A stretch of DNA of 64,000 nucleotides from a virus. Below the pieces are notes generated by a model. It made no database searches, had not been told where the DNA came from, and saw only the letters and a program-made list of their open reading frames with translations. Location of the stretch: positions 1 to 64,000 of IMG/VR virus record IMGVR_UViG_3300021185_002720; one strand, given 5' to 3'. Positions 1 through 64,000 of the stretch are shown here, in pieces; position 1 is the stretch's first letter; each line of letters begins with the position of its first letter. A program made the position numbers and the translations under genes.

Positions 1-431
1 ATGCGAATGGAAATGATACTGATATTGCTTTAGGAATACATGCAGGTGATCATGCTATTTATCCAGACTGTAGACAAGAGTTTAGAGATGCAGACGATAA
101 TGCCTTTAGATTAGGTAACTGGGAAGCTGATAAAGTAGGGTACTTTACTCCTTACTTAGATACAGACAAATTAGGAATCTTAAAAGATGGACAAAAACTC
201 ATTAAAGCATTGGAATTGGATTTTAACGAAGTATACAAAAGAACGAATACATCGTACAAACCATACCCATCAGGAAACTCTGACTACAAAAGCGCTTCAT
301 CAGTTGAACGTATTGAAGCATTCATTGATTTGGGTGTTAATGATCCCGTTCAATATGAAGACGAAACTGGACCAGTTGATTATGAAGTTGCGAAAACACA
401 TGTAGCAAAATTACTAGCGGAATATGCATAA
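1..431 (+). CDS. queC: QueC, 7-cyano-7-deazaguanine synthase (C-terminal part)
   Basis: The start lies before the window. The frame is open from base 3 to the TAA at 429-431, giving 142 visible residues. QueC uses ATP and ammonia to turn 7-carboxy-7-deazaguanine into preQ0. Seen: the family block HAGDHAIYPDCR (bases 39-74) and the C-terminal pattern ER..AF..LG..DP..Y (bases 306-350). Odd: the region where typical QueC carries four zinc cysteines (CY...CG.C..C..R) reads TSYKPYPSGNSDYKSASSVER here, so every zinc cysteine is replaced, mostly by serine. Context (FolE, QueD, QueE, QueF and a DpdA-like enzyme within 12 kb) supports a role in 7-deazaguanine DNA modification. Family assignment is strong; activity without the zinc site is uncertain. 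Confidence 0.85.
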   Translation, partial: ANGNDTDIALGIHAGDHAIYPDCRQEFRDADDNAFRLGNWEADKVGYFTPYLDTDKLGILKDGQKLIKALELDFNEVYKRTNTSYKPYPSGNSDYKSASSVERIEAFIDLGVNDPVQYEDETGPVDYEVAKTHVAKLLAEYA

Positions 432-570
432 TCGAGACCAATCAACCAATGGGAACACCCAGTTAAATTCTGAAAGATCAAATGTCAATCAGAGAATAAG
501 TAGATACGCTATGCTGGGTAGTTCTAAGAAAGCTAAGTGGGACGGAGTAAGAAGAAACCGCACTATTTAG
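424..570 (+). CDS. Small basic protein, unknown function
   Basis: A 48-residue frame whose ATG overlaps the queC stop (ATGCATAA), the same tight coupling seen elsewhere in the window. The N-terminal half is Asn/Ser/Gln-rich and the C-terminus is basic (SSKKAKWDG, RRNR). It ends just before the tRNA. No family recognised. The overlap and the lack of another use for this stretch favour a real gene; the low-complexity composition argues for caution. Confidence 0.4.
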   Translation: MHNRDQSTNGNTQLNSERSNVNQRISRYAMLGSSKKAKWDGVRRNRTI

Positions 571-576
571 TAGGTA

Positions 577-650
577 GGGGGATTAGCTCAGCTGGCTAGA
601 GCGCCTGCCTTGCACGCAGGAGGTCATCGGTTCGACTCCGATATTCTCCA
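577..650 (+). tRNA. tRNA-Ala (anticodon TGC)
   Basis: A 74-nt cloverleaf can be drawn by eye. The acceptor stem GGGGGAT (577-583) pairs with ATTCTCC (643-649), allowing two G-T wobbles. The D-arm contains TAGCTCAGC. The anticodon stem CCTGC/GCAGG holds the loop CTTGCAC with anticodon TGC. The T-arm reads ATCGGTTCGACTCCGAT. The discriminator is A650, followed by CAA, so the CCA end is not encoded and must be added by the host enzyme. It is the only tRNA seen in the window. Confidence 0.93.
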
Positions 651-663
651 CAAAGACGTATGA

Positions 664-1317
664 ATGAGTATACTTATTATCACAACACCGAGAACAGGTT
701 CTACTGTGCTTACAACAGCATTAGCTAGAACGTTTAAATACAGACCTGTATATGAACCTTTTAACCCTATATGGAAAAGAGGTAAAAAGTTAAAAATTCT
801 ACCAATTGAAAAGGATTACAGTGATATTGATTTTGATAATATAGATCATAATTCCAAATTAGTAGTTAAATGTATGACTCATCAACATCCAGATAATTCT
901 GATACATTTGATTACTTTAGAGAATTTGCTAAGAAATTCAAACACGTAATTATTTTAGATAGAAGAAATGTTGAAGACCAAGCAACTAGCTACGCTATAG
1001 CAGCTGAAAGGACAGATAAAGAACACCTTAATCGTTTTGGTTCTCCATATAGTTCAGATTATCCTATCGACCCAGTATTAGTACATCATAAAATAAATTT
1101 CTATTTAAATGAAAAACCTAAATTAGAGCTTTTAGAACTAGATTTAGGAATTTATAGAGTTTGGTACGATGATTTATATAGTCATAATACGTCAAGAAGA
1201 GAAAATACTATTAAAAGAGCTTTAAATGGATTAGAATTTGATACTAGTTTGTATTTAAGTTACACTAATCCTAAAAGGAGGCTTAAACAAGATTCACAAA
1301 ATAGAAACTTAATATGA
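664..1317 (+). CDS. Sulfotransferase-like protein
   Basis: 217 residues with the two nucleotide-binding landmarks of PAPS-dependent sulfotransferases: an N-terminal 5'-phosphosulfate loop PRTGSTVL (residues 9-16) and a later DRRN...QATSY element (99-110) at the place of the 3'-phosphate site. It would move sulfate from PAPS to a sugar or other small acceptor; the acceptor cannot be read from sequence. It is followed by a carbamoyltransferase with a 4-base ATGA overlap. Two relatives occur at 15566 and 47488, and an APS kinase at 46319 could supply PAPS. Stf0-type or a distant P-loop relative is possible. Confidence 0.7.
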   Translation: MSILIITTPRTGSTVLTTALARTFKYRPVYEPFNPIWKRGKKLKILPIEKDYSDIDFDNIDHNSKLVVKCMTHQHPDNSDTFDYFREFAKKFKHVIILDRRNVEDQATSYAIAAERTDKEHLNRFGSPYSSDYPIDPVLVHHKINFYLNEKPKLELLELDLGIYRVWYDDLYSHNTSRRENTIKRALNGLEFDTSLYLSYTNPKRRLKQDSQNRNLI

Positions 1318-2972
1318 TTCAACTAGGTATATCAGCTTTTTATCACGATTCCGCTGCTTGTATAGTTGAAAACGGTAAAGTACTAGCGGCTGCTGAAGAA
1401 GAAAGATTTACAGAAATAAAACATGATAATTCTTTTCCTATAAACGCTATTAAATACTGTTTAGAAAGCACTCAGACAAGCATAGATGAAATAGCACAAG
1501 TATGCTGGTACGAAGATCCATCAATAAAAAAGAATAGGGTAGAGAAGATATTTAGCAAGCATCCAATAAAGACTTACTTTACTAAAAAGCGATTTAGAAA
1601 AGAGTTTGACAATAATAACCCAGAATTTTTACTCAAAGATTTAGGATATAAAGGGGAGATTACTTATACCCCTCATCATAAGTCTCATGCAGCATTTTCA
1701 TTTCTAACATCACCTTATAAAGCTGCTGATGTACTTGTAGTAGACGGAGTAGGAGAATGGGATACAGTAAGTTTTTGGAAAGCAAAAGGTAAAGAATTAG
1801 AACTTAAACATTCTTATAAATTTCCTAACTCATTAGGGATGTTTTACTCTACTATGACAGCTTTCTTAGGATTTAAACCAAATGAAGGAGAGTATAAAGT
1901 AATGGGATTAGCACCTTATGGTAATCCTGGTAAGTTTTACGATAAACTTGTGAATACGATTCAATTAGCAGGTTTTAGAGTAGACCAAAAATTCTATACT
2001 TGGGAATATACAGATAAAATAATGTTCAATTCCAAACTTGCTAAATTACTTGATTTACCCCCAAGATTACCAGAAGAAGAGTTTACTCAAGATCATAAAG
2101 ATTTAGCAGCAGCAACTCAAGCAGTATATGAATATTATTTTTTAGAGTTTGTTAATAAAATGAAGCTTATAGGTAAGAGTGATAACTTATGTATAGGTGG
2201 AGGATGTGCTTATAATGGTGTAGCAAATTACAAAGCATATAAACATTATAAAAATATATTTGTTCCTTACGCTCCTTCTGATGCTGGATCTGCTATCGGA
2301 GCTTGTTTATATAACTATAAAGGACCAAATAAAGAAAACATTTCTCCCTACTTAGGTAATAGCTATACAAAAGAGGAGTATGAAGACGCAATATTAGCTA
2401 ACGGAGATAAAGTAATCTACGTTGAATTTACAGAAGAAAAATTAATGAATAGAGTTGCTAAGTTATTAGTTTCTGATAAAATAGTTGCTTGGTTTCAAGA
2501 TCGTATGGAATTCGGTGCAAGAGCTTTAGGGAATAGGTCAATTTTAGCTTCTCCATTTAATGCTAAAATGAGAGAAAAGCTAAATTATGTTATAAAAAAA
2601 CGAGAAGGATTTAGACCATTTGCACCATCAGTACTTGAACAAGACGTAACTAAGTACTTTCTCGCTAAAGATGATATTCCGTATATGAACCAGGTAGTAA
2701 AAGTAAAAAATGCTTCTTTGAAAAGGTTCCCTGCCGCTACTCATATTGATGGAACTGCAAGAGTGCAATCAGTAAATAAGAAACAGAACGAAAGGTACTA
2801 TTTATTATTAGATGCATTTAAAAGGATTACAGGTCATGGAGTTTTACTCAATACTTCCTTTAATTTAAAAGACGAAACAATAACAAGAACTCCTAATCAA
2901 GCTATAGAAAGATTTTTAAATAGTGATATAGATTACTTAGTATTAGGAAACTATTTAGTATTAAAAAAATGA
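1314..2972 (+). CDS. NodU/TobZ-family O-carbamoyltransferase
   Basis: 552 residues, usual for the family that transfers a carbamoyl group from carbamoyl phosphate, through carbamoyl-AMP, to hydroxyls. Seen: N-terminal Kae1-like half beginning LGISAFYHDSAA, metal/nucleotide motif HHKSHAA (121-127), VDGVGEWDT (143-151), GGGCAYN near 297, and the C-terminal YrdC-like half with EFGARALGNRSIL (about 399-411). The ATG overlaps the sulfotransferase stop. Carbamoyltransferases of this kind are known from phage gene sets for base hypermodification and from antibiotic and Nod-factor glycan tailoring. Here it sits between sulfotransferase and Que genes, so either a modified base or a glycan could be the acceptor. 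Confidence 0.88.
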   Translation: MIQLGISAFYHDSAACIVENGKVLAAAEEERFTEIKHDNSFPINAIKYCLESTQTSIDEIAQVCWYEDPSIKKNRVEKIFSKHPIKTYFTKKRFRKEFDNNNPEFLLKDLGYKGEITYTPHHKSHAAFSFLTSPYKAADVLVVDGVGEWDTVSFWKAKGKELELKHSYKFPNSLGMFYSTMTAFLGFKPNEGEYKVMGLAPYGNPGKFYDKLVNTIQLAGFRVDQKFYTWEYTDKIMFNSKLAKLLDLPPRLPEEEFTQDHKDLAAATQAVYEYYFLEFVNKMKLIGKSDNLCIGGGCAYNGVANYKAYKHYKNIFVPYAPSDAGSAIGACLYNYKGPNKENISPYLGNSYTKEEYEDAILANGDKVIYVEFTEEKLMNRVAKLLVSDKIVAWFQDRMEFGARALGNRSILASPFNAKMREKLNYVIKKREGFRPFAPSVLEQDVTKYFLAKDDIPYMNQVVKVKNASLKRFPAATHIDGTARVQSVNKKQNERYYLLLDAFKRITGHGVLLNTSFNLKDETITRTPNQAIERFLNSDIDYLVLGNYLVLKK

Positions 2973-3085
2973 GATTATTCAACTACTTAAAGAACTTGTA
3001 CGTAAACTACAAAAAAAATAAACTTTATCAAAAAAAAATAAAGGAGTTGAAAAAAAGAGATCCGTTTAGTTATAAGAATTTCTAG
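2969..3085 (+). CDS. Small basic protein with DPF motif
   Basis: A 38-residue Lys/Tyr-rich frame starting in a 4-base ATGA overlap with the carbamoyltransferase and ending in KKRDPFSYKNF. Short lysine-rich proteins with a K.RDPF.Y ending are common in marine T4-like phages; their function is unknown to me. A TATTTATA element follows four bases after the stop. Confidence 0.55.
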   Translation: MRLFNYLKNLYVNYKKNKLYQKKIKELKKRDPFSYKNF

Positions 3086-3088
3086 GAC

Positions 3089-3100
3089 TATTTATATAAT
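3089..3100 (+). promoter_or_regulatory. TATTTATATAAT element (late-type motif)
   Basis: One of about a dozen TATTTATA copies in the window. It lies four bases after a stop codon and 11 bases before the ATG of the putative fibre gene at 3112. It may be a late promoter or an RNA-processing site. Confidence 0.5.
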
Positions 3101-3111
3101 ATACTCTTACT

Positions 3112-4302
3112 ATGGCGAATTTTACGGACTCGAGAATAAATCAAACCTACCAACGAATTGTACAGGTAGACGGCGCAGTTATACAAGACGGTAAAGGAAA
3201 TGTACTTTCCGGATCAATGGGAGATCTTACAGTTAGTGGATCTTTAAACATTATAGGTCATACTAACGTTTCTGCATCACTTAGTAGATTAGATCACTTT
3301 AGTTCTTCCATAGACGATACATTTGCTACTGACGCCGATGTAACAGCAGTATCTTCAAGAGTAACTAATTTAGAAAACTTTTCTAGTTCGTTAGATGCTA
3401 CTTATGCTACTGACGCTCAATTAGATTTAGTTTCAAGTTCATTAGCTACAGAGACAGCACAACTTTTAAACTTTAGTGCTTCGTTAGATGCTACATTTGC
3501 AACAGATGCTCAATTAACAACAGCAGTAGAAGCTCTTAATGCATCAACTAGTTCTTTAGCACATAAAAATGCAATATCAGGAGCATTTGATATAACCTCA
3601 GCTTCTTTAGCAAACCAGATAGCTTCTTTAGATAGTGAATATGCATCAGATACACAATTAACAAGCTTATCATCTTCAGCAGCTGATACCTACTTATCTA
3701 AAGCAGGAAAAATTATTATAAGTAGTAGTGTTCAACTATTTAATGTTTGTGACCCTAGATACGGTTTTGACCCTTATGATGCTAGATATGCAAATAGCGG
3801 TTCTTACACAGCATTAAGTGGATCATTTTTACAATTAAGCGCATCACTTCAATCAGATTATGTTCTTAGTAGTTCTTTTGCTTTATTAAGTTCTTCTTTA
3901 CAAGATGACTTTTTAGGAGAAGTAGAATGGCAAATAGCATCAGCTTCATTAAGGAATGATATCTCTTATGATTCTTCTAGAGTAAGTTTATTAGAAAGTA
4001 AGAACTTAATTAGTAGTAGTACGCAAATATTTGATATAGCAGATTCTAGGTATGGGTTTATTCCTTATGATGCTAGGTATGCTAATATAAACAGTATTAC
4101 TGGATCATTTGCTTTAGAAGCTGCTAAAATAACAGCTTTACAATCAGTTGTTAGCGCTTCAGCTTTAATTAATTTAACTCCTAGTAACCCATTACCAAGT
4201 AATGTAAGTACAGGATCATTAGCTGTTACTGGAAGCACTTTAGCTTTCTATGACGGTAATAATTGGAAAGTAGTAATAACAGGATCAACTTTACCTTTAT
4301 AA
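3112..4302 (+). CDS. Repetitive fibre-like virion protein
   Basis: 396 residues, Ser/Ala/Leu/Asp-rich and repetitive. Seen: a unit of the form NFSSSLDATYATDAQL occurs three times between residues about 60 and 140, and a longer block with RYGF.PYDARYAN occurs twice (about 221-227 and 309-317), the marks of an elongated coiled-coil fibre. The C-terminal TGSTLAFYDGNNWKVV resembles short tip domains of tail-associated proteins. No signal peptide. A TATTTATA element precedes it. Likely a tail or baseplate fibre; exact role unknown. Confidence 0.65.
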   Translation: MANFTDSRINQTYQRIVQVDGAVIQDGKGNVLSGSMGDLTVSGSLNIIGHTNVSASLSRLDHFSSSIDDTFATDADVTAVSSRVTNLENFSSSLDATYATDAQLDLVSSSLATETAQLLNFSASLDATFATDAQLTTAVEALNASTSSLAHKNAISGAFDITSASLANQIASLDSEYASDTQLTSLSSSAADTYLSKAGKIIISSSVQLFNVCDPRYGFDPYDARYANSGSYTALSGSFLQLSASLQSDYVLSSSFALLSSSLQDDFLGEVEWQIASASLRNDISYDSSRVSLLESKNLISSSTQIFDIADSRYGFIPYDARYANINSITGSFALEAAKITALQSVVSASALINLTPSNPLPSNVSTGSLAVTGSTLAFYDGNNWKVVITGSTLPL

Positions 4303-4303
4303 A

Positions 4304-4335
4304 GTTGCTTCTTAAATAAATTATTCTTATATTAG
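4304..4335 (+). promoter_or_regulatory. Bacteroidetes-type promoter (class A)
   Basis: TTG at 4305-4307, 20 bases, then TATATTAG at 4328-4335. This matches the Bacteroidetes primary-sigma pattern TTG-N19-TAnnTTTG. It starts right after the fibre gene stop and is followed by an A/T-rich leader to the ATG at 4381. Confidence 0.7.
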
Positions 4336-4380
4336 ATATATATGACTATAGTGTCGTAGCACCACTTTAAAAACACGAAT

Positions 4381-4623
4381 ATGGCAAAATTAGAAAAAAA
4401 GGTTATGGAAGAACTCTATAATAGAGACGAAAGAGAGAATACCTCTTCTCTTGAGATTAATGGTCAGAAAGTACCAGATCCAAAATTACACCAAACAATT
4501 TCATTTATTAAATCAGCTATTAGACTAGGAGCATGCGCTTTTGGTTTTTTTGGTTTTTATGAGATTGGCTTTATCAGTTTATTTTTAGCTGAAATAGTTG
4601 GAATAGGGGAAGAATTAGTTTAA
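4381..4623 (+). CDS. Small membrane protein, unknown function
   Basis: 80 residues: a charged N-terminal half, then one or two hydrophobic stretches (about 48-62 AIRLGACAFGFFGFY and 63-76 with FISLFLAEIVGI). First gene after a class A promoter and nine bases upstream of queD, so probably co-transcribed with the Que genes. No family recognised. Confidence 0.6.
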   Translation: MAKLEKKVMEELYNRDERENTSSLEINGQKVPDPKLHQTISFIKSAIRLGACAFGFFGFYEIGFISLFLAEIVGIGEELV

Positions 4624-4632
4624 ATTAAAGTT

Positions 4633-5103
4633 ATGGGAAAATTTCAATCAACAAAAGTATTTGACGGTTTTAGTACCTGTTTCCGTCAATGGAAAGCAGA
4701 AACTACTCATTGTAGGTTTCTACACGGCTATGGAGTCTCTTTTAAATTATGGTTTGAAGGAGAATTAGATCATAGAAACTGGGTATGGGACTTTGGCGGT
4801 ATGAAAAGAGCTCAAGCAAAAATAGACGGTATGTCACCTAAAGCTTGGTTCGATTATATGTTTGACCATACAGTTATTATCGCTAAAGATGATCCACAAT
4901 TAGCAGGATACTTTACTAAATTAGAAAGAAACGGAACTATCCAACTTAGAGTTATAGATGCAGTTGGAGCTGAAAAGTTCGCTGAGTTTCTGTATAATAA
5001 AATTAATCCATTTTTGGAAGAAGAAACAAAAGGTAGAGTAAAATTATCTAAAGTAGAATTCAGAGAACACGGTAAAAATTCAGCAATATATGAGCCTAGG
5101 TAG
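4633..5103 (+). CDS. queD: QueD-like 6-carboxytetrahydropterin synthase
   Basis: 156 residues, family length. QueD converts dihydroneopterin triphosphate to 6-carboxy-tetrahydropterin, the second step to preQ0. Seen: THCRFLHGYG (25-34) containing the catalytic Cys27, VWDFGGMK (51-58) and the catalytic FDH (77-79). Odd: the canonical zinc motif LHGH reads LHGY, and the first zinc histidine (usual AAHR) is not obvious in CFRQWKAE, so metal binding must differ from bacterial QueD. It overlaps queE by 14 bases. The 6-pyruvoyl-tetrahydropterin synthase family is secure; the exact reaction follows from context. Confidence 0.87.
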   Translation: MGKFQSTKVFDGFSTCFRQWKAETTHCRFLHGYGVSFKLWFEGELDHRNWVWDFGGMKRAQAKIDGMSPKAWFDYMFDHTVIIAKDDPQLAGYFTKLERNGTIQLRVIDAVGAEKFAEFLYNKINPFLEEETKGRVKLSKVEFREHGKNSAIYEPR

Positions 5104-5869
5104 AATAGAAGATTACGATAAAAACTTACCAATAGTAGAAATCTATACTGCTGTTCAATCTGAAGGTTCTAGAGCAGGGTATCCTACTGTAGTTATTAGA
5201 ACTACTGGGTGTACTCATAGGTGTTACTTTGGAGAAGGAGGATGGTGTGATAGCTGGTATACTTCTATACATCCAGAAAAAGGTAAGTTTACTTTTAACG
5301 ATATTATTAAAGCATATGATGATAATCCTCATATATCAGAAATGATGTTAACTGGAGGTAGCCCGTCAATGCATAAAAAGCTTGTTAACGAATTAACACA
5401 TTTAGCAAATGAAAGGAATATTTTCATTACTATGGAAAACGAAGGAAGCCATTTCCTCCCTACTGATTATCCTATCAATTTACTTAGTATTTCTCCTAAA
5501 TTTAGCAATAGCGTTCCCGTTCTGGGTGTTGTTACTCCTGAAGGAAAAATTACAGACGAGAAAATGATAAAGCAGCATAATAAGTTTAGACTTAATTACC
5601 CTGCTATAAAAGAAAGTATTGCATACCATTCAGATTTTCATTTAAAACCTGTATGGGATGGAAAAGACGAAAAAGCATTAGCAGAAATTATGGATTGTAT
5701 CGAGCAGTTAGATGCTCCTAAAGATAAGGTATGGTTTATGCCTGCTGGTGATGATAGAGAGTCATTATTTAAATCTTATCCAGTTATGTTTGATTGGGTT
5801 AGAGATAATGGTTATAGATTAACTTGGAGACCGCATATTATTGCGTTTGAAGATCAAAGAGAAGTTTAA
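5090..5869 (+). CDS. queE: QueE, 7-carboxy-7-deazaguanine synthase (radical SAM)
   Basis: 259 residues. A radical-SAM enzyme that contracts the pterin ring to 7-carboxy-7-deazaguanine (CDG). Seen: [10 protein letters not shown] near 17-26 (QueE N-terminus), cluster cysteines C41, C45 and C53 followed by Asp54, LTGGSP (86-91) for SAM, and [10 protein letters not shown] near 130. The cluster motif is C-x3-C-x7-C rather than the short C-x3-C-x-x-C, a loop insertion also known in some QueE groups. The start overlaps queD; the stop overlaps the ferredoxin ATG (TAATG). Electron supply could come from the next gene. Confidence 0.92.
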
Positions 5870-6177
5870 TGAGTTTTATAATTGGATCACCTTGTGTTAG
5901 TACTTGCGATACAGCCTGTGTAGCAGTATGTCCTGTAGATTGTATACATGGACCTATAGACATTACAGGAGCAGGTGCAGAAGTAGCAAATATGTCTAAA
6001 GAAGAACTTGTTGGAAAAAGCTTGTATATAAACCCTGAAGAATGTATTGATTGTGGAGCTTGTGTTCCGGAATGCCCAGTAGAAGCAATATTCGATAGTG
6101 AAGAAGAAGCGATTGAAGCAGGAGAAAAAGAAGCAGTTATTAATAATTATAAATTTTTTGGATTAAATTATGAATGA
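5869..6177 (+). CDS. Two-cluster ferredoxin
   Basis: 102 residues. The C-terminal motif C59-x2-C62-x2-C65-x3-C69-P is a classic 4Fe-4S site. The N-terminal C9-x7-C17-x3-C21-P fits the first cluster of 7Fe/8Fe ferredoxins, with extra cysteines at 13 and 25. It is translationally coupled to queE (TAATG), so the simplest inference is that it delivers electrons to the radical-SAM cluster of QueE. A ferredoxin-NADP reductase at 61710 could reduce it. The acidic C-terminus suits a soluble electron carrier. Confidence 0.9.
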
Positions 6178-6343
6178 GATAGAATTTGTACAGTGGTTAA
6201 GAGGATTTGCAGAAGGAGTACACCATTACAATATTACCCCTAAACAATGGGATCATATGAAAGAGGTTTTGAAAAAGGTAGGGACGTCTTCATCAGCAGA
6301 TTATACTACCGGTAATTGGACCTTAAATCACACATGGGAGTAA
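6170..6343 (+). CDS. Small conserved phage protein
   Basis: 57 residues, starting in an 8-base overlap with the ferredoxin stop (ATGAATGA) and ending inside the start of the next gene. The pattern [11 protein letters not shown]...[16 protein letters not shown] resembles a small protein family common in marine T4-like phages (FxxWLxGFxE...TPxQW). Function unknown. Confidence 0.7.
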
Positions 6344-6738
6344 AAAAAGTTTATTATAGTTGGGAGGATGTTTATAAACTCCTCGATAACATTCACGCAC
6401 AAACAAAAGGAGAAATAGATTACGTAACAGGAATTCCTAGAGGAGGTACTATCTTAGCAATAATGTATTCACATCGTTTTGATATTCCTTACTTTGAATA
6501 TAAAAGTAATCACTACCCTAGATTGTTAATTATAGATGATATAGCAGATAGTGGAGAGACAATATTAAAATGGAGAGAAGAAATGTTTAATCCTAAGTTT
6601 GCTACTCTACATTACAAAACATCCTCGAAAGCAAAACCAGAATATTTCGCAAAAGAGATACCTGATGATTACGGTTGGGTTGTTTACCCTTGGGAAAAAG
6701 AAACTTCCAAAACTATTCAAGATTATTTGGATGTTTAA
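6334..6738 (+). CDS. Phosphoribosyltransferase-like protein
   Basis: 134 residues from the ATG at 6334; an in-frame ATG 18 bases upstream would add six residues, but 6334 fits the 10-base overlap with the previous stop. Seen: GIPRGG (33-38) and the PRPP-binding loop LLIIDDIADSGET (64-76), both typical of type I phosphoribosyltransferases of the xanthine/hypoxanthine group. It would join a purine base to PRPP in salvage. At 134 residues it is short, with a reduced hood. The base specificity cannot be read. Confidence 0.75.
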   Translation: MGVKKVYYSWEDVYKLLDNIHAQTKGEIDYVTGIPRGGTILAIMYSHRFDIPYFEYKSNHYPRLLIIDDIADSGETILKWREEMFNPKFATLHYKTSSKAKPEYFAKEIPDDYGWVVYPWEKETSKTIQDYLDV

Positions 6739-6757
6739 AATAAATTTCTTATCTTTA
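6726..6757 (+). promoter_or_regulatory. Bacteroidetes-type promoter (class A) before folE
   Basis: TTG at 6727-6729, a 20-base spacer and TATCTTTA at 6750-6757. The TTG lies within the last codons of the phosphoribosyltransferase gene. It is followed by an A-rich leader to the folE ATG at 6803. Confidence 0.6.
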
Positions 6758-6802
6758 ATTAAGAATGAGTCGTAGAACCTCAGTAAAAACAAATTATATA
6801 TT

Positions 6803-7516
6803 ATGCCTAAAAAGTTTATAGAAGGAACAGAATTAGTAAGAGCCGGATTCGCTAACGGTATTTCAACTCAACTAGCGGAAAAACAAAAGACAGAAGGACC
6901 AGAAGCTAGACTTACTGATCATGAAAAGCAAGTTATTATAGAAAGAGCAGCAGAAGCATATGCAAACTTTTTAACTGCATTAGGATGTGACTATAAAGAC
7001 GATCCTAACTCTGCAGATACTCCTTTCAGAGTAGCTAAAGCTTATGTTAATGATTTATGGGCTGGAAGATATAGCCCTTTAGACCGTATTACAGCATTTC
7101 CTTCTGATGGATATGATGGTATAGTACAAGAGAGTAACATACCAGTAACGTCTATGTGTTCGCATCACCATCAAGCTATTAGAGGTACAGTAAGTATAGC
7201 TTATATAGCATCAGAAGATGGTAAGGTAGTAGGGTTATCTAAACTAAATAGAATAGTAGAGCAATTCGGTAGAAGAGGAGCTATTCAAGAGCAGTTAACT
7301 GTTGCTATTCATAATGCAGTAGATAAGATATGCGAAGGTAATTTAGGAGTTGCTGTTCAGGTTAATGCAACTCATGCATGTGTATCATGTAGAGGTGTAA
7401 AGCATGGAGGAGCTTCTATGCAGACAGCTAAACTTACTGGAGCCTTTCTAAACGAAGATTCAGCAAAAGCAGAGTTTTACAAAAATATAGAATTAGCAGA
7501 GAAATGCAGTCATTAG
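6803..7516 (+). CDS. folE: GTP cyclohydrolase I (FolE)
   Basis: 237 residues. Opens GTP to 7,8-dihydroneopterin triphosphate, the first step of 7-deazaguanine synthesis and also of folate. Seen: zinc ligands in MCSHHH (Cys119, His122) and HACVSC (around 193), the substrate strand GLSKLNRIVEQFGRR (144-158), QEQLT (162-166) and the GGAS near the end. The first 40 residues are an unconserved extension. It has its own class A promoter, and its last codons overlap the cupin gene by 13 bases. It supplies QueD. Confidence 0.93.
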   Translation: MPKKFIEGTELVRAGFANGISTQLAEKQKTEGPEARLTDHEKQVIIERAAEAYANFLTALGCDYKDDPNSADTPFRVAKAYVNDLWAGRYSPLDRITAFPSDGYDGIVQESNIPVTSMCSHHHQAIRGTVSIAYIASEDGKVVGLSKLNRIVEQFGRRGAIQEQLTVAIHNAVDKICEGNLGVAVQVNATHACVSCRGVKHGGASMQTAKLTGAFLNEDSAKAEFYKNIELAEKCSH

Positions 7517-7986
7517 AACACGACGAAAGACCTTGGGGTTGTTACGATGTATTATTAGATACTGACTATACTAAAGTTAAGTTAATATCTGTATCTCCTG
7601 GTGAAAGATTATCCTACCAGTCTCATAAACATAGAAAAGAGCAATGGATATTAGTCAAAGGAGTTCTAACAGTTATTAGAGAAGGAGAAGAACATACATT
7701 AGATCACCCTGGTGATTCCATCACTATCCCTAGAGGGAATAAACATAGAGCATGGAATAAGACAGATAAAATTGCACAGTTTGTAGAAGTACAAATTGGA
7801 ACTTATTTCGGAGAAGATGATATAGTTAGATATGAAGATGATTATATGAGATCAGATGAAGTACAGGAGTTTTTAGAATTTGTAGATAAACCAGGCCCTT
7901 GGCCGGAAGAAGATGATAAAATCCATACTATTGGAGGTTTATCAATGCCGAAAGAAAACACAAATAAATTAAATAAAAATGGGTAA
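7504..7986 (+). CDS. Cupin, type II mannose-6-phosphate isomerase-like
   Basis: 160 residues, a single cupin like the C-terminal half of ManC/type II phosphomannose isomerase. Seen: ERPWG.Y (9-14), the metal motif QSHKHRKEQW (39-48), PGDSITIPRGNKH (69-81, second metal histidine) and EVQIGTYFGEDDIVR (95-109). Such enzymes interconvert sugar phosphates or set mannose supply for GDP-mannose. In this phage it could feed the glycosyltransferases. It overlaps folE upstream and the MazG-like gene downstream by 8 bases. Confidence 0.82.
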   Translation: MQSLEHDERPWGCYDVLLDTDYTKVKLISVSPGERLSYQSHKHRKEQWILVKGVLTVIREGEEHTLDHPGDSITIPRGNKHRAWNKTDKIAQFVEVQIGTYFGEDDIVRYEDDYMRSDEVQEFLEFVDKPGPWPEEDDKIHTIGGLSMPKENTNKLNKNG

Positions 7987-8506
7987 ACAACTATCACTAT
8001 TTCCAAACGATGCAGATAATTACTGGGTTAACGATTACGTACCCTTTGTTACTGAAGTAGAGACATTTAACGAAACATTTGGAAAACCAAACAATTATGA
8101 ACCGACTATACCAGAAAAAAAAGAGTGGCAATTCGTCTACGATTTTATCCTTGAAGAACTCGAAGAATATAGAGAAGCTTGCGAAAGGGGCGACATTGTG
8201 GAAGTTTTGGACGCTTTGTGCGACATTGCTTATGTTTCCCTTGGGAACGGTACTATGTTACACGGCCTTAAAGATAAGATATGGCCAGCATATCAAGAGG
8301 TACAAGCTTCTAATATGTCAAAAGCTTGTGAAACTGAAGAAGAAGCCATACAGAGTGTCAGCCAAAGAAGTAAGGAGCAAGGTGAGGCCTGTCATTTTGA
8401 GAAAGTTGCGGAGGGAAGGTATATTGTCTACCGATCCAGAGATATGAAAGTAATGAAATCTATTAATTACTTTAGACCGGACCTTAAACAGTTCTTTAAT
8501 GATTAA
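7979..8506 (+). CDS. MazG/PRA-PH-like nucleotide pyrophosphohydrolase
   Basis: 175 residues. The all-alpha NTP pyrophosphatase signature EE..E (59-63) followed by a D/E-rich second helix (VEVLDALCDIAY, 75-86) is clear. This superfamily cleaves (d)NTPs to monophosphates. In phages it is thought to lower (p)ppGpp or remove unwanted nucleotides; here, next to 7-deazaguanine genes, nucleotide-pool control is a fair inference. The C-terminal 60 residues are extra to the core fold. Confidence 0.78.
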   Translation: MGKQLSLFPNDADNYWVNDYVPFVTEVETFNETFGKPNNYEPTIPEKKEWQFVYDFILEELEEYREACERGDIVEVLDALCDIAYVSLGNGTMLHGLKDKIWPAYQEVQASNMSKACETEEEAIQSVSQRSKEQGEACHFEKVAEGRYIVYRSRDMKVMKSINYFRPDLKQFFND

Positions 8507-8714
8507 TTTAGAAAAACATAAAGTTACTATTGACGGCGAGGACTACTTACCGTATAATATAGTTAAAAAAGCATATTCTGAAATTTATGAATATGATAAG
8601 AATCAAAAGAAACTTGATCATGCATTAGAACTTATTGATAACTCAGTAAGAACTATGTCAACACTTTTAAATACTACAAATATAGATGATAAAGATAGCA
8701 CACGAGAGCCCTAA
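8499..8714 (+). CDS. Small acidic protein, unknown
   Basis: 71 residues, overlapping the stop of the MazG-like gene by 8 bases and the DpdA start by 29. It begins INLEKHKVTIDGEDYLPY and continues as an amphipathic helix (about 28-58). No family recognised. A small partner of a neighbouring enzyme is possible but not shown. Confidence 0.6.
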   Translation: MINLEKHKVTIDGEDYLPYNIVKKAYSEIYEYDKNQKKLDHALELIDNSVRTMSTLLNTTNIDDKDSTREP

Positions 8715-9489
8715 AGGTATTTTTGAAGAAGTACAAAGATTTACAGATTACGATTATGCATTAGTACACTTGTTTGAAGAAGATGAAGAATACTTACGTC
8801 AATTTAAACAAGCAGCGCTAAAAGGTAGAGAAATAATTTTAGATAACTCTATTTTTGAATTAGAAGAGGCTTTCGATGCAGATAAATTTAACAAGTGGGT
8901 TAACGAACTTAAACCTACATGGTATATAGTTCCTGATGCTTTGGAAGATGCTACTAAAACTTGCGATCAAATGGAAGACTGGAATAATAAAGGTCTTGGT
9001 TATAAAGGTAGTGGTAAGATAGGAGTAGTTCAAGGTAAAACTTATGATGAAATAGTAGATTGTTATAACTATATGAATAAATCAGCAGATGTAGACATGA
9101 TTGCTATCTCTTTTGATTATTCGTATTATACACATTCTGTTCCTCATGCTAACAAGTATGTTAGCTGGATGCTAGGACGTGTTAAGCTACTAGGAGACTT
9201 ACTTAGAGACGGTGTAATAAATACTACAAAGCCTCATCACTTACTAGGTTGTAGTTTACCTCAAGAATTTAGTTTCTATAAGCATTCCGATTACGATTGG
9301 ATATATTCACTTGATACTTCAAATCCTGTTGTACACGGTATTAAAGGTATAACATATAGTTCAGATGGACTATGGTCTAAAGAAAGACAGAAGTTACATG
9401 AATTAATAAATTCAGATATTGACGAGCATCAGTTAGGAACTATTAGAAATAATATTCAAAAATTTAAATGGTACACAAATGGGAACTAA
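8686..9489 (+). CDS. dpdA: DpdA-like 7-deazaguanine DNA transglycosylase
   Basis: 267 residues resembling the TGT-like fold of phage DpdA, which swaps a guanine in DNA for a 7-deazaguanine base. Seen: ILDNSIFE (51-58) where TGT has its first catalytic aspartate, PDALED (83-88), GVVQGKT (113-119), AISFDYSY (140-147), LLGCSLPQEF (186-195) and SLDTSNP (208-214), matching the substrate and second aspartate regions. No CxCxxC zinc motif is present, unlike tRNA TGT. Its neighbours are a DpdN-like formyltransferase (11-base overlap), QueF and other Que genes, a context specific for DNA modification. The DpdA subfamily cannot be fixed by eye. Confidence 0.82.
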   Translation: MIKIAHESPKGIFEEVQRFTDYDYALVHLFEEDEEYLRQFKQAALKGREIILDNSIFELEEAFDADKFNKWVNELKPTWYIVPDALEDATKTCDQMEDWNNKGLGYKGSGKIGVVQGKTYDEIVDCYNYMNKSADVDMIAISFDYSYYTHSVPHANKYVSWMLGRVKLLGDLLRDGVINTTKPHHLLGCSLPQEFSFYKHSDYDWIYSLDTSNPVVHGIKGITYSSDGLWSKERQKLHELINSDIDEHQLGTIRNNIQKFKWYTNGN

Positions 9490-10015
9490 AGTATGGATAG
9501 CATTTTTTAGTCAGACAGGTGCTGAAATAGCTGATATAGCAGAATCACTAGGTAGATGGCCAGATAGGATAATTACTAATGATAGACCTGAACATCTTAG
9601 AACTATTGATGAAAGAATAGAAAAGAAAGGTTACTTCACTATGAGTAATAAACCCTCGTTAGATGAATATGAAGATACCTTAGTATACTTTCCAGAAGCA
9701 TTGGTCACTTTACATGGATGGCTTAGAATAATGCCTCCTGAGATTTGTGAAAGATTTAATATAATTAATGGTCACCCAGGCCTTATAACCGAGTATCCAG
9801 AGCTTAAAGGTAAAGATCCTCAAATAAGAGCTTTTGAAGGAAAGTACCCAGTTGTTGGCACAGTATTACATAGAGTAGTAGCAGGTGTAGATGAAGGAAA
9901 AGTAATTTCTGAAGAGAGATTTAATAATTTTAATTTGGAGCTTAATGATTTATTTCGTATCTTAAGAGATAGAGGGTTATATATGTGGTGTAACTTCCTA
10001 AAAACGGTTTTATGA
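9479..10015 (+). CDS. dpdN: DpdN-like formyltransferase
   Basis: 178 residues of the PurN/Fmt formyltransferase fold. Seen: the catalytic triad region N97-G-H99 in INGHPGL, LKGKDPQIRAFEG (109-121), and GTVLHRVVAGVDEG (127-140) with Asp138, matching the Asn-His-Asp triad that uses 10-formyl-tetrahydrofolate. It begins inside the end of dpdA. DpdN is the formyltransferase predicted to act on dPreQ1 in phages with fdPreQ1 DNA, so with QueF nearby the likely product is formylaminomethyl-7-deazaguanine. An unrelated formyl acceptor (sugar amine) is the main alternative, given the phage's glycan genes. Confidence 0.77.
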   Translation: MGTKVWIAFFSQTGAEIADIAESLGRWPDRIITNDRPEHLRTIDERIEKKGYFTMSNKPSLDEYEDTLVYFPEALVTLHGWLRIMPPEICERFNIINGHPGLITEYPELKGKDPQIRAFEGKYPVVGTVLHRVVAGVDEGKVISEERFNNFNLELNDLFRILRDRGLYMWCNFLKTVL

Positions 10016-10533
10016 TAAAAAGAATAGCATTAGTAGGAGCAAGTAGTACAGGTAAGACTACTGTTTATGAACTACTTAAAAATAAATTACCTAAGTATGA
10101 GTTTGTTAATGAATCTACTAGAACAGTAGGTAGTTACGGATTTCCTATTAATGAAGAAGGAACCGATGCTACTCAATTAGCTATTAGTAGTTTTCATTTG
10201 GAAGCTTTACTTCAACCTTATAACTTAGTATTAGATAGATGTTATATGGATGTTTTAGTTTACTCTAGATTTATGAAAGGAGTAACTACATATACGAACG
10301 ATTATATAGAAGATACTTGGAATAGAATAAAGAGCGAATATACTCATTATGTTTACTTCCCTATTGAATTCGATTCAGTAGACGATGGAGTTAGAAGTGT
10401 AGATGAACAATGGAGAAAGGAAATAGATAGTGAGTTTAAAGCTGTTCTTGAAGGTGTACGTCAACCTTATTTGACGATAACTGGTTCCCCTATGCAAAGG
10501 GTAGAACAAATTTTAGATTTTATAAATGTTTAG
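10012..10533 (+). CDS. P-loop kinase, NadR/AAA_28-like
   Basis: 173 residues. Walker A GASSTGKTT (9-17), then NESTR (36-40) and LDRCYMDVLVYSRF (about 75-88), as in the NadR-type nicotinamide riboside kinase/AAA_28 family of small phosphotransferases. It could phosphorylate nicotinamide riboside or another nucleoside. The ATG overlaps dpdN (ATGA), so it might instead be tied to deazapurine nucleotide handling. Substrate unknown. Confidence 0.7.
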   Translation: MIKRIALVGASSTGKTTVYELLKNKLPKYEFVNESTRTVGSYGFPINEEGTDATQLAISSFHLEALLQPYNLVLDRCYMDVLVYSRFMKGVTTYTNDYIEDTWNRIKSEYTHYVYFPIEFDSVDDGVRSVDEQWRKEIDSEFKAVLEGVRQPYLTITGSPMQRVEQILDFINV

Positions 10534-10897
10534 ATACGGAGCAAAATTATTAAGAGTAGTTGATGGTGACACAGCAGATGTTATGATCGACTTAGGATTC
10601 AGTACTTGGGTTAAAGCAAGGCTTAGATTCAAAGGTGTAGATACCTGGGAAAAGAGAACTAGAAATTTAGAAGAAAAAGCTAAAGGTATATTAGCTTCTG
10701 AATTTACAAAAAAACACTTAGAGCTAAATGATGGTAAGTTTATCATTCAGTCCTACGGTAAAGGTAAGTATGGAAGAGTACTTGCAGAGATTTTTATTGA
10801 TCTCGATGGAGAAGAAACCTCTTTAAATAAACTATTAGTAGAAAACGGTCACGCTTATGTTTACGAAGGTGGCAAAAAACAATTATTTAAAGGATAA
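10526..10897 (+). CDS. Staphylococcal-nuclease-like (thermonuclease) protein
   Basis: 123 residues, a compact SNase domain with no signal peptide. Seen: VVDGDTADV (11-19), ARLRFKGVDTWEK (31-43) carrying the catalytic Arg34 and Glu42 equivalents, and GKYGRVLAE (80-88) with Arg84. Calcium-dependent cleavage of DNA or RNA is the family activity. Without a leader it would act in the cytoplasm, possibly on host DNA lacking the 7-deazaguanine mark. It overlaps the upstream kinase by 8 bases and is followed four bases later by queF. Confidence 0.88.
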   Translation: MFRYGAKLLRVVDGDTADVMIDLGFSTWVKARLRFKGVDTWEKRTRNLEEKAKGILASEFTKKHLELNDGKFIIQSYGKGKYGRVLAEIFIDLDGEETSLNKLLVENGHAYVYEGGKKQLFKG

Positions 10898-10901
10898 AAA
10901 T

Positions 10902-11813
10902 ATGGCAGAAGTTAAAAATTATCAAGAAGTAGTAGACATTGCGTCTAAACACTTAGGAAAAGTAGGCGGTGATGGGTATAAAGATACCTACGCACCAGAG
11001 TTATTAGTTAAAGTACCTCGTTATTTGAATAGAGAAGGATACGGATTAACTGATAAAGATTTTGTAGGAGTAGATACTTGGAACTGTTACGAAGTATCAG
11101 CTATTACTAAAAAAGGATTACCTGTAGCAGGTATGTTAAAAATTGTATGTCCTTCAGATTCTGAATATCACGTAGAATCTAAGTCTATTAAGTTGTACCT
11201 AAATTCTTTTAATATGACTAGATTAGGAGAAACTTCTGTAGATTGTATTTTAGAGATTGAAGAAAGAGTAAAAACTGATTTAGATAAGTTACTTGAAACT
11301 AATACTACTGTAAGCTTTTACACTGATTTAGACGACGGTAAAGAATTATCTTTTGAAGGATATGAAGATTTAGGAGATATAGTAGATTTAGATCAAATAG
11401 ATTTTACAGCTTTTCAGTCTGATGCTTCTCAATTACTTATAGAAGATACCTCAGAAACCCCTAAAGAAGTAAAATTAAGATCTAACTTATTAAGATCTAA
11501 CTGTAGAGTAACTAATCAACCAGATTGGGGTGATGTATTTATTAGAATGAACGGTAAAAATTTACCTGCAGTAGATTCGGTAGCAAAATATATCGTATCT
11601 CATAGAACCGTTAGTCACTTTCATGAAGAGATTTGCGAAATGGTATTTAAGCATTTAATGGATGCATATCAACCTGATGATTTAATGGTATCATGCTTAT
11701 ATACTAGAAGAGGAGGATTAGATATAAATCCTATTAGAGCAACTCACTCAAGGTTCATTCCTGACTTCTTTACTGATACAGATTATAGAATTCAAAAAAC
11801 ATTAAGACAGTAA
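10902..11813 (+). CDS. queF: QueF, NADPH-dependent preQ0 reductase (bimodular type)
   Basis: 303 residues from the ATG at 10902; an ATG 45 bases upstream would run back into the nuclease gene and adds no conserved residues. QueF reduces the nitrile of preQ0 to the aminomethyl group of preQ1 using NADPH. Seen: ESKSIKLYLNSFN (92-104), catalytic Cys201 and Asp208 in SNCRVTNQPDWG, HFHEE (239-243), and TRRGGLDINPIRA (268-280). Size and motif spacing match the long E. coli-type enzyme rather than the short Bacillus type. Its presence indicates that the phage makes preQ1, the expected substrate for formylation by the DpdN-like enzyme. The next gene overlaps by one base. Confidence 0.95.
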   Translation: MAEVKNYQEVVDIASKHLGKVGGDGYKDTYAPELLVKVPRYLNREGYGLTDKDFVGVDTWNCYEVSAITKKGLPVAGMLKIVCPSDSEYHVESKSIKLYLNSFNMTRLGETSVDCILEIEERVKTDLDKLLETNTTVSFYTDLDDGKELSFEGYEDLGDIVDLDQIDFTAFQSDASQLLIEDTSETPKEVKLRSNLLRSNCRVTNQPDWGDVFIRMNGKNLPAVDSVAKYIVSHRTVSHFHEEICEMVFKHLMDAYQPDDLMVSCLYTRRGGLDINPIRATHSRFIPDFFTDTDYRIQKTLRQ

Positions 11814-12073
11814 TGGCTGAAATTATAATTGAAGAAGAAAAAGAGTTAATTGCTAAAAGAAAAGCACCCGGTGATAATTGGATTCTGGAAAGAGATCAAT
11901 CTACCGTTGTAGAGGGATTGGTTATGGCATTAACTATGTACATGAGAGCAACTAAATTCAAAGGTGAATACAGATTAGCTCCTTTAGACGGTAAACTTTA
12001 TGCTATTAAAAAACATGAAATTGAAATCGAAGAAGAAGAACCAATGAAATTTGACCTGTACGGGGAATACTAA
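11813..12073 (+). CDS. Small acidic protein, unknown
   Basis: 86 residues, starting in a TAATG overlap with queF and sharing its last base with the J-domain gene. Glu-rich ends (EEEKE, EIEIEEEEP) flank a more hydrophobic centre (VVEGLVMALTMYM). No family recognised. Confidence 0.6.
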   Translation: MAEIIIEEEKELIAKRKAPGDNWILERDQSTVVEGLVMALTMYMRATKFKGEYRLAPLDGKLYAIKKHEIEIEEEEPMKFDLYGEY

Positions 12074-12651
12074 TGTCCAGACTGTTAAAGAAGTACTCAC
12101 TTAAATACCAATACTTACAACTTGAATTAGAAGATACTCAAGAAGAGTATGATTTACAAGAAGTAGAGTGGAAAGAGATATTTGGAAAGTACTTTAATAA
12201 CATTAAAACTGAAATGTGGGTTAATCAAGAAACTGGAGAGATGCGAGATAAACCTCCCGGTGAAGAAGAAAAAAAGAAGTCGAAAGAGAAAGCATCTAAA
12301 GTAAAGAAACTGTATCGTTCGGCTTCTAAAATAGCCCATCCAGACAGAGGAGGAAGTGAAGAGGAATTTAACAACTTAAAAAACTGTTATGAAAGTAACG
12401 ACTTATTAGGGCTCATATCCTATGCTTCTGAAAAAGATATTCCTTTTGAAGTTGAGGAAGAAGATAGAGAGTTATTAGAATTAAGTTGTAAATCTGTACA
12501 AGGAAATATTCGTAAACTTCGTACATCATTAATTTGGAATTTTTTTAACGGTGATACCCAAATGAAAACTAGGGTTATTGCTCAATTAGAATTAGAGCAT
12601 AAAATTAAGATAGACTCTGCAGAGATACTCAAGGAACTTTCTAACAAATAA
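12073..12651 (+). CDS. J-domain (DnaJ-like) protein
   Basis: 192 residues. A J-domain core is visible at about 76-115: a basic helix II, the invariant HPD (89-91 in KIAHPDRGG) and a following helix with FNNLKNCYES. J-domain proteins recruit and stimulate Hsp70. No glycine-rich or zinc-finger region follows, so this is a class III type that would bring host DnaK to a phage target. The N-terminal 70 residues are charged and helical. It is one of four phage-encoded chaperone-related genes within 6 kb (Hsp20, GroES, GroEL). Confidence 0.72.
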   Translation: MSRLLKKYSLKYQYLQLELEDTQEEYDLQEVEWKEIFGKYFNNIKTEMWVNQETGEMRDKPPGEEEKKKSKEKASKVKKLYRSASKIAHPDRGGSEEEFNNLKNCYESNDLLGLISYASEKDIPFEVEEEDRELLELSCKSVQGNIRKLRTSLIWNFFNGDTQMKTRVIAQLELEHKIKIDSAEILKELSNK

Positions 12652-12683
12652 GTTGCTTCCCTGCATATTTTTTCTTATATTTA
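12652..12683 (+). promoter_or_regulatory. Class A promoter with CTTCCCTGCAT spacer block
   Basis: TTG (12653-12655), 20-base spacer, TATATTTA (12676-12683). The spacer begins CTTCCCTGCAT, a block almost repeated in the promoters at 53804 and 62953. TATAAATA follows the -7 element, and the leader ends AAATAAAGGTT directly before the ATG at 12712. Confidence 0.78.
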
Positions 12684-12711
12684 GTTATAAATAATTAGTA
12701 AAATAAAGGTT

Positions 12712-13188
12712 ATGGCGTATTACAATAATTACGAAGACGAGCGAAGACAGAAAGCTTGGTTGGTCGATTTCATTCTAAAGATTACCAATAGAGAAAATGA
12801 CGAAATACTTTCTAAAGTACTTTGGGATGTAGAAGTAGGAACATTAGCTGAAATGTTCTTTAAAAGAAAGTATAATTTACTTTCCAGCCTTACAGGTGAT
12901 TATGAAGATTTTGCAAATGGTGATGATTCTAAAACGGGTACTGATCAAGATTATCAGGAGACCCATAATATGTTCCCATCTTCATATAGAATATTTTTTA
13001 GAAAATGTGGGAAAAAACACGGTGATATCAGAGGATTAGCTTTTAATAGAAGAGCAAACAGAATTGATGAATTTCATGTACCAAAAGGTTGTTTTCCTGA
13101 TAATATTTCCATATCTTATAAGAAAGGAAGTAATGAAGTGTTTGGTAAATATAAAGATAATTTAGTAAGAAGTTATATATGGGAATAG
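12712..13188 (+). CDS. Hypothetical protein upstream of DNA polymerase
   Basis: 158 residues, first gene after a strong class A promoter, overlapping the polymerase gene by 10 bases. It opens MAYYNNYEDERRQKAW and is rich in Lys, Arg, Asp and aromatic residues throughout. Soluble, no motif recognised. Position suggests a replication-linked role, but nothing in the sequence proves it. Confidence 0.65.
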   Translation: MAYYNNYEDERRQKAWLVDFILKITNRENDEILSKVLWDVEVGTLAEMFFKRKYNLLSSLTGDYEDFANGDDSKTGTDQDYQETHNMFPSSYRIFFRKCGKKHGDIRGLAFNRRANRIDEFHVPKGCFPDNISISYKKGSNEVFGKYKDNLVRSYIWE

Positions 13189-15566
13189 AAAAAAAGTATT
13201 ATACAGTCCAAGACTCAGAGACTTTAAAGTTAATGTTTCAACACATACAAGAGTCAGAAGTGATAGCAGTCGATACTGAAACGACTGGACTTAATCCTAG
13301 GAAAGATAAAATTATTGGATGGTCTATATCCGGTGATGAAGGTATAGGTTTTTACCTACCTACTTTAGTATTTGATTATGAGAAAGATGAGTTAGTTCTT
13401 CAAACTATTGATGATACTTCTACAGAGCTTTTATCAAGAAACCTACTTAAAGGGTTACTAGGAAAAAAACTTGTATTCCATAACGCTTCGTTTGACGTTC
13501 AGTTTATTAAAAATTACTTCGGTGTAGACTTACTTCCTGACGTATGGGTTGATACTGGACTACTTGTTCATACTGTTTATGAAGAAGGTGCTTTTGGTTT
13601 CGGTAATCCTTTTGGACTAAAGTCCATAGCGATAATGAACCAAAAGGCTCTAGGGCTTGATGTAGAAAAAGCTGCTAATGAAGAACAAGTTGAACTAAAA
13701 GAAAGTATTAAAAAGAATGGAGGATCCGTCACTAAAGAAAGCTTTCAGATCTATAAAGCTGATCTGGATATTCTTAGTAAGTATGCTTCTGCTGATACCG
13801 ACCTTACTCTACGTATATGTAATTTATACTTGGGAAAACTTAAAGAGGAAGGATTAGAGAAGTTTTTCTTTGAAGATGAGGTTATGCCTATCTACAGAGA
13901 AGTAACTGTGCCTATGGAAGCACAGGGAGTAGATTTAGATGTAGAGTTAATTGAAAGGATACATACTGAAATTACTGAAGATCAAGCTAAAAATAAAGAG
14001 ATAGTAATGAAATCTTTACTTGACGTACCTGAGGTTAAAGCCTGGGTAGTAGATACTGCTACAGATGCTTATCCTCCGTCTCATAAAGGTAACTTTGCTC
14101 AACGACTAGTACAGCGTTATTCTCTTCCTTTACCTAAATCTGATAAAACTGGTAAGTACTCTCTTACTCAGAAGAATATAGAAGAGTTAGAGGATTCTAA
14201 GATTAAGGAATTCTTACTTACAGGTGATTTAGAGTTAATAAACGAAGTAGAGAGAGCTAGGATATCTATGTCGCTATGGAAAGAGTCTAATGACGGTGAA
14301 TACCTTAATATACAGTCTAAGAAACACTTAGGTGAGATTGTATTTAAGTACATGGGAATTAAACCTAAAGTATCAGGAGCTAATACTAAATCTGGTAGAG
14401 ATAAATTTGATATGTCTATGGTAGAAGAGCTAGCAAAGACGTACCCTTGGGCTGAGAACTTACGTATATATAATAAGTTACTTAAGATAAAATCTACTTA
14501 CGTAGACAGGTTTAGAGACCGTCAGGAAGACGGTAGATACTATTTCTACTTCAAGCAAAATGGTACTGTATCTGGTCGATACGGTTCTGATGCTCAACAG
14601 TTACCGAAGCCCCTAGAAGAAGGAGAAGATGCTCCTGTAATCATGAAGTATGTGAATATAGTTAGAGAGTTCTTAGTTGCCGGACCTGGTAGAAAGGTTA
14701 TTGATGCGGATTACGAATCTCTAGAACCTCACTGCTTTGCTAGCGTTACAGGAGATAAAGCTCTTCAAGAGATCTTTAATAAAGGATGGGACTTCTATTC
14801 TACTGTAGCTATAAAAACTGAGAAGCTAAACGAGCAAAGAGATAGATTCCCTAACGGAGTCTCAGCTGATAAAAAAGCTGATAACTACCTTAAGAAGTTA
14901 GAACCTGTTGCTCGTAATAAAGCTAAAGCTTACTCATTAGGTATTGCATACGGTATGGAAGCATATGCTCTTAAAATGACTTTAGATGTAGATCAAAAGA
15001 CTGCTGAAGGACTTATTAAAGGTTACTTAGATGGTTTTCCTGAACTAGCAGCATGGAGAGAAAGATCAAGAGAAATGGTTAAGGCTTACGGTAAGATAGA
15101 AAACTATGTAGGACGTGTACGTCACTTACCTAAAGTTAAACGTATATATGAGCAGGTTGGAGATCGTATGATGGATTGGAGATATAGAAAGCAACTAGAA
15201 ACTCAGATACCTACTAAAACTAATCCAAAGACTGGTAAAATAATATCTCCTAGAGATCAAGTAACTCAAGCGTATAGAGATTATCGTAACGGACTTAATA
15301 ACTGTCTTAACTTTCAATTGCAGTCATTAGCAGCTGCAGTAGTGAATAGAGCAGCTCTTGTTATTAACCGTAAAGCTAAAGAGTTAGGTATCGATGCTAT
15401 ATGCCAGGCACAGGTTCATGATCAATTGATAATTAACGTAGCTGAAAAAGATGCTGAAAGATTTGCTCCTTACGTTCAAGAGATAATGGAGAATACAACT
15501 AAACTACCTGGAGTAACTTTGAAAGCTCCACCAGAGATTGCTAATAATTGGTCAGAAGGACATTAA
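13179..15566 (+). CDS. Family A DNA polymerase with 3'-5' exonuclease
   Basis: 795 residues. The N-terminal DEDDy exonuclease has VDTETTG (about 31-37), FHNASFDVQF (about 100-109) and YASADTDLTL (about 204-213). The polymerase domain has motif A DADYESLE (about 507-514), motif B RNKAKAYSLGIAYG (about 577-590) and motif C QVHDQL (about 745-750). Deviations from the usual DYSQIELR and VHDE are present, but the catalytic aspartates and motif B Arg/Lys/Tyr are kept. This is the only DNA polymerase seen in the window and probably replicates the phage genome. No 5'-3' exonuclease domain. The stop overlaps the next ATG (TAATG). Confidence 0.94.
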   Translation: MGIEKKYYTVQDSETLKLMFQHIQESEVIAVDTETTGLNPRKDKIIGWSISGDEGIGFYLPTLVFDYEKDELVLQTIDDTSTELLSRNLLKGLLGKKLVFHNASFDVQFIKNYFGVDLLPDVWVDTGLLVHTVYEEGAFGFGNPFGLKSIAIMNQKALGLDVEKAANEEQVELKESIKKNGGSVTKESFQIYKADLDILSKYASADTDLTLRICNLYLGKLKEEGLEKFFFEDEVMPIYREVTVPMEAQGVDLDVELIERIHTEITEDQAKNKEIVMKSLLDVPEVKAWVVDTATDAYPPSHKGNFAQRLVQRYSLPLPKSDKTGKYSLTQKNIEELEDSKIKEFLLTGDLELINEVERARISMSLWKESNDGEYLNIQSKKHLGEIVFKYMGIKPKVSGANTKSGRDKFDMSMVEELAKTYPWAENLRIYNKLLKIKSTYVDRFRDRQEDGRYYFYFKQNGTVSGRYGSDAQQLPKPLEEGEDAPVIMKYVNIVREFLVAGPGRKVIDADYESLEPHCFASVTGDKALQEIFNKGWDFYSTVAIKTEKLNEQRDRFPNGVSADKKADNYLKKLEPVARNKAKAYSLGIAYGMEAYALKMTLDVDQKTAEGLIKGYLDGFPELAAWRERSREMVKAYGKIENYVGRVRHLPKVKRIYEQVGDRMMDWRYRKQLETQIPTKTNPKTGKIISPRDQVTQAYRDYRNGLNNCLNFQLQSLAAAVVNRAALVINRKAKELGIDAICQAQVHDQLIINVAEKDAERFAPYVQEIMENTTKLPGVTLKAPPEIANNWSEGH

Positions 15567-16096
15567 TGGAAGGTATACTTATTATATCAGGTCCTAGAAC
15601 TGGCAGTACTTATCTCGGTAACGAATTAAGTAAAAATTATGACTTTAAGTTCATTAGTGAACCAAGAGAGATAAAACATTTAAAGAAGGCTAAATGTATT
15701 AAATTAATACCTTTCAAAACTGTTGATTATACGTTAGATGATATAGTAGATTTTAGTAAGCGGTTTAGTAATATTATTTTACTACAACGTAAAGATAAAA
15801 TTGCTCAAGCAGAATCTTGGCAAGCGCTACACGGAATGAAATACCTAAAACAAGGAGATCATTTGAAATGGCAAGCAGGAACTATAGAACCTAAATACCC
15901 TTTAGAGTTTTATGTTGATAAAGTAAAGTACTTAGATGAGAAAATAGAATGGTTATCGGAAAAACTAAATATTCCAATCTCATTTTATGAGGATATATTC
16001 TATAAAGGTAAAGTACCTTACGATTTAATTTTTAAACCAGATCTAAGTAAGAGACTTAGACAAGAACAGAAAAAGAAAAAACAACGATATTTATAA
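15566..16096 (+). CDS. Sulfotransferase-like protein (second copy)
   Basis: 176 residues using the ATG that overlaps the polymerase stop (TAATG); a frame start 18 bases upstream is less likely. Seen: SGPRTGSTYLGNEL near the N-terminus (phosphosulfate loop) and LLQRKDKIAQAESW near 72-85 (3'-phosphate region). Same architecture as the proteins at 664 and 47488, but clearly diverged. Acceptor unknown. The end overlaps a TATTTATA element. Confidence 0.68.
   Translation: MEGILIISGPRTGSTYLGNELSKNYDFKFISEPREIKHLKKAKCIKLIPFKTVDYTLDDIVDFSKRFSNIILLQRKDKIAQAESWQALHGMKYLKQGDHLKWQAGTIEPKYPLEFYVDKVKYLDEKIEWLSEKLNIPISFYEDIFYKGKVPYDLIFKPDLSKRLRQEQKKKKQRYL
16088..16096 (+). promoter_or_regulatory. TATTTATAA element
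   Basis: Copy of the repeated late-type motif, overlapping the stop codon of the sulfotransferase gene and 75 bases before the Hsp20 ATG. The stretch between holds no supported gene. Confidence 0.4.
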
Positions 16097-16171
16097 TAAA
16101 TGAGAAACAGCCCAGAGCGTTTTAATTTTTTTTTAACCCGACGATCTTAGGACGTCACAAATTTAAATGAT

Positions 16172-16591
16172 ATGAGTACATTAAGAAATGTAATATATGA
16201 ACGTAATCCGTTCGACATCTTAGTCAGGAACTTCCTGCAAACAGCTAACAGGTACCAACCCTTAGCAGAATCCAAATTACCTCACCCAGTAGATATTTAC
16301 GAAAGAGACAACGGTCTAGGCCTCGATATAGCTTGTACCGGAATTTCTAAAGAAGATATCCAAATCCTCGTTGAGGGTAATATAATCAGAGTAAATTACG
16401 ATAAACCAAAAGAAGAAGACTTAGGCGAATATATCCATAGGGGTATTGCTAAAAGATCATTCAACTTAGGTTGGAAAATAGATAGTAAGTTTGATTTAGG
16501 CAAAGCTTCGGCTGAGTTTATAAACGGACTATTGCAAGTTACTATACCTTTTGCTAAAGGTTCAGAGCCAAAAACTTTGAAAATTAGCTAA
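16172..16591 (+). CDS. Small heat-shock protein (Hsp20/alpha-crystallin)
   Basis: 139 residues. Alpha-crystallin domain from about residue 44 (PVDIYERDNGLGLDIACTG) through the hallmark near the C-terminus (INGLLQVTIPF, about 118-128), then a short tail with LKIS. sHSPs hold unfolding proteins in oligomers without ATP. A rho-independent terminator follows immediately, separating it from the GroES/GroEL operon. Small heat-shock proteins are common in marine T4-like phages, where a role in virion assembly is suspected. Confidence 0.9.
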   Translation: MSTLRNVIYERNPFDILVRNFLQTANRYQPLAESKLPHPVDIYERDNGLGLDIACTGISKEDIQILVEGNIIRVNYDKPKEEDLGEYIHRGIAKRSFNLGWKIDSKFDLGKASAEFINGLLQVTIPFAKGSEPKTLKIS

Positions 16592-16593
16592 AT

Positions 16594-16616
16594 AAACCAG
16601 CTCTGGGTTTGTTTTT
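16594..16616 (+). terminator. Rho-independent terminator after hsp20
   Basis: AAACCAG pairs with CTGGGTTT (one bulged G) around a very short loop, followed by GTTTTT. It lies three bases after the Hsp20 stop. Confidence 0.7.
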
Positions 16617-16638
16617 CAAATAAAAGTTCTTATATTAA
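16607..16638 (+). promoter_or_regulatory. Class A promoter for groES-groEL
   Basis: GTTTG (TTG at 16609-16611), a 19-base spacer and TATATTAA (16631-16638). The -33 element lies inside the terminator's 3' arm. Leader to the GroES ATG at 16656 is 17 bases and A-rich. Confidence 0.7.
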
Positions 16639-16655
16639 TATAAATAAAAAGATTT

Positions 16656-16964
16656 ATGTCAAAACAGTTATTACCAACAAATGATAGAATACTCCTTAAG
16701 CCGATCGACGAAGGAGAACAAACTTACGGAAATATTGTCATACCGGATATGGGTAAAGAAAAACCTGAAATGGGTGAAGTATTGGCCATTGGTCCAGGAA
16801 GACAATCCGAATTAGATCCACAAAAAGTTATTAGCGTTAGATCCTGTAAAGTAGGTGACGTAGTTTTAGTACCTAAAATTGGTACATTACGTATTGACTT
16901 TGAAGGAGATGAATACTACATCGCACAAGATAGAGAAATTTTAGCAGTTATAAAAGAAGCATAA
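16656..16964 (+). CDS. groES: GroES co-chaperonin
   Basis: 102 residues. Seen: LPTNDRILLKPI at the N-terminus, the mobile-loop region EQTYGNIVIPD (17-27), GEVLAIGPGR (about 39-48), VGDVVLVPK (about 66-74) and DREILAVI at the end, all in family order. It caps the GroEL chamber. It has its own promoter and is followed one base later by groEL, so the pair is one operon. Phages that encode GroES usually need it for capsid protein folding. Confidence 0.95.
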   Translation: MSKQLLPTNDRILLKPIDEGEQTYGNIVIPDMGKEKPEMGEVLAIGPGRQSELDPQKVISVRSCKVGDVVLVPKIGTLRIDFEGDEYYIAQDREILAVIKEA

Positions 16965-16965
16965 T

Positions 16966-18621
16966 ATGAGTAAAGATTTAGAATTTAATCACAAAGCTAG
17001 AGTAGGACTTTCAGAAGGTATCGAAAAATTAGCAAAGACTGTTGTATGTACTTTAGGTCCAGCAGGTAGGAATGTAATTATTGAACAAACAACAGGTAAT
17101 CCAATTTCTACTAAAGACGGAGTTACAGTTGCAAAGTCTATTGAATTAAAAGATCCATTAGAGAATATTGGAGCACAATTAGTTAAACAAGCATCTATTA
17201 AGACTGCAGAAGAAGCTGGTGATGGTACTACTACCTCTACACTACTAGCTAGAGAGATGTTTCAAAAAGGTTTAGGAACTATTGGAGATCATACTGCAGT
17301 ACAAGTTAAGAAAGGAATAGAACTCGCTACAGAAGACGTAGTTGAGTATTTAGAATCAGTAAGTAAAGATATAACGGACGAAGGACAGCTTAAACAGGTC
17401 GCTACTATCTCTGCCAATAACGATAATGAAGTTGGCGAATTGATTTCTACTGCTATGGAAAAAGTAGGACAGGATGGAGTTGTGTCAATCGAAGAATCAA
17501 AGACCGGAGAAACGTATTTAGAAACAGTTGAAGGAATGCAATTCAACAGAGGTTATAAGTCTCCATACTTCGTTACAGATAACAGCACCATGACTGCTGT
17601 TCTTCGTGATCCGTTTGTATTAATTACTGATAAAAGGTTGAACCAGGTGAAGGAGTTACTTCCTGTATTAGAAGCTGTTTCTCAACAAAATAAGTCTCTG
17701 TTAGTAATTGCAGACGATATCGATGGAGAAGCATTATCTACTATGGTAGTTAATAAGATGAGAGGTATTCTTCCTGTAGCTGCAGTTAAGGCTCCTGATT
17801 TTGGAGACAGAAAGAAAGCAACGTTAGAAGATATAGCAATCATAACAGGAGGTCAAGTAATCTCATCAGATAAAGGAATGAGATTGGATAAGTTTGATCC
17901 TGCTTGGTTAGGTAAAGCTGTTAAAGCTACTGTTTCAAAAGATACCTGTACTATTATTGATGCTAAAGGAGATGAAGAAAAGATTCAAGCTAGAGTAGAT
18001 GAGATCAGAACTCAGATAGACGAATCTAATTCACCTTTTGAGAAAGAAAATCTTCAAGACCGATTAGGTAAATTGATCGGCGGAGTTGCAGTGGTACACG
18101 TTGGTGGTCATACTGAAATAGAAATGAAAGAGAAGAAAGATAGAGTAGATGATGCTCTACATGCCACCAAGGCAGCTCTAGAAGAAGGTGTTTTACCTGG
18201 AGGAGGAGTAGCATTACTTAATGCTGCTAAAAAGATTAGAGATAAGAAAGATAAAGGTAGCTACAAAGATCTTACTGCTAGTGAGCAAGTAGGAATACAG
18301 ATACTTTTAGAATCAATAGAAAGACCATTCTATCAGATTCTTTTTAACGCTGGAATTGCTGAACCAGAAATCGATGAAATAAGAAAAGCGATTGAAAAGA
18401 AAACTAAAGATAAATGGTATGGTTATAACTCAAGAGTTGAAGACTTTGCTGATATGTTTAAAGAAGGTATTATCGATCCAACTAAAGTTACTAGGTTAGC
18501 ATTAGAGAATGCCGTATCAGTAGCTGGAACGATGTTAATCACTGAAGCAGTAGTATCGTTAGATAAAACTGAAGAAACAAAAGCACCATTAGACGCAGCT
18601 CAACAAATGTTACTAGGATAA
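16966..18621 (+). CDS. groEL: GroEL chaperonin
   Basis: 551 residues, full length. Seen: [15 protein letters not shown] (26-40), [11 protein letters not shown] (49-59), the ATPase motif [12 protein letters not shown] (84-95), EGMQFNRGY, and [10 protein letters not shown] near residue 408. The C-terminus ends AAQQMLLG, without the GGM repeats of bacterial GroEL. It forms ATP-driven rings with GroES. A complete GroES-GroEL pair in a phage is uncommon and suggests a folding client that the host chaperonin handles poorly. The stop overlaps nadE (TAATG). Confidence 0.96.
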
Positions 18622-19370
18622 TGAAATATAAATTTATTACAGATTGGTTACGTAATTACAGTAAGGAAGCAAACGAAAAGACTTTTGTTGTTGGAGTAAG
18701 CGGCGGGATTGACTCCGCCGTTACCTCTACCTTATGTGCTCAAACAGGAGTACAGACATATGTAGTTTCACTTCCAATTGAGCAGAATAAAGAAGAACTT
18801 AGCAGAGCTGAAGCTCATATTGAGTGGCTCTGTAATAAGTACGATAACGTAGTTCCTTTACAGTTTAATTTAAATGAATTATTCTGGGCATTTAAAAATG
18901 TATTTGAAAAAGAAGATAAGTTAGCATTAGCTAATTCAAGATCTAGACTTAGGATGACTACATTGTATCATGCTGCTGCTATGGTTAATGGATTAGTAGT
19001 TGGTACAGGTAATAAGGTTGAAGACTTTGGAATAGGTTTCTATACAAAATATGGAGACGGAGGAGTTGATATTAGCCCAATAGCTGACCTAATGAAATCA
19101 GAAGTAAAAGAAGCAGCATGTGAATTAGGACTTCTTTTAGATATCATAGAAGCAAAACCTACAGATGGTCTATGGGACGACGGAAGAACAGATGAAGATC
19201 AAATCGGATGTACTTACGATGAATTAGAATGGGCAATGACTTTTGGAGGAGATAAAAGAAAGTTAACTAAAAGAAAAAAAGAAGTATTAAAAATATTCTA
19301 CGGTTTCCAACATAACAATAGGCATAAAATGGTTCCAATACCTATATGTCCAAATACTAAAGATGCATAA
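18621..19370 (+). CDS. nadE: NAD synthetase (ammonia-dependent)
   Basis: 249 residues. NadE amidates nicotinic acid adenine dinucleotide to NAD using ATP and ammonia. Seen: the PP-loop VSGGIDSA (26-33), RSRLRMTTLYHAA (about 112-124), GTGNKVEDFGIGFYTKYGDGG (about 132-152) and the C-terminal PTDGLWDDGRTDE. There is no glutaminase domain, so free ammonia is used. Coupled to groEL by TAATG. Phage NadE would raise NAD during infection and might offset defences that deplete NAD. Confidence 0.93.
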   Translation: MKYKFITDWLRNYSKEANEKTFVVGVSGGIDSAVTSTLCAQTGVQTYVVSLPIEQNKEELSRAEAHIEWLCNKYDNVVPLQFNLNELFWAFKNVFEKEDKLALANSRSRLRMTTLYHAAAMVNGLVVGTGNKVEDFGIGFYTKYGDGGVDISPIADLMKSEVKEAACELGLLLDIIEAKPTDGLWDDGRTDEDQIGCTYDELEWAMTFGGDKRKLTKRKKEVLKIFYGFQHNNRHKMVPIPICPNTKDA

Positions 19371-19848
19371 CCGAAAAGAAATTTTAACTTTAATGTTTGT
19401 GCTGTTAGCAGTATTTGTTAGATTGGCTCCACACCCTCCTAATTTTACACCTATAACAGCCTTAGCTTTATTTGGAGCTACAACATTTAGTAACAGAGTG
19501 TTAGGAACACTACTACCATTAATTGCATTAGCAATATCAGATCTTTATTTAGGTTTCTATTCTATATCAATTTGGGTCTACAGTTCTTTCTTAGCCATCA
19601 GTTTACTAGGTCACTACTGGAAGACGATTAAGACTAAAAATATACTAATGAGCAGTTTACTATTTTTCATTGTTACTAACTTTGGAGTATGGTTAACTGG
19701 TTATCCTAAAACTATAGAAGGGTTTGTACTTTGTTATACTTTAGCAATTCCTTTCTTCATTAACGCAATAGCAGGAGATTTATTTTTCAGCTATATCTTA
19801 AAGTATAGTTATTCATTCACTAAATATAAATTAATTAAACAATTATGA
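19363..19848 (+). CDS. DUF6580-like membrane protein
   Basis: 161 residues with about five transmembrane stretches. The N-terminal RLAPHPPNFTPITALALFGA and SDLYLGF match a membrane family (DUF6580-like) common in Bacteroidetes, sometimes annotated as putative transport. It overlaps nadE by 8 bases. Substrate unknown; because it follows nadE, transport of a vitamin-like compound is a guess only. Confidence 0.72.
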   Translation: MHNRKEILTLMFVLLAVFVRLAPHPPNFTPITALALFGATTFSNRVLGTLLPLIALAISDLYLGFYSISIWVYSSFLAISLLGHYWKTIKTKNILMSSLLFFIVTNFGVWLTGYPKTIEGFVLCYTLAIPFFINAIAGDLFFSYILKYSYSFTKYKLIKQL

Positions 19849-20015
19849 ACAAAGAAGAATTATTCGATGAAATTGCAGAGCAATTTAACATCCTAGCTGA
19901 AAACAATAGCGGGACTACAAAAGCTTCTCAAGCAAGAGCTAGAAAAGCAGCAGGAGAGATTAAAAAGTTGATTACTCCTTACAAAAAAGCGAACATGGAG
20001 GCAACGAAGGCGTAG
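19845..20015 (+). CDS. H1-like (Hc1-type) DNA-binding protein
   Basis: 56 residues, starting in an ATGA overlap with the membrane protein. The pattern EELFDEIAEQFNILAEN...ASQARARKAAGEIKKLI closely resembles the small H1-like histone proteins of Bacteroidetes (helix, then TKA...RARKA...IKKL). It would bind and condense DNA. The usual long lysine tail is reduced to YKKANMEATKA. Confidence 0.75.
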   Translation: MNKEELFDEIAEQFNILAENNSGTTKASQARARKAAGEIKKLITPYKKANMEATKA

Positions 20016-20094
20016 GGGGGCGTTTCTCTCTAACCGACGAAGTCGCCACGCGCGAATTTAACAAACCCTGCCCTAACCGGTGGGGTTTTTTTTG
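20016..20094 (+). ncRNA. Possible small structured RNA
   Basis: A GC-rich island in an AT-rich genome, with no supported frame. It contains a perfect hairpin CGAC-GAA-GTCG (20035-20045), an alternative GGCG/CGCC pairing (20019-20022 with 20044-20047) and ends in a strong terminator. This could be a short RNA or simply a structured 3' untranslated region of the H1-like gene. Confidence 0.3.
20062..20094 (+). terminator. Rho-independent terminator
   Basis: ACAAACCC and GGGGTTT form the outer stem around a GC-rich interior, followed by eight T and then GT. It ends the groES-groEL-nadE-H1 transcription unit. Confidence 0.8.
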
Positions 20095-20153
20095 TGAAAT
20101 AGTTGGTAAAGTAAGAAAAAGACTGTATAGGGGAACCTTCCGGAAAAGCATAG

Positions 20154-20184
20154 TTGGATATTTATAATAAAAATCGTATATTGT
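20154..20184 (+). promoter_or_regulatory. Class A promoter overlapping a TATTTATAA element
   Basis: TTG 20154-20156, 20-base spacer, TATATTGT 20177-20184. The ATG of the next gene is at 20188, so transcripts would be almost leaderless. TATTTATAA (20159-20167) lies in the spacer. Confidence 0.6.
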
Positions 20185-20187
20185 AAT

Positions 20188-20352
20188 ATGGAATTTATTT
20201 ACTTTAGTGATGAGTGGAACGAAAAAAGAAAAGACGGCGATAAAACTAGAGCAGGTGGTACTCACCCACCAAGAATGGCTCCATGCTCTGCGCATGCCTA
20301 CGCCAGTGAAGAACAAGAAGAAATATACCAGAAAAACAAAACACAGAAATGA
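20188..20352 (+). CDS. Small protein with HPPRMAPC motif
   Basis: 54 residues with a class A promoter directly upstream and an ATGA overlap with the next gene. Charged N-terminus (FSDEWNEKRKDGDK), a central GGTHPPRMAPCSAHAY and a Glu/Lys end. No family recognised. Confidence 0.6.
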   Translation: MEFIYFSDEWNEKRKDGDKTRAGGTHPPRMAPCSAHAYASEEQEEIYQKNKTQK

Positions 20353-20651
20353 TAGAGCACTTTAGAAATTATATAGGCTATTATTTTATTGCAGCAGCAA
20401 TTTTGCTTATAGTTGCAGGAGAATATTTTACAGGAGTCTTAATTGGGTTTGTAACCGTGTTAAAGGTACCGCCATTTGATTGGGTTGGAAGAGCAATGGA
20501 CTGGTCAGCAGGAATTGGGCATAGATATGGATTGAAGCTTAAAGCCTGGAAAGAAAAGCAATCAAAACCAGTTAGGATACTGGTAACAATAATTGCTGCA
20601 ATCCTGGTCTTTTTAATATGGTGGAATATGCCTGAATGTGAGTTATGTTAA
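20349..20651 (+). CDS. Small membrane protein, two segments
   Basis: 100 residues: hydrophobic segments at about 10-36 (YYFIAAAILLIVAGEY...) and 76-91 (ILVTIIAAILVFLIWW), with a basic middle (RYGLKLKAWKEKQSK). It ends in CELC. It overlaps apt by 7 bases. Function unknown; it could sit in the inner membrane. Confidence 0.65.
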   Translation: MIEHFRNYIGYYFIAAAILLIVAGEYFTGVLIGFVTVLKVPPFDWVGRAMDWSAGIGHRYGLKLKAWKEKQSKPVRILVTIIAAILVFLIWWNMPECELC

Positions 20652-21127
20652 AAGATTATATTAGAGAAGTGCCCGACTTTCCAAAAAAAGGGATTAACTA
20701 TAAAGACATACAACCTTTACTTGCAGACGATAATGCATTCTTCGATGCTCTATACGACTTAGGAGAATTAGTTGATATTGAAAAAGTAGATTACTTTGTA
20801 GGGATCGAGTCGCGTGGGTTTATATTCGCGTCCGCGCTTGCCGCTATGAATATGAAAGGCTTTAAAATGATCCGTAAAGCAGGAAAATTACCTCCTGCTA
20901 ATTTAGTATCTATAGAATATGGATTAGAGTACGGTAGAGATACCATAGAAATAGAAAAAGGTTTTGGAAATGTTGTAATTGTTGATGATGTATTCGCGAC
21001 CGGAGGAACAATGACAGCAGCCGAAATGATCTGCGAACTTGCAGGGTACCAAGTAGTAGATAGTATTTGCTTACTTGATATTGGAATCAACAAAAAACAT
21101 ACTACAAAATGCCTAATATCTTATTAG
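20645..21127 (+). CDS. apt: Adenine phosphoribosyltransferase
   Basis: 160 residues. Apt joins adenine and PRPP to give AMP. Seen: VPDFPKKGINYKDIQPLL (9-26), the family-specific GIESRGFIF (53-61), RKAGKLPP (77-84) and the PRPP loop VVIVDDVFATGGT (110-122). It is followed by a nucleosidase-like gene with a 19-base overlap, so adenine released from nucleosides could be recycled directly. Slightly shorter than cellular Apt at the C-terminus. Confidence 0.92.
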   Translation: MLKDYIREVPDFPKKGINYKDIQPLLADDNAFFDALYDLGELVDIEKVDYFVGIESRGFIFASALAAMNMKGFKMIRKAGKLPPANLVSIEYGLEYGRDTIEIEKGFGNVVIVDDVFATGGTMTAAEMICELAGYQVVDSICLLDIGINKKHTTKCLISY

Positions 21128-21642
21128 TATCAGCTACAAAGCTTGAACATCACGATACAGAAATAAATGGAGTGCCTATACATATAATTGGTATAGGAAA
21201 AGTTGAAGCAGCTCTCAATACCTATAAACTTATACAGAAGTATAAACCTGACCATGTAGTGAATTTTGGTTCATGTGGCAGTCTTTGTTCTGCTAGAATA
21301 GGAGAAGTTATTGAAGTTGGAGAAGTATACGATGACTTTTATGGATGTGTAGTACCAGAACATTCAAGTATAAAAGTAAGTAATACTAAAGTTAAATTAT
21401 TTACTACAGATATATTTTATGACTCTTCAGCAACCTATAGTAATTCGTATGTTGAAAATCTCCGTAAATGTGATTTAGTAGATATGGAGGGATATTCTAT
21501 AGCAAAAGTTTGTTTATCTGAAAATATTTCCGTATCTTTATTTAAATGGATTAGCGACTCTGGAGACAGTACAGATTGGAGAGCTAATGCTTCAATAGGA
21601 TATAATAATTTTAAAAAGGTTTTCAATGAGCGATTCAGTTAA
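21109..21642 (+). CDS. MTAN/purine nucleoside phosphorylase-like protein
   Basis: 177 residues, a compact form of the phosphorylase/nucleosidase superfamily. Seen: VNFGSCGSL (51-59), VDMEGYSIAKV (124-134), the nucleoside-binding motif as in MTA/SAH nucleosidase, and SDSGD (149-153). It would split nucleosides such as methylthioadenosine, S-adenosylhomocysteine or deoxyadenosine into base and sugar. Its position after apt suggests adenine salvage. SAH or 5'-deoxyadenosine removal after radical-SAM and methyl-transfer reactions is another possibility. Confidence 0.8.
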   Translation: MPNILLVSATKLEHHDTEINGVPIHIIGIGKVEAALNTYKLIQKYKPDHVVNFGSCGSLCSARIGEVIEVGEVYDDFYGCVVPEHSSIKVSNTKVKLFTTDIFYDSSATYSNSYVENLRKCDLVDMEGYSIAKVCLSENISVSLFKWISDSGDSTDWRANASIGYNNFKKVFNERFS

Positions 21643-21862
21643 GAAGTATCACGAATTAGTAGAAGAAGGAGTTTATGATAATAAACTATCTCCAGAAGAA
21701 CAAAGGGATAATAAAATAATGGAACTACTTGCTAAGGCAGCTAAAGCAAATAAATTAGCACAAGTCGAAATACGAGCAGAAGAAGTTAAAAAAGAATTTG
21801 GAACAACAAGCTTGCTACTTGGTTTAGAGATAGCAGTTGATGAATTAGTTAAAGATGAGTGA
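21626..21862 (+). CDS. Small helical protein, unknown
   Basis: 78 residues, Glu/Lys-rich and predicted largely helical (KIMELLAKAAKANKLAQVE, TSLLLGLEIAVDELV). Overlaps the gene before by 17 bases and the one after by 8. No family recognised. Confidence 0.6.
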   Translation: MSDSVKKYHELVEEGVYDNKLSPEEQRDNKIMELLAKAAKANKLAQVEIRAEEVKKEFGTTSLLLGLEIAVDELVKDE

Positions 21863-22373
21863 TAGATATGAAATGCAGATTCATAAGAGTGAATTTAAGC
21901 CTCTGCGAATCGATAATTCATTTTCTATAAAAGTAATAGATAAATTTGAAGACGGAGAAGAACATTTCAAACAGTTTATTGAGTCAATAGATATTAACTT
22001 AAGTGATTGGGATGAAAGGCCAACTTTAAATGATGTTAAAGATAGATTAAACGGAGTATCAAAATGTACTTTATTTTTTCATGAAGATATAAAAGAGGCT
22101 ATCGGATGGGGGTGGTTCTCTAGTGTGTTTACATATGACTGGGTAAATGAAGTGCATCCTCTACCTACTGATAATTCAACATACTGGGGAGGAACATATA
22201 TACGTAAAGAATTAGACATACCAAAAACTACAGGCTTACAAATGTATAACCACGGGTTTGAATTATTTCTTAGCTTTAGTGATTATATGTACGGCTATAT
22301 GGATAGCTGGAATAAAGCACCTATCAAGATTTGTCATAAGATAGGCGGCCGTGAATTTAAATTTATACAATGA
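21855..22373 (+). CDS. Hypothetical protein, possible GNAT-like fold
   Basis: 172 residues. The C-terminal half (IGWGWFSS..., GGTYIRKE, TGLQMYNHGF, DSWNKAPIKICHKIGGREF) has the order of elements of a GNAT acetyltransferase, including a plausible acetyl-CoA region, but no motif is decisive. Overlaps the next gene (ATGA). Confidence 0.55.
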   Translation: MSDRYEMQIHKSEFKPLRIDNSFSIKVIDKFEDGEEHFKQFIESIDINLSDWDERPTLNDVKDRLNGVSKCTLFFHEDIKEAIGWGWFSSVFTYDWVNEVHPLPTDNSTYWGGTYIRKELDIPKTTGLQMYNHGFELFLSFSDYMYGYMDSWNKAPIKICHKIGGREFKFIQ

Positions 22374-22879
22374 TATTAGAAATAGAACAAGACATAGTAA
22401 CATTACTAGAAGAGTTTCTCGATATAGTTCCTAAGGCTGGTGAAAAGCAAATGGATAGATTAGAGAAGATAGCTCCCGGTTTAGTTCATTTCAATAGATT
22501 TACAGAAGACTCTAATGAAACAGATATTGACTTCTATTCAGTAGATAATGAAAACTTTAATACAGCATTAGCCGCAGCTTTAAAAATAGACCTATACAAC
22601 CCAATTACAATCCATAGAGTAAATTATAACGTAGGAGGTAAAGCATTAGAACATAAAGATGAAAATTCTCTTCATACTTACGTAATAATGTTGGACGATA
22701 ATTTTGAAGGAGGAGATTTTTACCTTAGAGGTGAACTTACAGACTTTAGACGAAGAGGCCAAGTTGCATACTATATGGGTATGGATGCTGCTCATAGTGT
22801 ATCGGAAGTAACAAAAGGCTCAAGAAAAGTACTTGTAGTATGGTACAGAGGAACAAAACCAGAATTTAAAACATTATGA
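22370..22879 (+). CDS. 2-oxoglutarate/Fe(II) oxygenase
   Basis: 169 residues of the prolyl-4-hydroxylase-like double-stranded beta-helix fold. Seen: iron ligands H95-x-D97 in LEHKDEN and His142 in AAHSVSEV, with Arg152 (TKGSRKVLVVWYR) for 2-oxoglutarate. It would hydroxylate a protein, sugar or base. Enzymes of this type are frequent in marine phages with unknown substrate. Overlaps both neighbours by 4 bases; glycosyltransferases follow. A second one is at 62435. Confidence 0.85.
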   Translation: MILEIEQDIVTLLEEFLDIVPKAGEKQMDRLEKIAPGLVHFNRFTEDSNETDIDFYSVDNENFNTALAAALKIDLYNPITIHRVNYNVGGKALEHKDENSLHTYVIMLDDNFEGGDFYLRGELTDFRRRGQVAYYMGMDAAHSVSEVTKGSRKVLVVWYRGTKPEFKTL

Positions 22880-23586
22880 GTATAAAGCTCATCAGCTGCA
22901 TTGGATTAGACTACGATAGACCGTTGCTCTCCCACTTTCTCAAGCATTATAGAGCATTGGATATTGATAGTATTCATTTGATTATACACAAAAAATCTAA
23001 ATTTAATATTCAAGAGATTTATGATGAATTTGGAGATGATTTAATTTTAGAGAAATGGGTTGGACTATTTGACGGTGTTACTAAAACCAGCAAACTAAAT
23101 AAAATAATAGAGAACACAGAAGAAGATTATATCATGATGGCTGATGTAGATGAACACCAGATATGGGATACACCAGTTAATGAGTATTTAAATGTGAGTA
23201 ACTTTAGATGGGGTAAATTAATTGATAGAGAGTCTAAAGAAAAACAATTAATCGAAGTTACTGATGCCCCGTTGGATGAACAGTTTCCTTTAGTGACTAA
23301 TAGAACTATATGGACTGATTTATTTAAACCATGTTTATTTCCATCTACTGATAGATTAGCTAGTCCTCATCATTTAATTATTAATCATAACAATAACAAA
23401 GATATTATAGACATACATCATTACAGATGGGTTGCTGGACGATTAGAGAAAACAAAAGAAAGAAAAGATCATTATACTGAGTTAAATAAAACAGGATACC
23501 ACTTAGAAAAATCTCCATGGAAAACTATTCCTAACTGGGAAGGAGATTACATATTAAGAATGTATAAACCGGGTAAGTTAATATGA
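22876..23586 (+). CDS. Glycosyltransferase-like protein (GT2/GT92 type)
   Basis: 236 residues. GT-A fold features: N-terminal LISCIGLDYDRPLLSHFLKHY (reaching for remote sites, as in DUF23/GT92-type enzymes), and the metal motif MMADVDEHQIW with D90-V-D92. HHYRW near 180 and a basic C-terminus follow. Soluble. It is coupled by ATGA to a second glycosyltransferase. Confidence 0.75.
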   Translation: MSIKLISCIGLDYDRPLLSHFLKHYRALDIDSIHLIIHKKSKFNIQEIYDEFGDDLILEKWVGLFDGVTKTSKLNKIIENTEEDYIMMADVDEHQIWDTPVNEYLNVSNFRWGKLIDRESKEKQLIEVTDAPLDEQFPLVTNRTIWTDLFKPCLFPSTDRLASPHHLIINHNNNKDIIDIHHYRWVAGRLEKTKERKDHYTELNKTGYHLEKSPWKTIPNWEGDYILRMYKPGKLI

Positions 23587-24314
23587 AGCAAGTAACTACA
23601 GTCTTATCGGTTGTTAAGAGATTAGAGTATTTTAAATCTCAAATTGATGCGATAGAATCTCAAACTATAGATTCAGATATATTTGTAATATGGAGAAATG
23701 CCTCTGAGTATTCATTTCCTTATCCTAGTATTATATATAAAAATGAAACGCAACATTTCAATTCCCTATACGGTAGGTTCTATAACTCACTTCATATAAA
23801 AACACCATATACGTTTATAGTAGATGATGACATTTTACCTGGAGGAAAATATATAGAAAGATGTATTAATTTTAGTAAAGAACATAACGATAAAGTTGTA
23901 ATTGCTACATACGGGGTTAATTTTAAATCTAATACTTCTAAATATACTCCAAAAGAAAGAATAGGACCTGAGGTATTTTTAAAAGAACCTAAAAAAGTAG
24001 ATATGGGAGGTCAAGGATGGTTTATGAAAACTGAACTTTTACAGCATTTCCTTTACGATAGTATATTTAACGAAGGCTCAGGGGAAGATTTACATTATTC
24101 TTATTGTTTATTCAAGAATAAAGTACCTATTTATATAATAGATAAGGATGTTAACGACTCTAAAACTTGGCAAGACCTTACTTTAGGTAAAAGAGGGGAA
24201 GACGATCAAGCTCAATGGAAGCAAACTCAACATTTAGACATAAGAAATAAAGTTTTAAAACACTATACTACCAAAGGATGGCTTTCCGGAAGAGGAAATT
24301 CTACCTTAATTTAG
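23583..24314 (+). CDS. Glycosyltransferase family 2-like protein
   Basis: 243 residues. N-terminal strand-helix (TTVLSVVKRLEYFKSQIDAI) with DSDIFVIW, the metal motif FIVDDDILPGG (78-88), and GGQGWFMKTEL plus GSGEDLHYSY (acceptor-side motif) later. It would move a sugar from a nucleotide sugar. Together with the previous gene it forms a pair outside the main glycan cassette at 37-53 kb. Acceptor unknown. Confidence 0.82.
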   Translation: MKQVTTVLSVVKRLEYFKSQIDAIESQTIDSDIFVIWRNASEYSFPYPSIIYKNETQHFNSLYGRFYNSLHIKTPYTFIVDDDILPGGKYIERCINFSKEHNDKVVIATYGVNFKSNTSKYTPKERIGPEVFLKEPKKVDMGGQGWFMKTELLQHFLYDSIFNEGSGEDLHYSYCLFKNKVPIYIIDKDVNDSKTWQDLTLGKRGEDDQAQWKQTQHLDIRNKVLKHYTTKGWLSGRGNSTLI

Positions 24315-24332
24315 TAAATGCAAATTTACCGA

Positions 24333-24341
24333 TATTTATAA
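24333..24341 (+). promoter_or_regulatory. TATTTATAA element
   Basis: Late-type motif 18 bases after the glycosyltransferase stop and 27 bases before the ATG at 24369. Spacing suits a promoter. Confidence 0.5.
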
Positions 24342-24368
24342 ACATAAAGAGAATTATATAATACCATT

Positions 24369-25784
24369 ATGAAAGGAACACTATTATCATTCGATTACGT
24401 TAGATCACCGGAAGGAGATTTAAAGTTCATTGAGATGAACACTGATACGACGATCGCAGCCGATCAAATAGAACCATCTATTAATTGGGACGGTTTGTTC
24501 ACAGTTATGCAAGACATTAGCGCTACAAAGCTTGATGTTATTTACAAACCAGAAATACATCAACCAATTGTAAACCACTTATCTGCATCAGCAATGTCTC
24601 CGTCAGGGAGCTTTATTACTGATTTTACACATCATAAAGAAGATTACAGAAGTATCTTCCCAACTGCTGTAGAAGATGCAGCTGATAAATTTATTTTAAG
24701 ATTAGCTTACGATGATAATGCTATTTTAGATAACACATATTGTGCTACTGGACACGCACCACTTCAATTGCTTAATGAATATAATTCTTCAAGCTTAGCA
24801 GTTCCTTTCTTTTATAGTGGTAGTGAAGGAGAAGTAGATTTATTAACAACATCTTCTAACAGCCTTAACATTCCAGATCTTGCAGTTAAGACAAAAAGAG
24901 ATACTTGGGATGCATTAAAGTTTGTAAAGGTAAGAGACTGGAGTACAGTAAAAGGAGAATTAAAAGAAGATTACTTCTTAACTAATTACTTAATTCACCC
25001 TTCTTCTGAAGATACAGAAAATGCAGTTAGTTCTTATAGATCTTATGGTATTGCTTACGGCGGAGGATTGAACTATATGCCTCTTGGAGGTTTCCAACAG
25101 TACTCTCAATTTAGTATTCCAGAGGTTCTTGATCTTGCTGATGATGGAATGAATAAAGTACTAGATAACAAACACTACTATGAGTATTCAACTAGTACTA
25201 TAAAAAGTAAGCAAAATTATAACGGAGTATTCACTACAGAGAGACTTTTAGCAGCAGATAATGGAGCTTTACAAGCTAGTGAAATAAATACTGGACAGGC
25301 AATGAAAGGTTTTCACATACCTGGCTCACCTGACACAGAAGATAAAGCTACTTACATAGCATGGAGACATGTAGGGAAATCTTTACCTGCTAATTCTGGA
25401 GTTACTTCTTCGGTAGCAGTAGCAGCTTCAAAAGTATATCCAAATATTCATAATGATCTGTTTTCAATTCATCCTTCTGGATCTACGGAACCAGTTTATA
25501 TAGGAGTTGATGCTGCAATTATTACTTATAATTCAGGTTCAGATACATGGGCATATAGAGCACCACATCAAATCAATCAAGATTTAGATTACATCTTTAA
25601 CACAGATAGTGAATTAGTTCCAATCTCATCATCACAGCATATTATTCTTCATCAACCTACAGGAAGTTTCTTTACTGTCGATATTGAAACAAATGATAAC
25701 TTAGTTGTTGATACAGCAGATTCGAATAATGAAATTGTAATATCTTTTCACAATCCACCAGCAAAAATTGAACCACCAAAATAA
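24369..25784 (+). CDS. Putative virion structural protein
   Basis: 471 residues, Ser/Asp/Thr-rich with beta-type segments and SGSF/TGSF repeats like the fibre protein at 3112, and preceded by a late-type motif. The N-terminus (MKGTLLSFDYVRSPEGDLKFIEMNTDT) has the E-x-N element seen in ATP-grasp metal sites, and similar openings occur in large virion proteins of marine myophages. No signal peptide. I call it structural from composition and position; an enzyme-derived fold is possible. Confidence 0.5.
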   Translation: MKGTLLSFDYVRSPEGDLKFIEMNTDTTIAADQIEPSINWDGLFTVMQDISATKLDVIYKPEIHQPIVNHLSASAMSPSGSFITDFTHHKEDYRSIFPTAVEDAADKFILRLAYDDNAILDNTYCATGHAPLQLLNEYNSSSLAVPFFYSGSEGEVDLLTTSSNSLNIPDLAVKTKRDTWDALKFVKVRDWSTVKGELKEDYFLTNYLIHPSSEDTENAVSSYRSYGIAYGGGLNYMPLGGFQQYSQFSIPEVLDLADDGMNKVLDNKHYYEYSTSTIKSKQNYNGVFTTERLLAADNGALQASEINTGQAMKGFHIPGSPDTEDKATYIAWRHVGKSLPANSGVTSSVAVAASKVYPNIHNDLFSIHPSGSTEPVYIGVDAAIITYNSGSDTWAYRAPHQINQDLDYIFNTDSELVPISSSQHIILHQPTGSFFTVDIETNDNLVVDTADSNNEIVISFHNPPAKIEPPK

Positions 25785-25793
25785 TAGTATAAT

Positions 25794-25961
25794 ATGAATA
25801 AGCCAATCGATCCTTCATTAATTTATAGATCTAAACAAACAGCTACATCACCAACGGGTGAAGTTGAATTAGGAACTTCAAAAGTTACTTATGAAGATAT
25901 ACAAGAAATGAATGTTATTTCTGAAAAGATCCTTTCTTTGATTGTACAAAAACATTCATAA
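25794..25961 (+). CDS. Small phage protein
   Basis: 55 residues, nine bases after the structural gene. It begins MNKPIDPSLIYRSKQTA and ends in a helix (YEDIQEMNVISEKILSLIVQ). Likely co-expressed with the upstream structural gene. Function unknown. Confidence 0.6.
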   Translation: MNKPIDPSLIYRSKQTATSPTGEVELGTSKVTYEDIQEMNVISEKILSLIVQKHS

Positions 25962-25976
25962 TTAACTAGTAAAAAA

Positions 25977-26008
25977 GTTGTTTTTATAAGATATATTTCT
26001 TATATTGT
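25977..26008 (+). promoter_or_regulatory. Class A promoter, near-leaderless
   Basis: TTG 25978-25980, 20-base spacer, TATATTGT 26001-26008. The next ATG is at 26012, only three bases further, so the transcript would have little or no leader. Confidence 0.68.
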
Positions 26009-26011
26009 AAT

Positions 26012-26530
26012 ATGGTTACATCGTTAATATTACCCTATAAACCTTCGCATGAGCTGAAGTGGTTAGAGAAATTCTTTAAGAAAGACTACTACAAGAAACC
26101 GTATGATAGATTCATGTGGTGGAGAAGCTATACCCCTAAACAGAAACCTCTTACTAATCGTCATGATTTGAGAGAACGTATCCTTAATGGAGATTTCGAT
26201 GTGGCTCCCTATGCTTTCGAAGCACAGATAGTCGAACATAGAATGAATAAGATCTTTGAGGAGTGTAAGGGATATGAAGACGTTTACAGAGAGAAGACTC
26301 AAGTAGATAAAGCAAGACGTAAGAGGCTATTAGAAGACTATGAAAAAGAAGAAGCCAGACGATTAGATGAATTGAAAAAAGCATTTGTTCTTAAGTTTAA
26401 GATGACTAAAGAGCAATACGAAAAAGAGGTAGTTAATACTAGGGCTCGTAACCTTATTAGCTTTTACGATAAAATGGAAGCAAAATACGGTACGTACTGG
26501 AAGCCTCTTAGTTATCCAAAGAAAACTTAG
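26012..26530 (+). CDS. Charged helical protein, unknown
   Basis: 172 residues. The middle and C-terminus (about 75-150) are a long charged helix rich in Arg, Lys and Glu, likely coiled coil. The N-terminus has aromatic residues (RFMWWRSY). No signal peptide. No family recognised. Confidence 0.65.
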   Translation: MVTSLILPYKPSHELKWLEKFFKKDYYKKPYDRFMWWRSYTPKQKPLTNRHDLRERILNGDFDVAPYAFEAQIVEHRMNKIFEECKGYEDVYREKTQVDKARRKRLLEDYEKEEARRLDELKKAFVLKFKMTKEQYEKEVVNTRARNLISFYDKMEAKYGTYWKPLSYPKKT

Positions 26531-26532
26531 TA

Positions 26533-26544
26533 TATTTATATAAA
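26533..26544 (+). promoter_or_regulatory. TATTTATATAAA element
   Basis: Late-type motif starting two bases after the stop at 26530 and 27 bases before the ATG at 26572. Confidence 0.5.
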
Positions 26545-26571
26545 CACAGTGTTAATCAAAATCAAAAATTC

Positions 26572-26874
26572 ATGAAACTATTTTTTATTATTTTACTTGC
26601 TGTAGCAGTAGCTGCAGTAGTAGTATGGGTAGGAACGAAGTATTTCGGACTTGCACCAGACAAAGACAAAGACGGCATTCCAGACAAAGTTGAAGATGCA
26701 GCTGAGAAAGTAAAGGCTACAACTAAAACTGTTAAAAGAAGAGCCAAGAGAGTTAAAGAAGAAGTTAAAGATGTAGTAGAAGAGATCAAGGACGTGATTG
26801 ATCAAACTAAAGACATCAAAGGAGCAGTTCAAGGTAAGCCTCGTAGAGGTAGAAAGCCAAAAGCTAAAAAATAA
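26572..26874 (+). CDS. Membrane-anchored basic protein with AT-hook-like tail
   Basis: 100 residues: an N-terminal transmembrane or signal segment (FFIILLAVAVAAVVVW, 4-19), a calcium-loop-like DKDKDGIPD (30-38), a charged helix (about 40-85) and a C-terminal KPRRGRKPKAKK that resembles an AT-hook (core RGR or GRP in a basic context). If the N-terminus is an uncleaved anchor with the tail in the cytoplasm, it could tie DNA to the membrane. If it is exported, the basic tail would meet cell-surface polymers instead. Topology cannot be settled by eye. Confidence 0.68.
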   Translation: MKLFFIILLAVAVAAVVVWVGTKYFGLAPDKDKDGIPDKVEDAAEKVKATTKTVKRRAKRVKEEVKDVVEEIKDVIDQTKDIKGAVQGKPRRGRKPKAKK

Positions 26875-26877
26875 GCT

Positions 26878-27099
26878 ATGCAGCAGCAATTAAATGTTGA
26901 CTTTTCTCAAACAACTCCGGTCATATGTGAAGAATGTGCAAACCCGTTCTTTACACAAAACCTCGTCATCCGACAAGTCCCTGGACTTCTCTCAGGACAG
27001 CGAGAACCCTCATATATCCCTATCCCAGTCTTCAGCTGTACCAAATGTGGACACGTCAATGAAGCATTTCAGCCAAAAGAAGGAAAAACATTGGATTAA
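26878..27099 (+). CDS. Zinc-ribbon protein of marine T4-like phages
   Basis: 73 residues with two CxxC knuckles (C17/C20 and C54/C57) and the segment LLSGQREPSYIPIPVFSC between, a pattern I associate with a small protein conserved next to structural genes in marine T4-like phages. Zinc binding is almost certain; the role is unknown. It is followed by a terminator. Confidence 0.78.
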   Translation: MQQQLNVDFSQTTPVICEECANPFFTQNLVIRQVPGLLSGQREPSYIPIPVFSCTKCGHVNEAFQPKEGKTLD

Positions 27100-27134
27100 A
27101 TATTCAGGTTTACAAGGAGAGATTTATGATACAG

Positions 27135-27162
27135 AAGGGCCCAAATAAGGGTCCTTTTTTTT
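27135..27162 (+). terminator. Rho-independent terminator
   Basis: AAGGGCCC (27135-27142) pairs with GGGTCCTT (one G-T) around AAATAA, and eight T follow. Clean intrinsic terminator 35 bases after the zinc-ribbon gene. Confidence 0.88.
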
Positions 27163-27337
27163 ATGCCCTTTTCTCACTAATTTAGTATAGCTTTTACTCA
27201 AACCTGTATATTTATTATTAGAATGCCGGTTAAGTCGATAAAGGTAACCAAAAAGTCGATAAACCAATCTAATCGTTCTACATAAATTTTCTACGTTAAT
27301 CGTTTTATAATTGTTGCAGTCGCAAAGCAGTAATTAT
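27163..27337 (+). other. Intergenic region with short direct repeats
   Basis: The longest gene-free stretch with its terminator (27100-27337). It holds a TATTTATTA element (27209-27217), two copies of AAGTCGATAAA (27232-27242 and 27253-27263) and two of TAATCGTT (27270-27277 and 27297-27304). A 20-codon frame from 27223 spans the first repeats but has no other support. Likely a control region for the export module downstream. Confidence 0.4.
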
Positions 27338-27808
27338 ATGAGACTATTATTATTTTTATTAAGTCTCCTATTCAGTTTCTCAATCTTTGGACAAGAGATA
27401 AAAATAGGTGATGTAAGTAACAATATCGAATTAGGTAACCTAGCTGGTAACAGAGACTTAGCATTTGGTGTTAAGAATGTACTAGAAGAAGTCATCCAAG
27501 ACTACGGGTATGACCTAAACCCAAACTCAAATAATATACTGGAAGTAGAATTGCTTTACTTTGATGTTCAACAGAACAATTTTCAAATAGCAGCCTACGG
27601 AAAAAATATCGATATCTATCAGATCATCGCCAGAGGCGTATATTCTATAGACGGTAAAAAGAAGAAAAAAGCAGTAGCTAAAGGAACAGCAAAATCTATT
27701 TCTACAGCTACATTAATAATTGATAAGGGAGGTAAGTTTTCACAGGCTAACGTCTCGACAGCAATAAAAAAACTCTGTGAAGATTTAATACGTAAACTAA
27801 AACTATGA
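27338..27808 (+). CDS. Secreted protein of the CsgG-like export module
   Basis: 156 residues from the ATG at 27338; a TTG 27 bases upstream is in frame but would spoil the signal peptide. Signal peptide MRLLLFLLSLLFSFSIFG, cleavage before QEIKIG. The mature part (LEVELLYFDVQQ..., DIYQIIARGVYSIDGKKKKK, then a C-terminal helix) has the strand-helix order of small periplasmic assembly factors such as YajG or CsgG-related subunits, but identity is not clear. The stop overlaps the next ATG. First gene of a seven-gene run of exported or membrane proteins. Confidence 0.72.
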   Translation: MRLLLFLLSLLFSFSIFGQEIKIGDVSNNIELGNLAGNRDLAFGVKNVLEEVIQDYGYDLNPNSNNILEVELLYFDVQQNNFQIAAYGKNIDIYQIIARGVYSIDGKKKKKAVAKGTAKSISTATLIIDKGGKFSQANVSTAIKKLCEDLIRKLKL

Positions 27809-29493
27809 TGAAAAAATTATTATTTTTATTATTATTATTGCCAACGATAGCTCTAGGACAGACCTTTGTAGTTGGTATGAACTCCGGTGCTGATGCAGAC
27901 GTGGGTGAAGAAATTGAACTTAAATTTGAATTGTTTCCTGAATCAGGACAATCAACTATGCCGGCTACATTTTTACGATTTGATGTTCAATGGAACAATA
28001 AATTACTTGAATATGTTAGCCATACATTAGATCCTTTAAATAAATTAACTAGCGAGCAATCAGCTAGAACTCATTGGGATGGGTATAAATTTAACCAGGA
28101 TATGGACTATAGTTCATCTAATTTATATAGACATTTCTTATGGTGGAACGGAGGAGCAGCTCAAGCTGGTTCAAGTTCATACCCTACAAATAGTGACTTC
28201 TCAGTTGATAGGTTTACTATTCAAGCATCAGAAGACATTAATTTATATGATGCTGTATTGCATATGAAATTTAAAGTATTAGATAGACAAGGTACTAACT
28301 ATCAAAACTATTCTGGAGCTTTTCAAATTAACTGGGCTCAATTGGAAGATAATAGAGATGGTACGGTACACCAACTTGGTTCTACTAATCACCAAATTGG
28401 ATTAGATCCAGGAGGAGTAGGAGCAGGAGATGTTACTTTAAACTTAACTATACCTACAGATTATAAAGCAGATTATAAATATAATATATATCTTGCAAGT
28501 CAAGTAGAGGAAACAGATTATGATGGTGATGGAACTAACGATGGATTAGAGCCTAAAGAAGGAGAGCAGCCTTTTGCTGTAGGTACCTTTAATGGCAATG
28601 GTACTGCTTCTCTTGCTACATTAACATTAGACGAGGAAGTATGGGTACACACTTATGTAGACGGTACTCCAGATTGGTTAGATGATGTAGTAACAGTAAC
28701 AGATGTTTATAAAGCATTTCAATTCGCATTAGGTTCTACTGGTGGACCTGGAGGAGGAGCTGCTAACTGGGAGCATGAAGTACAAGCTATATTAGGAGAA
28801 GTAACTAACGATAATGTAGTAAACTTTGATGATTCTTATGAACTACTTGCTCATGTAAATGGAGTAGAGACAAGTGCTAATGTATCTTCTAAAGCAAATG
28901 GAGCTTTTAACTTCTCATCATTGATGGATAAGTACGGAGATATATCTGAATTTATGAGTGCTCGTACTTTTACTGCTACAGATGATAATAAGACATTTAC
29001 TATAGGACATGGACTAAGAGGAGATTTAGATTTCTCTCACTCAACAGTTCCTACTTTTACCTCATCTGATGCTCAATCAACTTCAGCTAGAAATGCACAA
29101 GCATTTTCTATTATATCTAACAGATCAGTAGAAACAGAAACTATCGATTTAACATCATCACTTGTCGACGGTCAAGTAATCGTAGATGTAAATTTAGACA
29201 CAGCTGGACTAGTTGGATCTCAGTTTAAAATTGTATTTGATAATAACATACTAACTTTAGATGATATCATATACGATACAGGATCTAATATGACTAACTT
29301 TGGTACGGTAAAAGGTAACGTAGTATCATTTGGTTCATTAGATTACGCTGGTGATGTATCAGTAAATACAGGAAGACCTTATAGGTTAGTCTTTACACCA
29401 AACGAAAATATAACAAACACAGCAGGACTGGTAAGCTTTAAAATCATAGAAGGAGTTAAAGCAGACGGAACTAAAGTTAAATTCCAATACTAA
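27805..29493 (+). CDS. Large exported protein with cohesin- and dockerin-like parts
   Basis: 562 residues with a signal peptide (KKLLFLLLLLPTIALG, cleavage before QTF). The first domain (about 22-200: ADVGEEIELKFELFP..., FLRFDVQWNNKLLEYV) looks like a cohesin-type beta sandwich. A calcium-loop pair follows near 295-350 (DDVVTVTDVYKAF and TNDNVVNFDDSYELL), resembling dockerin repeats. A second cohesin-like domain ends the protein (about 455-562: VDVNLDT..., FKIVFDNNILTLDDI). Cohesin-dockerin pairs mediate protein-protein attachment on cell surfaces. No enzymatic motif seen. It could be a phage-encoded surface layer or decoration protein. Confidence 0.68.
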   Translation: MMKKLLFLLLLLPTIALGQTFVVGMNSGADADVGEEIELKFELFPESGQSTMPATFLRFDVQWNNKLLEYVSHTLDPLNKLTSEQSARTHWDGYKFNQDMDYSSSNLYRHFLWWNGGAAQAGSSSYPTNSDFSVDRFTIQASEDINLYDAVLHMKFKVLDRQGTNYQNYSGAFQINWAQLEDNRDGTVHQLGSTNHQIGLDPGGVGAGDVTLNLTIPTDYKADYKYNIYLASQVEETDYDGDGTNDGLEPKEGEQPFAVGTFNGNGTASLATLTLDEEVWVHTYVDGTPDWLDDVVTVTDVYKAFQFALGSTGGPGGGAANWEHEVQAILGEVTNDNVVNFDDSYELLAHVNGVETSANVSSKANGAFNFSSLMDKYGDISEFMSARTFTATDDNKTFTIGHGLRGDLDFSHSTVPTFTSSDAQSTSARNAQAFSIISNRSVETETIDLTSSLVDGQVIVDVNLDTAGLVGSQFKIVFDNNILTLDDIIYDTGSNMTNFGTVKGNVVSFGSLDYAGDVSVNTGRPYRLVFTPNENITNTAGLVSFKIIEGVKADGTKVKFQY

Positions 29494-29498
29494 ATAAT

Positions 29499-29873
29499 AT
29501 GAAAAAAATAACAACATTACTAGCATTACTTGTCCTATTAGGATGTGCTAAAGACGAATTAGAATTTGAAGCACCTTTTAACGAAGTACCAGATGCATTG
29601 CAAATATTAGATCCAATCGGTCTAAAATTAGAAAGCGCTATTGTAACTAACAAAGTAGCAATCAATGCTAAGTTTGACGTAGAAGGTAGCTATAGAATAA
29701 AGATAATTGATATAAGTGGTAAAGTAGTATCACAGGATAAAATTACAGCAACAGCTGGTGATAACTTACTTAACATTTATACTACAGCTCTTGATAAAAG
29801 TTCTTATCAAGTCTATATAACAGATAACTTTAATAATGTATTAGGAATAGAGTCCTTTACTATGATAGATTAA
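29499..29873 (+). CDS. Lipoprotein with type IX sorting-domain-like C-terminus
   Basis: 124 residues. Lipobox LVLLGC (Cys16) gives a lipoprotein. From about residue 50 the sequence (YRIKIIDISGKVVSQDKI..., GDNLLNIYTTALDKSSYQVYI) follows the pattern of type A C-terminal sorting domains of the type IX secretion system of Bacteroidetes (v.i.d..Gk.v...g.n...l..l..g.Y.v.i). A lipid-anchored protein with such a domain is unusual. It may instead be a general beta-sandwich. It follows the cohesin-like gene by five bases. Confidence 0.68.
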   Translation: MKKITTLLALLVLLGCAKDELEFEAPFNEVPDALQILDPIGLKLESAIVTNKVAINAKFDVEGSYRIKIIDISGKVVSQDKITATAGDNLLNIYTTALDKSSYQVYITDNFNNVLGIESFTMID

Positions 29874-29875
29874 CT

Positions 29876-30139
29876 ATGGCAGAAAAAGATAACACATTTG
29901 GAGAAATAAAAAAAGCAATAATAGGGGTCGTAACCCTAGCTATTACTACTGCAGGTGGACTTTTTATTGCTAATATGGAAAATATCTTCAAATCAGAAGA
30001 TAAGAAAGAAATTGTAACTGATGTAGATACTAACGAATCTACAAAAGATACGATTGTTGTATTCTCGCAGCAAAAAAAGGAACCTGAAGTTGTCGCAAAA
30101 CCTCAGGCTCCCGTAAAAGAGGAAAAATACGAGTGGTAA
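29876..30139 (+). CDS. Single-pass membrane protein
   Basis: 87 residues. One transmembrane segment (IIGVVTLAITTAGGLFIANM, about 15-34) followed by a charged, Lys/Glu/Pro-rich tail (QQKKEPEVVAKPQAPVKEEK), as in periplasm-spanning TonB-like linkers. Possible inner-membrane part of the export module. Start two bases after the previous stop. Confidence 0.62.
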   Translation: MAEKDNTFGEIKKAIIGVVTLAITTAGGLFIANMENIFKSEDKKEIVTDVDTNESTKDTIVVFSQQKKEPEVVAKPQAPVKEEKYEW

Positions 30140-30158
30140 CCTTTAAAAATTAAAAACT

Positions 30159-30386
30159 ATGATTAACGTAATTAACTTTTTCGCATCTCCCTTCATATCA
30201 ATATATGAAGAAATATTCGAACAGCCAACTTTATTATGGAAAATTTGGCATTCTTTTTTGCTACTATGGGTAAGTAGCTTATTTTTATTATTCGTTGTTG
30301 GATGGACTTTTTTGGTATTTAACTTAATAACCAATCCTAGTTCATTCGAAAACGCTACGTTCGGGGTCTTCGATACACTTGGTTAA
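30159..30386 (+). CDS. Small membrane protein
   Basis: 75 residues with a long hydrophobic region (about 25-56: LWKIWHSFLLLWVSSLFLLFVVG...). Its stop overlaps the TTG start of the CsgG-like gene by 8 bases. No family recognised. Confidence 0.58.
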   Translation: MINVINFFASPFISIYEEIFEQPTLLWKIWHSFLLLWVSSLFLLFVVGWTFLVFNLITNPSSFENATFGVFDTLG

Positions 30387-31095
30387 GAAGATACTTCTTG
30401 TACTATTACTAAGTACAGGATTTATAAATGGACAAGTCGTAGGAAAGACCACTACTGAGGATTATCAGGCTGAATTCGAAAGACAGGCCTCGTTATTTTC
30501 GATACCAGAATACTTTGGTGATCCAGTACCAGTAGCTCTACTCAACGTAGGTATTACAGATGATATATTAATTCAGTATCCTGAACTAGGAGACTATAGA
30601 GTTGGACTAGGTTTAACAAATATAACTGTTGCTTTCTTAGATGAAACATTCAGATTTGAATTTGTTGAAACTAAAGATGCTATCAAAGAAAGAATGATAG
30701 TTCAATTCAAAGCTTCCCAGAAAGGGTTTACTGCTAATGAGATTGAGATTAGAGGAAAGATAACTCTTGCAGCATATTTTGCTTATGTAGAGATATATGA
30801 TTTTTCTATATCTGAAGATGAAACTATTAATTTAAAAGACGGAGTAAAAAATACTCTTGTGACCAGACTTGGACTTCAAGTTAAAATGGTCGATGCACAA
30901 ACCGGACTATATATGACAGGCTCCGGATTAGGACTCGCAACAACTACTAGAGAGGTAACTCTCCTTAATGATCAAAACTTAGATGAAGTTCAGTTTAATT
31001 CCTCATCAATTGGAATTAGTACTAGAAAGGCATTAGAGACAGCAGTTGCTAAAATAGTGAAGCGTATGATACGCAAGAAAATATTTGATCACTAA
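30379..31095 (+). CDS. CsgG-like outer-membrane secretion protein
   Basis: 238 residues. The start is TTG at 30379, the only in-frame start that keeps the signal peptide (VKKILLVLLLSTGFINGQ). Seen: GDYRVGLGLTNITVAFL (about 72-88), FRFEFVE (about 92-98), a helix with A/K/E residues, LGLQVKMVDAQTGLYMTGSGLG (about 168-189) and a C-terminal helix KALETAVAKIVKRM, which follow the order and motifs of CsgG/HfaB (v.l.d..tG....sG.g...). CsgG forms the outer-membrane pore for curli secretion. The lipidation cysteine of bacterial CsgG is missing. It may form a pore or a periplasmic ring with its neighbours. Confidence 0.68.
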   Translation: MVKKILLVLLLSTGFINGQVVGKTTTEDYQAEFERQASLFSIPEYFGDPVPVALLNVGITDDILIQYPELGDYRVGLGLTNITVAFLDETFRFEFVETKDAIKERMIVQFKASQKGFTANEIEIRGKITLAAYFAYVEIYDFSISEDETINLKDGVKNTLVTRLGLQVKMVDAQTGLYMTGSGLGLATTTREVTLLNDQNLDEVQFNSSSIGISTRKALETAVAKIVKRMIRKKIFDH

Positions 31096-31100
31096 GGGTT

Positions 31101-32837
31101 ATGAGATGGTTACTATTCATAGTAATTGCTGCGATGGGGATGTTCGAGGGTCATAGTCAGACCCTCGTTCAAACCTATACTGATAGATGTACCGGAGAGG
31201 TAAAAGTATTCTCTGTTCAAATGGGAGGCCAAACAGTGGTCGCTTATTATAATAAATCGAGAGTATTTACTTCTACTGAATTTACTAACGGTACTTTACA
31301 AGCATGGCTAGAAGAAACTTATTCTTGGTTTCAAGCTTTATCACCATGCTCCTCTGGGAATGCTAATTCTCAAACAACTCAACAGACAACAAATCAAGCA
31401 ACAACAAATGCTACAAATGCAGCTAATAACGCTACATCTGGAGCAACTCAAAATACCGGAACAACAAATACCGGAACAACAAATACTAACACAGGCAATG
31501 GAAGCACAGGAAATACAGGATCAAGTGGAGGAACAGGAGGTTCTTCTGGATCAGGCAATTCAGGAAGCAGCGGAAGCAGCTCCGGTAATAACGGAGGAGG
31601 ATCAGGCTCTGGGGGCAGCGATGGCTCAGGAGGCAATTCAGGATCTTCTGACAACAGTGGCTCAGGAGGAAATGATTCCGGAAACGGTGGAGGAGGAGAC
31701 TCTTCTGGCGGCAGCGATTCAGGAGGGAGTGACGATTCAGGTGGGTCTGATAGCTCGGGTGATAACGGTGGTTCGTCAGATTCAGATAACTCTTCTGGGG
31801 ATGGAGATAGCAGCGATGATAATTCGTCAGGAGGAGAAGAAAGCGATTCAGGCGGTGAAGGAGAAGAAAATAAAGACGATTCGAAAAATGAGGAAAGTAA
31901 GGATGAAAAGTCTGATGAAAAGTCTGAAGAGAAATCTGAAGAAAAAGAAAAAGAAGAAGAAGTAGAAGAAGAAAAGAAAGAAGAAAAAGAAGAGGAAAAA
32001 GAAGAAGAAAAGAAAGAAGATAAAGAAGAAGAAGAGGAAGAGGAAAAAAAGGAAGATAGTAAAGAAGAGGAAGAGGAAGAAGAAGAGGAGGAGAAAGAAA
32101 AGACTTTAGCACCACCAATCGTAACTGCTAATTTAGTTACTATGCAAATGATGGATGGTGTATTGCAACAAGCAGCTTCATTTGGATACTCACAATCTTC
32201 TTTAACCGGAAGAGAAACATACTCAGCTAATGCTATGGTATGGTCTAACCTTAAGCAATTTAGTTTAAACCTTTCACAGAGTACTGTATACTTTAATTAC
32301 GATAGAGAAGTTCCTGTAATGGTACTGGATCCTGAAACAGGAAAGAAGTATAAATTTGGTAGCTATATGGACAAAGGATCCATAATGATGGTACAATCAG
32401 TCTCAGCTGGCTATATGAAGATGTTTTCAACTCATGTTGTTACAGCAGGTATAAGTAATGTATATTTAGGTCAGAAAGAAAATGGTTGGAAAGGATTCGT
32501 AGGTGGATTTGCTTTAACTAGTATGGGAGTATTTTTAGAAGGCGGTGAAAAAATAGCTACTATGTCAATTACTGGATTTGCTACTAAACCATTTAACGTT
32601 AAAGATAGAGTAGTAATATCCCCTATGGTAGCCTATTCTCATTCTCCTATGACTTATGCTGTAAAAGCTAAAACAGCAACTTGGACTGAATACGGTACAT
32701 ATATTTTAGGTAGTAACTTTGACTTTAAACTTTCTCAGAGGTTTAATGCAAATATAGGAGGAACAGTTATTGGAAATACTCAACCAGGTATACCAATGTC
32801 TTATGCTATAACCGTTGGATCACGATTTCAATTCTAA
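31101..32837 (+). CDS. Outer-membrane protein with long disordered acidic region
   Basis: 578 residues in three parts. First, a signal peptide (RWLLFIVIAAMGMFEGHSQ) and a small domain with two cysteines (29 and 83). Second, a low-complexity region at about 90-335: Asn/Thr/Gln, then Gly/Ser/Asp, then almost pure Glu/Lys. Third, a C-terminal domain of alternating strands (about 345-578) ending in RFQF, with the terminal Phe typical of outer-membrane beta barrels. The DNA of the Glu/Lys region is a long purine-only tract. It follows the CsgG-like gene by five bases and closes the module. A periplasmic or surface spacer attached to a barrel is a fair reading. Confidence 0.72.
   Translation: MRWLLFIVIAAMGMFEGHSQTLVQTYTDRCTGEVKVFSVQMGGQTVVAYYNKSRVFTSTEFTNGTLQAWLEETYSWFQALSPCSSGNANSQTTQQTTNQATTNATNAANNATSGATQNTGTTNTGTTNTNTGNGSTGNTGSSGGTGGSSGSGNSGSSGSSSGNNGGGSGSGGSDGSGGNSGSSDNSGSGGNDSGNGGGGDSSGGSDSGGSDDSGGSDSSGDNGGSSDSDNSSGDGDSSDDNSSGGEESDSGGEGEENKDDSKNEESKDEKSDEKSEEKSEEKEKEEEVEEEKKEEKEEEKEEEKKEDKEEEEEEEKKEDSKEEEEEEEEEEKEKTLAPPIVTANLVTMQMMDGVLQQAASFGYSQSSLTGRETYSANAMVWSNLKQFSLNLSQSTVYFNYDREVPVMVLDPETGKKYKFGSYMDKGSIMMVQSVSAGYMKMFSTHVVTAGISNVYLGQKENGWKGFVGGFALTSMGVFLEGGEKIATMSITGFATKPFNVKDRVVISPMVAYSHSPMTYAVKAKTATWTEYGTYILGSNFDFKLSQRFNANIGGTVIGNTQPGIPMSYAITVGSRFQF
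31860..32103 (+). repeat. Purine-rich low-complexity tract
   Basis: About 240 bases almost entirely A and G on this strand, encoding Glu/Lys repeats of the outer-membrane protein. Such tracts can slip in replication and may form triplex structures. Confidence 0.8.
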
Positions 32838-32841
32838 CAAC

Positions 32842-32853
32842 TATTTATATAAA
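32842..32853 (+). promoter_or_regulatory. TATTTATATAAA element before lysis genes
   Basis: Late-type motif four bases after the stop at 32837 and 26 bases before the ATG at 32880. Confidence 0.52.
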
Positions 32854-32879
32854 AGAACGTTTCACTTAAATTGTTATTT

Positions 32880-33137
32880 ATGTTTAAAAATTTAAAACGT
32901 AAATGGATGGCTTTTAAAGACATATTCAAAGATGAAAATGATATCAACGAAAAATCAGTAGTTGGTTTCGCAGCATTTGTAATAATGGTATTATTCGCAT
33001 GTGCTGATTTATTAACTGGTTATCTAGGTAAAGACCTAGTTATAAATGAATTTATCTATAACTCCTTTGTATGGGTAGTTTTAGGTGCTTTCGGAATTGC
33101 TGAAGCTGGTAAAGCATTCGGGCAAAGAAATAAATAA
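32880..33137 (+). CDS. Holin-like membrane protein
   Basis: 85 residues from the ATG at 32880; an in-frame TTG nine bases upstream is less likely. A basic amphipathic N-terminus (KNLKRKWMAFKD), then two transmembrane segments (about 29-50 VVGFAAFVIMVLFACADLLTGY and 60-76 NSFVWVVLGAFGIAEAG) and a basic end. Size and topology fit a class II-type holin. It stands directly before a cell-wall enzyme and a spanin-like pair. Identity rests on topology and neighbours, not on a specific motif. Confidence 0.6.
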   Translation: MFKNLKRKWMAFKDIFKDENDINEKSVVGFAAFVIMVLFACADLLTGYLGKDLVINEFIYNSFVWVVLGAFGIAEAGKAFGQRNK

Positions 33138-33139
33138 GT

Positions 33140-33748
33140 ATGTATACATTAGAACAAATAAAAAAAGCAGTTAGATCAAAAGGATATGTTTGGTTTGACT
33201 CTACGAAAGGATACGATGTAAATATCGTAGGAGTAAGAAACTCATCAACTAATAATAGAATTACAAATAGATTTGACGATCATGTAACTATATCATTTGT
33301 TGATTTCGATGGTAACTGGCAGTTTAAATGCTATGAAGCAACTACTGATCCAGGAACACATTGGACAGAAAATTTACTAAACCCTGATGGAGTAGCTATT
33401 CTTAAACCTGGACAATATAGAGGTTCACATAAGATTAGATTACACGCAGGTAAGTATGAAGCATTAGGTCAGAAGAAACCATTAAAAGTATATAGAGATG
33501 GTGATAAAGATAATGAGTATGACTTAATTGAAGAGAATGTTAAGGAAGGTATCTACGGAATTAATATTCATAGAGCTACTGCTAAGGAAGGTGGTAAATC
33601 TATTAGAGTAGACAAATGGTCTGCTGGGTGTCAAGTAATTGCAGCTAATTCTGATTTCAAAGAATTTATGGAAATCTGTCATGAAGCTAAGAATATATGG
33701 GGGAACTCATTTACTTACACATTAATAGAATCGAAAGATATCGTCTAA
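33140..33748 (+). CDS. YkuD-like cell-wall enzyme (putative endolysin)
   Basis: 202 residues. The C-terminal part has NIHRA...KWSAGCQVI (about 148-175): a histidine about 18 residues before SxGC, as in the L,D-transpeptidase/YkuD catalytic site with an active cysteine. The N-terminus (YTLEQIKKAVRSKGYVWFD) and GQYRGSHKIRLHAGKYEAL are typical of a phage protein family often placed in lysis regions. There is no signal peptide, so it would need the holin. It may cut or rebuild peptidoglycan peptide links. An L,D-endopeptidase reading is inference. Confidence 0.65.
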   Translation: MYTLEQIKKAVRSKGYVWFDSTKGYDVNIVGVRNSSTNNRITNRFDDHVTISFVDFDGNWQFKCYEATTDPGTHWTENLLNPDGVAILKPGQYRGSHKIRLHAGKYEALGQKKPLKVYRDGDKDNEYDLIEENVKEGIYGINIHRATAKEGGKSIRVDKWSAGCQVIAANSDFKEFMEICHEAKNIWGNSFTYTLIESKDIV

Positions 33749-33750
33749 TA

Positions 33751-33782
33751 GTTGCTCGTTTAAATTAAATTTCTTATATTGT
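33751..33782 (+). promoter_or_regulatory. Class A promoter before spanin-like genes
   Basis: TTG 33752-33754, 20-base spacer, TATATTGT 33775-33782. ATG at 33787, so a near-leaderless start is likely. Confidence 0.7.
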
Positions 33783-33786
33783 AGTT

Positions 33787-34158
33787 ATGAATGTACAACG
33801 ACCACAAGGTTTACAAGGTTATCTATTGTTTGCTATCCTAGGAGGATTTGTAGCTTGGATGGTTTGGGGACAACCTAAAATAGAAGTAGACGTTGAATCT
33901 TATCAGCTTAAAATTGAGCTGTTAGAGAGGAAGATAGATTCCATTAAGGTAGAGAACTCAGGATTAAAAGTAGAAGCTGACTCTCTTAACCTTAAGATAG
34001 GAGAATACGATAGTAAAATCAAAAAATTAAATTCAAGAATTTATGTTATTAAAAAGGAGACTAAGCAAAAGCTTGACGCTGTTGATAATCTTGTCGATGA
34101 TGAGCTTCAAAGCTTTTTCACAGAACGCTACCGACAGTACCAGGATTCAATTAACTAA
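33787..34158 (+). CDS. i-spanin-like protein (Rz-like)
   Basis: 123 residues: an N-terminal transmembrane segment (GYLLFAILGGFVAWMVWG, 11-28) and a long charged coiled coil (about 38-105) with regular leucine/isoleucine spacing. This is the topology of inner-membrane spanins. The next gene starts inside its 3' part in another frame, the layout of Rz/Rz1 pairs. Sequence similarity to known Rz is not visible. Confidence 0.6.
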   Translation: MNVQRPQGLQGYLLFAILGGFVAWMVWGQPKIEVDVESYQLKIELLERKIDSIKVENSGLKVEADSLNLKIGEYDSKIKKLNSRIYVIKKETKQKLDAVDNLVDDELQSFFTERYRQYQDSIN

Positions 34159-34471
34159 GCCTATAGCTAAGTTAGTTATTAAAGATCTTATACAGTTCGA
34201 TGGTTTGTCTACTGAAATGCAAACTATGCAAACTATTCTATCAGAGACTAACAATAAACTAGTAACGCAGAACCAATTAGTAGTTAATTTACAGCTACAA
34301 AACAATAATTTAGAGTCTGTAATTAGAGAATTAAACAAAAAATACGATACTCAATCTTCATTAACTAAAGATTTTGAAGTGGCTCTTAAGCGGCAAAAGA
34401 GACAATCAACTATTTATAAGATAGGAACTACTGTTGGAGCAGTAGCGACTCTTTTATTATTAGTGCAATGA
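34043..34471 (+). CDS. Overlapping secreted coiled-coil protein (spanin partner candidate)
   Basis: 142 residues, overlapping the previous gene by 116 bases in another frame. Signal peptide (KSLTLLIILSMMSFKAFSQ, cleavage before NATD), a coiled-coil middle (about 55-115) and a hydrophobic C-terminus (IGTTVGAVATLLLLVQ, 126-141). It lacks the lipobox of a classical o-spanin. It could anchor by its C-terminus. The overlap makes an Rz1 role likely, but a separate structural role is possible. Confidence 0.55.
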   Translation: MLLKRRLSKSLTLLIILSMMSFKAFSQNATDSTRIQLTKPIAKLVIKDLIQFDGLSTEMQTMQTILSETNNKLVTQNQLVVNLQLQNNNLESVIRELNKKYDTQSSLTKDFEVALKRQKRQSTIYKIGTTVGAVATLLLLVQ

Positions 34472-35649
34472 TAAACAAAATCAGACGTAATTTTTTTCCG
34501 TCGATAATAGCATTATCTGCTTTATCGGTGTCTGCCTCTGCTGCCTTTTATTCGGTAAGTGGGCTAAGTAAACTATTTGCTGGAGCTACATTTGAGGTAA
34601 TAATTATGGCTGGTTCTTTAGAGGTGGCTAAACTAGTCACTGCTTCTCTTCTATATCAGCACTGGAATACTATAAATAAACTTCTTAGAACGTATCTCTC
34701 CATTGCTACTATTATATTAGTACTAATTACTAGTATGGGTATATACGGCTTTCTAAGTGCAGCATATCAAGAAACTTATCAAAAGTTAACTGTACAAGAG
34801 AATCAAATAGAATTCTTAGAAAACAAAGCTAAATTTTATGAAGATGATGTTACAAGGTATGATCAAGAACTTGAAAGAATCTCTAATAACATTTCTACTC
34901 TCAGTGGTGCTAAGGCAACCTCAATCCAGGTACGGGACACATCGGCTGTGGGCGGTGTTAGATCCACAGTATCCACAGCTGAGTTACGCTTGGCACAAAG
35001 TCGTATCAATGTTGAAGAAGAAAATAGGACGGCTGTTAATGTGAAAAGAACTGTAGCTGCTGACAGCTTACAGACAATTAAGTTAGAGATACTATCTTTA
35101 CAGAACAATGCGGATACAGTAGGAGAATTAGGTCCTTTACAGTATCTATCAGGTCTTACAGGTACTCCTATGGATAAGATCATTAACATCCTACTTCTTA
35201 TTATTATATTTGTCTTTGATCCTTTAGCTATATCCTTAGTTATAGCAGCTAACTTTGCATTCGATCAAGCTAATAGAAAGAATCTATATGATGAGTATGA
35301 AGATGAGATAGAAGATGACTTGTGGGACGATGATCCGTATGATGATATTAATGATATAGAGGTTGACACTGAAGAAGTACTTCCAGATGAAGCAAGAGGG
35401 GTTAAACCTCCTAAAGAAGATCCTTTATCAAATTACGATGAAGAAGCTGAAAGAAGAATGGACATAGTTGGGCAAAACGGTAATGAAGGAGAACATTATG
35501 ACGAGGAAGTTATCGTAGTCGATTCTAAAGACGGTCCTGCACAACCTGTTAAAATCTTACAGAAAGGTCCTTCAATACACAGAGTACTCTTTAGCGATGG
35601 CTCTGAAAAAAAAGTTAATAAAGATGATAATATTATTAGATACCTGTAG
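34468..35649 (+). CDS. Conserved phage membrane protein with coiled coil
   Basis: 393 residues. Hydrophobic segments near 10-30, 35-60 (AGATFEVIIMAGSLEVAKLVTASLLY), 75-97 and 240-265 (INILLLIIIFVFDPLAISLVIAANF), a coiled-coil domain between (about 100-200) and an acidic cytoplasmic tail (about 275-370). This architecture and the EVAKL..ASLLY motif belong to a membrane protein widespread in marine myophages (DUF4407-like). Function unknown; it may be a membrane stress or superinfection factor. The ATGA overlaps the previous stop. Confidence 0.7.
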   Translation: MINKIRRNFFPSIIALSALSVSASAAFYSVSGLSKLFAGATFEVIIMAGSLEVAKLVTASLLYQHWNTINKLLRTYLSIATIILVLITSMGIYGFLSAAYQETYQKLTVQENQIEFLENKAKFYEDDVTRYDQELERISNNISTLSGAKATSIQVRDTSAVGGVRSTVSTAELRLAQSRINVEEENRTAVNVKRTVAADSLQTIKLEILSLQNNADTVGELGPLQYLSGLTGTPMDKIINILLLIIIFVFDPLAISLVIAANFAFDQANRKNLYDEYEDEIEDDLWDDDPYDDINDIEVDTEEVLPDEARGVKPPKEDPLSNYDEEAERRMDIVGQNGNEGEHYDEEVIVVDSKDGPAQPVKILQKGPSIHRVLFSDGSEKKVNKDDNIIRYL

Positions 35650-35665
35650 GTTATCTTAAATATTT

Positions 35666-35677
35666 TTCTTATCTTTA
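35666..35677 (+). promoter_or_regulatory. Class A-like -7 element
   Basis: TTCTTATCTTTA matches the -7 part of the other class A promoters, but no TTG stands at the right distance. It is followed by TATATAAACAC and an ATG at 35699. Confidence 0.45.
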
Positions 35678-35698
35678 TATAAACACTAAATTTTTGTT

Positions 35699-35917
35699 AT
35701 GGCACAATACAGAGTTATTAAGATGCTTCGAAAGACCTTTGAAGCACAGAAAGAAAAGGCACTTATGACATTCGATCTTCTTACAGAAAGCCCAGCAGGG
35801 ATAGGAGATCATTCTACTACAGATTTTTATAACAACGCAGAAGAAGCAGCTAGAGCATTAGCTGAAGCTGATGACGTATTACAAACCCTTGAAAGATATT
35901 ACAGCAACAATGAGTGA
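35699..35917 (+). CDS. Small helical protein
   Basis: 72 residues, charged and Ala-rich at the end (AEEAARALAEADDVLQTLERYY). The stop overlaps the next start by 8 bases (ATGAGTGA). No family recognised. Confidence 0.6.
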   Translation: MAQYRVIKMLRKTFEAQKEKALMTFDLLTESPAGIGDHSTTDFYNNAEEAARALAEADDVLQTLERYYSNNE

Positions 35918-36281
35918 TAGAGAAATAATGAATGCTAAGAATCCTCCTTCAGCAAGAGAAATTCTAAAAGAAGAGTACCCTACAATCTATAACGGCTATC
36001 AGTCTATTATCGATGAACAGTTTGAACTATTTGCCAGAAAGCATCTAGACTATGGTATGCATAATGTAAGTGCAGGCACCAATCTAGATAACTCCGACGA
36101 AGTAGAATTTGCAATGACTGGTTTATGGTATAGACTTTCAGATAAGATTAACAGATGGAAGAATATGATCATTTCAGGTCGTAAAGCTCAAAACGAAACA
36201 CTAATAGATACTTTTCAAGACGTTACTAACTACGGTATCATAGCTCAGTTAGTTAAGAGAGGTATGTGGAAAAACGATTAA
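35910..36281 (+). CDS. Nmad1/DUF1599-like protein
   Basis: 123 residues from the ATG at 35910; a longer frame from 35871 would run deep into the previous gene. The pattern KHLDYG (about 45-50), ...GLWYRLSDKINRW (about 72-84) and NETLIDTFQDVTNYGIIA (about 95-112) matches the all-helical DUF1599/nucleotide-modification-associated domain 1, a MazG-related family often found next to base-modification genes in phages. Its exact reaction is unknown. It fits the 7-deazaguanine theme of the phage. Confidence 0.7.
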   Translation: MSDREIMNAKNPPSAREILKEEYPTIYNGYQSIIDEQFELFARKHLDYGMHNVSAGTNLDNSDEVEFAMTGLWYRLSDKINRWKNMIISGRKAQNETLIDTFQDVTNYGIIAQLVKRGMWKND

Positions 36282-37196
36282 ATGGCGAAAAAGCTCAAAG
36301 GTCTTGTAAAAAAGGTATGGGAGAGTAAAATCAAACAAACACCTTCTAAATATACTCATGTATCCTATAGTTCGGTTAGTACTTATAATAAGTGCCCCAA
36401 GCTATGGGAGATGCAGTATCTTCGGAAAGAAATACCTTTTACTCAAAATATATATACATGCTTCGGTACTGCAATGCATGAAACTATGCAAGAGTGGTTA
36501 ACAGTAATGTATCATGATAAAGTTAAGACTGCTAATGAGATAGATTTAGGTCAACTGTTATACGTTAATATGGTCAAAGCATATAAGAGAGGAAGAGCTC
36601 AAATGGAAGGTCAACATTTCTCTAATATGGATGAAATGACTCAATTTTGGTTAGACGGAAAACATATATTAGAGTACCTAACTAAAAAGAGAGCAGCATA
36701 CTTTAGTACTAAAACAGCTATGCTTGCAGGAGTAGAAACATTACTCTATCAGGAAATTAAACCAGGAGTAGCATTTAAAGGATTAATTGATCTAGTATTC
36801 TATCACCCTACTACTGATAGATGGACTGTTGTAGATATTAAAACCTCTACCTCTGGATGGAGAGACCATCAAAAGAAGAACCCTAACCTTACTGCTCAGG
36901 TAGTAATGTATAAAGAGTACTTCTCTAAACAATTTGATATCGATAAAGATAAAATCGACGTACAGTACTTTATAGTTAAACGGAGAGTACCAGCAGAAGC
37001 AGAATTTGCTATTATGCAAAGAAGAGTTCAGGAATTTAGCCCTCCAGCTGGACCTAGAAAGACTAAGGAAGTTATGACGAAGATGAATAATTTTATAGAT
37101 AACGTACTTGATTCAACAGGAGCATACATTGATAAAGAACATAAATGTACTAATCCTTTTGGAAAATGTGAACATTGTTCTCCTTTTCTGAATTAA
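36282..37196 (+). CDS. PD-(D/E)XK nuclease, Cas4/RecB-like
   Basis: 304 residues. Seen: YSSVSTYNKCPKLWE (29-43), FGTAMHETMQEW (61-72), catalytic FKGLIDLVF (165-173) and VVDIKTS (183-189), then QVVMYKEYF (RecB motif III, about 211-219). Cysteines C39 and C289-x6-C296-x2-C299 could hold an iron-sulfur cluster as in Cas4 and AddB. It would degrade or process DNA ends, probably in recombination or host DNA turnover. Starts immediately after the previous stop. Confidence 0.88.
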   Translation: MAKKLKGLVKKVWESKIKQTPSKYTHVSYSSVSTYNKCPKLWEMQYLRKEIPFTQNIYTCFGTAMHETMQEWLTVMYHDKVKTANEIDLGQLLYVNMVKAYKRGRAQMEGQHFSNMDEMTQFWLDGKHILEYLTKKRAAYFSTKTAMLAGVETLLYQEIKPGVAFKGLIDLVFYHPTTDRWTVVDIKTSTSGWRDHQKKNPNLTAQVVMYKEYFSKQFDIDKDKIDVQYFIVKRRVPAEAEFAIMQRRVQEFSPPAGPRKTKEVMTKMNNFIDNVLDSTGAYIDKEHKCTNPFGKCEHCSPFLN

Positions 37197-37201
37197 GTAT
37201 A

Positions 37202-37213
37202 TATTTATATAAA
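37202..37213 (+). promoter_or_regulatory. TATTTATATAAA element
   Basis: Late-type motif five bases after the nuclease stop and 14 bases before the ATG at 37228, at the entry to the glycan cassette. Confidence 0.5.
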
Positions 37214-37227
37214 GATATATTAAAGTT

Positions 37228-37413
37228 ATGAAACACGATGAACACCTTACTTCGGTAAAAATTACAAAACCATTATTCGATAAATTTAAGCATGCATGTT
37301 TAGAAGATAATTTTTCTTTTAAAAAGCTTGCTGATAGAGCAATTTTTCTCTATCTTACTAATAATGAGTTTAGAGAAAAAATACATAAGATTAACAACAT
37401 AAAAATTAAATAA
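37228..37413 (+). CDS. Small ribbon-helix-helix-like protein
   Basis: 61 residues. TSVKITKPLFDKFKHACLEDNFSFKKLADRAIFLYLTN has the strand-helix-helix pattern of RHH (Arc/MetJ/CopG-type) DNA-binding proteins. It is the first gene after a late-type element and precedes the first glycosyltransferase by five bases, so it may regulate the glycan cassette. Confidence 0.6.
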   Translation: MKHDEHLTSVKITKPLFDKFKHACLEDNFSFKKLADRAIFLYLTNNEFREKIHKINNIKIK

Positions 37414-37418
37414 GGTTG

Positions 37419-38855
37419 ATGGAAGGTTATATTAAAAAAGAAGATAGGAAAAAGATACTCCTACTATGTGATGATATTCGAATGCATTCTGGAATAGCTA
37501 CAATGGCTAGAGAGTTTGTAGTCAATAATGGTCATCGATACAATTGGTTTAACGTAGGTGCTGCAGTCAATCATGCAGATAAAGGTAAGGTATTAGATCT
37601 ATCAGCCGATATTAATAAACAATTAAATATAGAAGATGCAGATGTAAGGATACTCCCTTACAATGGATACGGAGATGCTCAGTTAGTTAGAGACATTATG
37701 AAGAGAGAAAAGCCAGATGCTATTTTTATCTTTACTGATCCAAGATATTGGACTTGGCTATTCGAAATTGAAAGAGAAGTAAGAAGTCAAGTTCCAATCA
37801 TCTGGTTAAATATTTGGGATGAATTTCCTTCACCTAAATACAATGAACATTTTTACGATTCAGTAGATGCTTTGTTAAGTATCTCTAAACAAACTAAACT
37901 GATAAACGAATTAGTATTAGGGAATAAAGCTGATGATAAGGTATTAAAGTATATTCCTCATGGAATAGATAACGATATATTTAGACCTATAGAAGATCCT
38001 GAGAATAATAAAGAGTTCCAAGGATTTAAAAAAGGAGTATTTAACAATAAAGATTATGAATTCGTCGCTTTCTTTAACTCTAGAAACATTCAACGTAAAA
38101 GACCAGCAGATGTTATGCTAGCTTTTAAGCTCTTCTGTGATAGTATAGGTAAAGAGAAAGCTAAGAAATGTGCTTTAGTAATGCATACTGCTCCTGTAGA
38201 CCAACACGGAACTGATCTAAATGCAGTTAAGAATGCAATATGTGATCCTGAATATGTAAACGTATTTTTCTCTACTACTAAAATTAATCCTATTCAAATG
38301 AACGGGATGTATAATTTAGCAGATGTAACTATGTTGATATCGTCTAACGAAGGATGGGGATTATCATTAACTGAGTCTATGTTAGCAGGTACAATGACAA
38401 TCTCAAACGTAACAGGAGGAATGCAAGACCAAAGTAGATTTGTAGATGAAAACGGAGAATGGTTTACTCCATCAGCTGATATACCTTCTAACCATAGAGG
38501 TACATATAAAGAACATGGTGAATGGAACCTACCGGTATTCCCATCTAATATTTCTTTAGCAGGTTCAGTACCTACTCCTTATATTTTTGACGATAGATGT
38601 TCACCAGAAGAAGTAGCTCAAGCGTTAGAGGTAATCTACGACATGAGTCCTGAGGAAAGAAATGAAAGAGGTTTAAAAGGAAGAGAATGGGCTATGTCTG
38701 AAGAAGCAGGACTTACAGCTAAAATAATGAGTGATAGAATAGCAGAAGCTATTGATGAAACTTTAGAGAGCTTTGTTCCAAGACCTAGATACGATCTTTT
38801 AAAAGTAGAAGATAAACCAAGTAAATTAATTGAACACAAATTAACAGGTTATTAA
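37419..38855 (+). CDS. Glycosyltransferase family 4
   Basis: 478 residues from the ATG at 37419 (a TTG three bases before is in frame). GT-B fold: N-terminal LLCDDIRMHSGIATMAREF (acceptor side), then HGIDNDIFRP (about 188), RNIQRKRP (about 223) and the donor-site E-x7-E block EGWGLSLTESMLAG (about 310-323). It would transfer a sugar from a nucleotide sugar. No membrane anchor. It is followed by a second GT4 one base later. Confidence 0.9.
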   Translation: MEGYIKKEDRKKILLLCDDIRMHSGIATMAREFVVNNGHRYNWFNVGAAVNHADKGKVLDLSADINKQLNIEDADVRILPYNGYGDAQLVRDIMKREKPDAIFIFTDPRYWTWLFEIEREVRSQVPIIWLNIWDEFPSPKYNEHFYDSVDALLSISKQTKLINELVLGNKADDKVLKYIPHGIDNDIFRPIEDPENNKEFQGFKKGVFNNKDYEFVAFFNSRNIQRKRPADVMLAFKLFCDSIGKEKAKKCALVMHTAPVDQHGTDLNAVKNAICDPEYVNVFFSTTKINPIQMNGMYNLADVTMLISSNEGWGLSLTESMLAGTMTISNVTGGMQDQSRFVDENGEWFTPSADIPSNHRGTYKEHGEWNLPVFPSNISLAGSVPTPYIFDDRCSPEEVAQALEVIYDMSPEERNERGLKGREWAMSEEAGLTAKIMSDRIAEAIDETLESFVPRPRYDLLKVEDKPSKLIEHKLTGY

Positions 38856-38856
38856 T

Positions 38857-40137
38857 ATGAGTAAATCAACATTAGTTATTAGCTGCCCTATTGATACTTA
38901 TTCAGGATATGGAGCAAGATCAAGAGACCTAGTAAAAGCTATCATAGCAACAGGTAAATATAACGTAAACATAATTGGACAACGATGGGGTAATACTAGA
39001 TTCGGTTACTTAGATGATCATAAAGAAACTGATCTCAAAAGCCTAATCATACCTGGACTACAGACTCAACCTGATATATGGATACAAGTTACTGTACCTA
39101 ACGAATTTCAAAAGGTAGGTAAATATAATATCGGTGTTACAGCTGGAATAGAGACTGACCAATGTCACGGTAGTTGGATAGAGGGTTGTAATAGAATGGA
39201 CCTTATACTAACCTCATCAGAGCACTCTAAAAAGGTATTCGTTAATACTATAGTAGATGCTATGGATCAAAAGACCGGTCAGAAAATTAAAGAAATTAAA
39301 CTAGAAAAACCAGTCGAAGTATTATTTGAAGGGGTAGATACAACTAAGTACTTTCAAACTAAAACATCAGCTAAGACAGAGTTTACTTTAGACATCAACA
39401 CTATACCAGAATCATTTTGCTACCTTAGTGTAGGACATTGGATGCAAGGAGATTTTGGACACGATAGAAAGAATATAGGGTATACTGTTAAGACATTTTT
39501 AGAGACTTTTAAAACTAAGAAAAATCCTCCTGCTTTAATACTTAAATGTAGTACAGCTTCTACATCTATTTTAGATAGAGAAAGGATTTTAGATAAGATA
39601 GATGCTATTAGAAAGACCATTAAAGGTGGTAGGTTAGCTAATATCTATTTGCTTCATGGAGAGATAACAGATGGAGAAATGAATGATCTATATAACCATC
39701 CTAAAGTTAAAGTAATGGTTAGTCATACTAAAGGAGAAGGATATGGAAGACCCCTTGCTGAGTTTGCTGTTACAGGAAAGCCTATCATTGCATCAGGATG
39801 GTCCGGTCATACAGACTTTTTAGATAAAGATCTTTCTATACTACTCGGTGGTACAATAGATAGAGTTCATCCATCGTCTGTTCTCAAAGATATGATCATT
39901 ACAGAAGCTAGTTGGTTTACACCTAGTGATCCAGATACTTCTAAAGCATATAAGAAAACATTTAAACATTACAAGGACTGTATACCTGGAGCTAGAAAAC
40001 AGAGAAGAGTTATATTAGACAACTTTACATACGAAGATATGTGCAAGAGAGTTGATAACATATTAGAGAGTAATATTCCAGACTTTCCTAAGCAAATACA
40101 ATTAACATTACCTAAATTAGATTTACCAAAATTATAA
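38857..40137 (+). CDS. Glycosyltransferase family 4 (second)
   Basis: 426 residues. CPIDTYSGYGARSRDLVKA at the N-terminus, EGVDTTKYF near 157, and the donor E-x7-E motif GEGYGRPLAEFAVTGKPIIAS (about 293-312). It is diverged from the previous GT4 but has the same layout. Two consecutive GT4 enzymes suggest sequential addition of sugars to one acceptor. It ends with a short hydrophobic LTLPKLDLPKL repeat. Confidence 0.9.
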   Translation: MSKSTLVISCPIDTYSGYGARSRDLVKAIIATGKYNVNIIGQRWGNTRFGYLDDHKETDLKSLIIPGLQTQPDIWIQVTVPNEFQKVGKYNIGVTAGIETDQCHGSWIEGCNRMDLILTSSEHSKKVFVNTIVDAMDQKTGQKIKEIKLEKPVEVLFEGVDTTKYFQTKTSAKTEFTLDINTIPESFCYLSVGHWMQGDFGHDRKNIGYTVKTFLETFKTKKNPPALILKCSTASTSILDRERILDKIDAIRKTIKGGRLANIYLLHGEITDGEMNDLYNHPKVKVMVSHTKGEGYGRPLAEFAVTGKPIIASGWSGHTDFLDKDLSILLGGTIDRVHPSSVLKDMIITEASWFTPSDPDTSKAYKKTFKHYKDCIPGARKQRRVILDNFTYEDMCKRVDNILESNIPDFPKQIQLTLPKLDLPKL

Positions 40138-40140
40138 GTT

Positions 40141-40611
40141 ATGATAGATAAAGATTCATTAGTAGAGGGACCATTTGGAAGTGATGCATGTTATGAAACA
40201 TCATTTGAACAAGAAGGAAAAACAATAACAACGTGGCTATGTTTCGGTAGTGGCTTTACTACTTCAACAATAATGACTGAAGGTTCATCAGCAGTAAGTA
40301 ATTTACTAGAAACAGCTCCTTCGTTGTATAAAGATTTACTCCATACAGATAAAGATAAAAAAGTATGGTTACCTGCTACGATTACTTTACCAGAAAAAGG
40401 TATGGTATTTTTAGACGGTACTAATACTGATAACTGGAACTGGACTGCTGTAAAAGCAGCAAGGTTAACAAAAGAAGATAAAGAGTCTGGTAAGTTTCCT
40501 GAAGGTAATGAATGGAAAATGGAGATGAAAAATAAGAAAGTATTTGGTCAAACCGATTTCATGGATGCTATGGATCATATTGGCTTCTTTGCTTTAGAAC
40601 CTCAAGTATGA
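40141..40611 (+). CDS. Conserved phage protein, unknown
   Basis: 156 residues, soluble and acidic, inside the glycan cassette between glycosyltransferases. Motifs: FGSDACYET, WLCFGSGFTTST, VWLPATITLPEKGMVFLDG and a DAMDHIGFF end. It resembles small conserved proteins of marine myophages. A virion or assembly role is possible. Confidence 0.6.
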   Translation: MIDKDSLVEGPFGSDACYETSFEQEGKTITTWLCFGSGFTTSTIMTEGSSAVSNLLETAPSLYKDLLHTDKDKKVWLPATITLPEKGMVFLDGTNTDNWNWTAVKAARLTKEDKESGKFPEGNEWKMEMKNKKVFGQTDFMDAMDHIGFFALEPQV

Positions 40612-41231
40612 AAATAAGCTATGCCATAACGGTTTGTAATGAATTCGAAGAGATTCAAAAACTTGTATCTACACTAATGTTAAATATTAGAGAAGAAGAT
40701 GAAGTTATAATTCTATTCGATAAACGTAACGGCACAGCAGAGGTATGGGACTACCTAGTAGGTCTACAGAGCCAAAACCTAGTACTTACATTTCCTGAAA
40801 CGTTTAAAGGGCACTTTGCTGATTGGAAAAATAAACTTACCTCTTTATGTGGCGGGGATTATATCTTTCAGATAGATGCAGATGAAGTACCTAACGAAGC
40901 TTTGATAGCTAATCTTCCAGGCATATTAGAATCTAATCCTGATAATGAAGTTTACTTAGTTCCTAGAGTTAACACTGTTGATGGATTAACAGATGAACAT
41001 ATTAATAAATGGGGTTGGAATATAAATGATTCAGGTTGGGTTAACTGGCCTGATTATCAATGGAGAATCTATAAAAACTCAGATGATATAAGCTGGGTTA
41101 ATAAGGTGCATGAAAGGCTTGAAGGGTTCAAGACGTATGCTCCATTGCCTCAAATAGAATCTATGGCACTTTACCACCCTAAAGACATAGAGAGGCAAGA
41201 AAAGCAAAACCAATATTACGAAACATTATGA
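40608..41231 (+). CDS. Glycosyltransferase family 2
   Basis: 207 residues. N-terminal SYAITVCNEFEEIQKLVSTL, the metal motif FQIDADEVPNE (about 86-96) with DAD, and a WPDYQWRIYKN...HERLEGF acceptor part, typical of bacterial GT2 enzymes that work on sugar chains. ATGA overlaps on both sides. Confidence 0.87.
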   Translation: MKISYAITVCNEFEEIQKLVSTLMLNIREEDEVIILFDKRNGTAEVWDYLVGLQSQNLVLTFPETFKGHFADWKNKLTSLCGGDYIFQIDADEVPNEALIANLPGILESNPDNEVYLVPRVNTVDGLTDEHINKWGWNINDSGWVNWPDYQWRIYKNSDDISWVNKVHERLEGFKTYAPLPQIESMALYHPKDIERQEKQNQYYETL

Positions 41232-41410
41232 AAAAGAAACTAATATCAATAGCTTTAGTTAGTACATTATTAATCGGCTGTGGCTCTTCAAAGGCATCAG
41301 CTAATACTACTACACAGACAGAAGTTATTAGTCAAGAAAATGATCCTCTGATGAAATTATTAATATCAGGATTAATTATATATACAGTTCAATTACTATT
41401 TGCAAGATAA
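41228..41410 (+). CDS. Small lipoprotein
   Basis: 60 residues. Lipobox LLIGC with Cys18, a Ser/Thr-rich stretch and a C-terminal hydrophobic segment (KLLISGLIIYTVQLLF). It could be an immunity or entry-exclusion protein, but nothing shows it. Overlaps the previous stop. Confidence 0.65.
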   Translation: MKKKLISIALVSTLLIGCGSSKASANTTTQTEVISQENDPLMKLLISGLIIYTVQLLFAR

Positions 41411-41411
41411 C

Positions 41412-41570
41412 ATGATTAAGATAGATGTCAAAGTAGGAGATACTATCATGGTTGGTAGATTTAAAAATAAAAGAGTTAAGGTTAAGACTATAGAGTATGA
41501 TGAATTTGGAATGCCGATGATAAATGGAAAGCCTGGCTGTAATTTTAGATTGGTACCTAATCCAAGATAA
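41412..41570 (+). CDS. Small conserved phage protein
   Basis: 52 residues: VKVGDTIMVGRFKNKRVKVKTIEYDEFGMPMINGKPGCNFRLVP, an SH3-like or small beta-barrel pattern shared with short proteins of marine T4-like phages (VGD.I..GRFKNK...NGK). Function unknown. Confidence 0.68.
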   Translation: MIKIDVKVGDTIMVGRFKNKRVKVKTIEYDEFGMPMINGKPGCNFRLVPNPR

Positions 41571-41573
41571 ACC

Positions 41574-41583
41574 TATTTATAAA
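41574..41583 (+). promoter_or_regulatory. TATTTATAAA element
   Basis: Late-type motif right after the stop at 41570. The next ATG (41585) is only one base further, so this copy cannot act as an ordinary promoter for that gene. Confidence 0.4.
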
Positions 41584-41584
41584 T

Positions 41585-42172
41585 ATGGAATATAAAGACG
41601 CACTTAAATTAGCAGATGCAGTACCTGGATCTCTGATAGAATTAGGATTTGGTAGAGGTAATAGTTTGAAAGAATTTATTTCCTATATGAATAATATTGA
41701 AATAAATAAAAGGAACATATGGATATATGAATCCTTTGACGGTTATAATAACCCTACCCCTGAAGATAATAAAGCGTTTAAGAAAGGAGACTTTAAAAGA
41801 CCTCCACAACCAGCTTATGATATTAGAAATACTATCAACACTAAAGTTGAGTTAGTTAAAGGCTACATAGAAGAGACATTACCAGCTAAGTATGATAAGT
41901 CTCCAGTTTCTATTGTGCACTCACATTTAATAAGCTATTCAAGTACTTTACATGGGTTAGAGAATTTCGAAAAATACATGCCTCCTGGTAGTGTAATTAT
42001 AGTTACCGACTATCAAGCATTCGAAGGAACCAAACAAGCAGTAGATGAGTTTTTAATTAAGTTTGCTCCTAAATTTAAAACTATAGAAGTAAACGATACA
42101 TTTATAGTTCTACAGACACAAAAGGTTCAAACATTAACTAATAAAGTATTAAGAACTAGATCAGAATTTTAG
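41585..42172 (+). CDS. TylF-like O-methyltransferase
   Basis: 195 residues. SAM motif LIELGFGRGNSLKEF (17-31), then IYESFDGYNNPTPED (about 48-62), as in macrocin O-methyltransferase-type enzymes (FEG/ESF.G...P), and VHSHLISYSST and VTDYQAFEGTK (139-149). It would methylate a sugar hydroxyl. Placed among glycan genes, so a capping or decorating methyl group is a fair inference. Confidence 0.8.
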   Translation: MEYKDALKLADAVPGSLIELGFGRGNSLKEFISYMNNIEINKRNIWIYESFDGYNNPTPEDNKAFKKGDFKRPPQPAYDIRNTINTKVELVKGYIEETLPAKYDKSPVSIVHSHLISYSSTLHGLENFEKYMPPGSVIIVTDYQAFEGTKQAVDEFLIKFAPKFKTIEVNDTFIVLQTQKVQTLTNKVLRTRSEF

Positions 42173-42175
42173 TTA

Positions 42176-42646
42176 ATGCATAGTATTCCAGAGCATTTAG
42201 AATATCATCTTAAAACTATTCTTTATCATACGGAAGATGCTTACATAGGAGGAAGTATAGAAGATTATTTCCTTTTAGGTTTCTCTGATAAGGTAATTAA
42301 CGATGTAGATGTATTTACATATGACCATAAAGACCTTGAGAGACTTATGGATTATTATGGAGAACCATTAGAAGTAGTTAAGAATAAAAAGAGAGCAGCT
42401 TTGATAGGAGATGTTTCTCATTTATATAAGTATAAAGATGTAGACATACATTATATTGAGAGTTCAACATACCCTCATGAATTTATGACTACCAGATATA
42501 AAGATATGGTAATCACTCATCATACCTTAAAAAGTAAAAAAGGTATAGCAAAAATAGAAAGTGATTGGTTCCTGAAAAATGGAATAGAACTAGAGAAAGG
42601 AAAATCAATAGAAAGGATTTTAAAAACACAAAATAAGTTGCTTTAA
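42176..42646 (+). CDS. Nucleotidyltransferase-fold protein
   Basis: 156 residues. GGSIEDYF (25-32) and INDVDVFTYD (41-50) form the G-[GS]...D-x-D signature of the pol-beta nucleotidyltransferase fold, followed by DVDIHYIES with a third acidic site (about 89-97). Such proteins move NMP to proteins, tRNA or sugars. Substrate unknown. A class A promoter starts nine bases before its stop. Confidence 0.65.
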   Translation: MHSIPEHLEYHLKTILYHTEDAYIGGSIEDYFLLGFSDKVINDVDVFTYDHKDLERLMDYYGEPLEVVKNKKRAALIGDVSHLYKYKDVDIHYIESSTYPHEFMTTRYKDMVITHHTLKSKKGIAKIESDWFLKNGIELEKGKSIERILKTQNKLL

Positions 42647-42668
42647 CAAGTTATTTTTCTTATATTTA
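42637..42668 (+). promoter_or_regulatory. Class A promoter before HAD-neuB genes
   Basis: TTG 42638-42640, 20-base spacer, TATATTTA 42661-42668. The next ATG is at 42672, so the transcript would be nearly leaderless. It gives the sialic-acid part of the cassette its own start. Confidence 0.72.
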
Positions 42669-42671
42669 ATT

Positions 42672-42983
42672 ATGGTTATATATGTAGATATCGATGATAC
42701 GATTGCTGATTACGATGTAAATGACAGCAGTACTGATTATTATAAAGCACGTCCTATATCAATTAATATAGATAAGATTAATAATCTCTACGACGAAGGT
42801 AATACCATAATTTACTATACAGCTAGAGGTTCTCTCAATACTCATAGAAAAGAAGAGTATACTGAGTTAACTAAAAGACAGCTTAAAGAATGGGGCGCTA
42901 AATACCATGAAGTAAGTGTAGGTGATAAACCTGCTTATGATTTATTAATTTGTGATAAAAGTAAAAGAATAGAAGAGTTATGA
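42672..42983 (+). CDS. Small HAD-family phosphatase
   Basis: 103 residues. HAD motif I YVDIDDT (4-10), motif II YYTARG (about 48-53) and a K/D element (GDKPAYDLLICDKS, about 83-96). A minimal, capless HAD phosphatase of the kind found in polysaccharide loci. It could remove the phosphate from a sugar phosphate such as a NeuB product. The stop overlaps neuB. Confidence 0.82.
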   Translation: MVIYVDIDDTIADYDVNDSSTDYYKARPISINIDKINNLYDEGNTIIYYTARGSLNTHRKEEYTELTKRQLKEWGAKYHEVSVGDKPAYDLLICDKSKRIEEL

Positions 42984-43831
42984 AAAAAACGTACATTATT
43001 GGAGAGATTGGAATAAATCATCAAGGAAATTTAGAGATTGCAAAAAAGTTAATTGATATTGCAGCCGCAGCAGGCTGTGATGCAGTAAAGTTTCAAAAGA
43101 GAAACCCAGACGTTTGTGTTCCAGAAGCACAAAAAAACAAACCGAGAAGCTGGCAAGGAGTAGATATGACTTATCTTGAATACAAACATAAAGTTGAGTT
43201 TGGTAAAGAAGAGTATGATGAGATAGATCGTTACTGCAAGCAACAGAAGATTGCCTGGTCAGCTTCACCCTGGGATATGGATTCAGTAGAGTTTTTGAGA
43301 CAGTACAACATACCATTCATTAAACTACCTTCTGCATCTTTAACTGACGATGAGTTACTTACTGCTTGTGTGGAGAAATTTCCAAGGGTTATTTTTTCAA
43401 CTGGTATGTCTACCGAAGATGAAGTCGATCATGCAGTAGACACATTAAGAATAGCTAAGGCATATTATAATAAGAAAGAGCCTATAGGGTTACTACATTG
43501 CAATTCTACTTACCCAGCTCCTGTTAATGAGTTAAATCTATCAGCTATCAAAACCTTAGCAAATAAGTATCCTGATTTTGAAATAGGATATTCAGGACAT
43601 GAAATGTTGTTAGGTACTACAGTAGCATCAGTCTTATTAGGAGCAAGTATTATTGAGAGACATATTACATTAGACAGAACTATGGAAGGTTCAGATCATA
43701 GTGCTTCAGTTACACCTCATGGATTATTTAAATTAGTATCTGGCATTAGAGAGTTAGAACAAGCATACGGTGACGGTAACATAGTTGTTACTGAGTCAGA
43801 AAAGCCTGTTAGAGAAAAACTAAGAGGTTAA
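42980..43831 (+). CDS. neuB: NeuB-family sialic acid/nonulosonate synthase
   Basis: 283 residues. NeuB condenses phosphoenolpyruvate with an N-acetylated hexosamine to a nine-carbon sialic-type acid. Seen: IGEIGINHQGNL (7-18), AVKFQKR (35-41), SASPWDMDS (94-102), KLPSASLTDDELL (about 113-125), STGMS (about 138-142), LLHCNSTYPAP (about 165-175), YSGHE and ERHITLDRTMEGSDHSAS (about 218-235). The C-terminal antifreeze-like SAF domain of bacterial NeuB is missing, so it is the short form. A NeuA-like gene lies at 45636. Confidence 0.92.
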   Translation: MKKTYIIGEIGINHQGNLEIAKKLIDIAAAAGCDAVKFQKRNPDVCVPEAQKNKPRSWQGVDMTYLEYKHKVEFGKEEYDEIDRYCKQQKIAWSASPWDMDSVEFLRQYNIPFIKLPSASLTDDELLTACVEKFPRVIFSTGMSTEDEVDHAVDTLRIAKAYYNKKEPIGLLHCNSTYPAPVNELNLSAIKTLANKYPDFEIGYSGHEMLLGTTVASVLLGASIIERHITLDRTMEGSDHSASVTPHGLFKLVSGIRELEQAYGDGNIVVTESEKPVREKLRG

Positions 43832-44928
43832 TGCATAGCATATTAGTACTTAATGATACAATAAGGAGCAAAAACTTTGGTTGTCAACTAGTAAGCCATT
43901 CCCTCAGAAAGACTTTAAATGAAGTTTACCCAGACAGTAACGTAACTTTTGTTCCAGTAAACGATAAAGGATTCAGACCTGAACTAGGATACGATTTGGT
44001 AATTGTAAATGGAGAAGGAAGCTTTGGTCACCATTATAAAATGCCTGACGGCTTTCCAAACAATGGTCCAATAATGAGATGGTATATGGATCGAGGAGTA
44101 GATGTTTATTTAGTAAACCTATCTATTCAATGTAGCTTAGATATGTTAAAAGCTCATGAGGAGTTTTTATCTAGATGTAAGTTGGTAACATTACGAGAGC
44201 CAATATCATATCTATTTCTGTTAAAGAATACTTCACTTACTAATATTAAACTTTACCCTGATTTAGGTACTAATTACTTTGAAGATGAAAAAGTAGAAAA
44301 GGATTTAGATTTCTGTTTCGGCTTTGGAGCATTAGCTAAAGAACATGAATCAATAGGACCTCAAATAAATGCTTACTTTAAAGCAATCAATGTTATAAAA
44401 GAAGAAGGATACTCAGCAAAGTATTTAGGCTTCCCTGGTAATCCTTTTAGTGATGGAGAACTAGCTACCGATAAACTAGACGATATAGTAATCGAAGAAG
44501 GCACTTTTGAACAGTATTATCATTCAGTTAAGAGAGCTAAAATTAACGTTACAGGTAGGCACCATGGGGCAATAATGTCCTTCCTAGGTAAGACTCCATT
44601 TTTTACTTTTAATGCTAATATGTGGAAAACAGAAGGAGATCAAATACTATATGGTCCTTATGATTACTTTAATTTTAGACATTTAAACACAGGACAGCTT
44701 GTAGACTATCTAAAAAATTCGTATATTAATTATAATAAACAATCAGCTTTTTTAGAAAAGAGATATGAGGAACTAGCTCCAATGTTTGATGCTCATATAA
44801 GATGTACTAAAGAAGATGTAAAAGACGTAATTGAAAGAGGAATTCTTACTCCTGAATATATCAGTAGATGTGTACAAGAGTTAAGCTATATAGATTTAAA
44901 CAAATATGGACTTTCAGAAAAAGTATAA
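43831..44928 (+). CDS. Polysaccharide pyruvyltransferase-like protein
   Basis: 365 residues. N-terminal LVLNDTIRSKNFGCQLVSHSL (the T...N.G...), VIVNGEGSFGHHYK (about 53-66), LVTLREPISY (about 117-126), and TGRHHGAIMSFLGKTPFFTF (about 242-261) are the hallmarks of the WcaK/CsaB-type family, which adds ketal pyruvate to sugars or transfers sugar units with a GT-B fold. The stop overlaps the next gene by 23 bases. Confidence 0.85.
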   Translation: MHSILVLNDTIRSKNFGCQLVSHSLRKTLNEVYPDSNVTFVPVNDKGFRPELGYDLVIVNGEGSFGHHYKMPDGFPNNGPIMRWYMDRGVDVYLVNLSIQCSLDMLKAHEEFLSRCKLVTLREPISYLFLLKNTSLTNIKLYPDLGTNYFEDEKVEKDLDFCFGFGALAKEHESIGPQINAYFKAINVIKEEGYSAKYLGFPGNPFSDGELATDKLDDIVIEEGTFEQYYHSVKRAKINVTGRHHGAIMSFLGKTPFFTFNANMWKTEGDQILYGPYDYFNFRHLNTGQLVDYLKNSYINYNKQSAFLEKRYEELAPMFDAHIRCTKEDVKDVIERGILTPEYISRCVQELSYIDLNKYGLSEKV

Positions 44929-45652
44929 CAATAAAGAGATATTAGTTATTGGAGGAGGAACATCTACCTTGGATGTTAAATGGGAAGGCGTTATTAATCC
45001 AGATACTTACATATGGACCTGTAATGACTTTTATAGGAATGAAAGAGTTAGATCACAGAACATAGATCTATACCAATTAGGTTATCAAACAGACTTAACT
45101 AATATCATACTAAAAGATAAACTAAGAACTAATAAACCTTTTGCTTATTTTGAACCTGAGCATTATAGAGGTAAACAAAACTCACAGGAGTTTAAAAAGT
45201 TTGTTGAAGATATAGGGTACGGAGTCTATAATATGGATATTGATTATAGTAATTTATTTGAAACAAAAAGCAGATATACTCTCGATGGATATAAATATAG
45301 TTATAGACCAGCACAAAAGTCTGGAGCTATACTTAGATTGATTATACTTGCTTTATCTACAAGAGCACGTAAAGTATACTTTGTAGGTTTTGATGGATTC
45401 AATAAAGACTTTTCTAATAAACATGCATTTACTGGCCATGTAGGATTAAAAGACTCAGATCAAAGAAGAGACTGGGATAAGACTCCTATGTCGTATGTAG
45501 GTGTATTTGAAGATGCTTATAGACTTCTAGCAAGCAGAGAAGATAATAAAAGATTACAGAACTTAGGTGAAGGTTTTGATTATAACTTAGGCACTAGACT
45601 AAGTAAAGAGTATTTTAAACTAACAGACGAAACTTATGAAGCCATTAGATAG
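44906..45652 (+). CDS. GT42/DUF115-like putative sialyltransferase
   Basis: 248 residues. Opens with EILVIGGGTSTLDVKWEG then TYIWTCNDFYRNE, close to the layout of Campylobacter Cst-type sialyltransferases (GNGPSL...F..N.F). Later SGAILRLIILALSTRARKVYFVGFDGF and HAFTGH fit the CMP-sugar region and catalytic histidine area. Between NeuB and a NeuA-like enzyme, transfer of a sialic-type acid is a plausible inference. A relative is at 48259. Confidence 0.6.
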   Translation: MDFQKKYNNKEILVIGGGTSTLDVKWEGVINPDTYIWTCNDFYRNERVRSQNIDLYQLGYQTDLTNIILKDKLRTNKPFAYFEPEHYRGKQNSQEFKKFVEDIGYGVYNMDIDYSNLFETKSRYTLDGYKYSYRPAQKSGAILRLIILALSTRARKVYFVGFDGFNKDFSNKHAFTGHVGLKDSDQRRDWDKTPMSYVGVFEDAYRLLASREDNKRLQNLGEGFDYNLGTRLSKEYFKLTDETYEAIR

Positions 45653-46322
45653 CGTAGCAATTATAGTTCAAGCAAGACTGAACAGTCAAAGAGTTCCACA
45701 GAAAATGATCAGACCTTTTTATGGGACTACATTATTTGATTTAGTATTAGAAAAAATTAAAGAAGCCTTGCCAAGTAAACAAGACAATATATGGGCTTCA
45801 GTATACGAACCTGAGTTAGTTGATATAGCTAAAAAGCAAGGAGTAAATATATTCAATAGAAGTAGAGCATCAGCTAATAATGATAACTCTCTTCAAATGA
45901 TATACGAATGGCATGATAAGCTTCCGGAAAATTATAAGTATGTTATGTTAGTATCAGGGTGTAATCCTTTATTAGAACCTAAAACTATAAGAGACTTCTA
46001 CAATACCTTTAACATGCAAGAAGAAGAAAACCTATTTGCAGTAATGGAGAAGAAACAATACTATTGGAATAAAGAAGGTTCTTTAGTTACCCCTTGGCCT
46101 GAAGGTCAAACTATTATGAATACAAAAGCAGTAGAGCCTACTTATGAAGCAGCTCATGTTCTGTATGCCTCAAGATTAGATCTCATTAAACAAGATAAGT
46201 TTATGGGAGACTTTGAAGCACCAGGAGGAATAAAACTATTCCAAATGCCTGAGTTAGAAGCATTCGATATTGATTACGAATGGCAATTTAAAGTAGCAGA
46301 AAAATTATTTGAAACATTATGA
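45636..46322 (+). CDS. NeuA-like CMP-sugar cytidylyltransferase
   Basis: 228 residues. IIVQARLNSQRVPQKMI (9-25) is the nucleotide-binding R-x-x-S-x-R-x-P-x-K motif of CMP-sialic acid/CMP-KDO synthetases. VSGCNPLLEP (about 107-116) stands where these enzymes have their base and sugar contacts. It would activate the NeuB product with CTP. Its start overlaps the GT42-like gene and its stop overlaps the APS kinase (ATGA). Confidence 0.82.
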   Translation: MKPLDSVAIIVQARLNSQRVPQKMIRPFYGTTLFDLVLEKIKEALPSKQDNIWASVYEPELVDIAKKQGVNIFNRSRASANNDNSLQMIYEWHDKLPENYKYVMLVSGCNPLLEPKTIRDFYNTFNMQEEENLFAVMEKKQYYWNKEGSLVTPWPEGQTIMNTKAVEPTYEAAHVLYASRLDLIKQDKFMGDFEAPGGIKLFQMPELEAFDIDYEWQFKVAEKLFETL

Positions 46323-46756
46323 TATATTGGTTTACAGGCCAGCCAGGAGCTGGTAAGACAACATTAGCAAAGATGCTAAAGAAAGCATTACCTCATTCAT
46401 TCCATATAGATGGAGATGATTTAAGAGCATTAACTACAAATAAAGACTATTCTATTAACGGTAGAGTTAACAACGTAAACACAGCACAAAAGATAGCACA
46501 CTACTTACATAATCAGGGGAGTGTTGTTATAGTTTCCGTAGTAGCTCCTTACATAGATCAGAGAGAAGAATTTAAAAAATTGATAGGGGATGATATTAGA
46601 GAGTTCTATGTTCATACAACTCAAGAAAGAGAAAGAGATCATTTTAAAACTGATGCTTATGTTCCTCCTAAGGAGAATTTTATTGATATAGATACAACAT
46701 ACGAGAGTCCAGAGGGAACATATAACATAATAGAACATTTAGTATTTGGTATATGA
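46319..46756 (+). CDS. cysC: Adenylylsulfate (APS) kinase-like protein
   Basis: 145 residues. FTGQPGAGKTTLAKML (5-20, Walker A), HIDGDDLRALTT (29-40, APS site) and RVNNVNTAQKIAHYL follow CysC closely, with IVSVVAPY in place of the usual SPY. CysC phosphorylates APS to PAPS, the sulfate donor for sulfotransferases. Three sulfotransferase-like proteins are in this window, one of them 700 bases downstream. No ATP sulfurylase is seen, so APS must come from the host. Confidence 0.85.
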   Translation: MIYWFTGQPGAGKTTLAKMLKKALPHSFHIDGDDLRALTTNKDYSINGRVNNVNTAQKIAHYLHNQGSVVIVSVVAPYIDQREEFKKLIGDDIREFYVHTTQERERDHFKTDAYVPPKENFIDIDTTYESPEGTYNIIEHLVFGI

Positions 46757-47091
46757 TTAAAAAGAAAACATTTTTTTGTGATATAGATGGTACATTAATA
46801 AAGTATCGTGAATTTGTAACGTATCAGACTAATCCTGCAGTTCCAATTGAAAGTACTATAAACTATATTACTGAGCAGTTTAATGATGGTCATATGATTA
46901 TACTAACTACAGCTAGACCTGAAGAGTTAAGAAGGCATACAGAATTAGAATTAGAGATGAATCATATTCCTTTTCATAGATTGATAATGGGAATAGAAAG
47001 AGGACCTAGATACTTAATAAATGATATGTCTCCTAATGAACCAGGTGAAAGAGCAATAGGTATTAATTTAGTAAGAGATCAAGGCATATGA
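46753..47091 (+). CDS. HAD-family phosphatase
   Basis: 112 residues. FFCDIDGTLIKY (7-18, motif I), ILTTARPEELRRHTE (about 50-64, motif II) and YLINDMSPNEPG (about 87-98). Capless, like the HAD protein at 42672. A sugar- or nucleotide-phosphatase for the surrounding glycan and PAPS chemistry is possible. It might also clear 3'-phosphoadenosine phosphate after sulfation, though that is not shown. Confidence 0.8.
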   Translation: MIKKKTFFCDIDGTLIKYREFVTYQTNPAVPIESTINYITEQFNDGHMIILTTARPEELRRHTELELEMNHIPFHRLIMGIERGPRYLINDMSPNEPGERAIGINLVRDQGI

Positions 47092-47486
47092 AAAAGTATT
47101 TAGCACAAGCAGCTTTCCAGTCATCATACAATCCAAATAAATTCTCTATGTATATAGGAAGGTGGCAGCCTTGGCATGGAGGTCATAGATGGTTAATAGA
47201 CCAGAGGTTAGAAGAAGGTAAGAATGTATGGATCGCTATTAGAGATATTCCACCTGATGAGAAGAATCCTTGGACAGCTCAAGAGGTTTTAGTTAACTTA
47301 GGACATGAGCTTAAAGAGTTAATTGAACAAGGAAGAGTAAAATGTACTATTGTTCCTGATATCGAATCAATTAATATAGGTAGAGGAGTAGGTTATGACG
47401 TCATAGAGCATTGCCCTCCTGATGATGTTAAGAATATATCAGCTACTAAAATTAGGGAACAGATGAAAAAAGACGGTAAATTATAA
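47088..47486 (+). CDS. NMNAT/cytidylyltransferase-like nucleotidyltransferase
   Basis: 132 residues. MYIGRWQPWHGGHRWLI (21-37) is the GRFQPxHxGH motif of NadM-type and related adenylyl/cytidylyltransferases, and the C-terminal ISATKIREQM (about 118-127) is the matching ISxTxxR element. It could form NaAD or NAD from the mononucleotide, which with NadE at 18621 would give two steps of NAD synthesis, or it could activate a sugar. The true start may be the ATG at 47148. Confidence 0.75.
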   Translation: MKKYLAQAAFQSSYNPNKFSMYIGRWQPWHGGHRWLIDQRLEEGKNVWIAIRDIPPDEKNPWTAQEVLVNLGHELKELIEQGRVKCTIVPDIESINIGRGVGYDVIEHCPPDDVKNISATKIREQMKKDGKL

Positions 47487-47487
47487 A

Positions 47488-48069
47488 ATGAAGACTTTAA
47501 TTATCAACGCTTGTAGAACAGGTTCAACTACTCTGTATAACAATTTGCTAAAGGAAAGAAATTGCAAAGGGTATTTTAACCCATGGGCTACAGGTAAGGA
47601 AGATGATATACTTTGGTCTTTAGAGTCATTTGTTTTAAAGTGTGGAGTAATGTATAATCCTATTAGGCTTACTGAAGGTGGAAGTAAGGTTTACTTTCTA
47701 CAGCAACAAGTTAATTGGTTTAAAGAATTAGCTGAAAAGTTTGATGAAGTAATATTACTCTCAAGAAAAAATACTACAGCTCATATTGAAAGCTTTATGC
47801 ATTTGATTACTCACAGCACTCCAGACCAATATGAAGCAGCAGTAAAAGGAGATCCTTTAGCTCATACCTCTACGAGTCAATGGGTATATAATAAAGATGA
47901 CTATGATAAAGATACTATAAGTAGAGCTCATGTAGATATATCAGATCAAAATAAAGTATTAAGAATGTTATCTAAGCAATTAGATATTCCTCTTAGTTAC
48001 TATGAAGATTACTTTGACCCTAATGGTCCAAATAGATATAGGAAAATAAAAGGTAAGACCTTAATATAA
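47488..48069 (+). CDS. Sulfotransferase-like protein (third copy)
   Basis: 193 residues. NACRTGSTTLYNNL (7-20) phosphosulfate loop and LLSRKNTTAHIESF (90-103) 3'-phosphate region. It lies in the glycan cassette 700 bases from the APS kinase, so a sugar is the likely acceptor. Related in layout to the proteins at 664 and 15566. The next gene starts at its stop. Confidence 0.72.
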   Translation: MKTLIINACRTGSTTLYNNLLKERNCKGYFNPWATGKEDDILWSLESFVLKCGVMYNPIRLTEGGSKVYFLQQQVNWFKELAEKFDEVILLSRKNTTAHIESFMHLITHSTPDQYEAAVKGDPLAHTSTSQWVYNKDDYDKDTISRAHVDISDQNKVLRMLSKQLDIPLSYYEDYFDPNGPNRYRKIKGKTLI

Positions 48070-48293
48070 TGGTAAGTAGAAAAAGACATATACTTAAAAC
48101 AGTTAGTTGGAGAATAATAGGAACAGTTGATACAATTGTTCTCTCTGGTTTTATAACAGGTTCGTGGAAATTTGGACTTGCTATAGGAGGAGTAGAAGTT
48201 ATAACAAAAATGGTTCTTTATTATTTTCATGAAAGAGCCTGGTATAAATTTAGTCGTTATGGAGTTAAAGGAAAAAATAAGTCAAGTAACTGA
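48069..48293 (+). CDS. DUF2061 membrane protein
   Basis: 74 residues: RKRHILKTVSWRIIGTVDTIVLSGFITGS...GGVEVITKMVLYYFHERAW. Length, two hydrophobic segments and the KT.SWR and LYYFHER.W motifs identify DUF2061, a small membrane protein of unknown role. It sits directly after a sulfotransferase, overlapping it by one base. Confidence 0.85.
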   Translation: MVSRKRHILKTVSWRIIGTVDTIVLSGFITGSWKFGLAIGGVEVITKMVLYYFHERAWYKFSRYGVKGKNKSSN

Positions 48294-49050
48294 TAGTTAC
48301 GAAAGAATTAAACTGTTAAAAGATGCTTGTAAAGGTGAAACAATTTACCTAGTTACTTGTGGACCTTCTTTAACTACTCACAATAGAGAAAAACTTTTAG
48401 AAAAGCTAGACGGTAAGATAGTATTAGCAGCAAAGCAAGCTTACGAATATGTAAAAGAAGTAGCTACATTTCATTTGATGTCTGCATATTCATACCAACC
48501 TTACGAATACTATTCAGAAGATACAATCGTTCATTGGCAGCTAACAGCTATGAATATACCTGGTGAGTTAGAGAGAATAAATAATGAATGGAAACATAAA
48601 ATGGATATTGCTATTCCTTGTTACTCTACTCCTTGGGTTGATATGAATAATACAACAGCGTTTAGCAGAAGAATAGATCAGTTTGAAAAGTATAGCGAAG
48701 GACAGATTATTTGGGGTCCTGGTATAATGTATGAGTCTGGATTTCCTTTGGCTATGCATCTTGGTGCTAAAGAAATTGTTACTATAGGATGGGACATAGG
48801 AGATATATCTAAGTTTGAAAAGAAACATGGATACAAATTAGGGGATGATAACTGGATAAAAGAACATGCAGATTCTTTATACAAAACTCATGCTGGATCT
48901 GGTCCTGATTATACTGAGTTGAGAGAAACTATAGACTGTACGAAAGAAATGTATGATTATTTCTTGGATAAGAACATAAAAGTTCGTATCTTATCTAATA
49001 GTAACCCAGCTGATAAACGCTTTGAACGTATAACTTTAGATGAATTATAA
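48259..49050 (+). CDS. GT42/DUF115-like glycosyltransferase
   Basis: 263 residues from the ATG at 48259, chosen over one 30 bases upstream because it overlaps the DUF2061 gene less; either is possible. TIYLVTCGPSLTTHNREKL (about 31-49) is the GxGPSL nucleotide-binding opening shared by GT42 sialyltransferases and DUF115 proteins. IIWGPGIMYESGFPLAMHLGAKEIVTIGWD (about 151-180) matches the following CMP/sugar segment. A second candidate for transferring the NeuB/NeuA product. Confidence 0.6.
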   Translation: MELKEKISQVTDSYERIKLLKDACKGETIYLVTCGPSLTTHNREKLLEKLDGKIVLAAKQAYEYVKEVATFHLMSAYSYQPYEYYSEDTIVHWQLTAMNIPGELERINNEWKHKMDIAIPCYSTPWVDMNNTTAFSRRIDQFEKYSEGQIIWGPGIMYESGFPLAMHLGAKEIVTIGWDIGDISKFEKKHGYKLGDDNWIKEHADSLYKTHAGSGPDYTELRETIDCTKEMYDYFLDKNIKVRILSNSNPADKRFERITLDEL

Positions 49051-49855
49051 ACTAGCATTATATTGTAAAACATACCCAGGCGATTTTGATAGAGTCGCAG
49101 TGCTTATAGAGAGTATCAATAAACACAATGTAGATAATATACCTCTATTTATTTCCTGTGAAGGTAAATTTAAAGATTTATTAGAAGCTAAGATAGGTAC
49201 TGAAGCATATACCTTTATTGCTGATGAAGATTTATATATTCCTTCTAGACAGATGGCAGGATGGGAACATCAAATGCTTGTTAAACTTAATGCATTCGAA
49301 GGTATAGCAACTGATAACCTATTAATATTAGATTCAGATGCATACTTTATTAGAGACTTTTATGAAGCTGATTTTATAGCTTACGATAGTATCCCTTATA
49401 CTATCATTCACGAAAACGTACAAGTATCAGAATATGAAGCTCTTTTAAAAGGAGGAGATTATTCTAAGACTGGATACGCAAAAGCTGTTCAAGCCTATAG
49501 GAGTATTTTTGGAGGTAAGTCAAATAGAGTTTATGACTATGGACCTAATCCTCATTTATGGAATAGAAAAGTAATAGAAGACTTTAAAGTAAACTACTTA
49601 CAACATAATAATTTATCTTTAGATGATTTTTGCTTTGGTATTAAACAGCAATTTGGTATACATTTTAGAGAGACTCTTACTTATGGAGAATATTTACTTG
49701 CTACTAAGGTAATAGATATAGTCCCTTGTGGTCCTTTATTTAAAGTTTACCATTGGAAAGAGTTATATGATTTTGAATCTAAATTAGATTGGGTTAAAGA
49801 AGAAGAAATAAAGAAAACTTACTTAGGAATAATTAAACAAAGTAACTGGTCATGA
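49040..49855 (+). CDS. DUF6492-like glycosyltransferase
   Basis: 271 residues. GT-A-like: YCKTYPGDFDRVAVLIESI, FIADEDLYIPSRQMAGWEHQMLVKLNAF (about 59-86) and the metal site LLILDSDAYFIRDF (about 94-107). The WEHQ..KL and DSD motifs match a bacterial family annotated as DUF6492. Acceptor unknown. Overlaps both neighbours. Confidence 0.75.
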   Translation: MNYKLALYCKTYPGDFDRVAVLIESINKHNVDNIPLFISCEGKFKDLLEAKIGTEAYTFIADEDLYIPSRQMAGWEHQMLVKLNAFEGIATDNLLILDSDAYFIRDFYEADFIAYDSIPYTIIHENVQVSEYEALLKGGDYSKTGYAKAVQAYRSIFGGKSNRVYDYGPNPHLWNRKVIEDFKVNYLQHNNLSLDDFCFGIKQQFGIHFRETLTYGEYLLATKVIDIVPCGPLFKVYHWKELYDFESKLDWVKEEEIKKTYLGIIKQSNWS

Positions 49856-50730
49856 TAGTATATCAAGTACACCATATGTGGTATGAGTCTAACATGATTG
49901 ATGAGTGTTGGCATTCACTACTAAATGCATTAAGAGCAGCACCAGACGTTGAAGTAAAGATAAAGATATGTTTTAACTTCCAAACTTATATAGAAGAACC
50001 TGAGGTAGAAGAGTTTGAATATATGCTTAAGAAGCATACTACACATCCTTTGTTTAGAGATTATAAACCTGAAGTTACAATTAAGACTAATGATGATCCA
50101 TTTTACAATATAGCGGATTGGAGAAGAGAAGTATACGATACTAATGCTAAGTATACAGTATGGGGAGAAACAGATACAATATTACCTAGAGATATATTTG
50201 CAATACTAAACTCAGTTAATATAGATCAACCTCATGCTTTAACATTTGCTGGAAGACCAATGTGGGATGATAGTTGGGATGTAGTTACTCATGAAAAGTT
50301 AAGAGGGTATAGTAAACCTTGCCAATGTAATCCTCATAAAGATGATTGTATAGAATTATTAGAATCACCATGGAAGTATAAAGACTATATAACTCAAGAG
50401 GAGCTAGATAAATTTAACGATGAATCTGGTGATATAAAAATACAACAAGTACCTCACAAGTTAGACGGTAGCACTGTATGTCTATCAGGAGGAATAGAAA
50501 CACCTTTTATAGCTCCTGGAATGCATTTTGTTAGAGAAGATACTTGTTTAGAGTATTTTTTAAGAGCTAAAGGTATCCCTCAAGTATGTATCACGACAAG
50601 ACTTAAGGGGCATAATTACAAACACCCTCATAAAAGAGTTGGAACAAATGCTACTAGAAACGATGAGGTATTTAAAAAGTACGCTGATGAATCAATAAAA
50701 GCGATGAATAAATTTTTAAGTGAACTATGA
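49852..50730 (+). CDS. Glycosyltransferase-like protein
   Basis: 292 residues. It starts YQVHHMWYESNMIDECWHSLLNAL and has NAKYTVWGETDTILPRDIF (about 97-115), where E-T-D stands in the place of the GT-A DxD. HFVREDTCLEYFLRAKGIPQVC and KGHNYKHPHKR follow. Family uncertain; GT2-like by position and fold pattern. ATGA overlaps on both sides. Confidence 0.65.
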   Translation: MIVYQVHHMWYESNMIDECWHSLLNALRAAPDVEVKIKICFNFQTYIEEPEVEEFEYMLKKHTTHPLFRDYKPEVTIKTNDDPFYNIADWRREVYDTNAKYTVWGETDTILPRDIFAILNSVNIDQPHALTFAGRPMWDDSWDVVTHEKLRGYSKPCQCNPHKDDCIELLESPWKYKDYITQEELDKFNDESGDIKIQQVPHKLDGSTVCLSGGIETPFIAPGMHFVREDTCLEYFLRAKGIPQVCITTRLKGHNYKHPHKRVGTNATRNDEVFKKYADESIKAMNKFLSEL

Positions 50731-51560
50731 TAACATTTTGTATAAGTACATATAATAATCTACCATACCTTAAACTAGCAGTACAGTCTGTTAGAGCTCA
50801 TTCATATTGGAAAGATGCTCCATTTATTATTCATGCTGAAAACTGTACTGACGGTACTAATGAATGGTTAAGAGCTATGGCCGATCAATACAATTTAACT
50901 TACTATGTAGATGAGAATGATAATCCTAAAGGTATAGGAGGAGGAATGAACTTCTGTGCTGAGAAAGTTAAGACAGAATACATAATGTTTCTTCATTCAG
51001 ACTTCTATGTTACTCCTAATTGGGATTTAGAGCTGATGAAAGTTCATGAAAAGTATGATGATGAAAAGCTATGGGTTAATTCATTTAGGATTGAACCTAA
51101 TATGTTTAACGACTCAGATAGACCGGGTACTCATTTCGTACCTAAAGAAGCATTTGGAGCTTACCATGATGAGTTTAAAGATAAAGAATTAATAGAGTAT
51201 GCTAGACAAATTGCAGAAGCTAATGACTTTGAAATCGCTAAAGGAGAAGGTGTTTCCGGACTTGTTAGAAAGTCTTGGTGGGATCATATTGGTGGCAACG
51301 ATCCTTTATTTGCTCCTACTTCATGGGATGACTATGATTTGTTCCTCAGGATGTTAAACGAAGGAGGTAGGTTCTTAATGCCTACTAAATCTATAGTATG
51401 GCACTTTGGTGCTAGAGGTTCTCATAGGTTAGAAGAAAATAATAATAAATCATCTGATAGGCAGCAAAAAGCTGAAGCAGCAAATGCTCAAAAGTTCTAC
51501 AACAAATGGGGTGGAATGCCTAAAAAAGATATAAACGGAATGATATGCGGCATACAGTAA
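50727..51560 (+). CDS. Glycosyltransferase family 2
   Basis: 277 residues. TFCISTYNNLPYLKLAVQSV (3-22), ENCTDGTNEWL (about 38-48) and the metal motif IMFLHSDFYVTPNWDLEL (about 90-107) with HSD, then GVSGLVRKSWWDHIGG and WDDYDLFLRM (about 195-204, ED-type acceptor base). A canonical GT2. Overlaps the next GT2 by 16 bases. Confidence 0.9.
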   Translation: MITFCISTYNNLPYLKLAVQSVRAHSYWKDAPFIIHAENCTDGTNEWLRAMADQYNLTYYVDENDNPKGIGGGMNFCAEKVKTEYIMFLHSDFYVTPNWDLELMKVHEKYDDEKLWVNSFRIEPNMFNDSDRPGTHFVPKEAFGAYHDEFKDKELIEYARQIAEANDFEIAKGEGVSGLVRKSWWDHIGGNDPLFAPTSWDDYDLFLRMLNEGGRFLMPTKSIVWHFGARGSHRLEENNNKSSDRQQKAEAANAQKFYNKWGGMPKKDINGMICGIQ

Positions 51561-52678
51561 TTATACCTTCATATAATACATTACCTCATCTTAAAAATAC
51601 TTACGAAAGTATCAAGCTTTGGGGTAAAGACGCAACTATAATTATTATAGATGATGCATCAGAGGATGGTACTGCTGAATGGTTAGGTACCTTAAGAGAT
51701 AAAATGCTTAAGATTATCATTAGCAAAGAGAGAAAAGGACATACATATTGGTACGATGAAGGAATGAGGTTAGCTGAAACAGATATAGTTTCTATACTTC
51801 ATTCAGATATGATTATAGGTCCAAATTACTTTGAGAACTTATTCAAACATTTAGAGAGAGGTAAAGTAGTATGTGCTACTAGAATAGAACCTCCTATTCA
51901 TCCTGCTGGTAGAGAAAAGATAGTAAGAAACTTTGGTGATGAAGCTCATAACTTTATGTGGGATGCTTTTAAGAAGTTTGTTATTCAGGAAAAAGCTGAT
52001 AGTGTTAATGATACTACAAGAGGTATATTTGCTCCTTGGATGCTATATAAAGAAGATCATTTATCAATAGGAGGACATGATCAAAGGTTCGCCCCATTTG
52101 GATACGAAGACTCAGACATTTTTAATAGATGGATTAATAATGGATATGAAATGATTCAATCTAGAGACTCATTAGTCTATCATATGACTTGTAGAGGACA
52201 TAAATGGAACGCAGGAGTAGGAATAGAGAATCATGACTATAGAGAGATAATGACTCGTTGTGAAAGAGAGTACCAACGTAAGTGGGGTGATTGGATACAA
52301 AATGATAATTACCAATACCCTATCATTTATCCAAAATATGATAAAGGAATTATAATAAAGAATTGTAAACCAGAACTGATAGGACAGTTGGAACCTTGGG
52401 CGGATAATTTATATGTTGATATAGATTATAAATCTTATATAGAAACAGAGCAAACACGCACAGTCACAGACTTATACGATAGAATAAAGCCTTTCGATAA
52501 TGAGAAACAAAACCATATATTAATCGAAGTAGACGGTAATACATTTACGCAGCAGGATTATATTTATATTAGACAGTTAAGTGCTATTCTAAAACAAAAT
52601 CAACCTAAGCCTGGAAGTGTTACATTAGGAAACCTTAACATTAACATTATTAATTATGAAGAAAAAATACTTAGTTGA
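51545..52678 (+). CDS. Glycosyltransferase family 2 (with C-terminal extension)
   Basis: 377 residues. VIIPSYNTLPHLKNTYESI (5-23), IDDASEDGTAEWL (about 36-48), SILHSDMIIGPNYFENL (about 79-95), and FGYEDSDIFNRWI (about 179-191). The first 260 residues are a GT2; the last 115 (after YPKYDKGIIIKN) are an extra domain of unknown role. Last enzyme of the glycan cassette. It is related to the previous GT2. Confidence 0.88.
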   Translation: MRHTVIIPSYNTLPHLKNTYESIKLWGKDATIIIIDDASEDGTAEWLGTLRDKMLKIIISKERKGHTYWYDEGMRLAETDIVSILHSDMIIGPNYFENLFKHLERGKVVCATRIEPPIHPAGREKIVRNFGDEAHNFMWDAFKKFVIQEKADSVNDTTRGIFAPWMLYKEDHLSIGGHDQRFAPFGYEDSDIFNRWINNGYEMIQSRDSLVYHMTCRGHKWNAGVGIENHDYREIMTRCEREYQRKWGDWIQNDNYQYPIIYPKYDKGIIIKNCKPELIGQLEPWADNLYVDIDYKSYIETEQTRTVTDLYDRIKPFDNEKQNHILIEVDGNTFTQQDYIYIRQLSAILKQNQPKPGSVTLGNLNINIINYEEKILS

Positions 52679-52832
52679 GTTTACGTACGCAAGCGGAGAC
52701 GTAGAAAAAATTGAATTAGAGACTGATAACATCGAATGGAGTATCAATCAATTTACTCGAAACAGACATATTGTCAAGCATGAAATTATTAACGAAGGTA
52801 GTGCCAATAGTAAACAAATGCTATTCGGTTGA
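52656..52832 (+). CDS. Small phage protein
   Basis: 58 residues, overlapping the GT2 stop by 23 bases. KKYLVEFTYASGDVEKIELETDNIEWSINQFTRNR is a beta-beta-beta-alpha pattern seen in small conserved phage proteins. Stop followed directly by a TATTTATA element. Confidence 0.65.
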   Translation: MKKKYLVEFTYASGDVEKIELETDNIEWSINQFTRNRHIVKHEIINEGSANSKQMLFG

Positions 52833-52844
52833 TATTTATATAAA
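52833..52844 (+). promoter_or_regulatory. TATTTATATAAA element
   Basis: Late-type motif that begins immediately after the stop at 52832 and ends 11 bases before the ATG at 52856. Confidence 0.5.
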
Positions 52845-52855
52845 AGACTATAACA

Positions 52856-53233
52856 ATGAAAAAAATTGAAAAGTATATTAAGTCTCTTCTTTCTGAAGCA
52901 GCAAAGATTAATTTTGCAGGACATACATTTGTTCTTAAAATAGATACTAATGAAGATCCTCAAAAGAAAGGAGTAAAAGTACAATTTCTTCCTACCAAAT
53001 TTGGCTCAATCACTTCTACAGAGCAGAATGATATTGCAATTGAGCTAGAAAAAAGACTAGAAGCTGGATTAGCAGAGTATGAACTTAGAGTAGAAAGAGA
53101 TAGAAATTTAAAAGATAAAACAATTATAGGTTTTTTCATCTACATAGAGTATTTTGATAAGATAATTAGAAAAGCATTATCAGGTCAAAACCCAAGAACA
53201 GATATAGAAGAAACTCCAGGATCAGAAATCTAA
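52856..53233 (+). CDS. Hypothetical protein
   Basis: 125 residues, soluble, with an amphipathic N-terminus (KKIEKYIKSLLSEAAKINFAGH), a beta strand region (FVLKIDTNEDP, VKVQFLP) and a charged helix (IELEKRLEAGLAEYELRVER). The MKKIEKYIKSLLSEAA opening resembles the N-terminal scaffold-binding sequences of marine phage structural or capsid-associated proteins, but that is weak. Late-type motif upstream. Confidence 0.6.
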   Translation: MKKIEKYIKSLLSEAAKINFAGHTFVLKIDTNEDPQKKGVKVQFLPTKFGSITSTEQNDIAIELEKRLEAGLAEYELRVERDRNLKDKTIIGFFIYIEYFDKIIRKALSGQNPRTDIEETPGSEI

Positions 53234-53240
53234 AAAATAT

Positions 53241-53399
53241 ATGGCAGGTTATAAATTTTATGTTAAGAACGATATTAAGAAAGAAGCTATTACCTCTTGG
53301 CCAGCAGAAAGTAAAGAACATGCAATAGCTAACTTTGCTAAAATGAAACAGATGTCAATTGAAAGCTTCAATAAAATTTTTGAAGTAGAAAAGATATGA
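53241..53399 (+). CDS. Small protein, unknown
   Basis: 52 residues, start seven bases after the previous stop, ATGA overlap with the next gene. AGYKFYVKNDIKKEAITSWPAESKEHAIANFAKMKQ is a short beta-beta-alpha pattern. Function unknown. Confidence 0.62.
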   Translation: MAGYKFYVKNDIKKEAITSWPAESKEHAIANFAKMKQMSIESFNKIFEVEKI

Positions 53400-53800
53400 A
53401 GGAACCAAAAAAAGTATTACGAGCAACTTTATATTCAATACATAAACTAGGATATAGAATTAAAACTATAACTCCAGACAAAGTTACTATGACTAAATTA
53501 GCATTTATTAGAATAATGAGACATCTGAAAGATATCGAGGATAGGAGAGATTTTATGAGTGCAGAAATAGGAATGGATATGACTACATACGAAGATAAAT
53601 TCTTTTCAGTTATAGAAGACCTATTGAAATTAGTATTCAATAAAGAGCAATTAGGACTTATCCAAATGTATCTATTCCAATTGCATCCTGATAAAGATTG
53701 GGATGGTACTATTACTATACAAAAAGGAAAACAAGAGAAGGTTGTTGCCTTTAAAACACCTGAACAAGTATGGGATGTTATTAGCGAAATAGCTAGTTAA
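53396..53800 (+). CDS. Hypothetical protein
   Basis: 134 residues, basic N-terminus (KEPKKVLRATLYSIHKLGYRIK), helical middle (about 35-90) and a C-terminal LFQLHPDKDWDGTITIQKG. No family recognised. Followed by a class A promoter. Confidence 0.6.
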   Translation: MKEPKKVLRATLYSIHKLGYRIKTITPDKVTMTKLAFIRIMRHLKDIEDRRDFMSAEIGMDMTTYEDKFFSVIEDLLKLVFNKEQLGLIQMYLFQLHPDKDWDGTITIQKGKQEKVVAFKTPEQVWDVISEIAS

Positions 53801-53803
53801 AAA

Positions 53804-53835
53804 GTTGCCTCCCTGCGTATTTTTTCTTATATTTA
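53804..53835 (+). promoter_or_regulatory. Class A promoter with CCTCCCTGCGT spacer block
   Basis: TTG 53805-53807, 20-base spacer beginning CCTCCCTGCGT, TATATTTA 53828-53835, then TATAAATA. The ATG is at 53858. Spacer nearly identical to the promoters at 12652 and 62953. Confidence 0.78.
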
Positions 53836-53857
53836 GTATAAATAAAATAAAAGTTAT

Positions 53858-54214
53858 ATGAATCTACAAAATCTAAAAATGATTCCATGCCCGAAGTGTG
53901 GAGATCCCTACCCTGAGTTAAGGAAAACTAAATACGGATACAACTTCTGTGTTAATTGTTCAACAGTAGAATCTGTTGTTGGTATTACTACTGTCGAAGG
54001 TACAGGGGATCATACCTATAATGATATAATCATTATGGATGCAGCAAAAGCTAGAAGAATAGCCGCTGCAGAAGCTGAAATGAAAGGAGATAAAAAAGGT
54101 CTGCTTGAAATTTTAGACTATGATGAAGTAGATAGAGATGAGAATGCTGTCTCACAATCAATTAAAGACAACGTAGCTGCAAATCAAGACCCCGACTTAG
54201 GCGAAAACTTCTAA
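53858..54214 (+). CDS. Small zinc-ribbon protein
   Basis: 118 residues with CPKC (11-14) and CVNC (31-34) forming an N-terminal zinc ribbon (IPCPKCGDPYPELR...YGYNFCVNCS). The C-terminal half is helical and acidic (DAAKARRIAAAEAEMKGDKKGLLEILDYDEVDRDE). May act in transcription. Strong class A promoter upstream. Confidence 0.72.
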   Translation: MNLQNLKMIPCPKCGDPYPELRKTKYGYNFCVNCSTVESVVGITTVEGTGDHTYNDIIIMDAAKARRIAAAEAEMKGDKKGLLEILDYDEVDRDENAVSQSIKDNVAANQDPDLGENF

Positions 54215-54844
54215 ATGGCTAGACCTTCCAAGATAATAACAAAGGAAGATATCCTTAGAGCTCAGAAGATGACTCGATCTAATATGGCAGCAGCCAGGTA
54301 CCTTCATGTATCTTATAATCATTATAAGAAGTACGCAAAAATGTACAAGAATGAAGAAGGAGTTAATCTTCTGGAAGCTCATAAGAATCAAGCTGGTGAA
54401 GGTATTCCTAAATTTGCTTTAGCTGGTAAGGATAAAATTCCTTTAATGGATTTGTTAGAAGGTAGAGTTCCAATAGAACATTTTGATGCTAGAAAGATAA
54501 AACAGAGACTAATCTTTGAAGGTCTTATAGAAGAGAAATGTAATAGATGTGGATTCTCAGAAAGAAGAGTTACAGACTTAAAAGTACCAATTATACTTAA
54601 TTTTAAAGATAAAAATAAAAAAAATTGGAATCTTGATAACATTGAGTTTCTCTGTTACAATTGCTCCTTCCTATATGGCGAATCGCCTATCGAAGAGAAA
54701 CAAGCAGAGGCAATGGAAGACTACGTCAAAACTAAGAAAGATGAACCTGATTGGGAGATGAATCAAGCTCATATAGATCACTTAAAAGATTTAGGGTTAT
54801 ATGACGAAGAAGAAGACGGAAGTGAATATATCTCAAGGCTTTAA
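54215..54844 (+). CDS. HTH plus degenerate HNH-like zinc protein
   Basis: 209 residues. An N-terminal helix-turn-helix (TKEDILRAQKMTRSNMAAARYLHVSYNHYKKYAKMY) is followed by two CxxC knuckles (C109/C112 and C147/C150) framing ILNFKDKNKKNWNLDNIEFL, the layout of HNH endonucleases. The catalytic His pair is absent (ILNFKD in its place), so it is probably a DNA-binding rather than cutting protein. A T4-like transcription or packaging factor is possible. Confidence 0.68.
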   Translation: MARPSKIITKEDILRAQKMTRSNMAAARYLHVSYNHYKKYAKMYKNEEGVNLLEAHKNQAGEGIPKFALAGKDKIPLMDLLEGRVPIEHFDARKIKQRLIFEGLIEEKCNRCGFSERRVTDLKVPIILNFKDKNKKNWNLDNIEFLCYNCSFLYGESPIEEKQAEAMEDYVKTKKDEPDWEMNQAHIDHLKDLGLYDEEEDGSEYISRL

Positions 54845-54845
54845 C

Positions 54846-54854
54846 TATTTATAA
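54846..54854 (+). promoter_or_regulatory. TATTTATAA element
   Basis: Late-type motif after the stop at 54844; the next ATG is two bases downstream (54857), too close for use as a -10 promoter of that gene. Confidence 0.38.
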
Positions 54855-54856
54855 TC

Positions 54857-55009
54857 ATGGCTAAGAAAAAAAATAATAAATTTTCTACCTGGAAAAAGAA
54901 GAAACCCCTCGAAAGAAAAGTTGCTGATGACCTTGTAAAGCAACATGAACGTAATGAAAAGTTACGAGAAAAAAGGATAGGAACTAGCTTCCTCGATATG
55001 TTTAACTAA
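54857..55009 (+). CDS. Small basic protein
   Basis: 50 residues, Lys/Arg-rich (AKKKNNKFSTWKKKKPLERK) with a charged helix and GTSFLDMFN at the C-terminus. No family recognised. Confidence 0.6.
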   Translation: MAKKKNNKFSTWKKKKPLERKVADDLVKQHERNEKLREKRIGTSFLDMFN

Positions 55010-55018
55010 AACTATTAT

Positions 55019-55612
55019 ATGAATAAATTTCGAACAATTATTTTGTGTGCTATAACTATGTTTAGTGTTATGGCTTTCACTACAGTAAAGAAGCGATTTG
55101 CAATCATCAAACCAATAGAATTAGAACCACAACCTGCAATCATAATAGAAAATAAAATCCCAGAAGTAGAACTAGAAATAGTCATCAAAGGACATGAAGA
55201 GTTCCTTGAAGCTATTGGTCATAGAGAATCTGGTAATAGATATACTATTGTAAATAAGTATGGGTATATGGGTAGGTATCAATTTGGTAAATCGACTCTA
55301 AAAGGACTAGGATTTAAAGTAACGAAGGATGAATTCCTTAACAGTCCGTACATACAGGAAAAGGCTATGCAAAAACTTTTGTTGCATAATCGAAAAAGAC
55401 TTCGTAAATTAATAGATGAACACTGTGGAACTGTAGTACATGGAGTGTACATAACAGAATCAGGGTTACTTGCTGCAGCTCATTTAGGAGGAGCAGGAAG
55501 TGTTAGAAAATGGTTTAGAACTGGAAAAGTTAGAAAAGATGGATTTGGTACAAAGATTACCTCTTACATGATCCAGTTCAACGGTTATACATTAGATTTA
55601 AATGGAGTATAA
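55019..55612 (+). CDS. Secreted peptidoglycan transglycosylase
   Basis: 197 residues. Signal peptide (RTIILCAITMFSVMAF) or N-terminal anchor, then from about 60 GHEEFLEAIGHRESGNRYTIVN (catalytic Glu in HRESGN) and GYMGRYQFGKSTLKGLGF, as in SLT/lysozyme-like transglycosylases (E-S-G...YQFG). It would cut glycan strands of the cell wall, in the virion or during lysis. Two cell-wall enzymes in one phage (see 33140) suggest entry and exit roles. Confidence 0.8.
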   Translation: MNKFRTIILCAITMFSVMAFTTVKKRFAIIKPIELEPQPAIIIENKIPEVELEIVIKGHEEFLEAIGHRESGNRYTIVNKYGYMGRYQFGKSTLKGLGFKVTKDEFLNSPYIQEKAMQKLLLHNRKRLRKLIDEHCGTVVHGVYITESGLLAAAHLGGAGSVRKWFRTGKVRKDGFGTKITSYMIQFNGYTLDLNGV

Positions 55613-56339
55613 AAGAGTAATAATTTTAGGAGACTCACATGCTAGAGGAGATGGAGCTGAATGGCCAGGAATATATGGTCATTTAGGTCCTATTCCTCAT
55701 GAGTATAGAGCAAATACATGGAAATTAAAAGTAAAAACAGCTAAACCAGAGGAGTACCCTAAACTTCATCAAGAGTTTTACGGTGCTCTGTATGAAAAGT
55801 TAGTAAAGAATAGTGAAGAAGTACTTAAGTTACGTAAGACTCAATCGTGGGGAGCACATTTTGCTAAGCTTATACCTAATTGTAAGTATGAAAATTACAG
55901 TACTAAAGATAATGAAATAGAATCAGTACTTCCTTTCTTCAAAGGCAACTGTGAAGATATGGACTTGAGAGATAGTTTAGTTATTTTAGGAGTTGGTAAC
56001 TCTGGTGCTAACATAACATTCAGACAAAATGGAACTAAACTAAAAAATATAAGTGTAGTACATATTGCTCAATCGATTATGCTTATAAAGGAGTTTGTAG
56101 AAAATAGAGGAGGTCATTTAGTTGTAATACATCCAGAAGAGTTTCCAGAAAGCTTATATGACCCAGAACTTAATCCCTATTGGATAGACTTAAGTCCTTT
56201 ACTAATACATGAGGGTAATTTTGAATCGATGTTAGGTACAGGTTTGTATTGGAGAAGATTTGATGGAAGACATTATGATGCAGGAGTACAGAAAGTTTTA
56301 GGGCAGAATATCTTCAATTTAGTTGCAGATATGCATTAA
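55602..56339 (+). CDS. SGNH-hydrolase-like protein
   Basis: 245 residues. RVIILGDSHARGDG (5-18), GVGNSGANI (about 135-143) and DGRHYDAGV (about 221-229) give the Ser, Gly, Asn and Asp-x-x-His elements in SGNH order. These enzymes remove acyl groups from sugars or lipids. It overlaps the transglycosylase by 11 bases. A class A promoter is embedded in its 3' end. Confidence 0.75.
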   Translation: MEYKRVIILGDSHARGDGAEWPGIYGHLGPIPHEYRANTWKLKVKTAKPEEYPKLHQEFYGALYEKLVKNSEEVLKLRKTQSWGAHFAKLIPNCKYENYSTKDNEIESVLPFFKGNCEDMDLRDSLVILGVGNSGANITFRQNGTKLKNISVVHIAQSIMLIKEFVENRGGHLVVIHPEEFPESLYDPELNPYWIDLSPLLIHEGNFESMLGTGLYWRRFDGRHYDAGVQKVLGQNIFNLVADMH

Positions 56340-56353
56340 TTTTCTTATATTTA
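56322..56353 (+). promoter_or_regulatory. Class A promoter embedded in a gene end
   Basis: TTG 56323-56325 lies inside the SGNH coding sequence, 20-base spacer, TATATTTA 56346-56353. Leader ends AATAAAGGTT before the ATG at 56371. Confidence 0.72.
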
Positions 56354-56370
56354 GATATAAAATAAAGGTT

Positions 56371-56700
56371 ATGGCAGAAAAAAGAGGACATTTAGAAAAG
56401 ATGCGATATGACTTTCCTACTGAAGCAGTACTGGAAGTTAAGATTAAAGATAAATGGTATAGAACTACCTCTAGAGAATTTAGATCTTTCGATGGTCATA
56501 GACGATACACTAAACCAGAACGTCAACCAGGTTTAGGTATGAAAGATATGAAAGATATTAAATGGATAACTGTTGACTGTGATAATCTTCCGCTCTATAT
56601 GTTCGGTACTAATATTGCAGTAGAGAGAGAATGGAATGAAAAGATAGTTAACAGTCCATATTACGAAGAAACTAACGCAACATCAGCAAGCAGAGGGTAA
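56371..56700 (+). CDS. Hypothetical protein
   Basis: 109 residues from the ATG at 56371, chosen because it follows the promoter and leader; an upstream frame extension would cross them. EKRGHLEKMRYDFPTEAVLEVKIKDKWYRTTSREF is beta-rich and basic. Function unknown. The stop overlaps the next ATG (TAATG). Confidence 0.65.
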   Translation: MAEKRGHLEKMRYDFPTEAVLEVKIKDKWYRTTSREFRSFDGHRRYTKPERQPGLGMKDMKDIKWITVDCDNLPLYMFGTNIAVEREWNEKIVNSPYYEETNATSASRG

Positions 56701-56999
56701 TGAAAAAGATACAATTTGAAAACGCAGCAGAGTTTGAAACATTATTCAAAAGAAAAACTGAAGAAGTAACAGATGCTATAGTAGAGTCTATTGAACAAGC
56801 TATTACAGATAGAAAAAAAGTAGCTGATTTGTTTGAAGTAAGCTTCGTTAACGTTGAAGAGGCATTTATTATTTCACTTAACCGCTCGCAATGGGTTACA
56901 GCTTTAAATTCCTGCTTAGATCACTACCATGAAAACTCTAGTGATCCAGACAAAGCTATTGATACATGGAAGTTATTAGAAATAGCTAAGGTATATTAA
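56700..56999 (+). CDS. Hypothetical protein
   Basis: 99 residues, helical and acidic in the first half (FENAAEFETLFKRKTEEVTDAIVESIEQAI). One-base overlaps with both neighbours. No family recognised. Confidence 0.6.
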   Translation: MKKIQFENAAEFETLFKRKTEEVTDAIVESIEQAITDRKKVADLFEVSFVNVEEAFIISLNRSQWVTALNSCLDHYHENSSDPDKAIDTWKLLEIAKVY

Positions 57000-58201
57000 T
57001 GAGTGGAATAAAAGCCATACAGAGCTTCGTTAACTTCGGTACTCCGAATAGTACTTTTCCTTTAAATAAAGACTATGCTTATATTGCTAAGCTAAGTAGT
57101 CTACTCTTAAAAGAACATTATGGAGAGGTTACCCTTTATACAAACAAGTATCATAAGAGTGCCTTTGAACTAATGAACTTCCCATATGAATACGATACTA
57201 ATGTACTTTCAAAAGAGAAAGCAAAGATATTTTCTGAGGTAAAGCTACAAGCATTTGCAGCACAAGATAAACCTTATATACATTTTGATTTAGATACTAT
57301 AGTTGGTACGAAGCTAGACATTTATAGTAAGACATCTCCTTTTATATTCTCTCATCCTGATAAAAATAGAATAGGATTTAGAAAAGATGGAAAGATCAAA
57401 GGAGGAAAGAAGCATAAAGTTCTGCACTCTTTTCTAAACGATAGATGGTTTCATGATATATTCTCTACGTACTTTAAGTATCTTTGGACCTTAAAACTAC
57501 CTAAAGACTGGCCTACTCATCTTATATTTCCAGAATTAATTCCTAATATGAATATCGTTGGAGTTAAAGATCCTACTACGTTTAATAAAGCTGTAGAGAA
57601 AGCATTATGGATTGCTAATAACAATAGAGATAAGCTTACAGATTGGGAATCAGCCTGCTTTATAGAACAATTAGTTATACCTCTTTACCTTTCGTTTATT
57701 AGCCCTGAGTATAGAGAAGCACAGAAAGCTCATAAGAATAAAATAGGTATAGATTCTTTCTTACTAGCTAACTATGAGCTTAATGAAGTCCCTTCGATAA
57801 ATTTAAAAGGTGATTACGATGAGAGTATATACCATACAACTCCTCTGAAGTTTCCTTATAAGTATATTAATAATTATTCTTGCTCTGAATGCTCAGACTT
57901 CCATAAAAGAGAGTATGAGATAAACTCTGATGAAGATTTAGTTAAAATTTTAGACTTAAAAGATTATAAGTTAACACACATTGGTGGGTTTAATAAATCA
58001 GTTATAATCTATCAGGTAATGGTTCTTTACACACTTAAGAAATACTTTGGTGATGATGCAATTTTGGATGTAACGAAAGCTTATTTAGGTAAGAGAAAGA
58101 AAGCTAGACTGTCGCCTGGTGAAGCAGAATATGAAAGACTAACAGGTGATTATTTATTTACAGATTTTTATGGTTTTCCAAGAAAAAAACTGTTACTTTA
58201 G
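56999..58201 (+). CDS. DUF6734-like glycosyltransferase
   Basis: 400 residues. YIHFDLDTIVGTKLD (about 92-106) has the DxD metal site after a strand, and the N-terminal part (PNSTFPLNKDYAYIAKLSSLLLKEHYGEVTLYTN) fits a GT-A Rossmann start. Length and order resemble bacterial DUF6734. Separate from the main glycan cassette. Acceptor unknown. Confidence 0.65.
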   Translation: MSGIKAIQSFVNFGTPNSTFPLNKDYAYIAKLSSLLLKEHYGEVTLYTNKYHKSAFELMNFPYEYDTNVLSKEKAKIFSEVKLQAFAAQDKPYIHFDLDTIVGTKLDIYSKTSPFIFSHPDKNRIGFRKDGKIKGGKKHKVLHSFLNDRWFHDIFSTYFKYLWTLKLPKDWPTHLIFPELIPNMNIVGVKDPTTFNKAVEKALWIANNNRDKLTDWESACFIEQLVIPLYLSFISPEYREAQKAHKNKIGIDSFLLANYELNEVPSINLKGDYDESIYHTTPLKFPYKYINNYSCSECSDFHKREYEINSDEDLVKILDLKDYKLTHIGGFNKSVIIYQVMVLYTLKKYFGDDAILDVTKAYLGKRKKARLSPGEAEYERLTGDYLFTDFYGFPRKKLLL

Positions 58202-58232
58202 TTGCCTAGGAACTTAATTTTTCTTATATTTA
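58201..58232 (+). promoter_or_regulatory. Class A promoter
   Basis: TTG 58202-58204 right after the stop, 20-base spacer, TATATTTA 58225-58232, then TATAAATA and a long A-rich leader to the ATG at 58275. Confidence 0.76.
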
Positions 58233-58274
58233 AGTATAAATAAGTTACTAATATAAATTAAAAAGGTTATTATT

Positions 58275-59117
58275 ATGTCAGATGTAATGTTAAATTTTCA
58301 AGGTGAGCAAACTTATATGAATAAGGAACAGCTCAAAGAAGTATGCCCTTTGGCATTCGCAACAGAAGCTACTAATCCAAAAGTTAGTGGTAGGTATTTA
58401 TTCGTTAATACGGAAACGATTATTGACGATTTAGATAAGTTAGGCTGGAAGCCAGTTCAAGCTGCTCAAAGAAAAGGTAGAGGTAAGTCTACTATATTCA
58501 GTAAGCATATGATTGCTTTCCAAAATCCTGAATTAAAGATTAAAGGTAAAGATGGAGACGATTCTTTTCCTAGAATTATCATGACTAACTCTCATGACGG
58601 TATGCAAGCGTTTAAGTTTAGCGTTGGTATCTTTAGATTAGTTTGTTCTAATGGTTTAGTTGTTGCTGATGAGCAGTTTTCTGATTTTAAGATCAAACAT
58701 AAAGGTTATACTTTCGAAGAGCTTAGAGGAGTTGTTAATCAAGCTGTTGAAGATCTTCCGAATAAAGTTGAGGTTCTTAATCAAATGAAGAATAGAATCT
58801 TAACTCAAGAAGAGAAGAATAAGTTAGCTTTAGATGCTATGTTAGTAAGAGCTGGTATAACTCCAGGTTCAGATAAGGCTAAGAAGTTCAACTACGATGA
58901 TGAAACTATTATCGACATCTTAGATCCTAAAAGGAAAGAAGATGAAGGAAGTGATCTATGGAAAGTTTTTAACGTTATCCAGGAGAAGATTACTCAAGGA
59001 GACTTTCATGCTGCTTTAACTGGAGCTAAAGTTAGAAAGGTTAGAAAGATTAAGTCTTTTGAAAAAGATCTTAAGGTCAATAAAGAGTTATTTAAACTAG
59101 CAACTGCTTTAGTATAA
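58275..59117 (+). CDS. DUF932 phage/plasmid protein
   Basis: 280 residues. PRIIMTNSHDGMQAFKFSVGIFRLVCSNGLVV (about 95-126) is the characteristic core of DUF932, a family encoded by phages and plasmids. Function unknown. Basic, with a Lys-rich C-terminus. Strong class A promoter; followed by a small gene with one-base overlap. Confidence 0.88.
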   Translation: MSDVMLNFQGEQTYMNKEQLKEVCPLAFATEATNPKVSGRYLFVNTETIIDDLDKLGWKPVQAAQRKGRGKSTIFSKHMIAFQNPELKIKGKDGDDSFPRIIMTNSHDGMQAFKFSVGIFRLVCSNGLVVADEQFSDFKIKHKGYTFEELRGVVNQAVEDLPNKVEVLNQMKNRILTQEEKNKLALDAMLVRAGITPGSDKAKKFNYDDETIIDILDPKRKEDEGSDLWKVFNVIQEKITQGDFHAALTGAKVRKVRKIKSFEKDLKVNKELFKLATALV

Positions 59118-59314
59118 TGGAGCTTTATAACGTACCTAGAAATAGTAGGATTAAAGTAGTGGGGGACATAAAAGTCCCTCCTGCTTCCCCTATGGTAGAG
59201 GGAGGAGAAATTCTGAACTTTAGAAGTATAGACGGAATGTACAGTTACTGTACTAGAGATGATGGTGAAGTAGTTCACTTAGCTGCTTGGACTGAAGTTG
59301 AGGTAATCGATTGA
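59117..59314 (+). CDS. Small protein, possible SH3-like fold
   Basis: 65 residues: YNVPRNSRIKVVGDIKVPPASPMVEGGEILNFRSIDGMYSYC, a compact beta pattern. Its 3' end overlaps a TATTTATTA element. No family recognised. Confidence 0.6.
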   Translation: MELYNVPRNSRIKVVGDIKVPPASPMVEGGEILNFRSIDGMYSYCTRDDGEVVHLAAWTEVEVID

Positions 59315-59323
59315 TATTTATTA
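59315..59323 (+). promoter_or_regulatory. TATTTATTA element
   Basis: Late-type motif variant immediately after the stop at 59314 and four bases before the ATG at 59328. Confidence 0.35.
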
Positions 59324-59327
59324 TTCT

Positions 59328-59495
59328 ATGATTGAAGTAATTAAACACACACTTGGATTCTGTGGAGAACACTGGCATCCTAATATATGGACAGCAATGG
59401 CAGGATCGCCATTGATAGCAACAACTGCTTATTGGATTAAATGTAAATGTGGCGGTTGGTTTAACAAACACGATAAAAACTGTAAGCATGACTAG
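59328..59495 (+). CDS. Small protein with Cys-rich end
   Basis: 55 residues: IKHTLGFCGEHWHPNIWTAMAGSPLIATTAYWIKCKCGGWFNKHDKNCKHD. Conserved short phage proteins with an IKH.LG.CG start and a CxCGG end are known to me from marine phages. His and Cys could bind metal. Overlaps the next gene by 8 bases. Confidence 0.65.
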   Translation: MIEVIKHTLGFCGEHWHPNIWTAMAGSPLIATTAYWIKCKCGGWFNKHDKNCKHD

Positions 59496-59757
59496 AGCAA
59501 AAAAATGGTGGAGATCAGTCCTCAAGCAAATGGTTAGAGATAAAAGACTAACCCCTGCTCAAAGACTAGGAACTAGGATAGGTTATATGGGAGTAGGATT
59601 CTTAATTGCTGGTCAATGGACATTAGAACCAGCTCTTTATATGCTAGGCTTTGGATGCGTACTCATTCAAGTATCAGTCCGAAGACAATGGAATCTAGTA
59701 GCCTTACAGCTTAACGGTCTAGTAGCTTGGACAATACATTTCTTTACTAATGGTTAA
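59488..59757 (+). CDS. Small membrane protein
   Basis: 89 residues from the ATG at 59488, which overlaps the previous stop as usual here; a longer frame from 59449 is less likely. Basic N-terminus (TRAKKWWRSVLKQMVRDKR), then two hydrophobic segments (about 30-55 and 68-85). Overlaps the next gene by 8 bases. Confidence 0.62.
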   Translation: MTRAKKWWRSVLKQMVRDKRLTPAQRLGTRIGYMGVGFLIAGQWTLEPALYMLGFGCVLIQVSVRRQWNLVALQLNGLVAWTIHFFTNG

Positions 59758-60157
59758 AGGAGTTATTGCAGGAAACTTTGACGTATTACATCCAGGTTAT
59801 ATTGAGATGTTTAAGGAAATGAAGGAAAACTGTACTTGCTTAATAGTATTATTACATACAGATCCTTCAATTGAAAGACCTCATAAACTTAGACCTATCC
59901 TTTCTTCTAAAGAAAGAAAAGAGATGTTAGAAAGTATTAGATATGTAGATGATGTGATCAGATATACCTATGAAGAACAATTGCTGGATTTACTTAAAGT
60001 AGGTGAGTTTGATATTAGATTCTTAGGTGATGATTACATCAATAAGCCATTCACTGGTGATAACTTAAAGATACCTATTCACTATATGAGTAGAGATCAT
60101 GGTTGGTCTACAACTAAATTTAAAAGATTAATAGCAGAAAGTTTGACTTCTGCATAA
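59750..60157 (+). CDS. TagD-like cytidylyltransferase
   Basis: 135 residues. GVIAGNFDVLHPGYIEMFKEM (4-24) is the HxGH-type motif (HPGY here), followed by RPILSSKERKEML (about 43-55) and WSTTKFKRLI (about 118-127, the ISTT-x-x-K-R element). These enzymes make CDP-glycerol or CDP/ADP-activated sugars. The second HxGH-fold nucleotidyltransferase in the window. It might activate glycerol phosphate for a teichoic-type or glycan polymer. Confidence 0.82.
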   Translation: MVKGVIAGNFDVLHPGYIEMFKEMKENCTCLIVLLHTDPSIERPHKLRPILSSKERKEMLESIRYVDDVIRYTYEEQLLDLLKVGEFDIRFLGDDYINKPFTGDNLKIPIHYMSRDHGWSTTKFKRLIAESLTSA

Positions 60158-60172
60158 ATTTTCTTATCTTTA
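60141..60172 (+). promoter_or_regulatory. Class A promoter
   Basis: GTTTG within the cytidylyltransferase gene end (TTG 60143-60145), 19-base spacer, TATCTTTA 60165-60172, ATG at 60199. Confidence 0.66.
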
Positions 60173-60198
60173 TTATTAATAAATTAAACAAATGTTAT

Positions 60199-60387
60199 AT
60201 GATTGAAAAGTATTTTTTATCCCGATTAAAGATCAACGCAAAAACTTCTGAGTTAGTAATTCCTGGTGAACATATCAACATGGATGGCTATACCTATGAA
60301 CAACTATCAAGACGACCAAAAGGTAGAACTATCTTTAGAAAGTTAATCAACGAAAAAACTAACGAAAGATTTACCGTGTATGCTTAA
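60199..60387 (+). CDS. Small protein, unknown
   Basis: 62 residues, basic, MIEKYFLSRLKINAKTSELVIPGEHINMDGYTYEQ. Beta-alpha-beta pattern. Overlaps the next gene by 8 bases. No family recognised. Confidence 0.6.
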   Translation: MIEKYFLSRLKINAKTSELVIPGEHINMDGYTYEQLSRRPKGRTIFRKLINEKTNERFTVYA

Positions 60388-60748
60388 ACTTACTGACTTA
60401 GCATTTGGATGCCTAGCGTTCTTAGGTGCTCATTTGCTCACTTTCTACCAACTGAATGGACAGTTTTTAAAATCAACAGATTGGTTTAGAAAGAATGAAT
60501 TTTGGGTAGCAGCAGCAGGAATACTTCTATCGTATTTTTACATTTATGGAACTAAGTATACCGTTTCCGGAATGGGAGGATTGTTGTGGCCAGCTAGATT
60601 TATAGGGTTTAGTATTGGAATGTTTCTTTATGCTCTGATGGTTAATTATCACTTTGCTGAAGGAATGAATGCTAAAACTTGGGTTAGCTTAGCTTTATGT
60701 ATGCTTCTAATCTGCATTCAGGTATTTTGGAAAACAACAACAGCATAA
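60380..60748 (+). CDS. Membrane protein, about four segments
   Basis: 122 residues with hydrophobic stretches near 5-24, 40-56, 68-88 and 97-116. No charged functional motif. Role unknown. It may affect the cell membrane or NAD/vitamin transport, but nothing in the sequence says so. Confidence 0.65.
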   Translation: MLKLTDLAFGCLAFLGAHLLTFYQLNGQFLKSTDWFRKNEFWVAAAGILLSYFYIYGTKYTVSGMGGLLWPARFIGFSIGMFLYALMVNYHFAEGMNAKTWVSLALCMLLICIQVFWKTTTA

Positions 60749-60751
60749 TAT

Positions 60752-61513
60752 ATGACTATATACGGGTACGGAGATAGCTTTACAGCAGGAGATGGAACTA
60801 GAGTTCCCTTAACAATAGATAAAAAGGATTATGACCTTCCAAACCCTAAGGGGTATAAGTTCTGGCTAGATGCTTTAGGTGATAATTTTAAAGCTGATAA
60901 AGTAGTTAATGAAGGAGTAGGAGGATTGTCTAATGATGTAGTTCTATATAAACTACTAGCAGATTTAGGTAAGTTTGAAAAAGGAGATATGGTTATCGTA
61001 AGTGTAGGTTTTATTGAACGTACAGACTTCGTTTATGACGATGCTTCCAGAGAAACTCTAACCTCAGTAAAAGAAGTATCTGGCTGTGATGGCAGTCCTA
61101 CATACTGTTGCACTACTAGTGTTCCTACCTACTATCCACAAGATTCACCTGGACCTCAATATTTTCAAATATTTCAAGACACAGAACAATTAAATAAGTT
61201 CCGTGAAGAAATGCTTCACAATCATGGTAGAACACCAGAAGATATGTTGACTGCTGTGTACAATTATAATGCTAATTATAAAGCACCTAACAATAAGTAC
61301 ATTAGAGCTGAACATACCTTCAGAGTTAAATTAGTAACGGAGTATCTAGAATCAAAAGGAGTGAAGTGTTTGGTATGGGACTTACCTTCTATTGCTTTTA
61401 AGTATGAGACAATTGATACTGCAACGAGAGGTAAGGTAAAAGATTATCATTGGAGCTGGAAAGGTAATAATCAATTTGCTCAATATTTAACTAAAAAACT
61501 AAAAAGTCTATGA
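60752..61513 (+). CDS. SGNH hydrolase
   Basis: 253 residues. YGYGDSFTAGDG (4-15), VVNEGVGGLSNDVVL (about 52-66) and VSVGFIERTDFVY (about 85-97), with the C-terminal DYHWSWKGNNQF (D-x-H) completing the SGNH order. It would hydrolyse an ester, for example an acetyl group on a sugar. A second SGNH protein is at 55602. The stop overlaps the next gene (ATGA). Confidence 0.85.
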   Translation: MTIYGYGDSFTAGDGTRVPLTIDKKDYDLPNPKGYKFWLDALGDNFKADKVVNEGVGGLSNDVVLYKLLADLGKFEKGDMVIVSVGFIERTDFVYDDASRETLTSVKEVSGCDGSPTYCCTTSVPTYYPQDSPGPQYFQIFQDTEQLNKFREEMLHNHGRTPEDMLTAVYNYNANYKAPNNKYIRAEHTFRVKLVTEYLESKGVKCLVWDLPSIAFKYETIDTATRGKVKDYHWSWKGNNQFAQYLTKKLKSL

Positions 61514-61710
61514 TTTATATTATATCTAAAATATTAATATACATTCTGATTGGAATGGTATGGAAGGATTGGTTAGAGTATTATACCAATAAACATTTTG
61601 AAGGTAGAATGGGTGAGAGGTTTACACTTCGTGAAACTTTAACACAAGTTTTCCTCTGGCCTGTATTCGTATTAATATTTATCACAGAATTCATAAGAAA
61701 CATTTTATAA
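61510..61710 (+). CDS. Small membrane protein
   Basis: 66 residues with hydrophobic segments at both ends (IYIISKILIYILIGMVW and VFLWPVFVLIFITEF) and a charged middle (EYYTNKHFEGRMGERFTLRETL). No family recognised. Confidence 0.62.
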   Translation: MIYIISKILIYILIGMVWKDWLEYYTNKHFEGRMGERFTLRETLTQVFLWPVFVLIFITEFIRNIL

Positions 61711-62435
61711 TGAACGTAGCTGTATTAGTAGACATAATTAAAGAAACAAAAATGAATTGGAGGTTTATATTTGAATCTCCTCTTTATGATAATATCAATT
61801 TCATACCTGGTCAATTAGTACAGATAGGTATTCCCTGGAATGAAAAATGGGGCTCTGGAGGAGATTGGCTTACTAGAAATTACTCTGTAGCTTCCTACCC
61901 TGACAATACTAATAAGTTTGAACTTATAGTGACTTATCTTCCTGGAGGTAAAATGTCAGATTACTTATTTAATGAAGCTAAGATTGGAGACGAAATTATT
62001 TATAGAGGTCCTATGGGAGTATTTACTCTGCCTGATAATCTACTAGAGAGAGATATATTTTTAGTATCAACAGGTTCAGGAGTTAGTCCTTTTCGTTCTA
62101 TGATTAATAATATTTACAATAAGAACATACCTTTTAAGAAAATTAATCTTTATTTTGGTACTAGAAAAGAATCTGATTTACTGTATCGACAAGAGTTTGA
62201 AAAGATAGCTAAAGAGTTACCTAACTTTAACTATAGACCTACTCTGTCACAAGAAGATAAACTAGGTTTTAGGAAAGGACACGTTCACGAACATTACCTA
62301 AATGATATCAATACTGATGATAAACCATTAGTCTACTTCTGTGGATGGGATCGAATGATTACTGAGGGAAGGATAAAATTAGATGCAATGGGATTCAAAA
62401 TGCAAAAAGATATTAGAGTAGAAATATTCGGTTAA
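61710..62435 (+). CDS. Ferredoxin-NADP reductase-like protein
   Basis: 241 residues. FAD motif RNYSVAS (56-62), then YLPGGKMSDYLF (about 75-86) and GPMGVFTLP (about 98-106), and the NADPH part with STGSGVSPFRSM (about 120-131), YFGTRKESDLLY (about 149-160) and FCGWD near the end. It would pass electrons from NADPH to a ferredoxin, and the phage ferredoxin at 5869 is an obvious partner. Confidence 0.88.
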   Translation: MNVAVLVDIIKETKMNWRFIFESPLYDNINFIPGQLVQIGIPWNEKWGSGGDWLTRNYSVASYPDNTNKFELIVTYLPGGKMSDYLFNEAKIGDEIIYRGPMGVFTLPDNLLERDIFLVSTGSGVSPFRSMINNIYNKNIPFKKINLYFGTRKESDLLYRQEFEKIAKELPNFNYRPTLSQEDKLGFRKGHVHEHYLNDINTDDKPLVYFCGWDRMITEGRIKLDAMGFKMQKDIRVEIFG

Positions 62436-62953
62436 TGGAAGAGCAATTATTATTTACAGAAGAAGAATGTAATTGGTTATTAGATCATGCTACTGATTAC
62501 CACGATAGTACTGTTTCTTATGATTGGAATAGAACACCTGAGCTGCAAAGGATAAAGAACGATAAAGAGAGAATATCAGAGCAATGTGAACTAGGTCAAC
62601 CAGAAGGTCCATTAAAAGACTTTCTATTAGAGAAATTAAAACCTTTAGGATTTCAAAACTTAGATGGAGCATTCTTAAACTACGTAAGGTATTTCAAAGG
62701 AGGGTTTTTTACCAAACATATAGATGGTCCTGAAAGACATAAGACTTGTATTATTCAATTAACTCCTGAAGAAGTTTATAAAGGAGGTGATTTAATCGTT
62801 AGAGATAAAATAGTAAGTAAAGAAGTTGGTACAACTGTAATATTCGGTTCTAATGTTCCTCATGAGCTAACTCTAGTAGAAGAAGGTTATAGAAACTGCT
62901 TAGTTGTATGGACGAAAAAAGGTAATTTAATTGAAAAAAATACATTGATTTAG
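62435..62953 (+). CDS. 2-oxoglutarate/Fe(II) oxygenase (second)
   Basis: 172 residues. KGGFFTKHIDGPERHKTC (88-105) gives iron ligands H95-x-D97; VPHELTLVEEGYRNCLVVWT (141-160) gives His143 and the 2-oxoglutarate Arg153. Same fold as the protein at 22370 but low direct similarity. It is coupled to the reductase by a one-base overlap. Substrate unknown. Confidence 0.88.
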   Translation: MEEQLLFTEEECNWLLDHATDYHDSTVSYDWNRTPELQRIKNDKERISEQCELGQPEGPLKDFLLEKLKPLGFQNLDGAFLNYVRYFKGGFFTKHIDGPERHKTCIIQLTPEEVYKGGDLIVRDKIVSKEVGTTVIFGSNVPHELTLVEEGYRNCLVVWTKKGNLIEKNTLI

Positions 62954-62984
62954 TTGCCTCCCTGCGTTATTCTTCTTATATTAA
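62953..62984 (+). promoter_or_regulatory. Class A promoter with CCTCCCTGCGT spacer block
   Basis: TTG 62954-62956, 20-base spacer beginning CCTCCCTGCGT, TATATTAA 62977-62984. ATG at 63014 after AAATAAAGGTT. Confidence 0.78.
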
Positions 62985-63013
62985 GGTATAATTAAAAAGG
63001 TAAAATAAAGGTT

Positions 63014-63781
63014 ATGACAAAAGCACAGATTTTAGATCAAATTATTGAAAAGAAGAGCCAAGAGCTCAAAGAGCTTACTAAGACTTATGTTGAAGTAGAA
63101 AAGAAGAGAGACTCTAAGTACTTCGAAATTATTCAAGAGTATTTCGGAGGAGAGTTTACTCTAGATGATGTATACTTTCATCATGATTACAGTACTAGCT
63201 TTGTAGTTAAACGTCCTCATAAGGAATATAACTATGACAAAGAAATGATTACTCTTAGGTTTAGAGATGATTGGAAGACTGGAGAGTTTACTGACATCGA
63301 AACTAGTATGTACTCTACTAATGATAATTCTCAGTGGGAACTAGAAAGATTATTTACTGCTGGTGAGGTAGCTAAAGTATTATTGGATCATGGAGATGAT
63401 ATTCTTGCTAAGTTTAATACTTATAAAGAGACTTTTGCTAATGAGTATAAAGATGCTAGAGATGCTAAGTGGAAGTGTGAAAGTGAGATTCAAAAGTTAA
63501 AAGATGAGAAAAATGAAACTTATTTATCTCAAGCTGAAACTTTACTTGAAGGAGAAGGATTAACGTTTGAAGGAAAGGATAAAGGTTCTATCGATCTTAG
63601 ATGGGATTGGACGTTGAGAGGTATTACTTCTGCTAAGATTCTTTCTAAAACTGCTTCCGGAAAGTCTGCTGATATAGAGATTAGTACTTACGGAGAAACT
63701 CCTAGAGTATACGAAAAAGTAAGAATGAGTAATATCGATGTCCTTAAATGGCAGTATAGAGATTACGTTATTAAAGCATAA
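63014..63781 (+). CDS. Coiled-coil protein, unknown
   Basis: 255 residues. Charged helices at both ends (about 5-40 and 135-180) framing a beta-type part (about 50-110: VYFHHDYSTSFVVKRPH..., LRFRDDWKTGEF). No signal peptide or catalytic motif. The strong class A promoter suggests high early expression. Confidence 0.65.
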   Translation: MTKAQILDQIIEKKSQELKELTKTYVEVEKKRDSKYFEIIQEYFGGEFTLDDVYFHHDYSTSFVVKRPHKEYNYDKEMITLRFRDDWKTGEFTDIETSMYSTNDNSQWELERLFTAGEVAKVLLDHGDDILAKFNTYKETFANEYKDARDAKWKCESEIQKLKDEKNETYLSQAETLLEGEGLTFEGKDKGSIDLRWDWTLRGITSAKILSKTASGKSADIEISTYGETPRVYEKVRMSNIDVLKWQYRDYVIKA

Positions 63782-63800
63782 AGATTCATAACCTGGAGAT

Positions 63801-63817
63801 GGGGGCGTCCTGCCCCC
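63801..63817 (+). other. Perfect GC-rich hairpin between genes
   Basis: GGGGGC, five-base loop GTCCT, GCCCCC: six G-C pairs in an AT-rich genome. Twenty bases after a stop and 26 before the next ATG. No T-run follows, so it is not a typical intrinsic terminator. It could be a mRNA stability or pausing element. Confidence 0.6.
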
Positions 63818-63842
63818 TGATCCTAACCTTAATTCAAAAGCA

Positions 63843-64000
63843 ATGAGAATAAAAAATATAGGTTTTATACAACACCCAACTATTAAAAAAGCTATTATGG
63901 CTCATGTGATTACTGACGAAGGTAAACGCATTTCCATAGTATGTGGAGAGGGTATGTACAGTTCATCAAGAGCTGGGAATCGAGCAGAGTGTACAAGCAT
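63843..64000 (+). CDS. Partial protein at window end
   Basis: 52 residues visible and still open at the window edge: RIKNIGFIQHPTIKKAIMAHVITDEGKRISIVCGEGMYSSSRAG. The VCGEG.YS pattern recalls short conserved phage proteins. Function unknown. Confidence 0.6.
   Translation, partial: MRIKNIGFIQHPTIKKAIMAHVITDEGKRISIVCGEGMYSSSRAGNRAECTS

Follow-up and report, generated by a model that had tools for sequence, protein, structure and literature searches.

QueC makes the precursor of a protective DNA base, and both databases and the 2026 survey of its family define the enzyme by a zinc motif. In that survey, the motif is the hallmark of QueC, zinc is absent only in the LarE and GMP synthase clusters, and E. 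coli QueC alanine mutants of Y35, R99, Y131, and Y189 are inactive; zinc is also stated to be required for QueC function, which counts against a working QueC that is free of zinc (PMC13329287). A zinc-less QueC of the preQ0 type is not mentioned in the survey, and no report of one was found in the literature that we searched.

We analyzed a queC gene of this zinc-less kind in the window, by which we mean the whole stretch of 64,000 nucleotides of viral DNA, whose first base is the first base of a 72,148-base viral record (G000). The gene and the residues that align with the zinc loop of E. coli QueC are as follows.

3..431, + strand: queC, C-terminal 142 amino acids, the 5' part cut by the contig start (PF06508, E 1.8e-9; phrog_1550, QueC-like)
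246..308, + strand: former zinc segment NTSYKPYPSGNSDYKSASSVE, residues 82-102 of the fragment (from alignments)
252..254, + strand: S84 of the fragment, aligned with E. coli QueC C188
255..257, + strand: Y85 of the fragment, aligned with E. coli QueC Y189 and kept
282..284, + strand: D94 of the fragment, aligned with E. coli QueC C197
291..293, + strand: S97 of the fragment, aligned with E. coli QueC C200
300..302, + strand: S100 of the fragment, aligned with E. coli QueC C203

The window queC is read in frame +3 and is open at its 5' end, which is the contig edge, and the start of the gene lies off the contig. Its PF06508 match covers profile positions 114-207 with a score of 37.9 bits, and the QueC of a relative, L003, scored 134.7 bits with the same profile (curated cut-off, 22). 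An earlier note on this DNA had claimed that the segment corresponding to the QueC zinc motif has no cysteine and that the flanking ER..AF..LG..DP..Y is kept. Both claims were borne out: the four sites are Ser, Asp, Ser, and Ser, the C(x)8CxxCxxC motif by which canonical QueC is recognized (cluster 1 of PMC13329287) is absent, and alignment with E. coli QueC showed that VER..AF..LG..DP..Y and Arg206 are retained. The fragment itself contains YPDC (at about window positions 60-71), DTDK (Lys165), and TSY (Tyr189), and C23 of YPDC is its sole cysteine. Because it fails only the zinc motif among the canonical QueC features tested, we call it a zinc-less variant of QueC that presumably works like QueC. 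Identity as a LarE, GMP synthase, or NAD synthase PP-loop protein was considered and rejected, as the QueC motifs are present and PF02540, PF01171, and PF03054 were below their cut-offs.

A profile scan of IMG/VR gave at least 592 confirmed stretches. A set of 135 distinct marine viral sequences was drawn from two viral scans and from the phage contigs of MAG bins, and among the matches listed, all 135 had S-D-S-S at the four zinc positions and Tyr at position 189. The gap from Tyr189 to position 197 varied in the viral relatives from short to more than 25 residues, and the SDYK(S)xSSVER block was constant. For the control set of Sonali-like phage QueC, the zinc cysteines were present in 67 to 68 of the 68 distinct sequences, varying by position. 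The window queC is under purifying selection (dN/dS of 0.04 to 0.14 against 14 relatives), and these low values together with the 135 matching sequences rule out a sequencing error or a pseudogene. Because the window gene is truncated, its N-terminal motifs were deduced from relatives that are 96 to 98% identical. Among these, L003 is 98% identical over the shared part and has YGQKHRVE and VPNRN, both of which are off-contig in the window. Full-length relatives keep the catalytic motifs SGGxDS (SGGMDS), YGQxHxxE (YGQKHRVE), VPNRN, YPDC, K165, and Y189; the SGGxDS ATP loop, also off-contig in the window, is invariant in them. A 59-sequence alignment that included four-cysteine QueC had 16 invariant columns. 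Only one near relative has been cultured, Flavobacterium phage immuto, whose QueC is 66 to 69% identical.

The earlier note had proposed structure prediction as a check, and this gave a confident QueC-like fold for L003 that includes the former zinc loop. The AlphaFold2 model, made with the 59-sequence alignment, had a mean pLDDT of 93.2 and a pTM of 0.91, and the former zinc loop had pLDDT values of 92 to 97 in a model that cannot show whether a metal is bound. The closest solved structures were QueC 2pg3 and 3bl5, followed by Cap9, and these ranked above LarE. The TM-scores to the solved structures were moderate (0.58 to 0.78), partly because the solved chains are shorter.

The window queC is accompanied by other genes of the preQ0 pathway, listed below.

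4633..5103, + strand: queD (PF01242, E 1.1e-13; alignment)
5090..5869, + strand: queE, radical SAM 7-carboxy-7-deazaguanine synthase (PF04055, E 1e-4, under the cut-off; placed relative to QueD and FolE as in immuto, where it is annotated QueE)
6803..7516, + strand: folE, GTP cyclohydrolase I (PF01227, E 9e-42; CxHH and HxC zinc ligands kept)
8686..9489, + strand: DpdA-like DNA guanine transglycosylase (75% identical to immuto gp206, annotated DpdA)
9479..10015, + strand: formyltransferase-like gene (PF00551, E 1.6e-7; phrog_9240)
10857..11813, + strand: queF, bimodular preQ0 nitrile reductase (PF14819 and PF14489; SNCxVTxQPDW and ESKSIKLY)

The same set of pathway genes, in the same order, is carried by immuto. 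A PF01702 search of the viral record for a TGT-type DpdA gave no match, and the DpdA-like gene was found through its similarity to immuto instead. A DpdA-like homologue was present in 22 of the 23 viral records with zinc-less QueC, and QueF was above the cut-off in 11 of the 23. The 11 to 12 records with no QueF above it count against a working QueC, and all of the records may be fragments. The window QueF reads SNCRVTNQPDW and ESKSIKLY, which we take to be the catalytic and substrate motifs known for preQ0 nitrile reductases. Since QueF acts on the nitrile preQ0, which is the QueC product, its presence in the cluster is the strongest local argument that the window QueC still makes preQ0. The neighboring genes scanned were preQ0 pathway genes and phage genes, and no QatA/B/D or CD-NTase gene was among them. 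A formylated preQ1, fPreQ1, was reportedly described in 2023 (Cui), and with a formyltransferase-like gene in the company of queF and the gene for the DpdA-like enzyme, formylated preQ1 could be the final DNA base. The interval between queC and queD also holds a tRNA-Ala (577-651), an uncharacterized protein (664-1317) whose start resembles a sulfotransferase, and a carbamoyltransferase of the NodU/TobZ type (1314-2972). A small 4Fe-4S ferredoxin (5869-6177) immediately follows the radical SAM QueE and is possibly its electron donor, and elsewhere in the window a phage GroEL (16966-18621) is followed by NAD synthetase (18621-19370).

Cellular genomes, one per species, were surveyed with the same profile as in the viral scan. 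The matches were mostly from Marine Group II euryarchaea, at 40 to 48% identity, plus three marine planctomycetes. The four zinc cysteines are absent from the QueC of both groups, where the positions are occupied by S/T, a variable residue (S, H, D, or others), S/T, and D; phages have Asp at position 197, the planctomycetes and part of the archaea have His there, and position 203 is Asp in archaeal zinc-less QueC. Eleven further Thermoplasmatota QueC, which had low scores in a survey of the phylum, were also without the cysteines. Of nine from the high-scoring band, eight had them, and the motif of the ninth carries an insertion. As controls, the zinc cysteines were found in 30 of 30 other Planctomycetota and 31 of 31 other Thermoplasmatota QueC. 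Each Marine Group II genome examined gave one full-length QueC match, and no other full-length QueC was found in the cellular genomes with zinc-less QueC that were searched. An archaeosine-type TGT was above the cut-off in 19 of the 22 Marine Group II genomes, and in the Marine Group II locus read (L115), the genes for FolE, QueE, QueC, and QueD lie side by side in that order, as an operon. Given a sole QueC, the archaeosine TGT, and this locus, the simplest reading is that the zinc-less QueC would supply preQ0 for archaeosine in Marine Group II. Many Marine Group II loci (L120, 3998-5146; L101; L103; and others) encode the zinc-less QueC as an in-frame fusion, with methionine sulfoxide reductase B (SelR) as its C-terminal domain.

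A QueC tree was built without the zinc columns. All of the marine zinc-less QueC, together with one four-cysteine sequence (L167), formed a clade (SH-aLRT 98) that was nested among phage four-cysteine QueC. In the free tree, L167, which is from a Pseudomonadota MAG (3938-4726) and keeps its four cysteines, falls inside the marine zinc-less clade beside L366. L366 is the nearest sequence to it (62% identical) and has the phage S-D-S-S motif; the two may represent an evolutionary intermediate or a recombinant. A single zinc-less clade among the marine sequences was not rejected (p-AU 0.274), so one loss within the marine clade is possible. The QueC of Marine Group II (L115, 2814-5214) and marine Pirellulaceae grouped in the tree with phage QueC and not with other Thermoplasmatota or Planctomycetota QueC, and gene transfer between viruses and cells is suggested for QueC. 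Zinc cysteines are also absent, with other substitutes (for example, SHTSYDGEYPPTKNNHSNLLR), from the QueC of Pseudomonas phage Iggy, Rhizobium phage N17, Acinetobacter phage HD01, and Stenotrophomonas phage ply2008005c. Among QueC of the E. coli type, the Iggy-type sequences formed their own clade (100/99), and descent of every zinc-less QueC from one loss was rejected (p-AU 0.00014). The zinc cysteines were thus lost on at least two occasions, and in both lineages Tyr189 was retained. The earlier note had written of "the phage enzyme," which is too narrow a frame for a clade of phages, Marine Group II, and some planctomycetes plus an independent Iggy-like loss. The presence of dPreQ0 in Iggy DNA has been reported (Olsen et al. 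2023, cited by PMC11945000 and PMC11008142), which speaks for a working zinc-less QueC. The hosts of Iggy and probably of the flavophages have their own QueC, so dPreQ0 in DNA is no proof of phage QueC activity.

The QueD of these phages also differs at its zinc site. Two of its three zinc histidines are missing, H16 being replaced by F and H33 by Y (CxxxHGY; HxH reads HGY) in 82 of 82 sequences, comprising the window phage, 80 viral relatives (L446-L525), and immuto, and the catalytic Cys, Asp/His, and Glu are kept in all 82. HGY QueD is also found in phiSM, phiST, BcepGomr, Iggy, N17, and HD01. Of 399 Pseudomonadota genomes, 5 have it, including one that is phage-like. A strict coupling of the QueC and QueD losses was rejected, as phiSM and BcepGomr pair a four-cysteine QueC with HGY QueD and ply2008005c and Marine Group II pair a zinc-less QueC with normal QueD. 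Because zinc is catalytic in known QueD, the change in QueD may be more surprising than that in QueC, and if HGY QueD is active, it must work by a chemistry other than the textbook zinc mechanism. We tentatively suggest, at somewhat less than even chance, that zinc has dropped out of the preQ0 pathway on more than one occasion: QueC would have become zinc-free at least twice, tRNA archaeosine in Marine Group II would depend on a zinc-free QueC, and many phages would pair zinc-less QueC with HGY QueD, which would leave a pathway with almost no zinc, fit for surface water that is poor in zinc or oxidizes thiols.

We consider it quite probable that the window gene encodes a working QueC, converting CDG to preQ0 with ATP and ammonia, that has given up zinc binding at the usual site, with direct packing in place of the zinc staple. 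In ordinary QueC, zinc would staple the Tyr189-bearing loop to the following helix, and the position of Tyr189, rather than zinc, would be the essential part. In zinc-less QueC, Ser/Thr/Asp side chains (Ser/Asp/Ser/Ser in the window) and nonmetal packing would hold the loop, with Tyr189 and the active site unchanged. The preQ0 made in the window phage would probably pass to QueF (giving preQ1), perhaps through formylation, and into DNA via the DpdA-like enzyme. Zinc, long treated as part of QueC, appears to be dispensable.

The earlier note had left two options for the phage enzyme, a fold that does without zinc or a new role. The former is supported by the L003 model, by conservation, and by the intact pathway. 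With a changed role, the enzyme would stop at the amide (ADG) or the adenylate, or would act like Cap9 and QatC and join CDG to a protein or another acceptor, and zinc would have disappeared along with the nitrile-forming step. A conserved site that is lost is often the sign of a new function, PF06508 has taken on other roles several times (PMC13329287), and dADG has been found in phage DNA (PMC6884629). However, Cap9 and QatC retain their zinc cysteines, so zinc loss is not their hallmark; the QueF of the same cluster uses the nitrile; the substrate-pocket motifs are unchanged; and Marine Group II have only the zinc-less QueC, beside an archaeosine TGT and other preQ0 genes. Given these archaea and the neighboring QueF, DpdA-like, FolE, QueD, and QueE genes, a changed role is unlikely.

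It is at least as improbable that a metal is still bound, whether by Ser/Asp/His substitutes, a site rebuilt elsewhere, or a three-cysteine loop. Asp or His at position 197 and the archaeal Asp at position 203 speak for binding, as does a local CX4-5CX3C loop in the N-terminal half of QueC in seven near relatives (L002, L003, L004, L006, L007, L015, and L017), which in L003 spans residues 57-68. Ser/Thr at two to three of the four positions nevertheless makes a poor zinc site, and the cysteine loop is lineage-specific, missing from the other relatives, and less confidently modeled (pLDDT of 68 to 82 in L003). Cysteines elsewhere that rebuild the zinc site were the refuting case named in the earlier note; the N-terminal half of the window protein is off-contig, and in full-length relatives no cysteine is conserved except that of YPDC, so a rebuilt site was rejected. 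We give very little credence to a phage queC that is decaying or dispensable, with host preQ0 used in its place. Iggy-like and Bacteroidota phages infect hosts that as a rule produce preQ0, which would fit this explanation. So would the ability of DpdA alone to use host preQ0 (PMC6884629). Such a gene would not be expected to be under purifying selection, to have its new motif exact in 135 sequences, or to be retained across archaea, planctomycetes, and phages, with no second full-length QueC in the cellular genomes searched.

If the window gene does encode a working, zinc-free QueC, then two independent losses with the catalytic residues kept would make zinc a replaceable staple and would narrow the catalytic core (Tyr189 without zinc), the cysteine motif would be unsafe for deciding whether a QueC makes preQ0, and abundant marine archaea would make archaeosine through a zinc-free enzyme. 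The zinc-less proteins would also be natural variants for separating structure from catalysis.

Canonical QueC (PF06508 cluster 1: E. coli; B. subtilis 3BL5; Pectobacterium 2PG3) and the window type share the fold, the ATP loop, YxQxHxxE, VPxRN, YPDC, Lys165, and Tyr189, and both are linked to queD, queE, and folE. Compared to canonical QueC, the zinc-less type has the four cysteines replaced, is about 40 residues longer, and has extra sequence upstream of VPEGHY, within the GNW region, and in front of the former zinc loop. The nearest cysteine-bearing relatives in the tree, the Sonali/CRB2-type actinophage QueC, have VPxGHY, VVPNRN, and HAGDHAVYPDCR in common with the window type and also lie in phage preQ0 clusters, but they still have the C4 zinc and carry no insertion in front of the zinc loop. 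Iggy-type QueC likewise has no zinc cysteine, keeps Tyr189 (TSY/TAY), and lies in preQ0 clusters, yet its origin is separate and its substitutes are different. Like the window type, Cap9 (type IV CBASS) and QatC are QueC-fold ATP enzymes acting on CDG, but they keep the zinc cysteines and sit in defense operons, whereas the window QueC sits in a preQ0 cluster. In cysteine-plus/cysteine-minus ribosomal protein pairs of the bL31A/bL31B type, a structural zinc ribbon is replaced by metal-free packing and function is kept. The principle is the same as that for zinc-less QueC, but those are structural proteins, whereas QueC is an enzyme for which zinc has been considered required.
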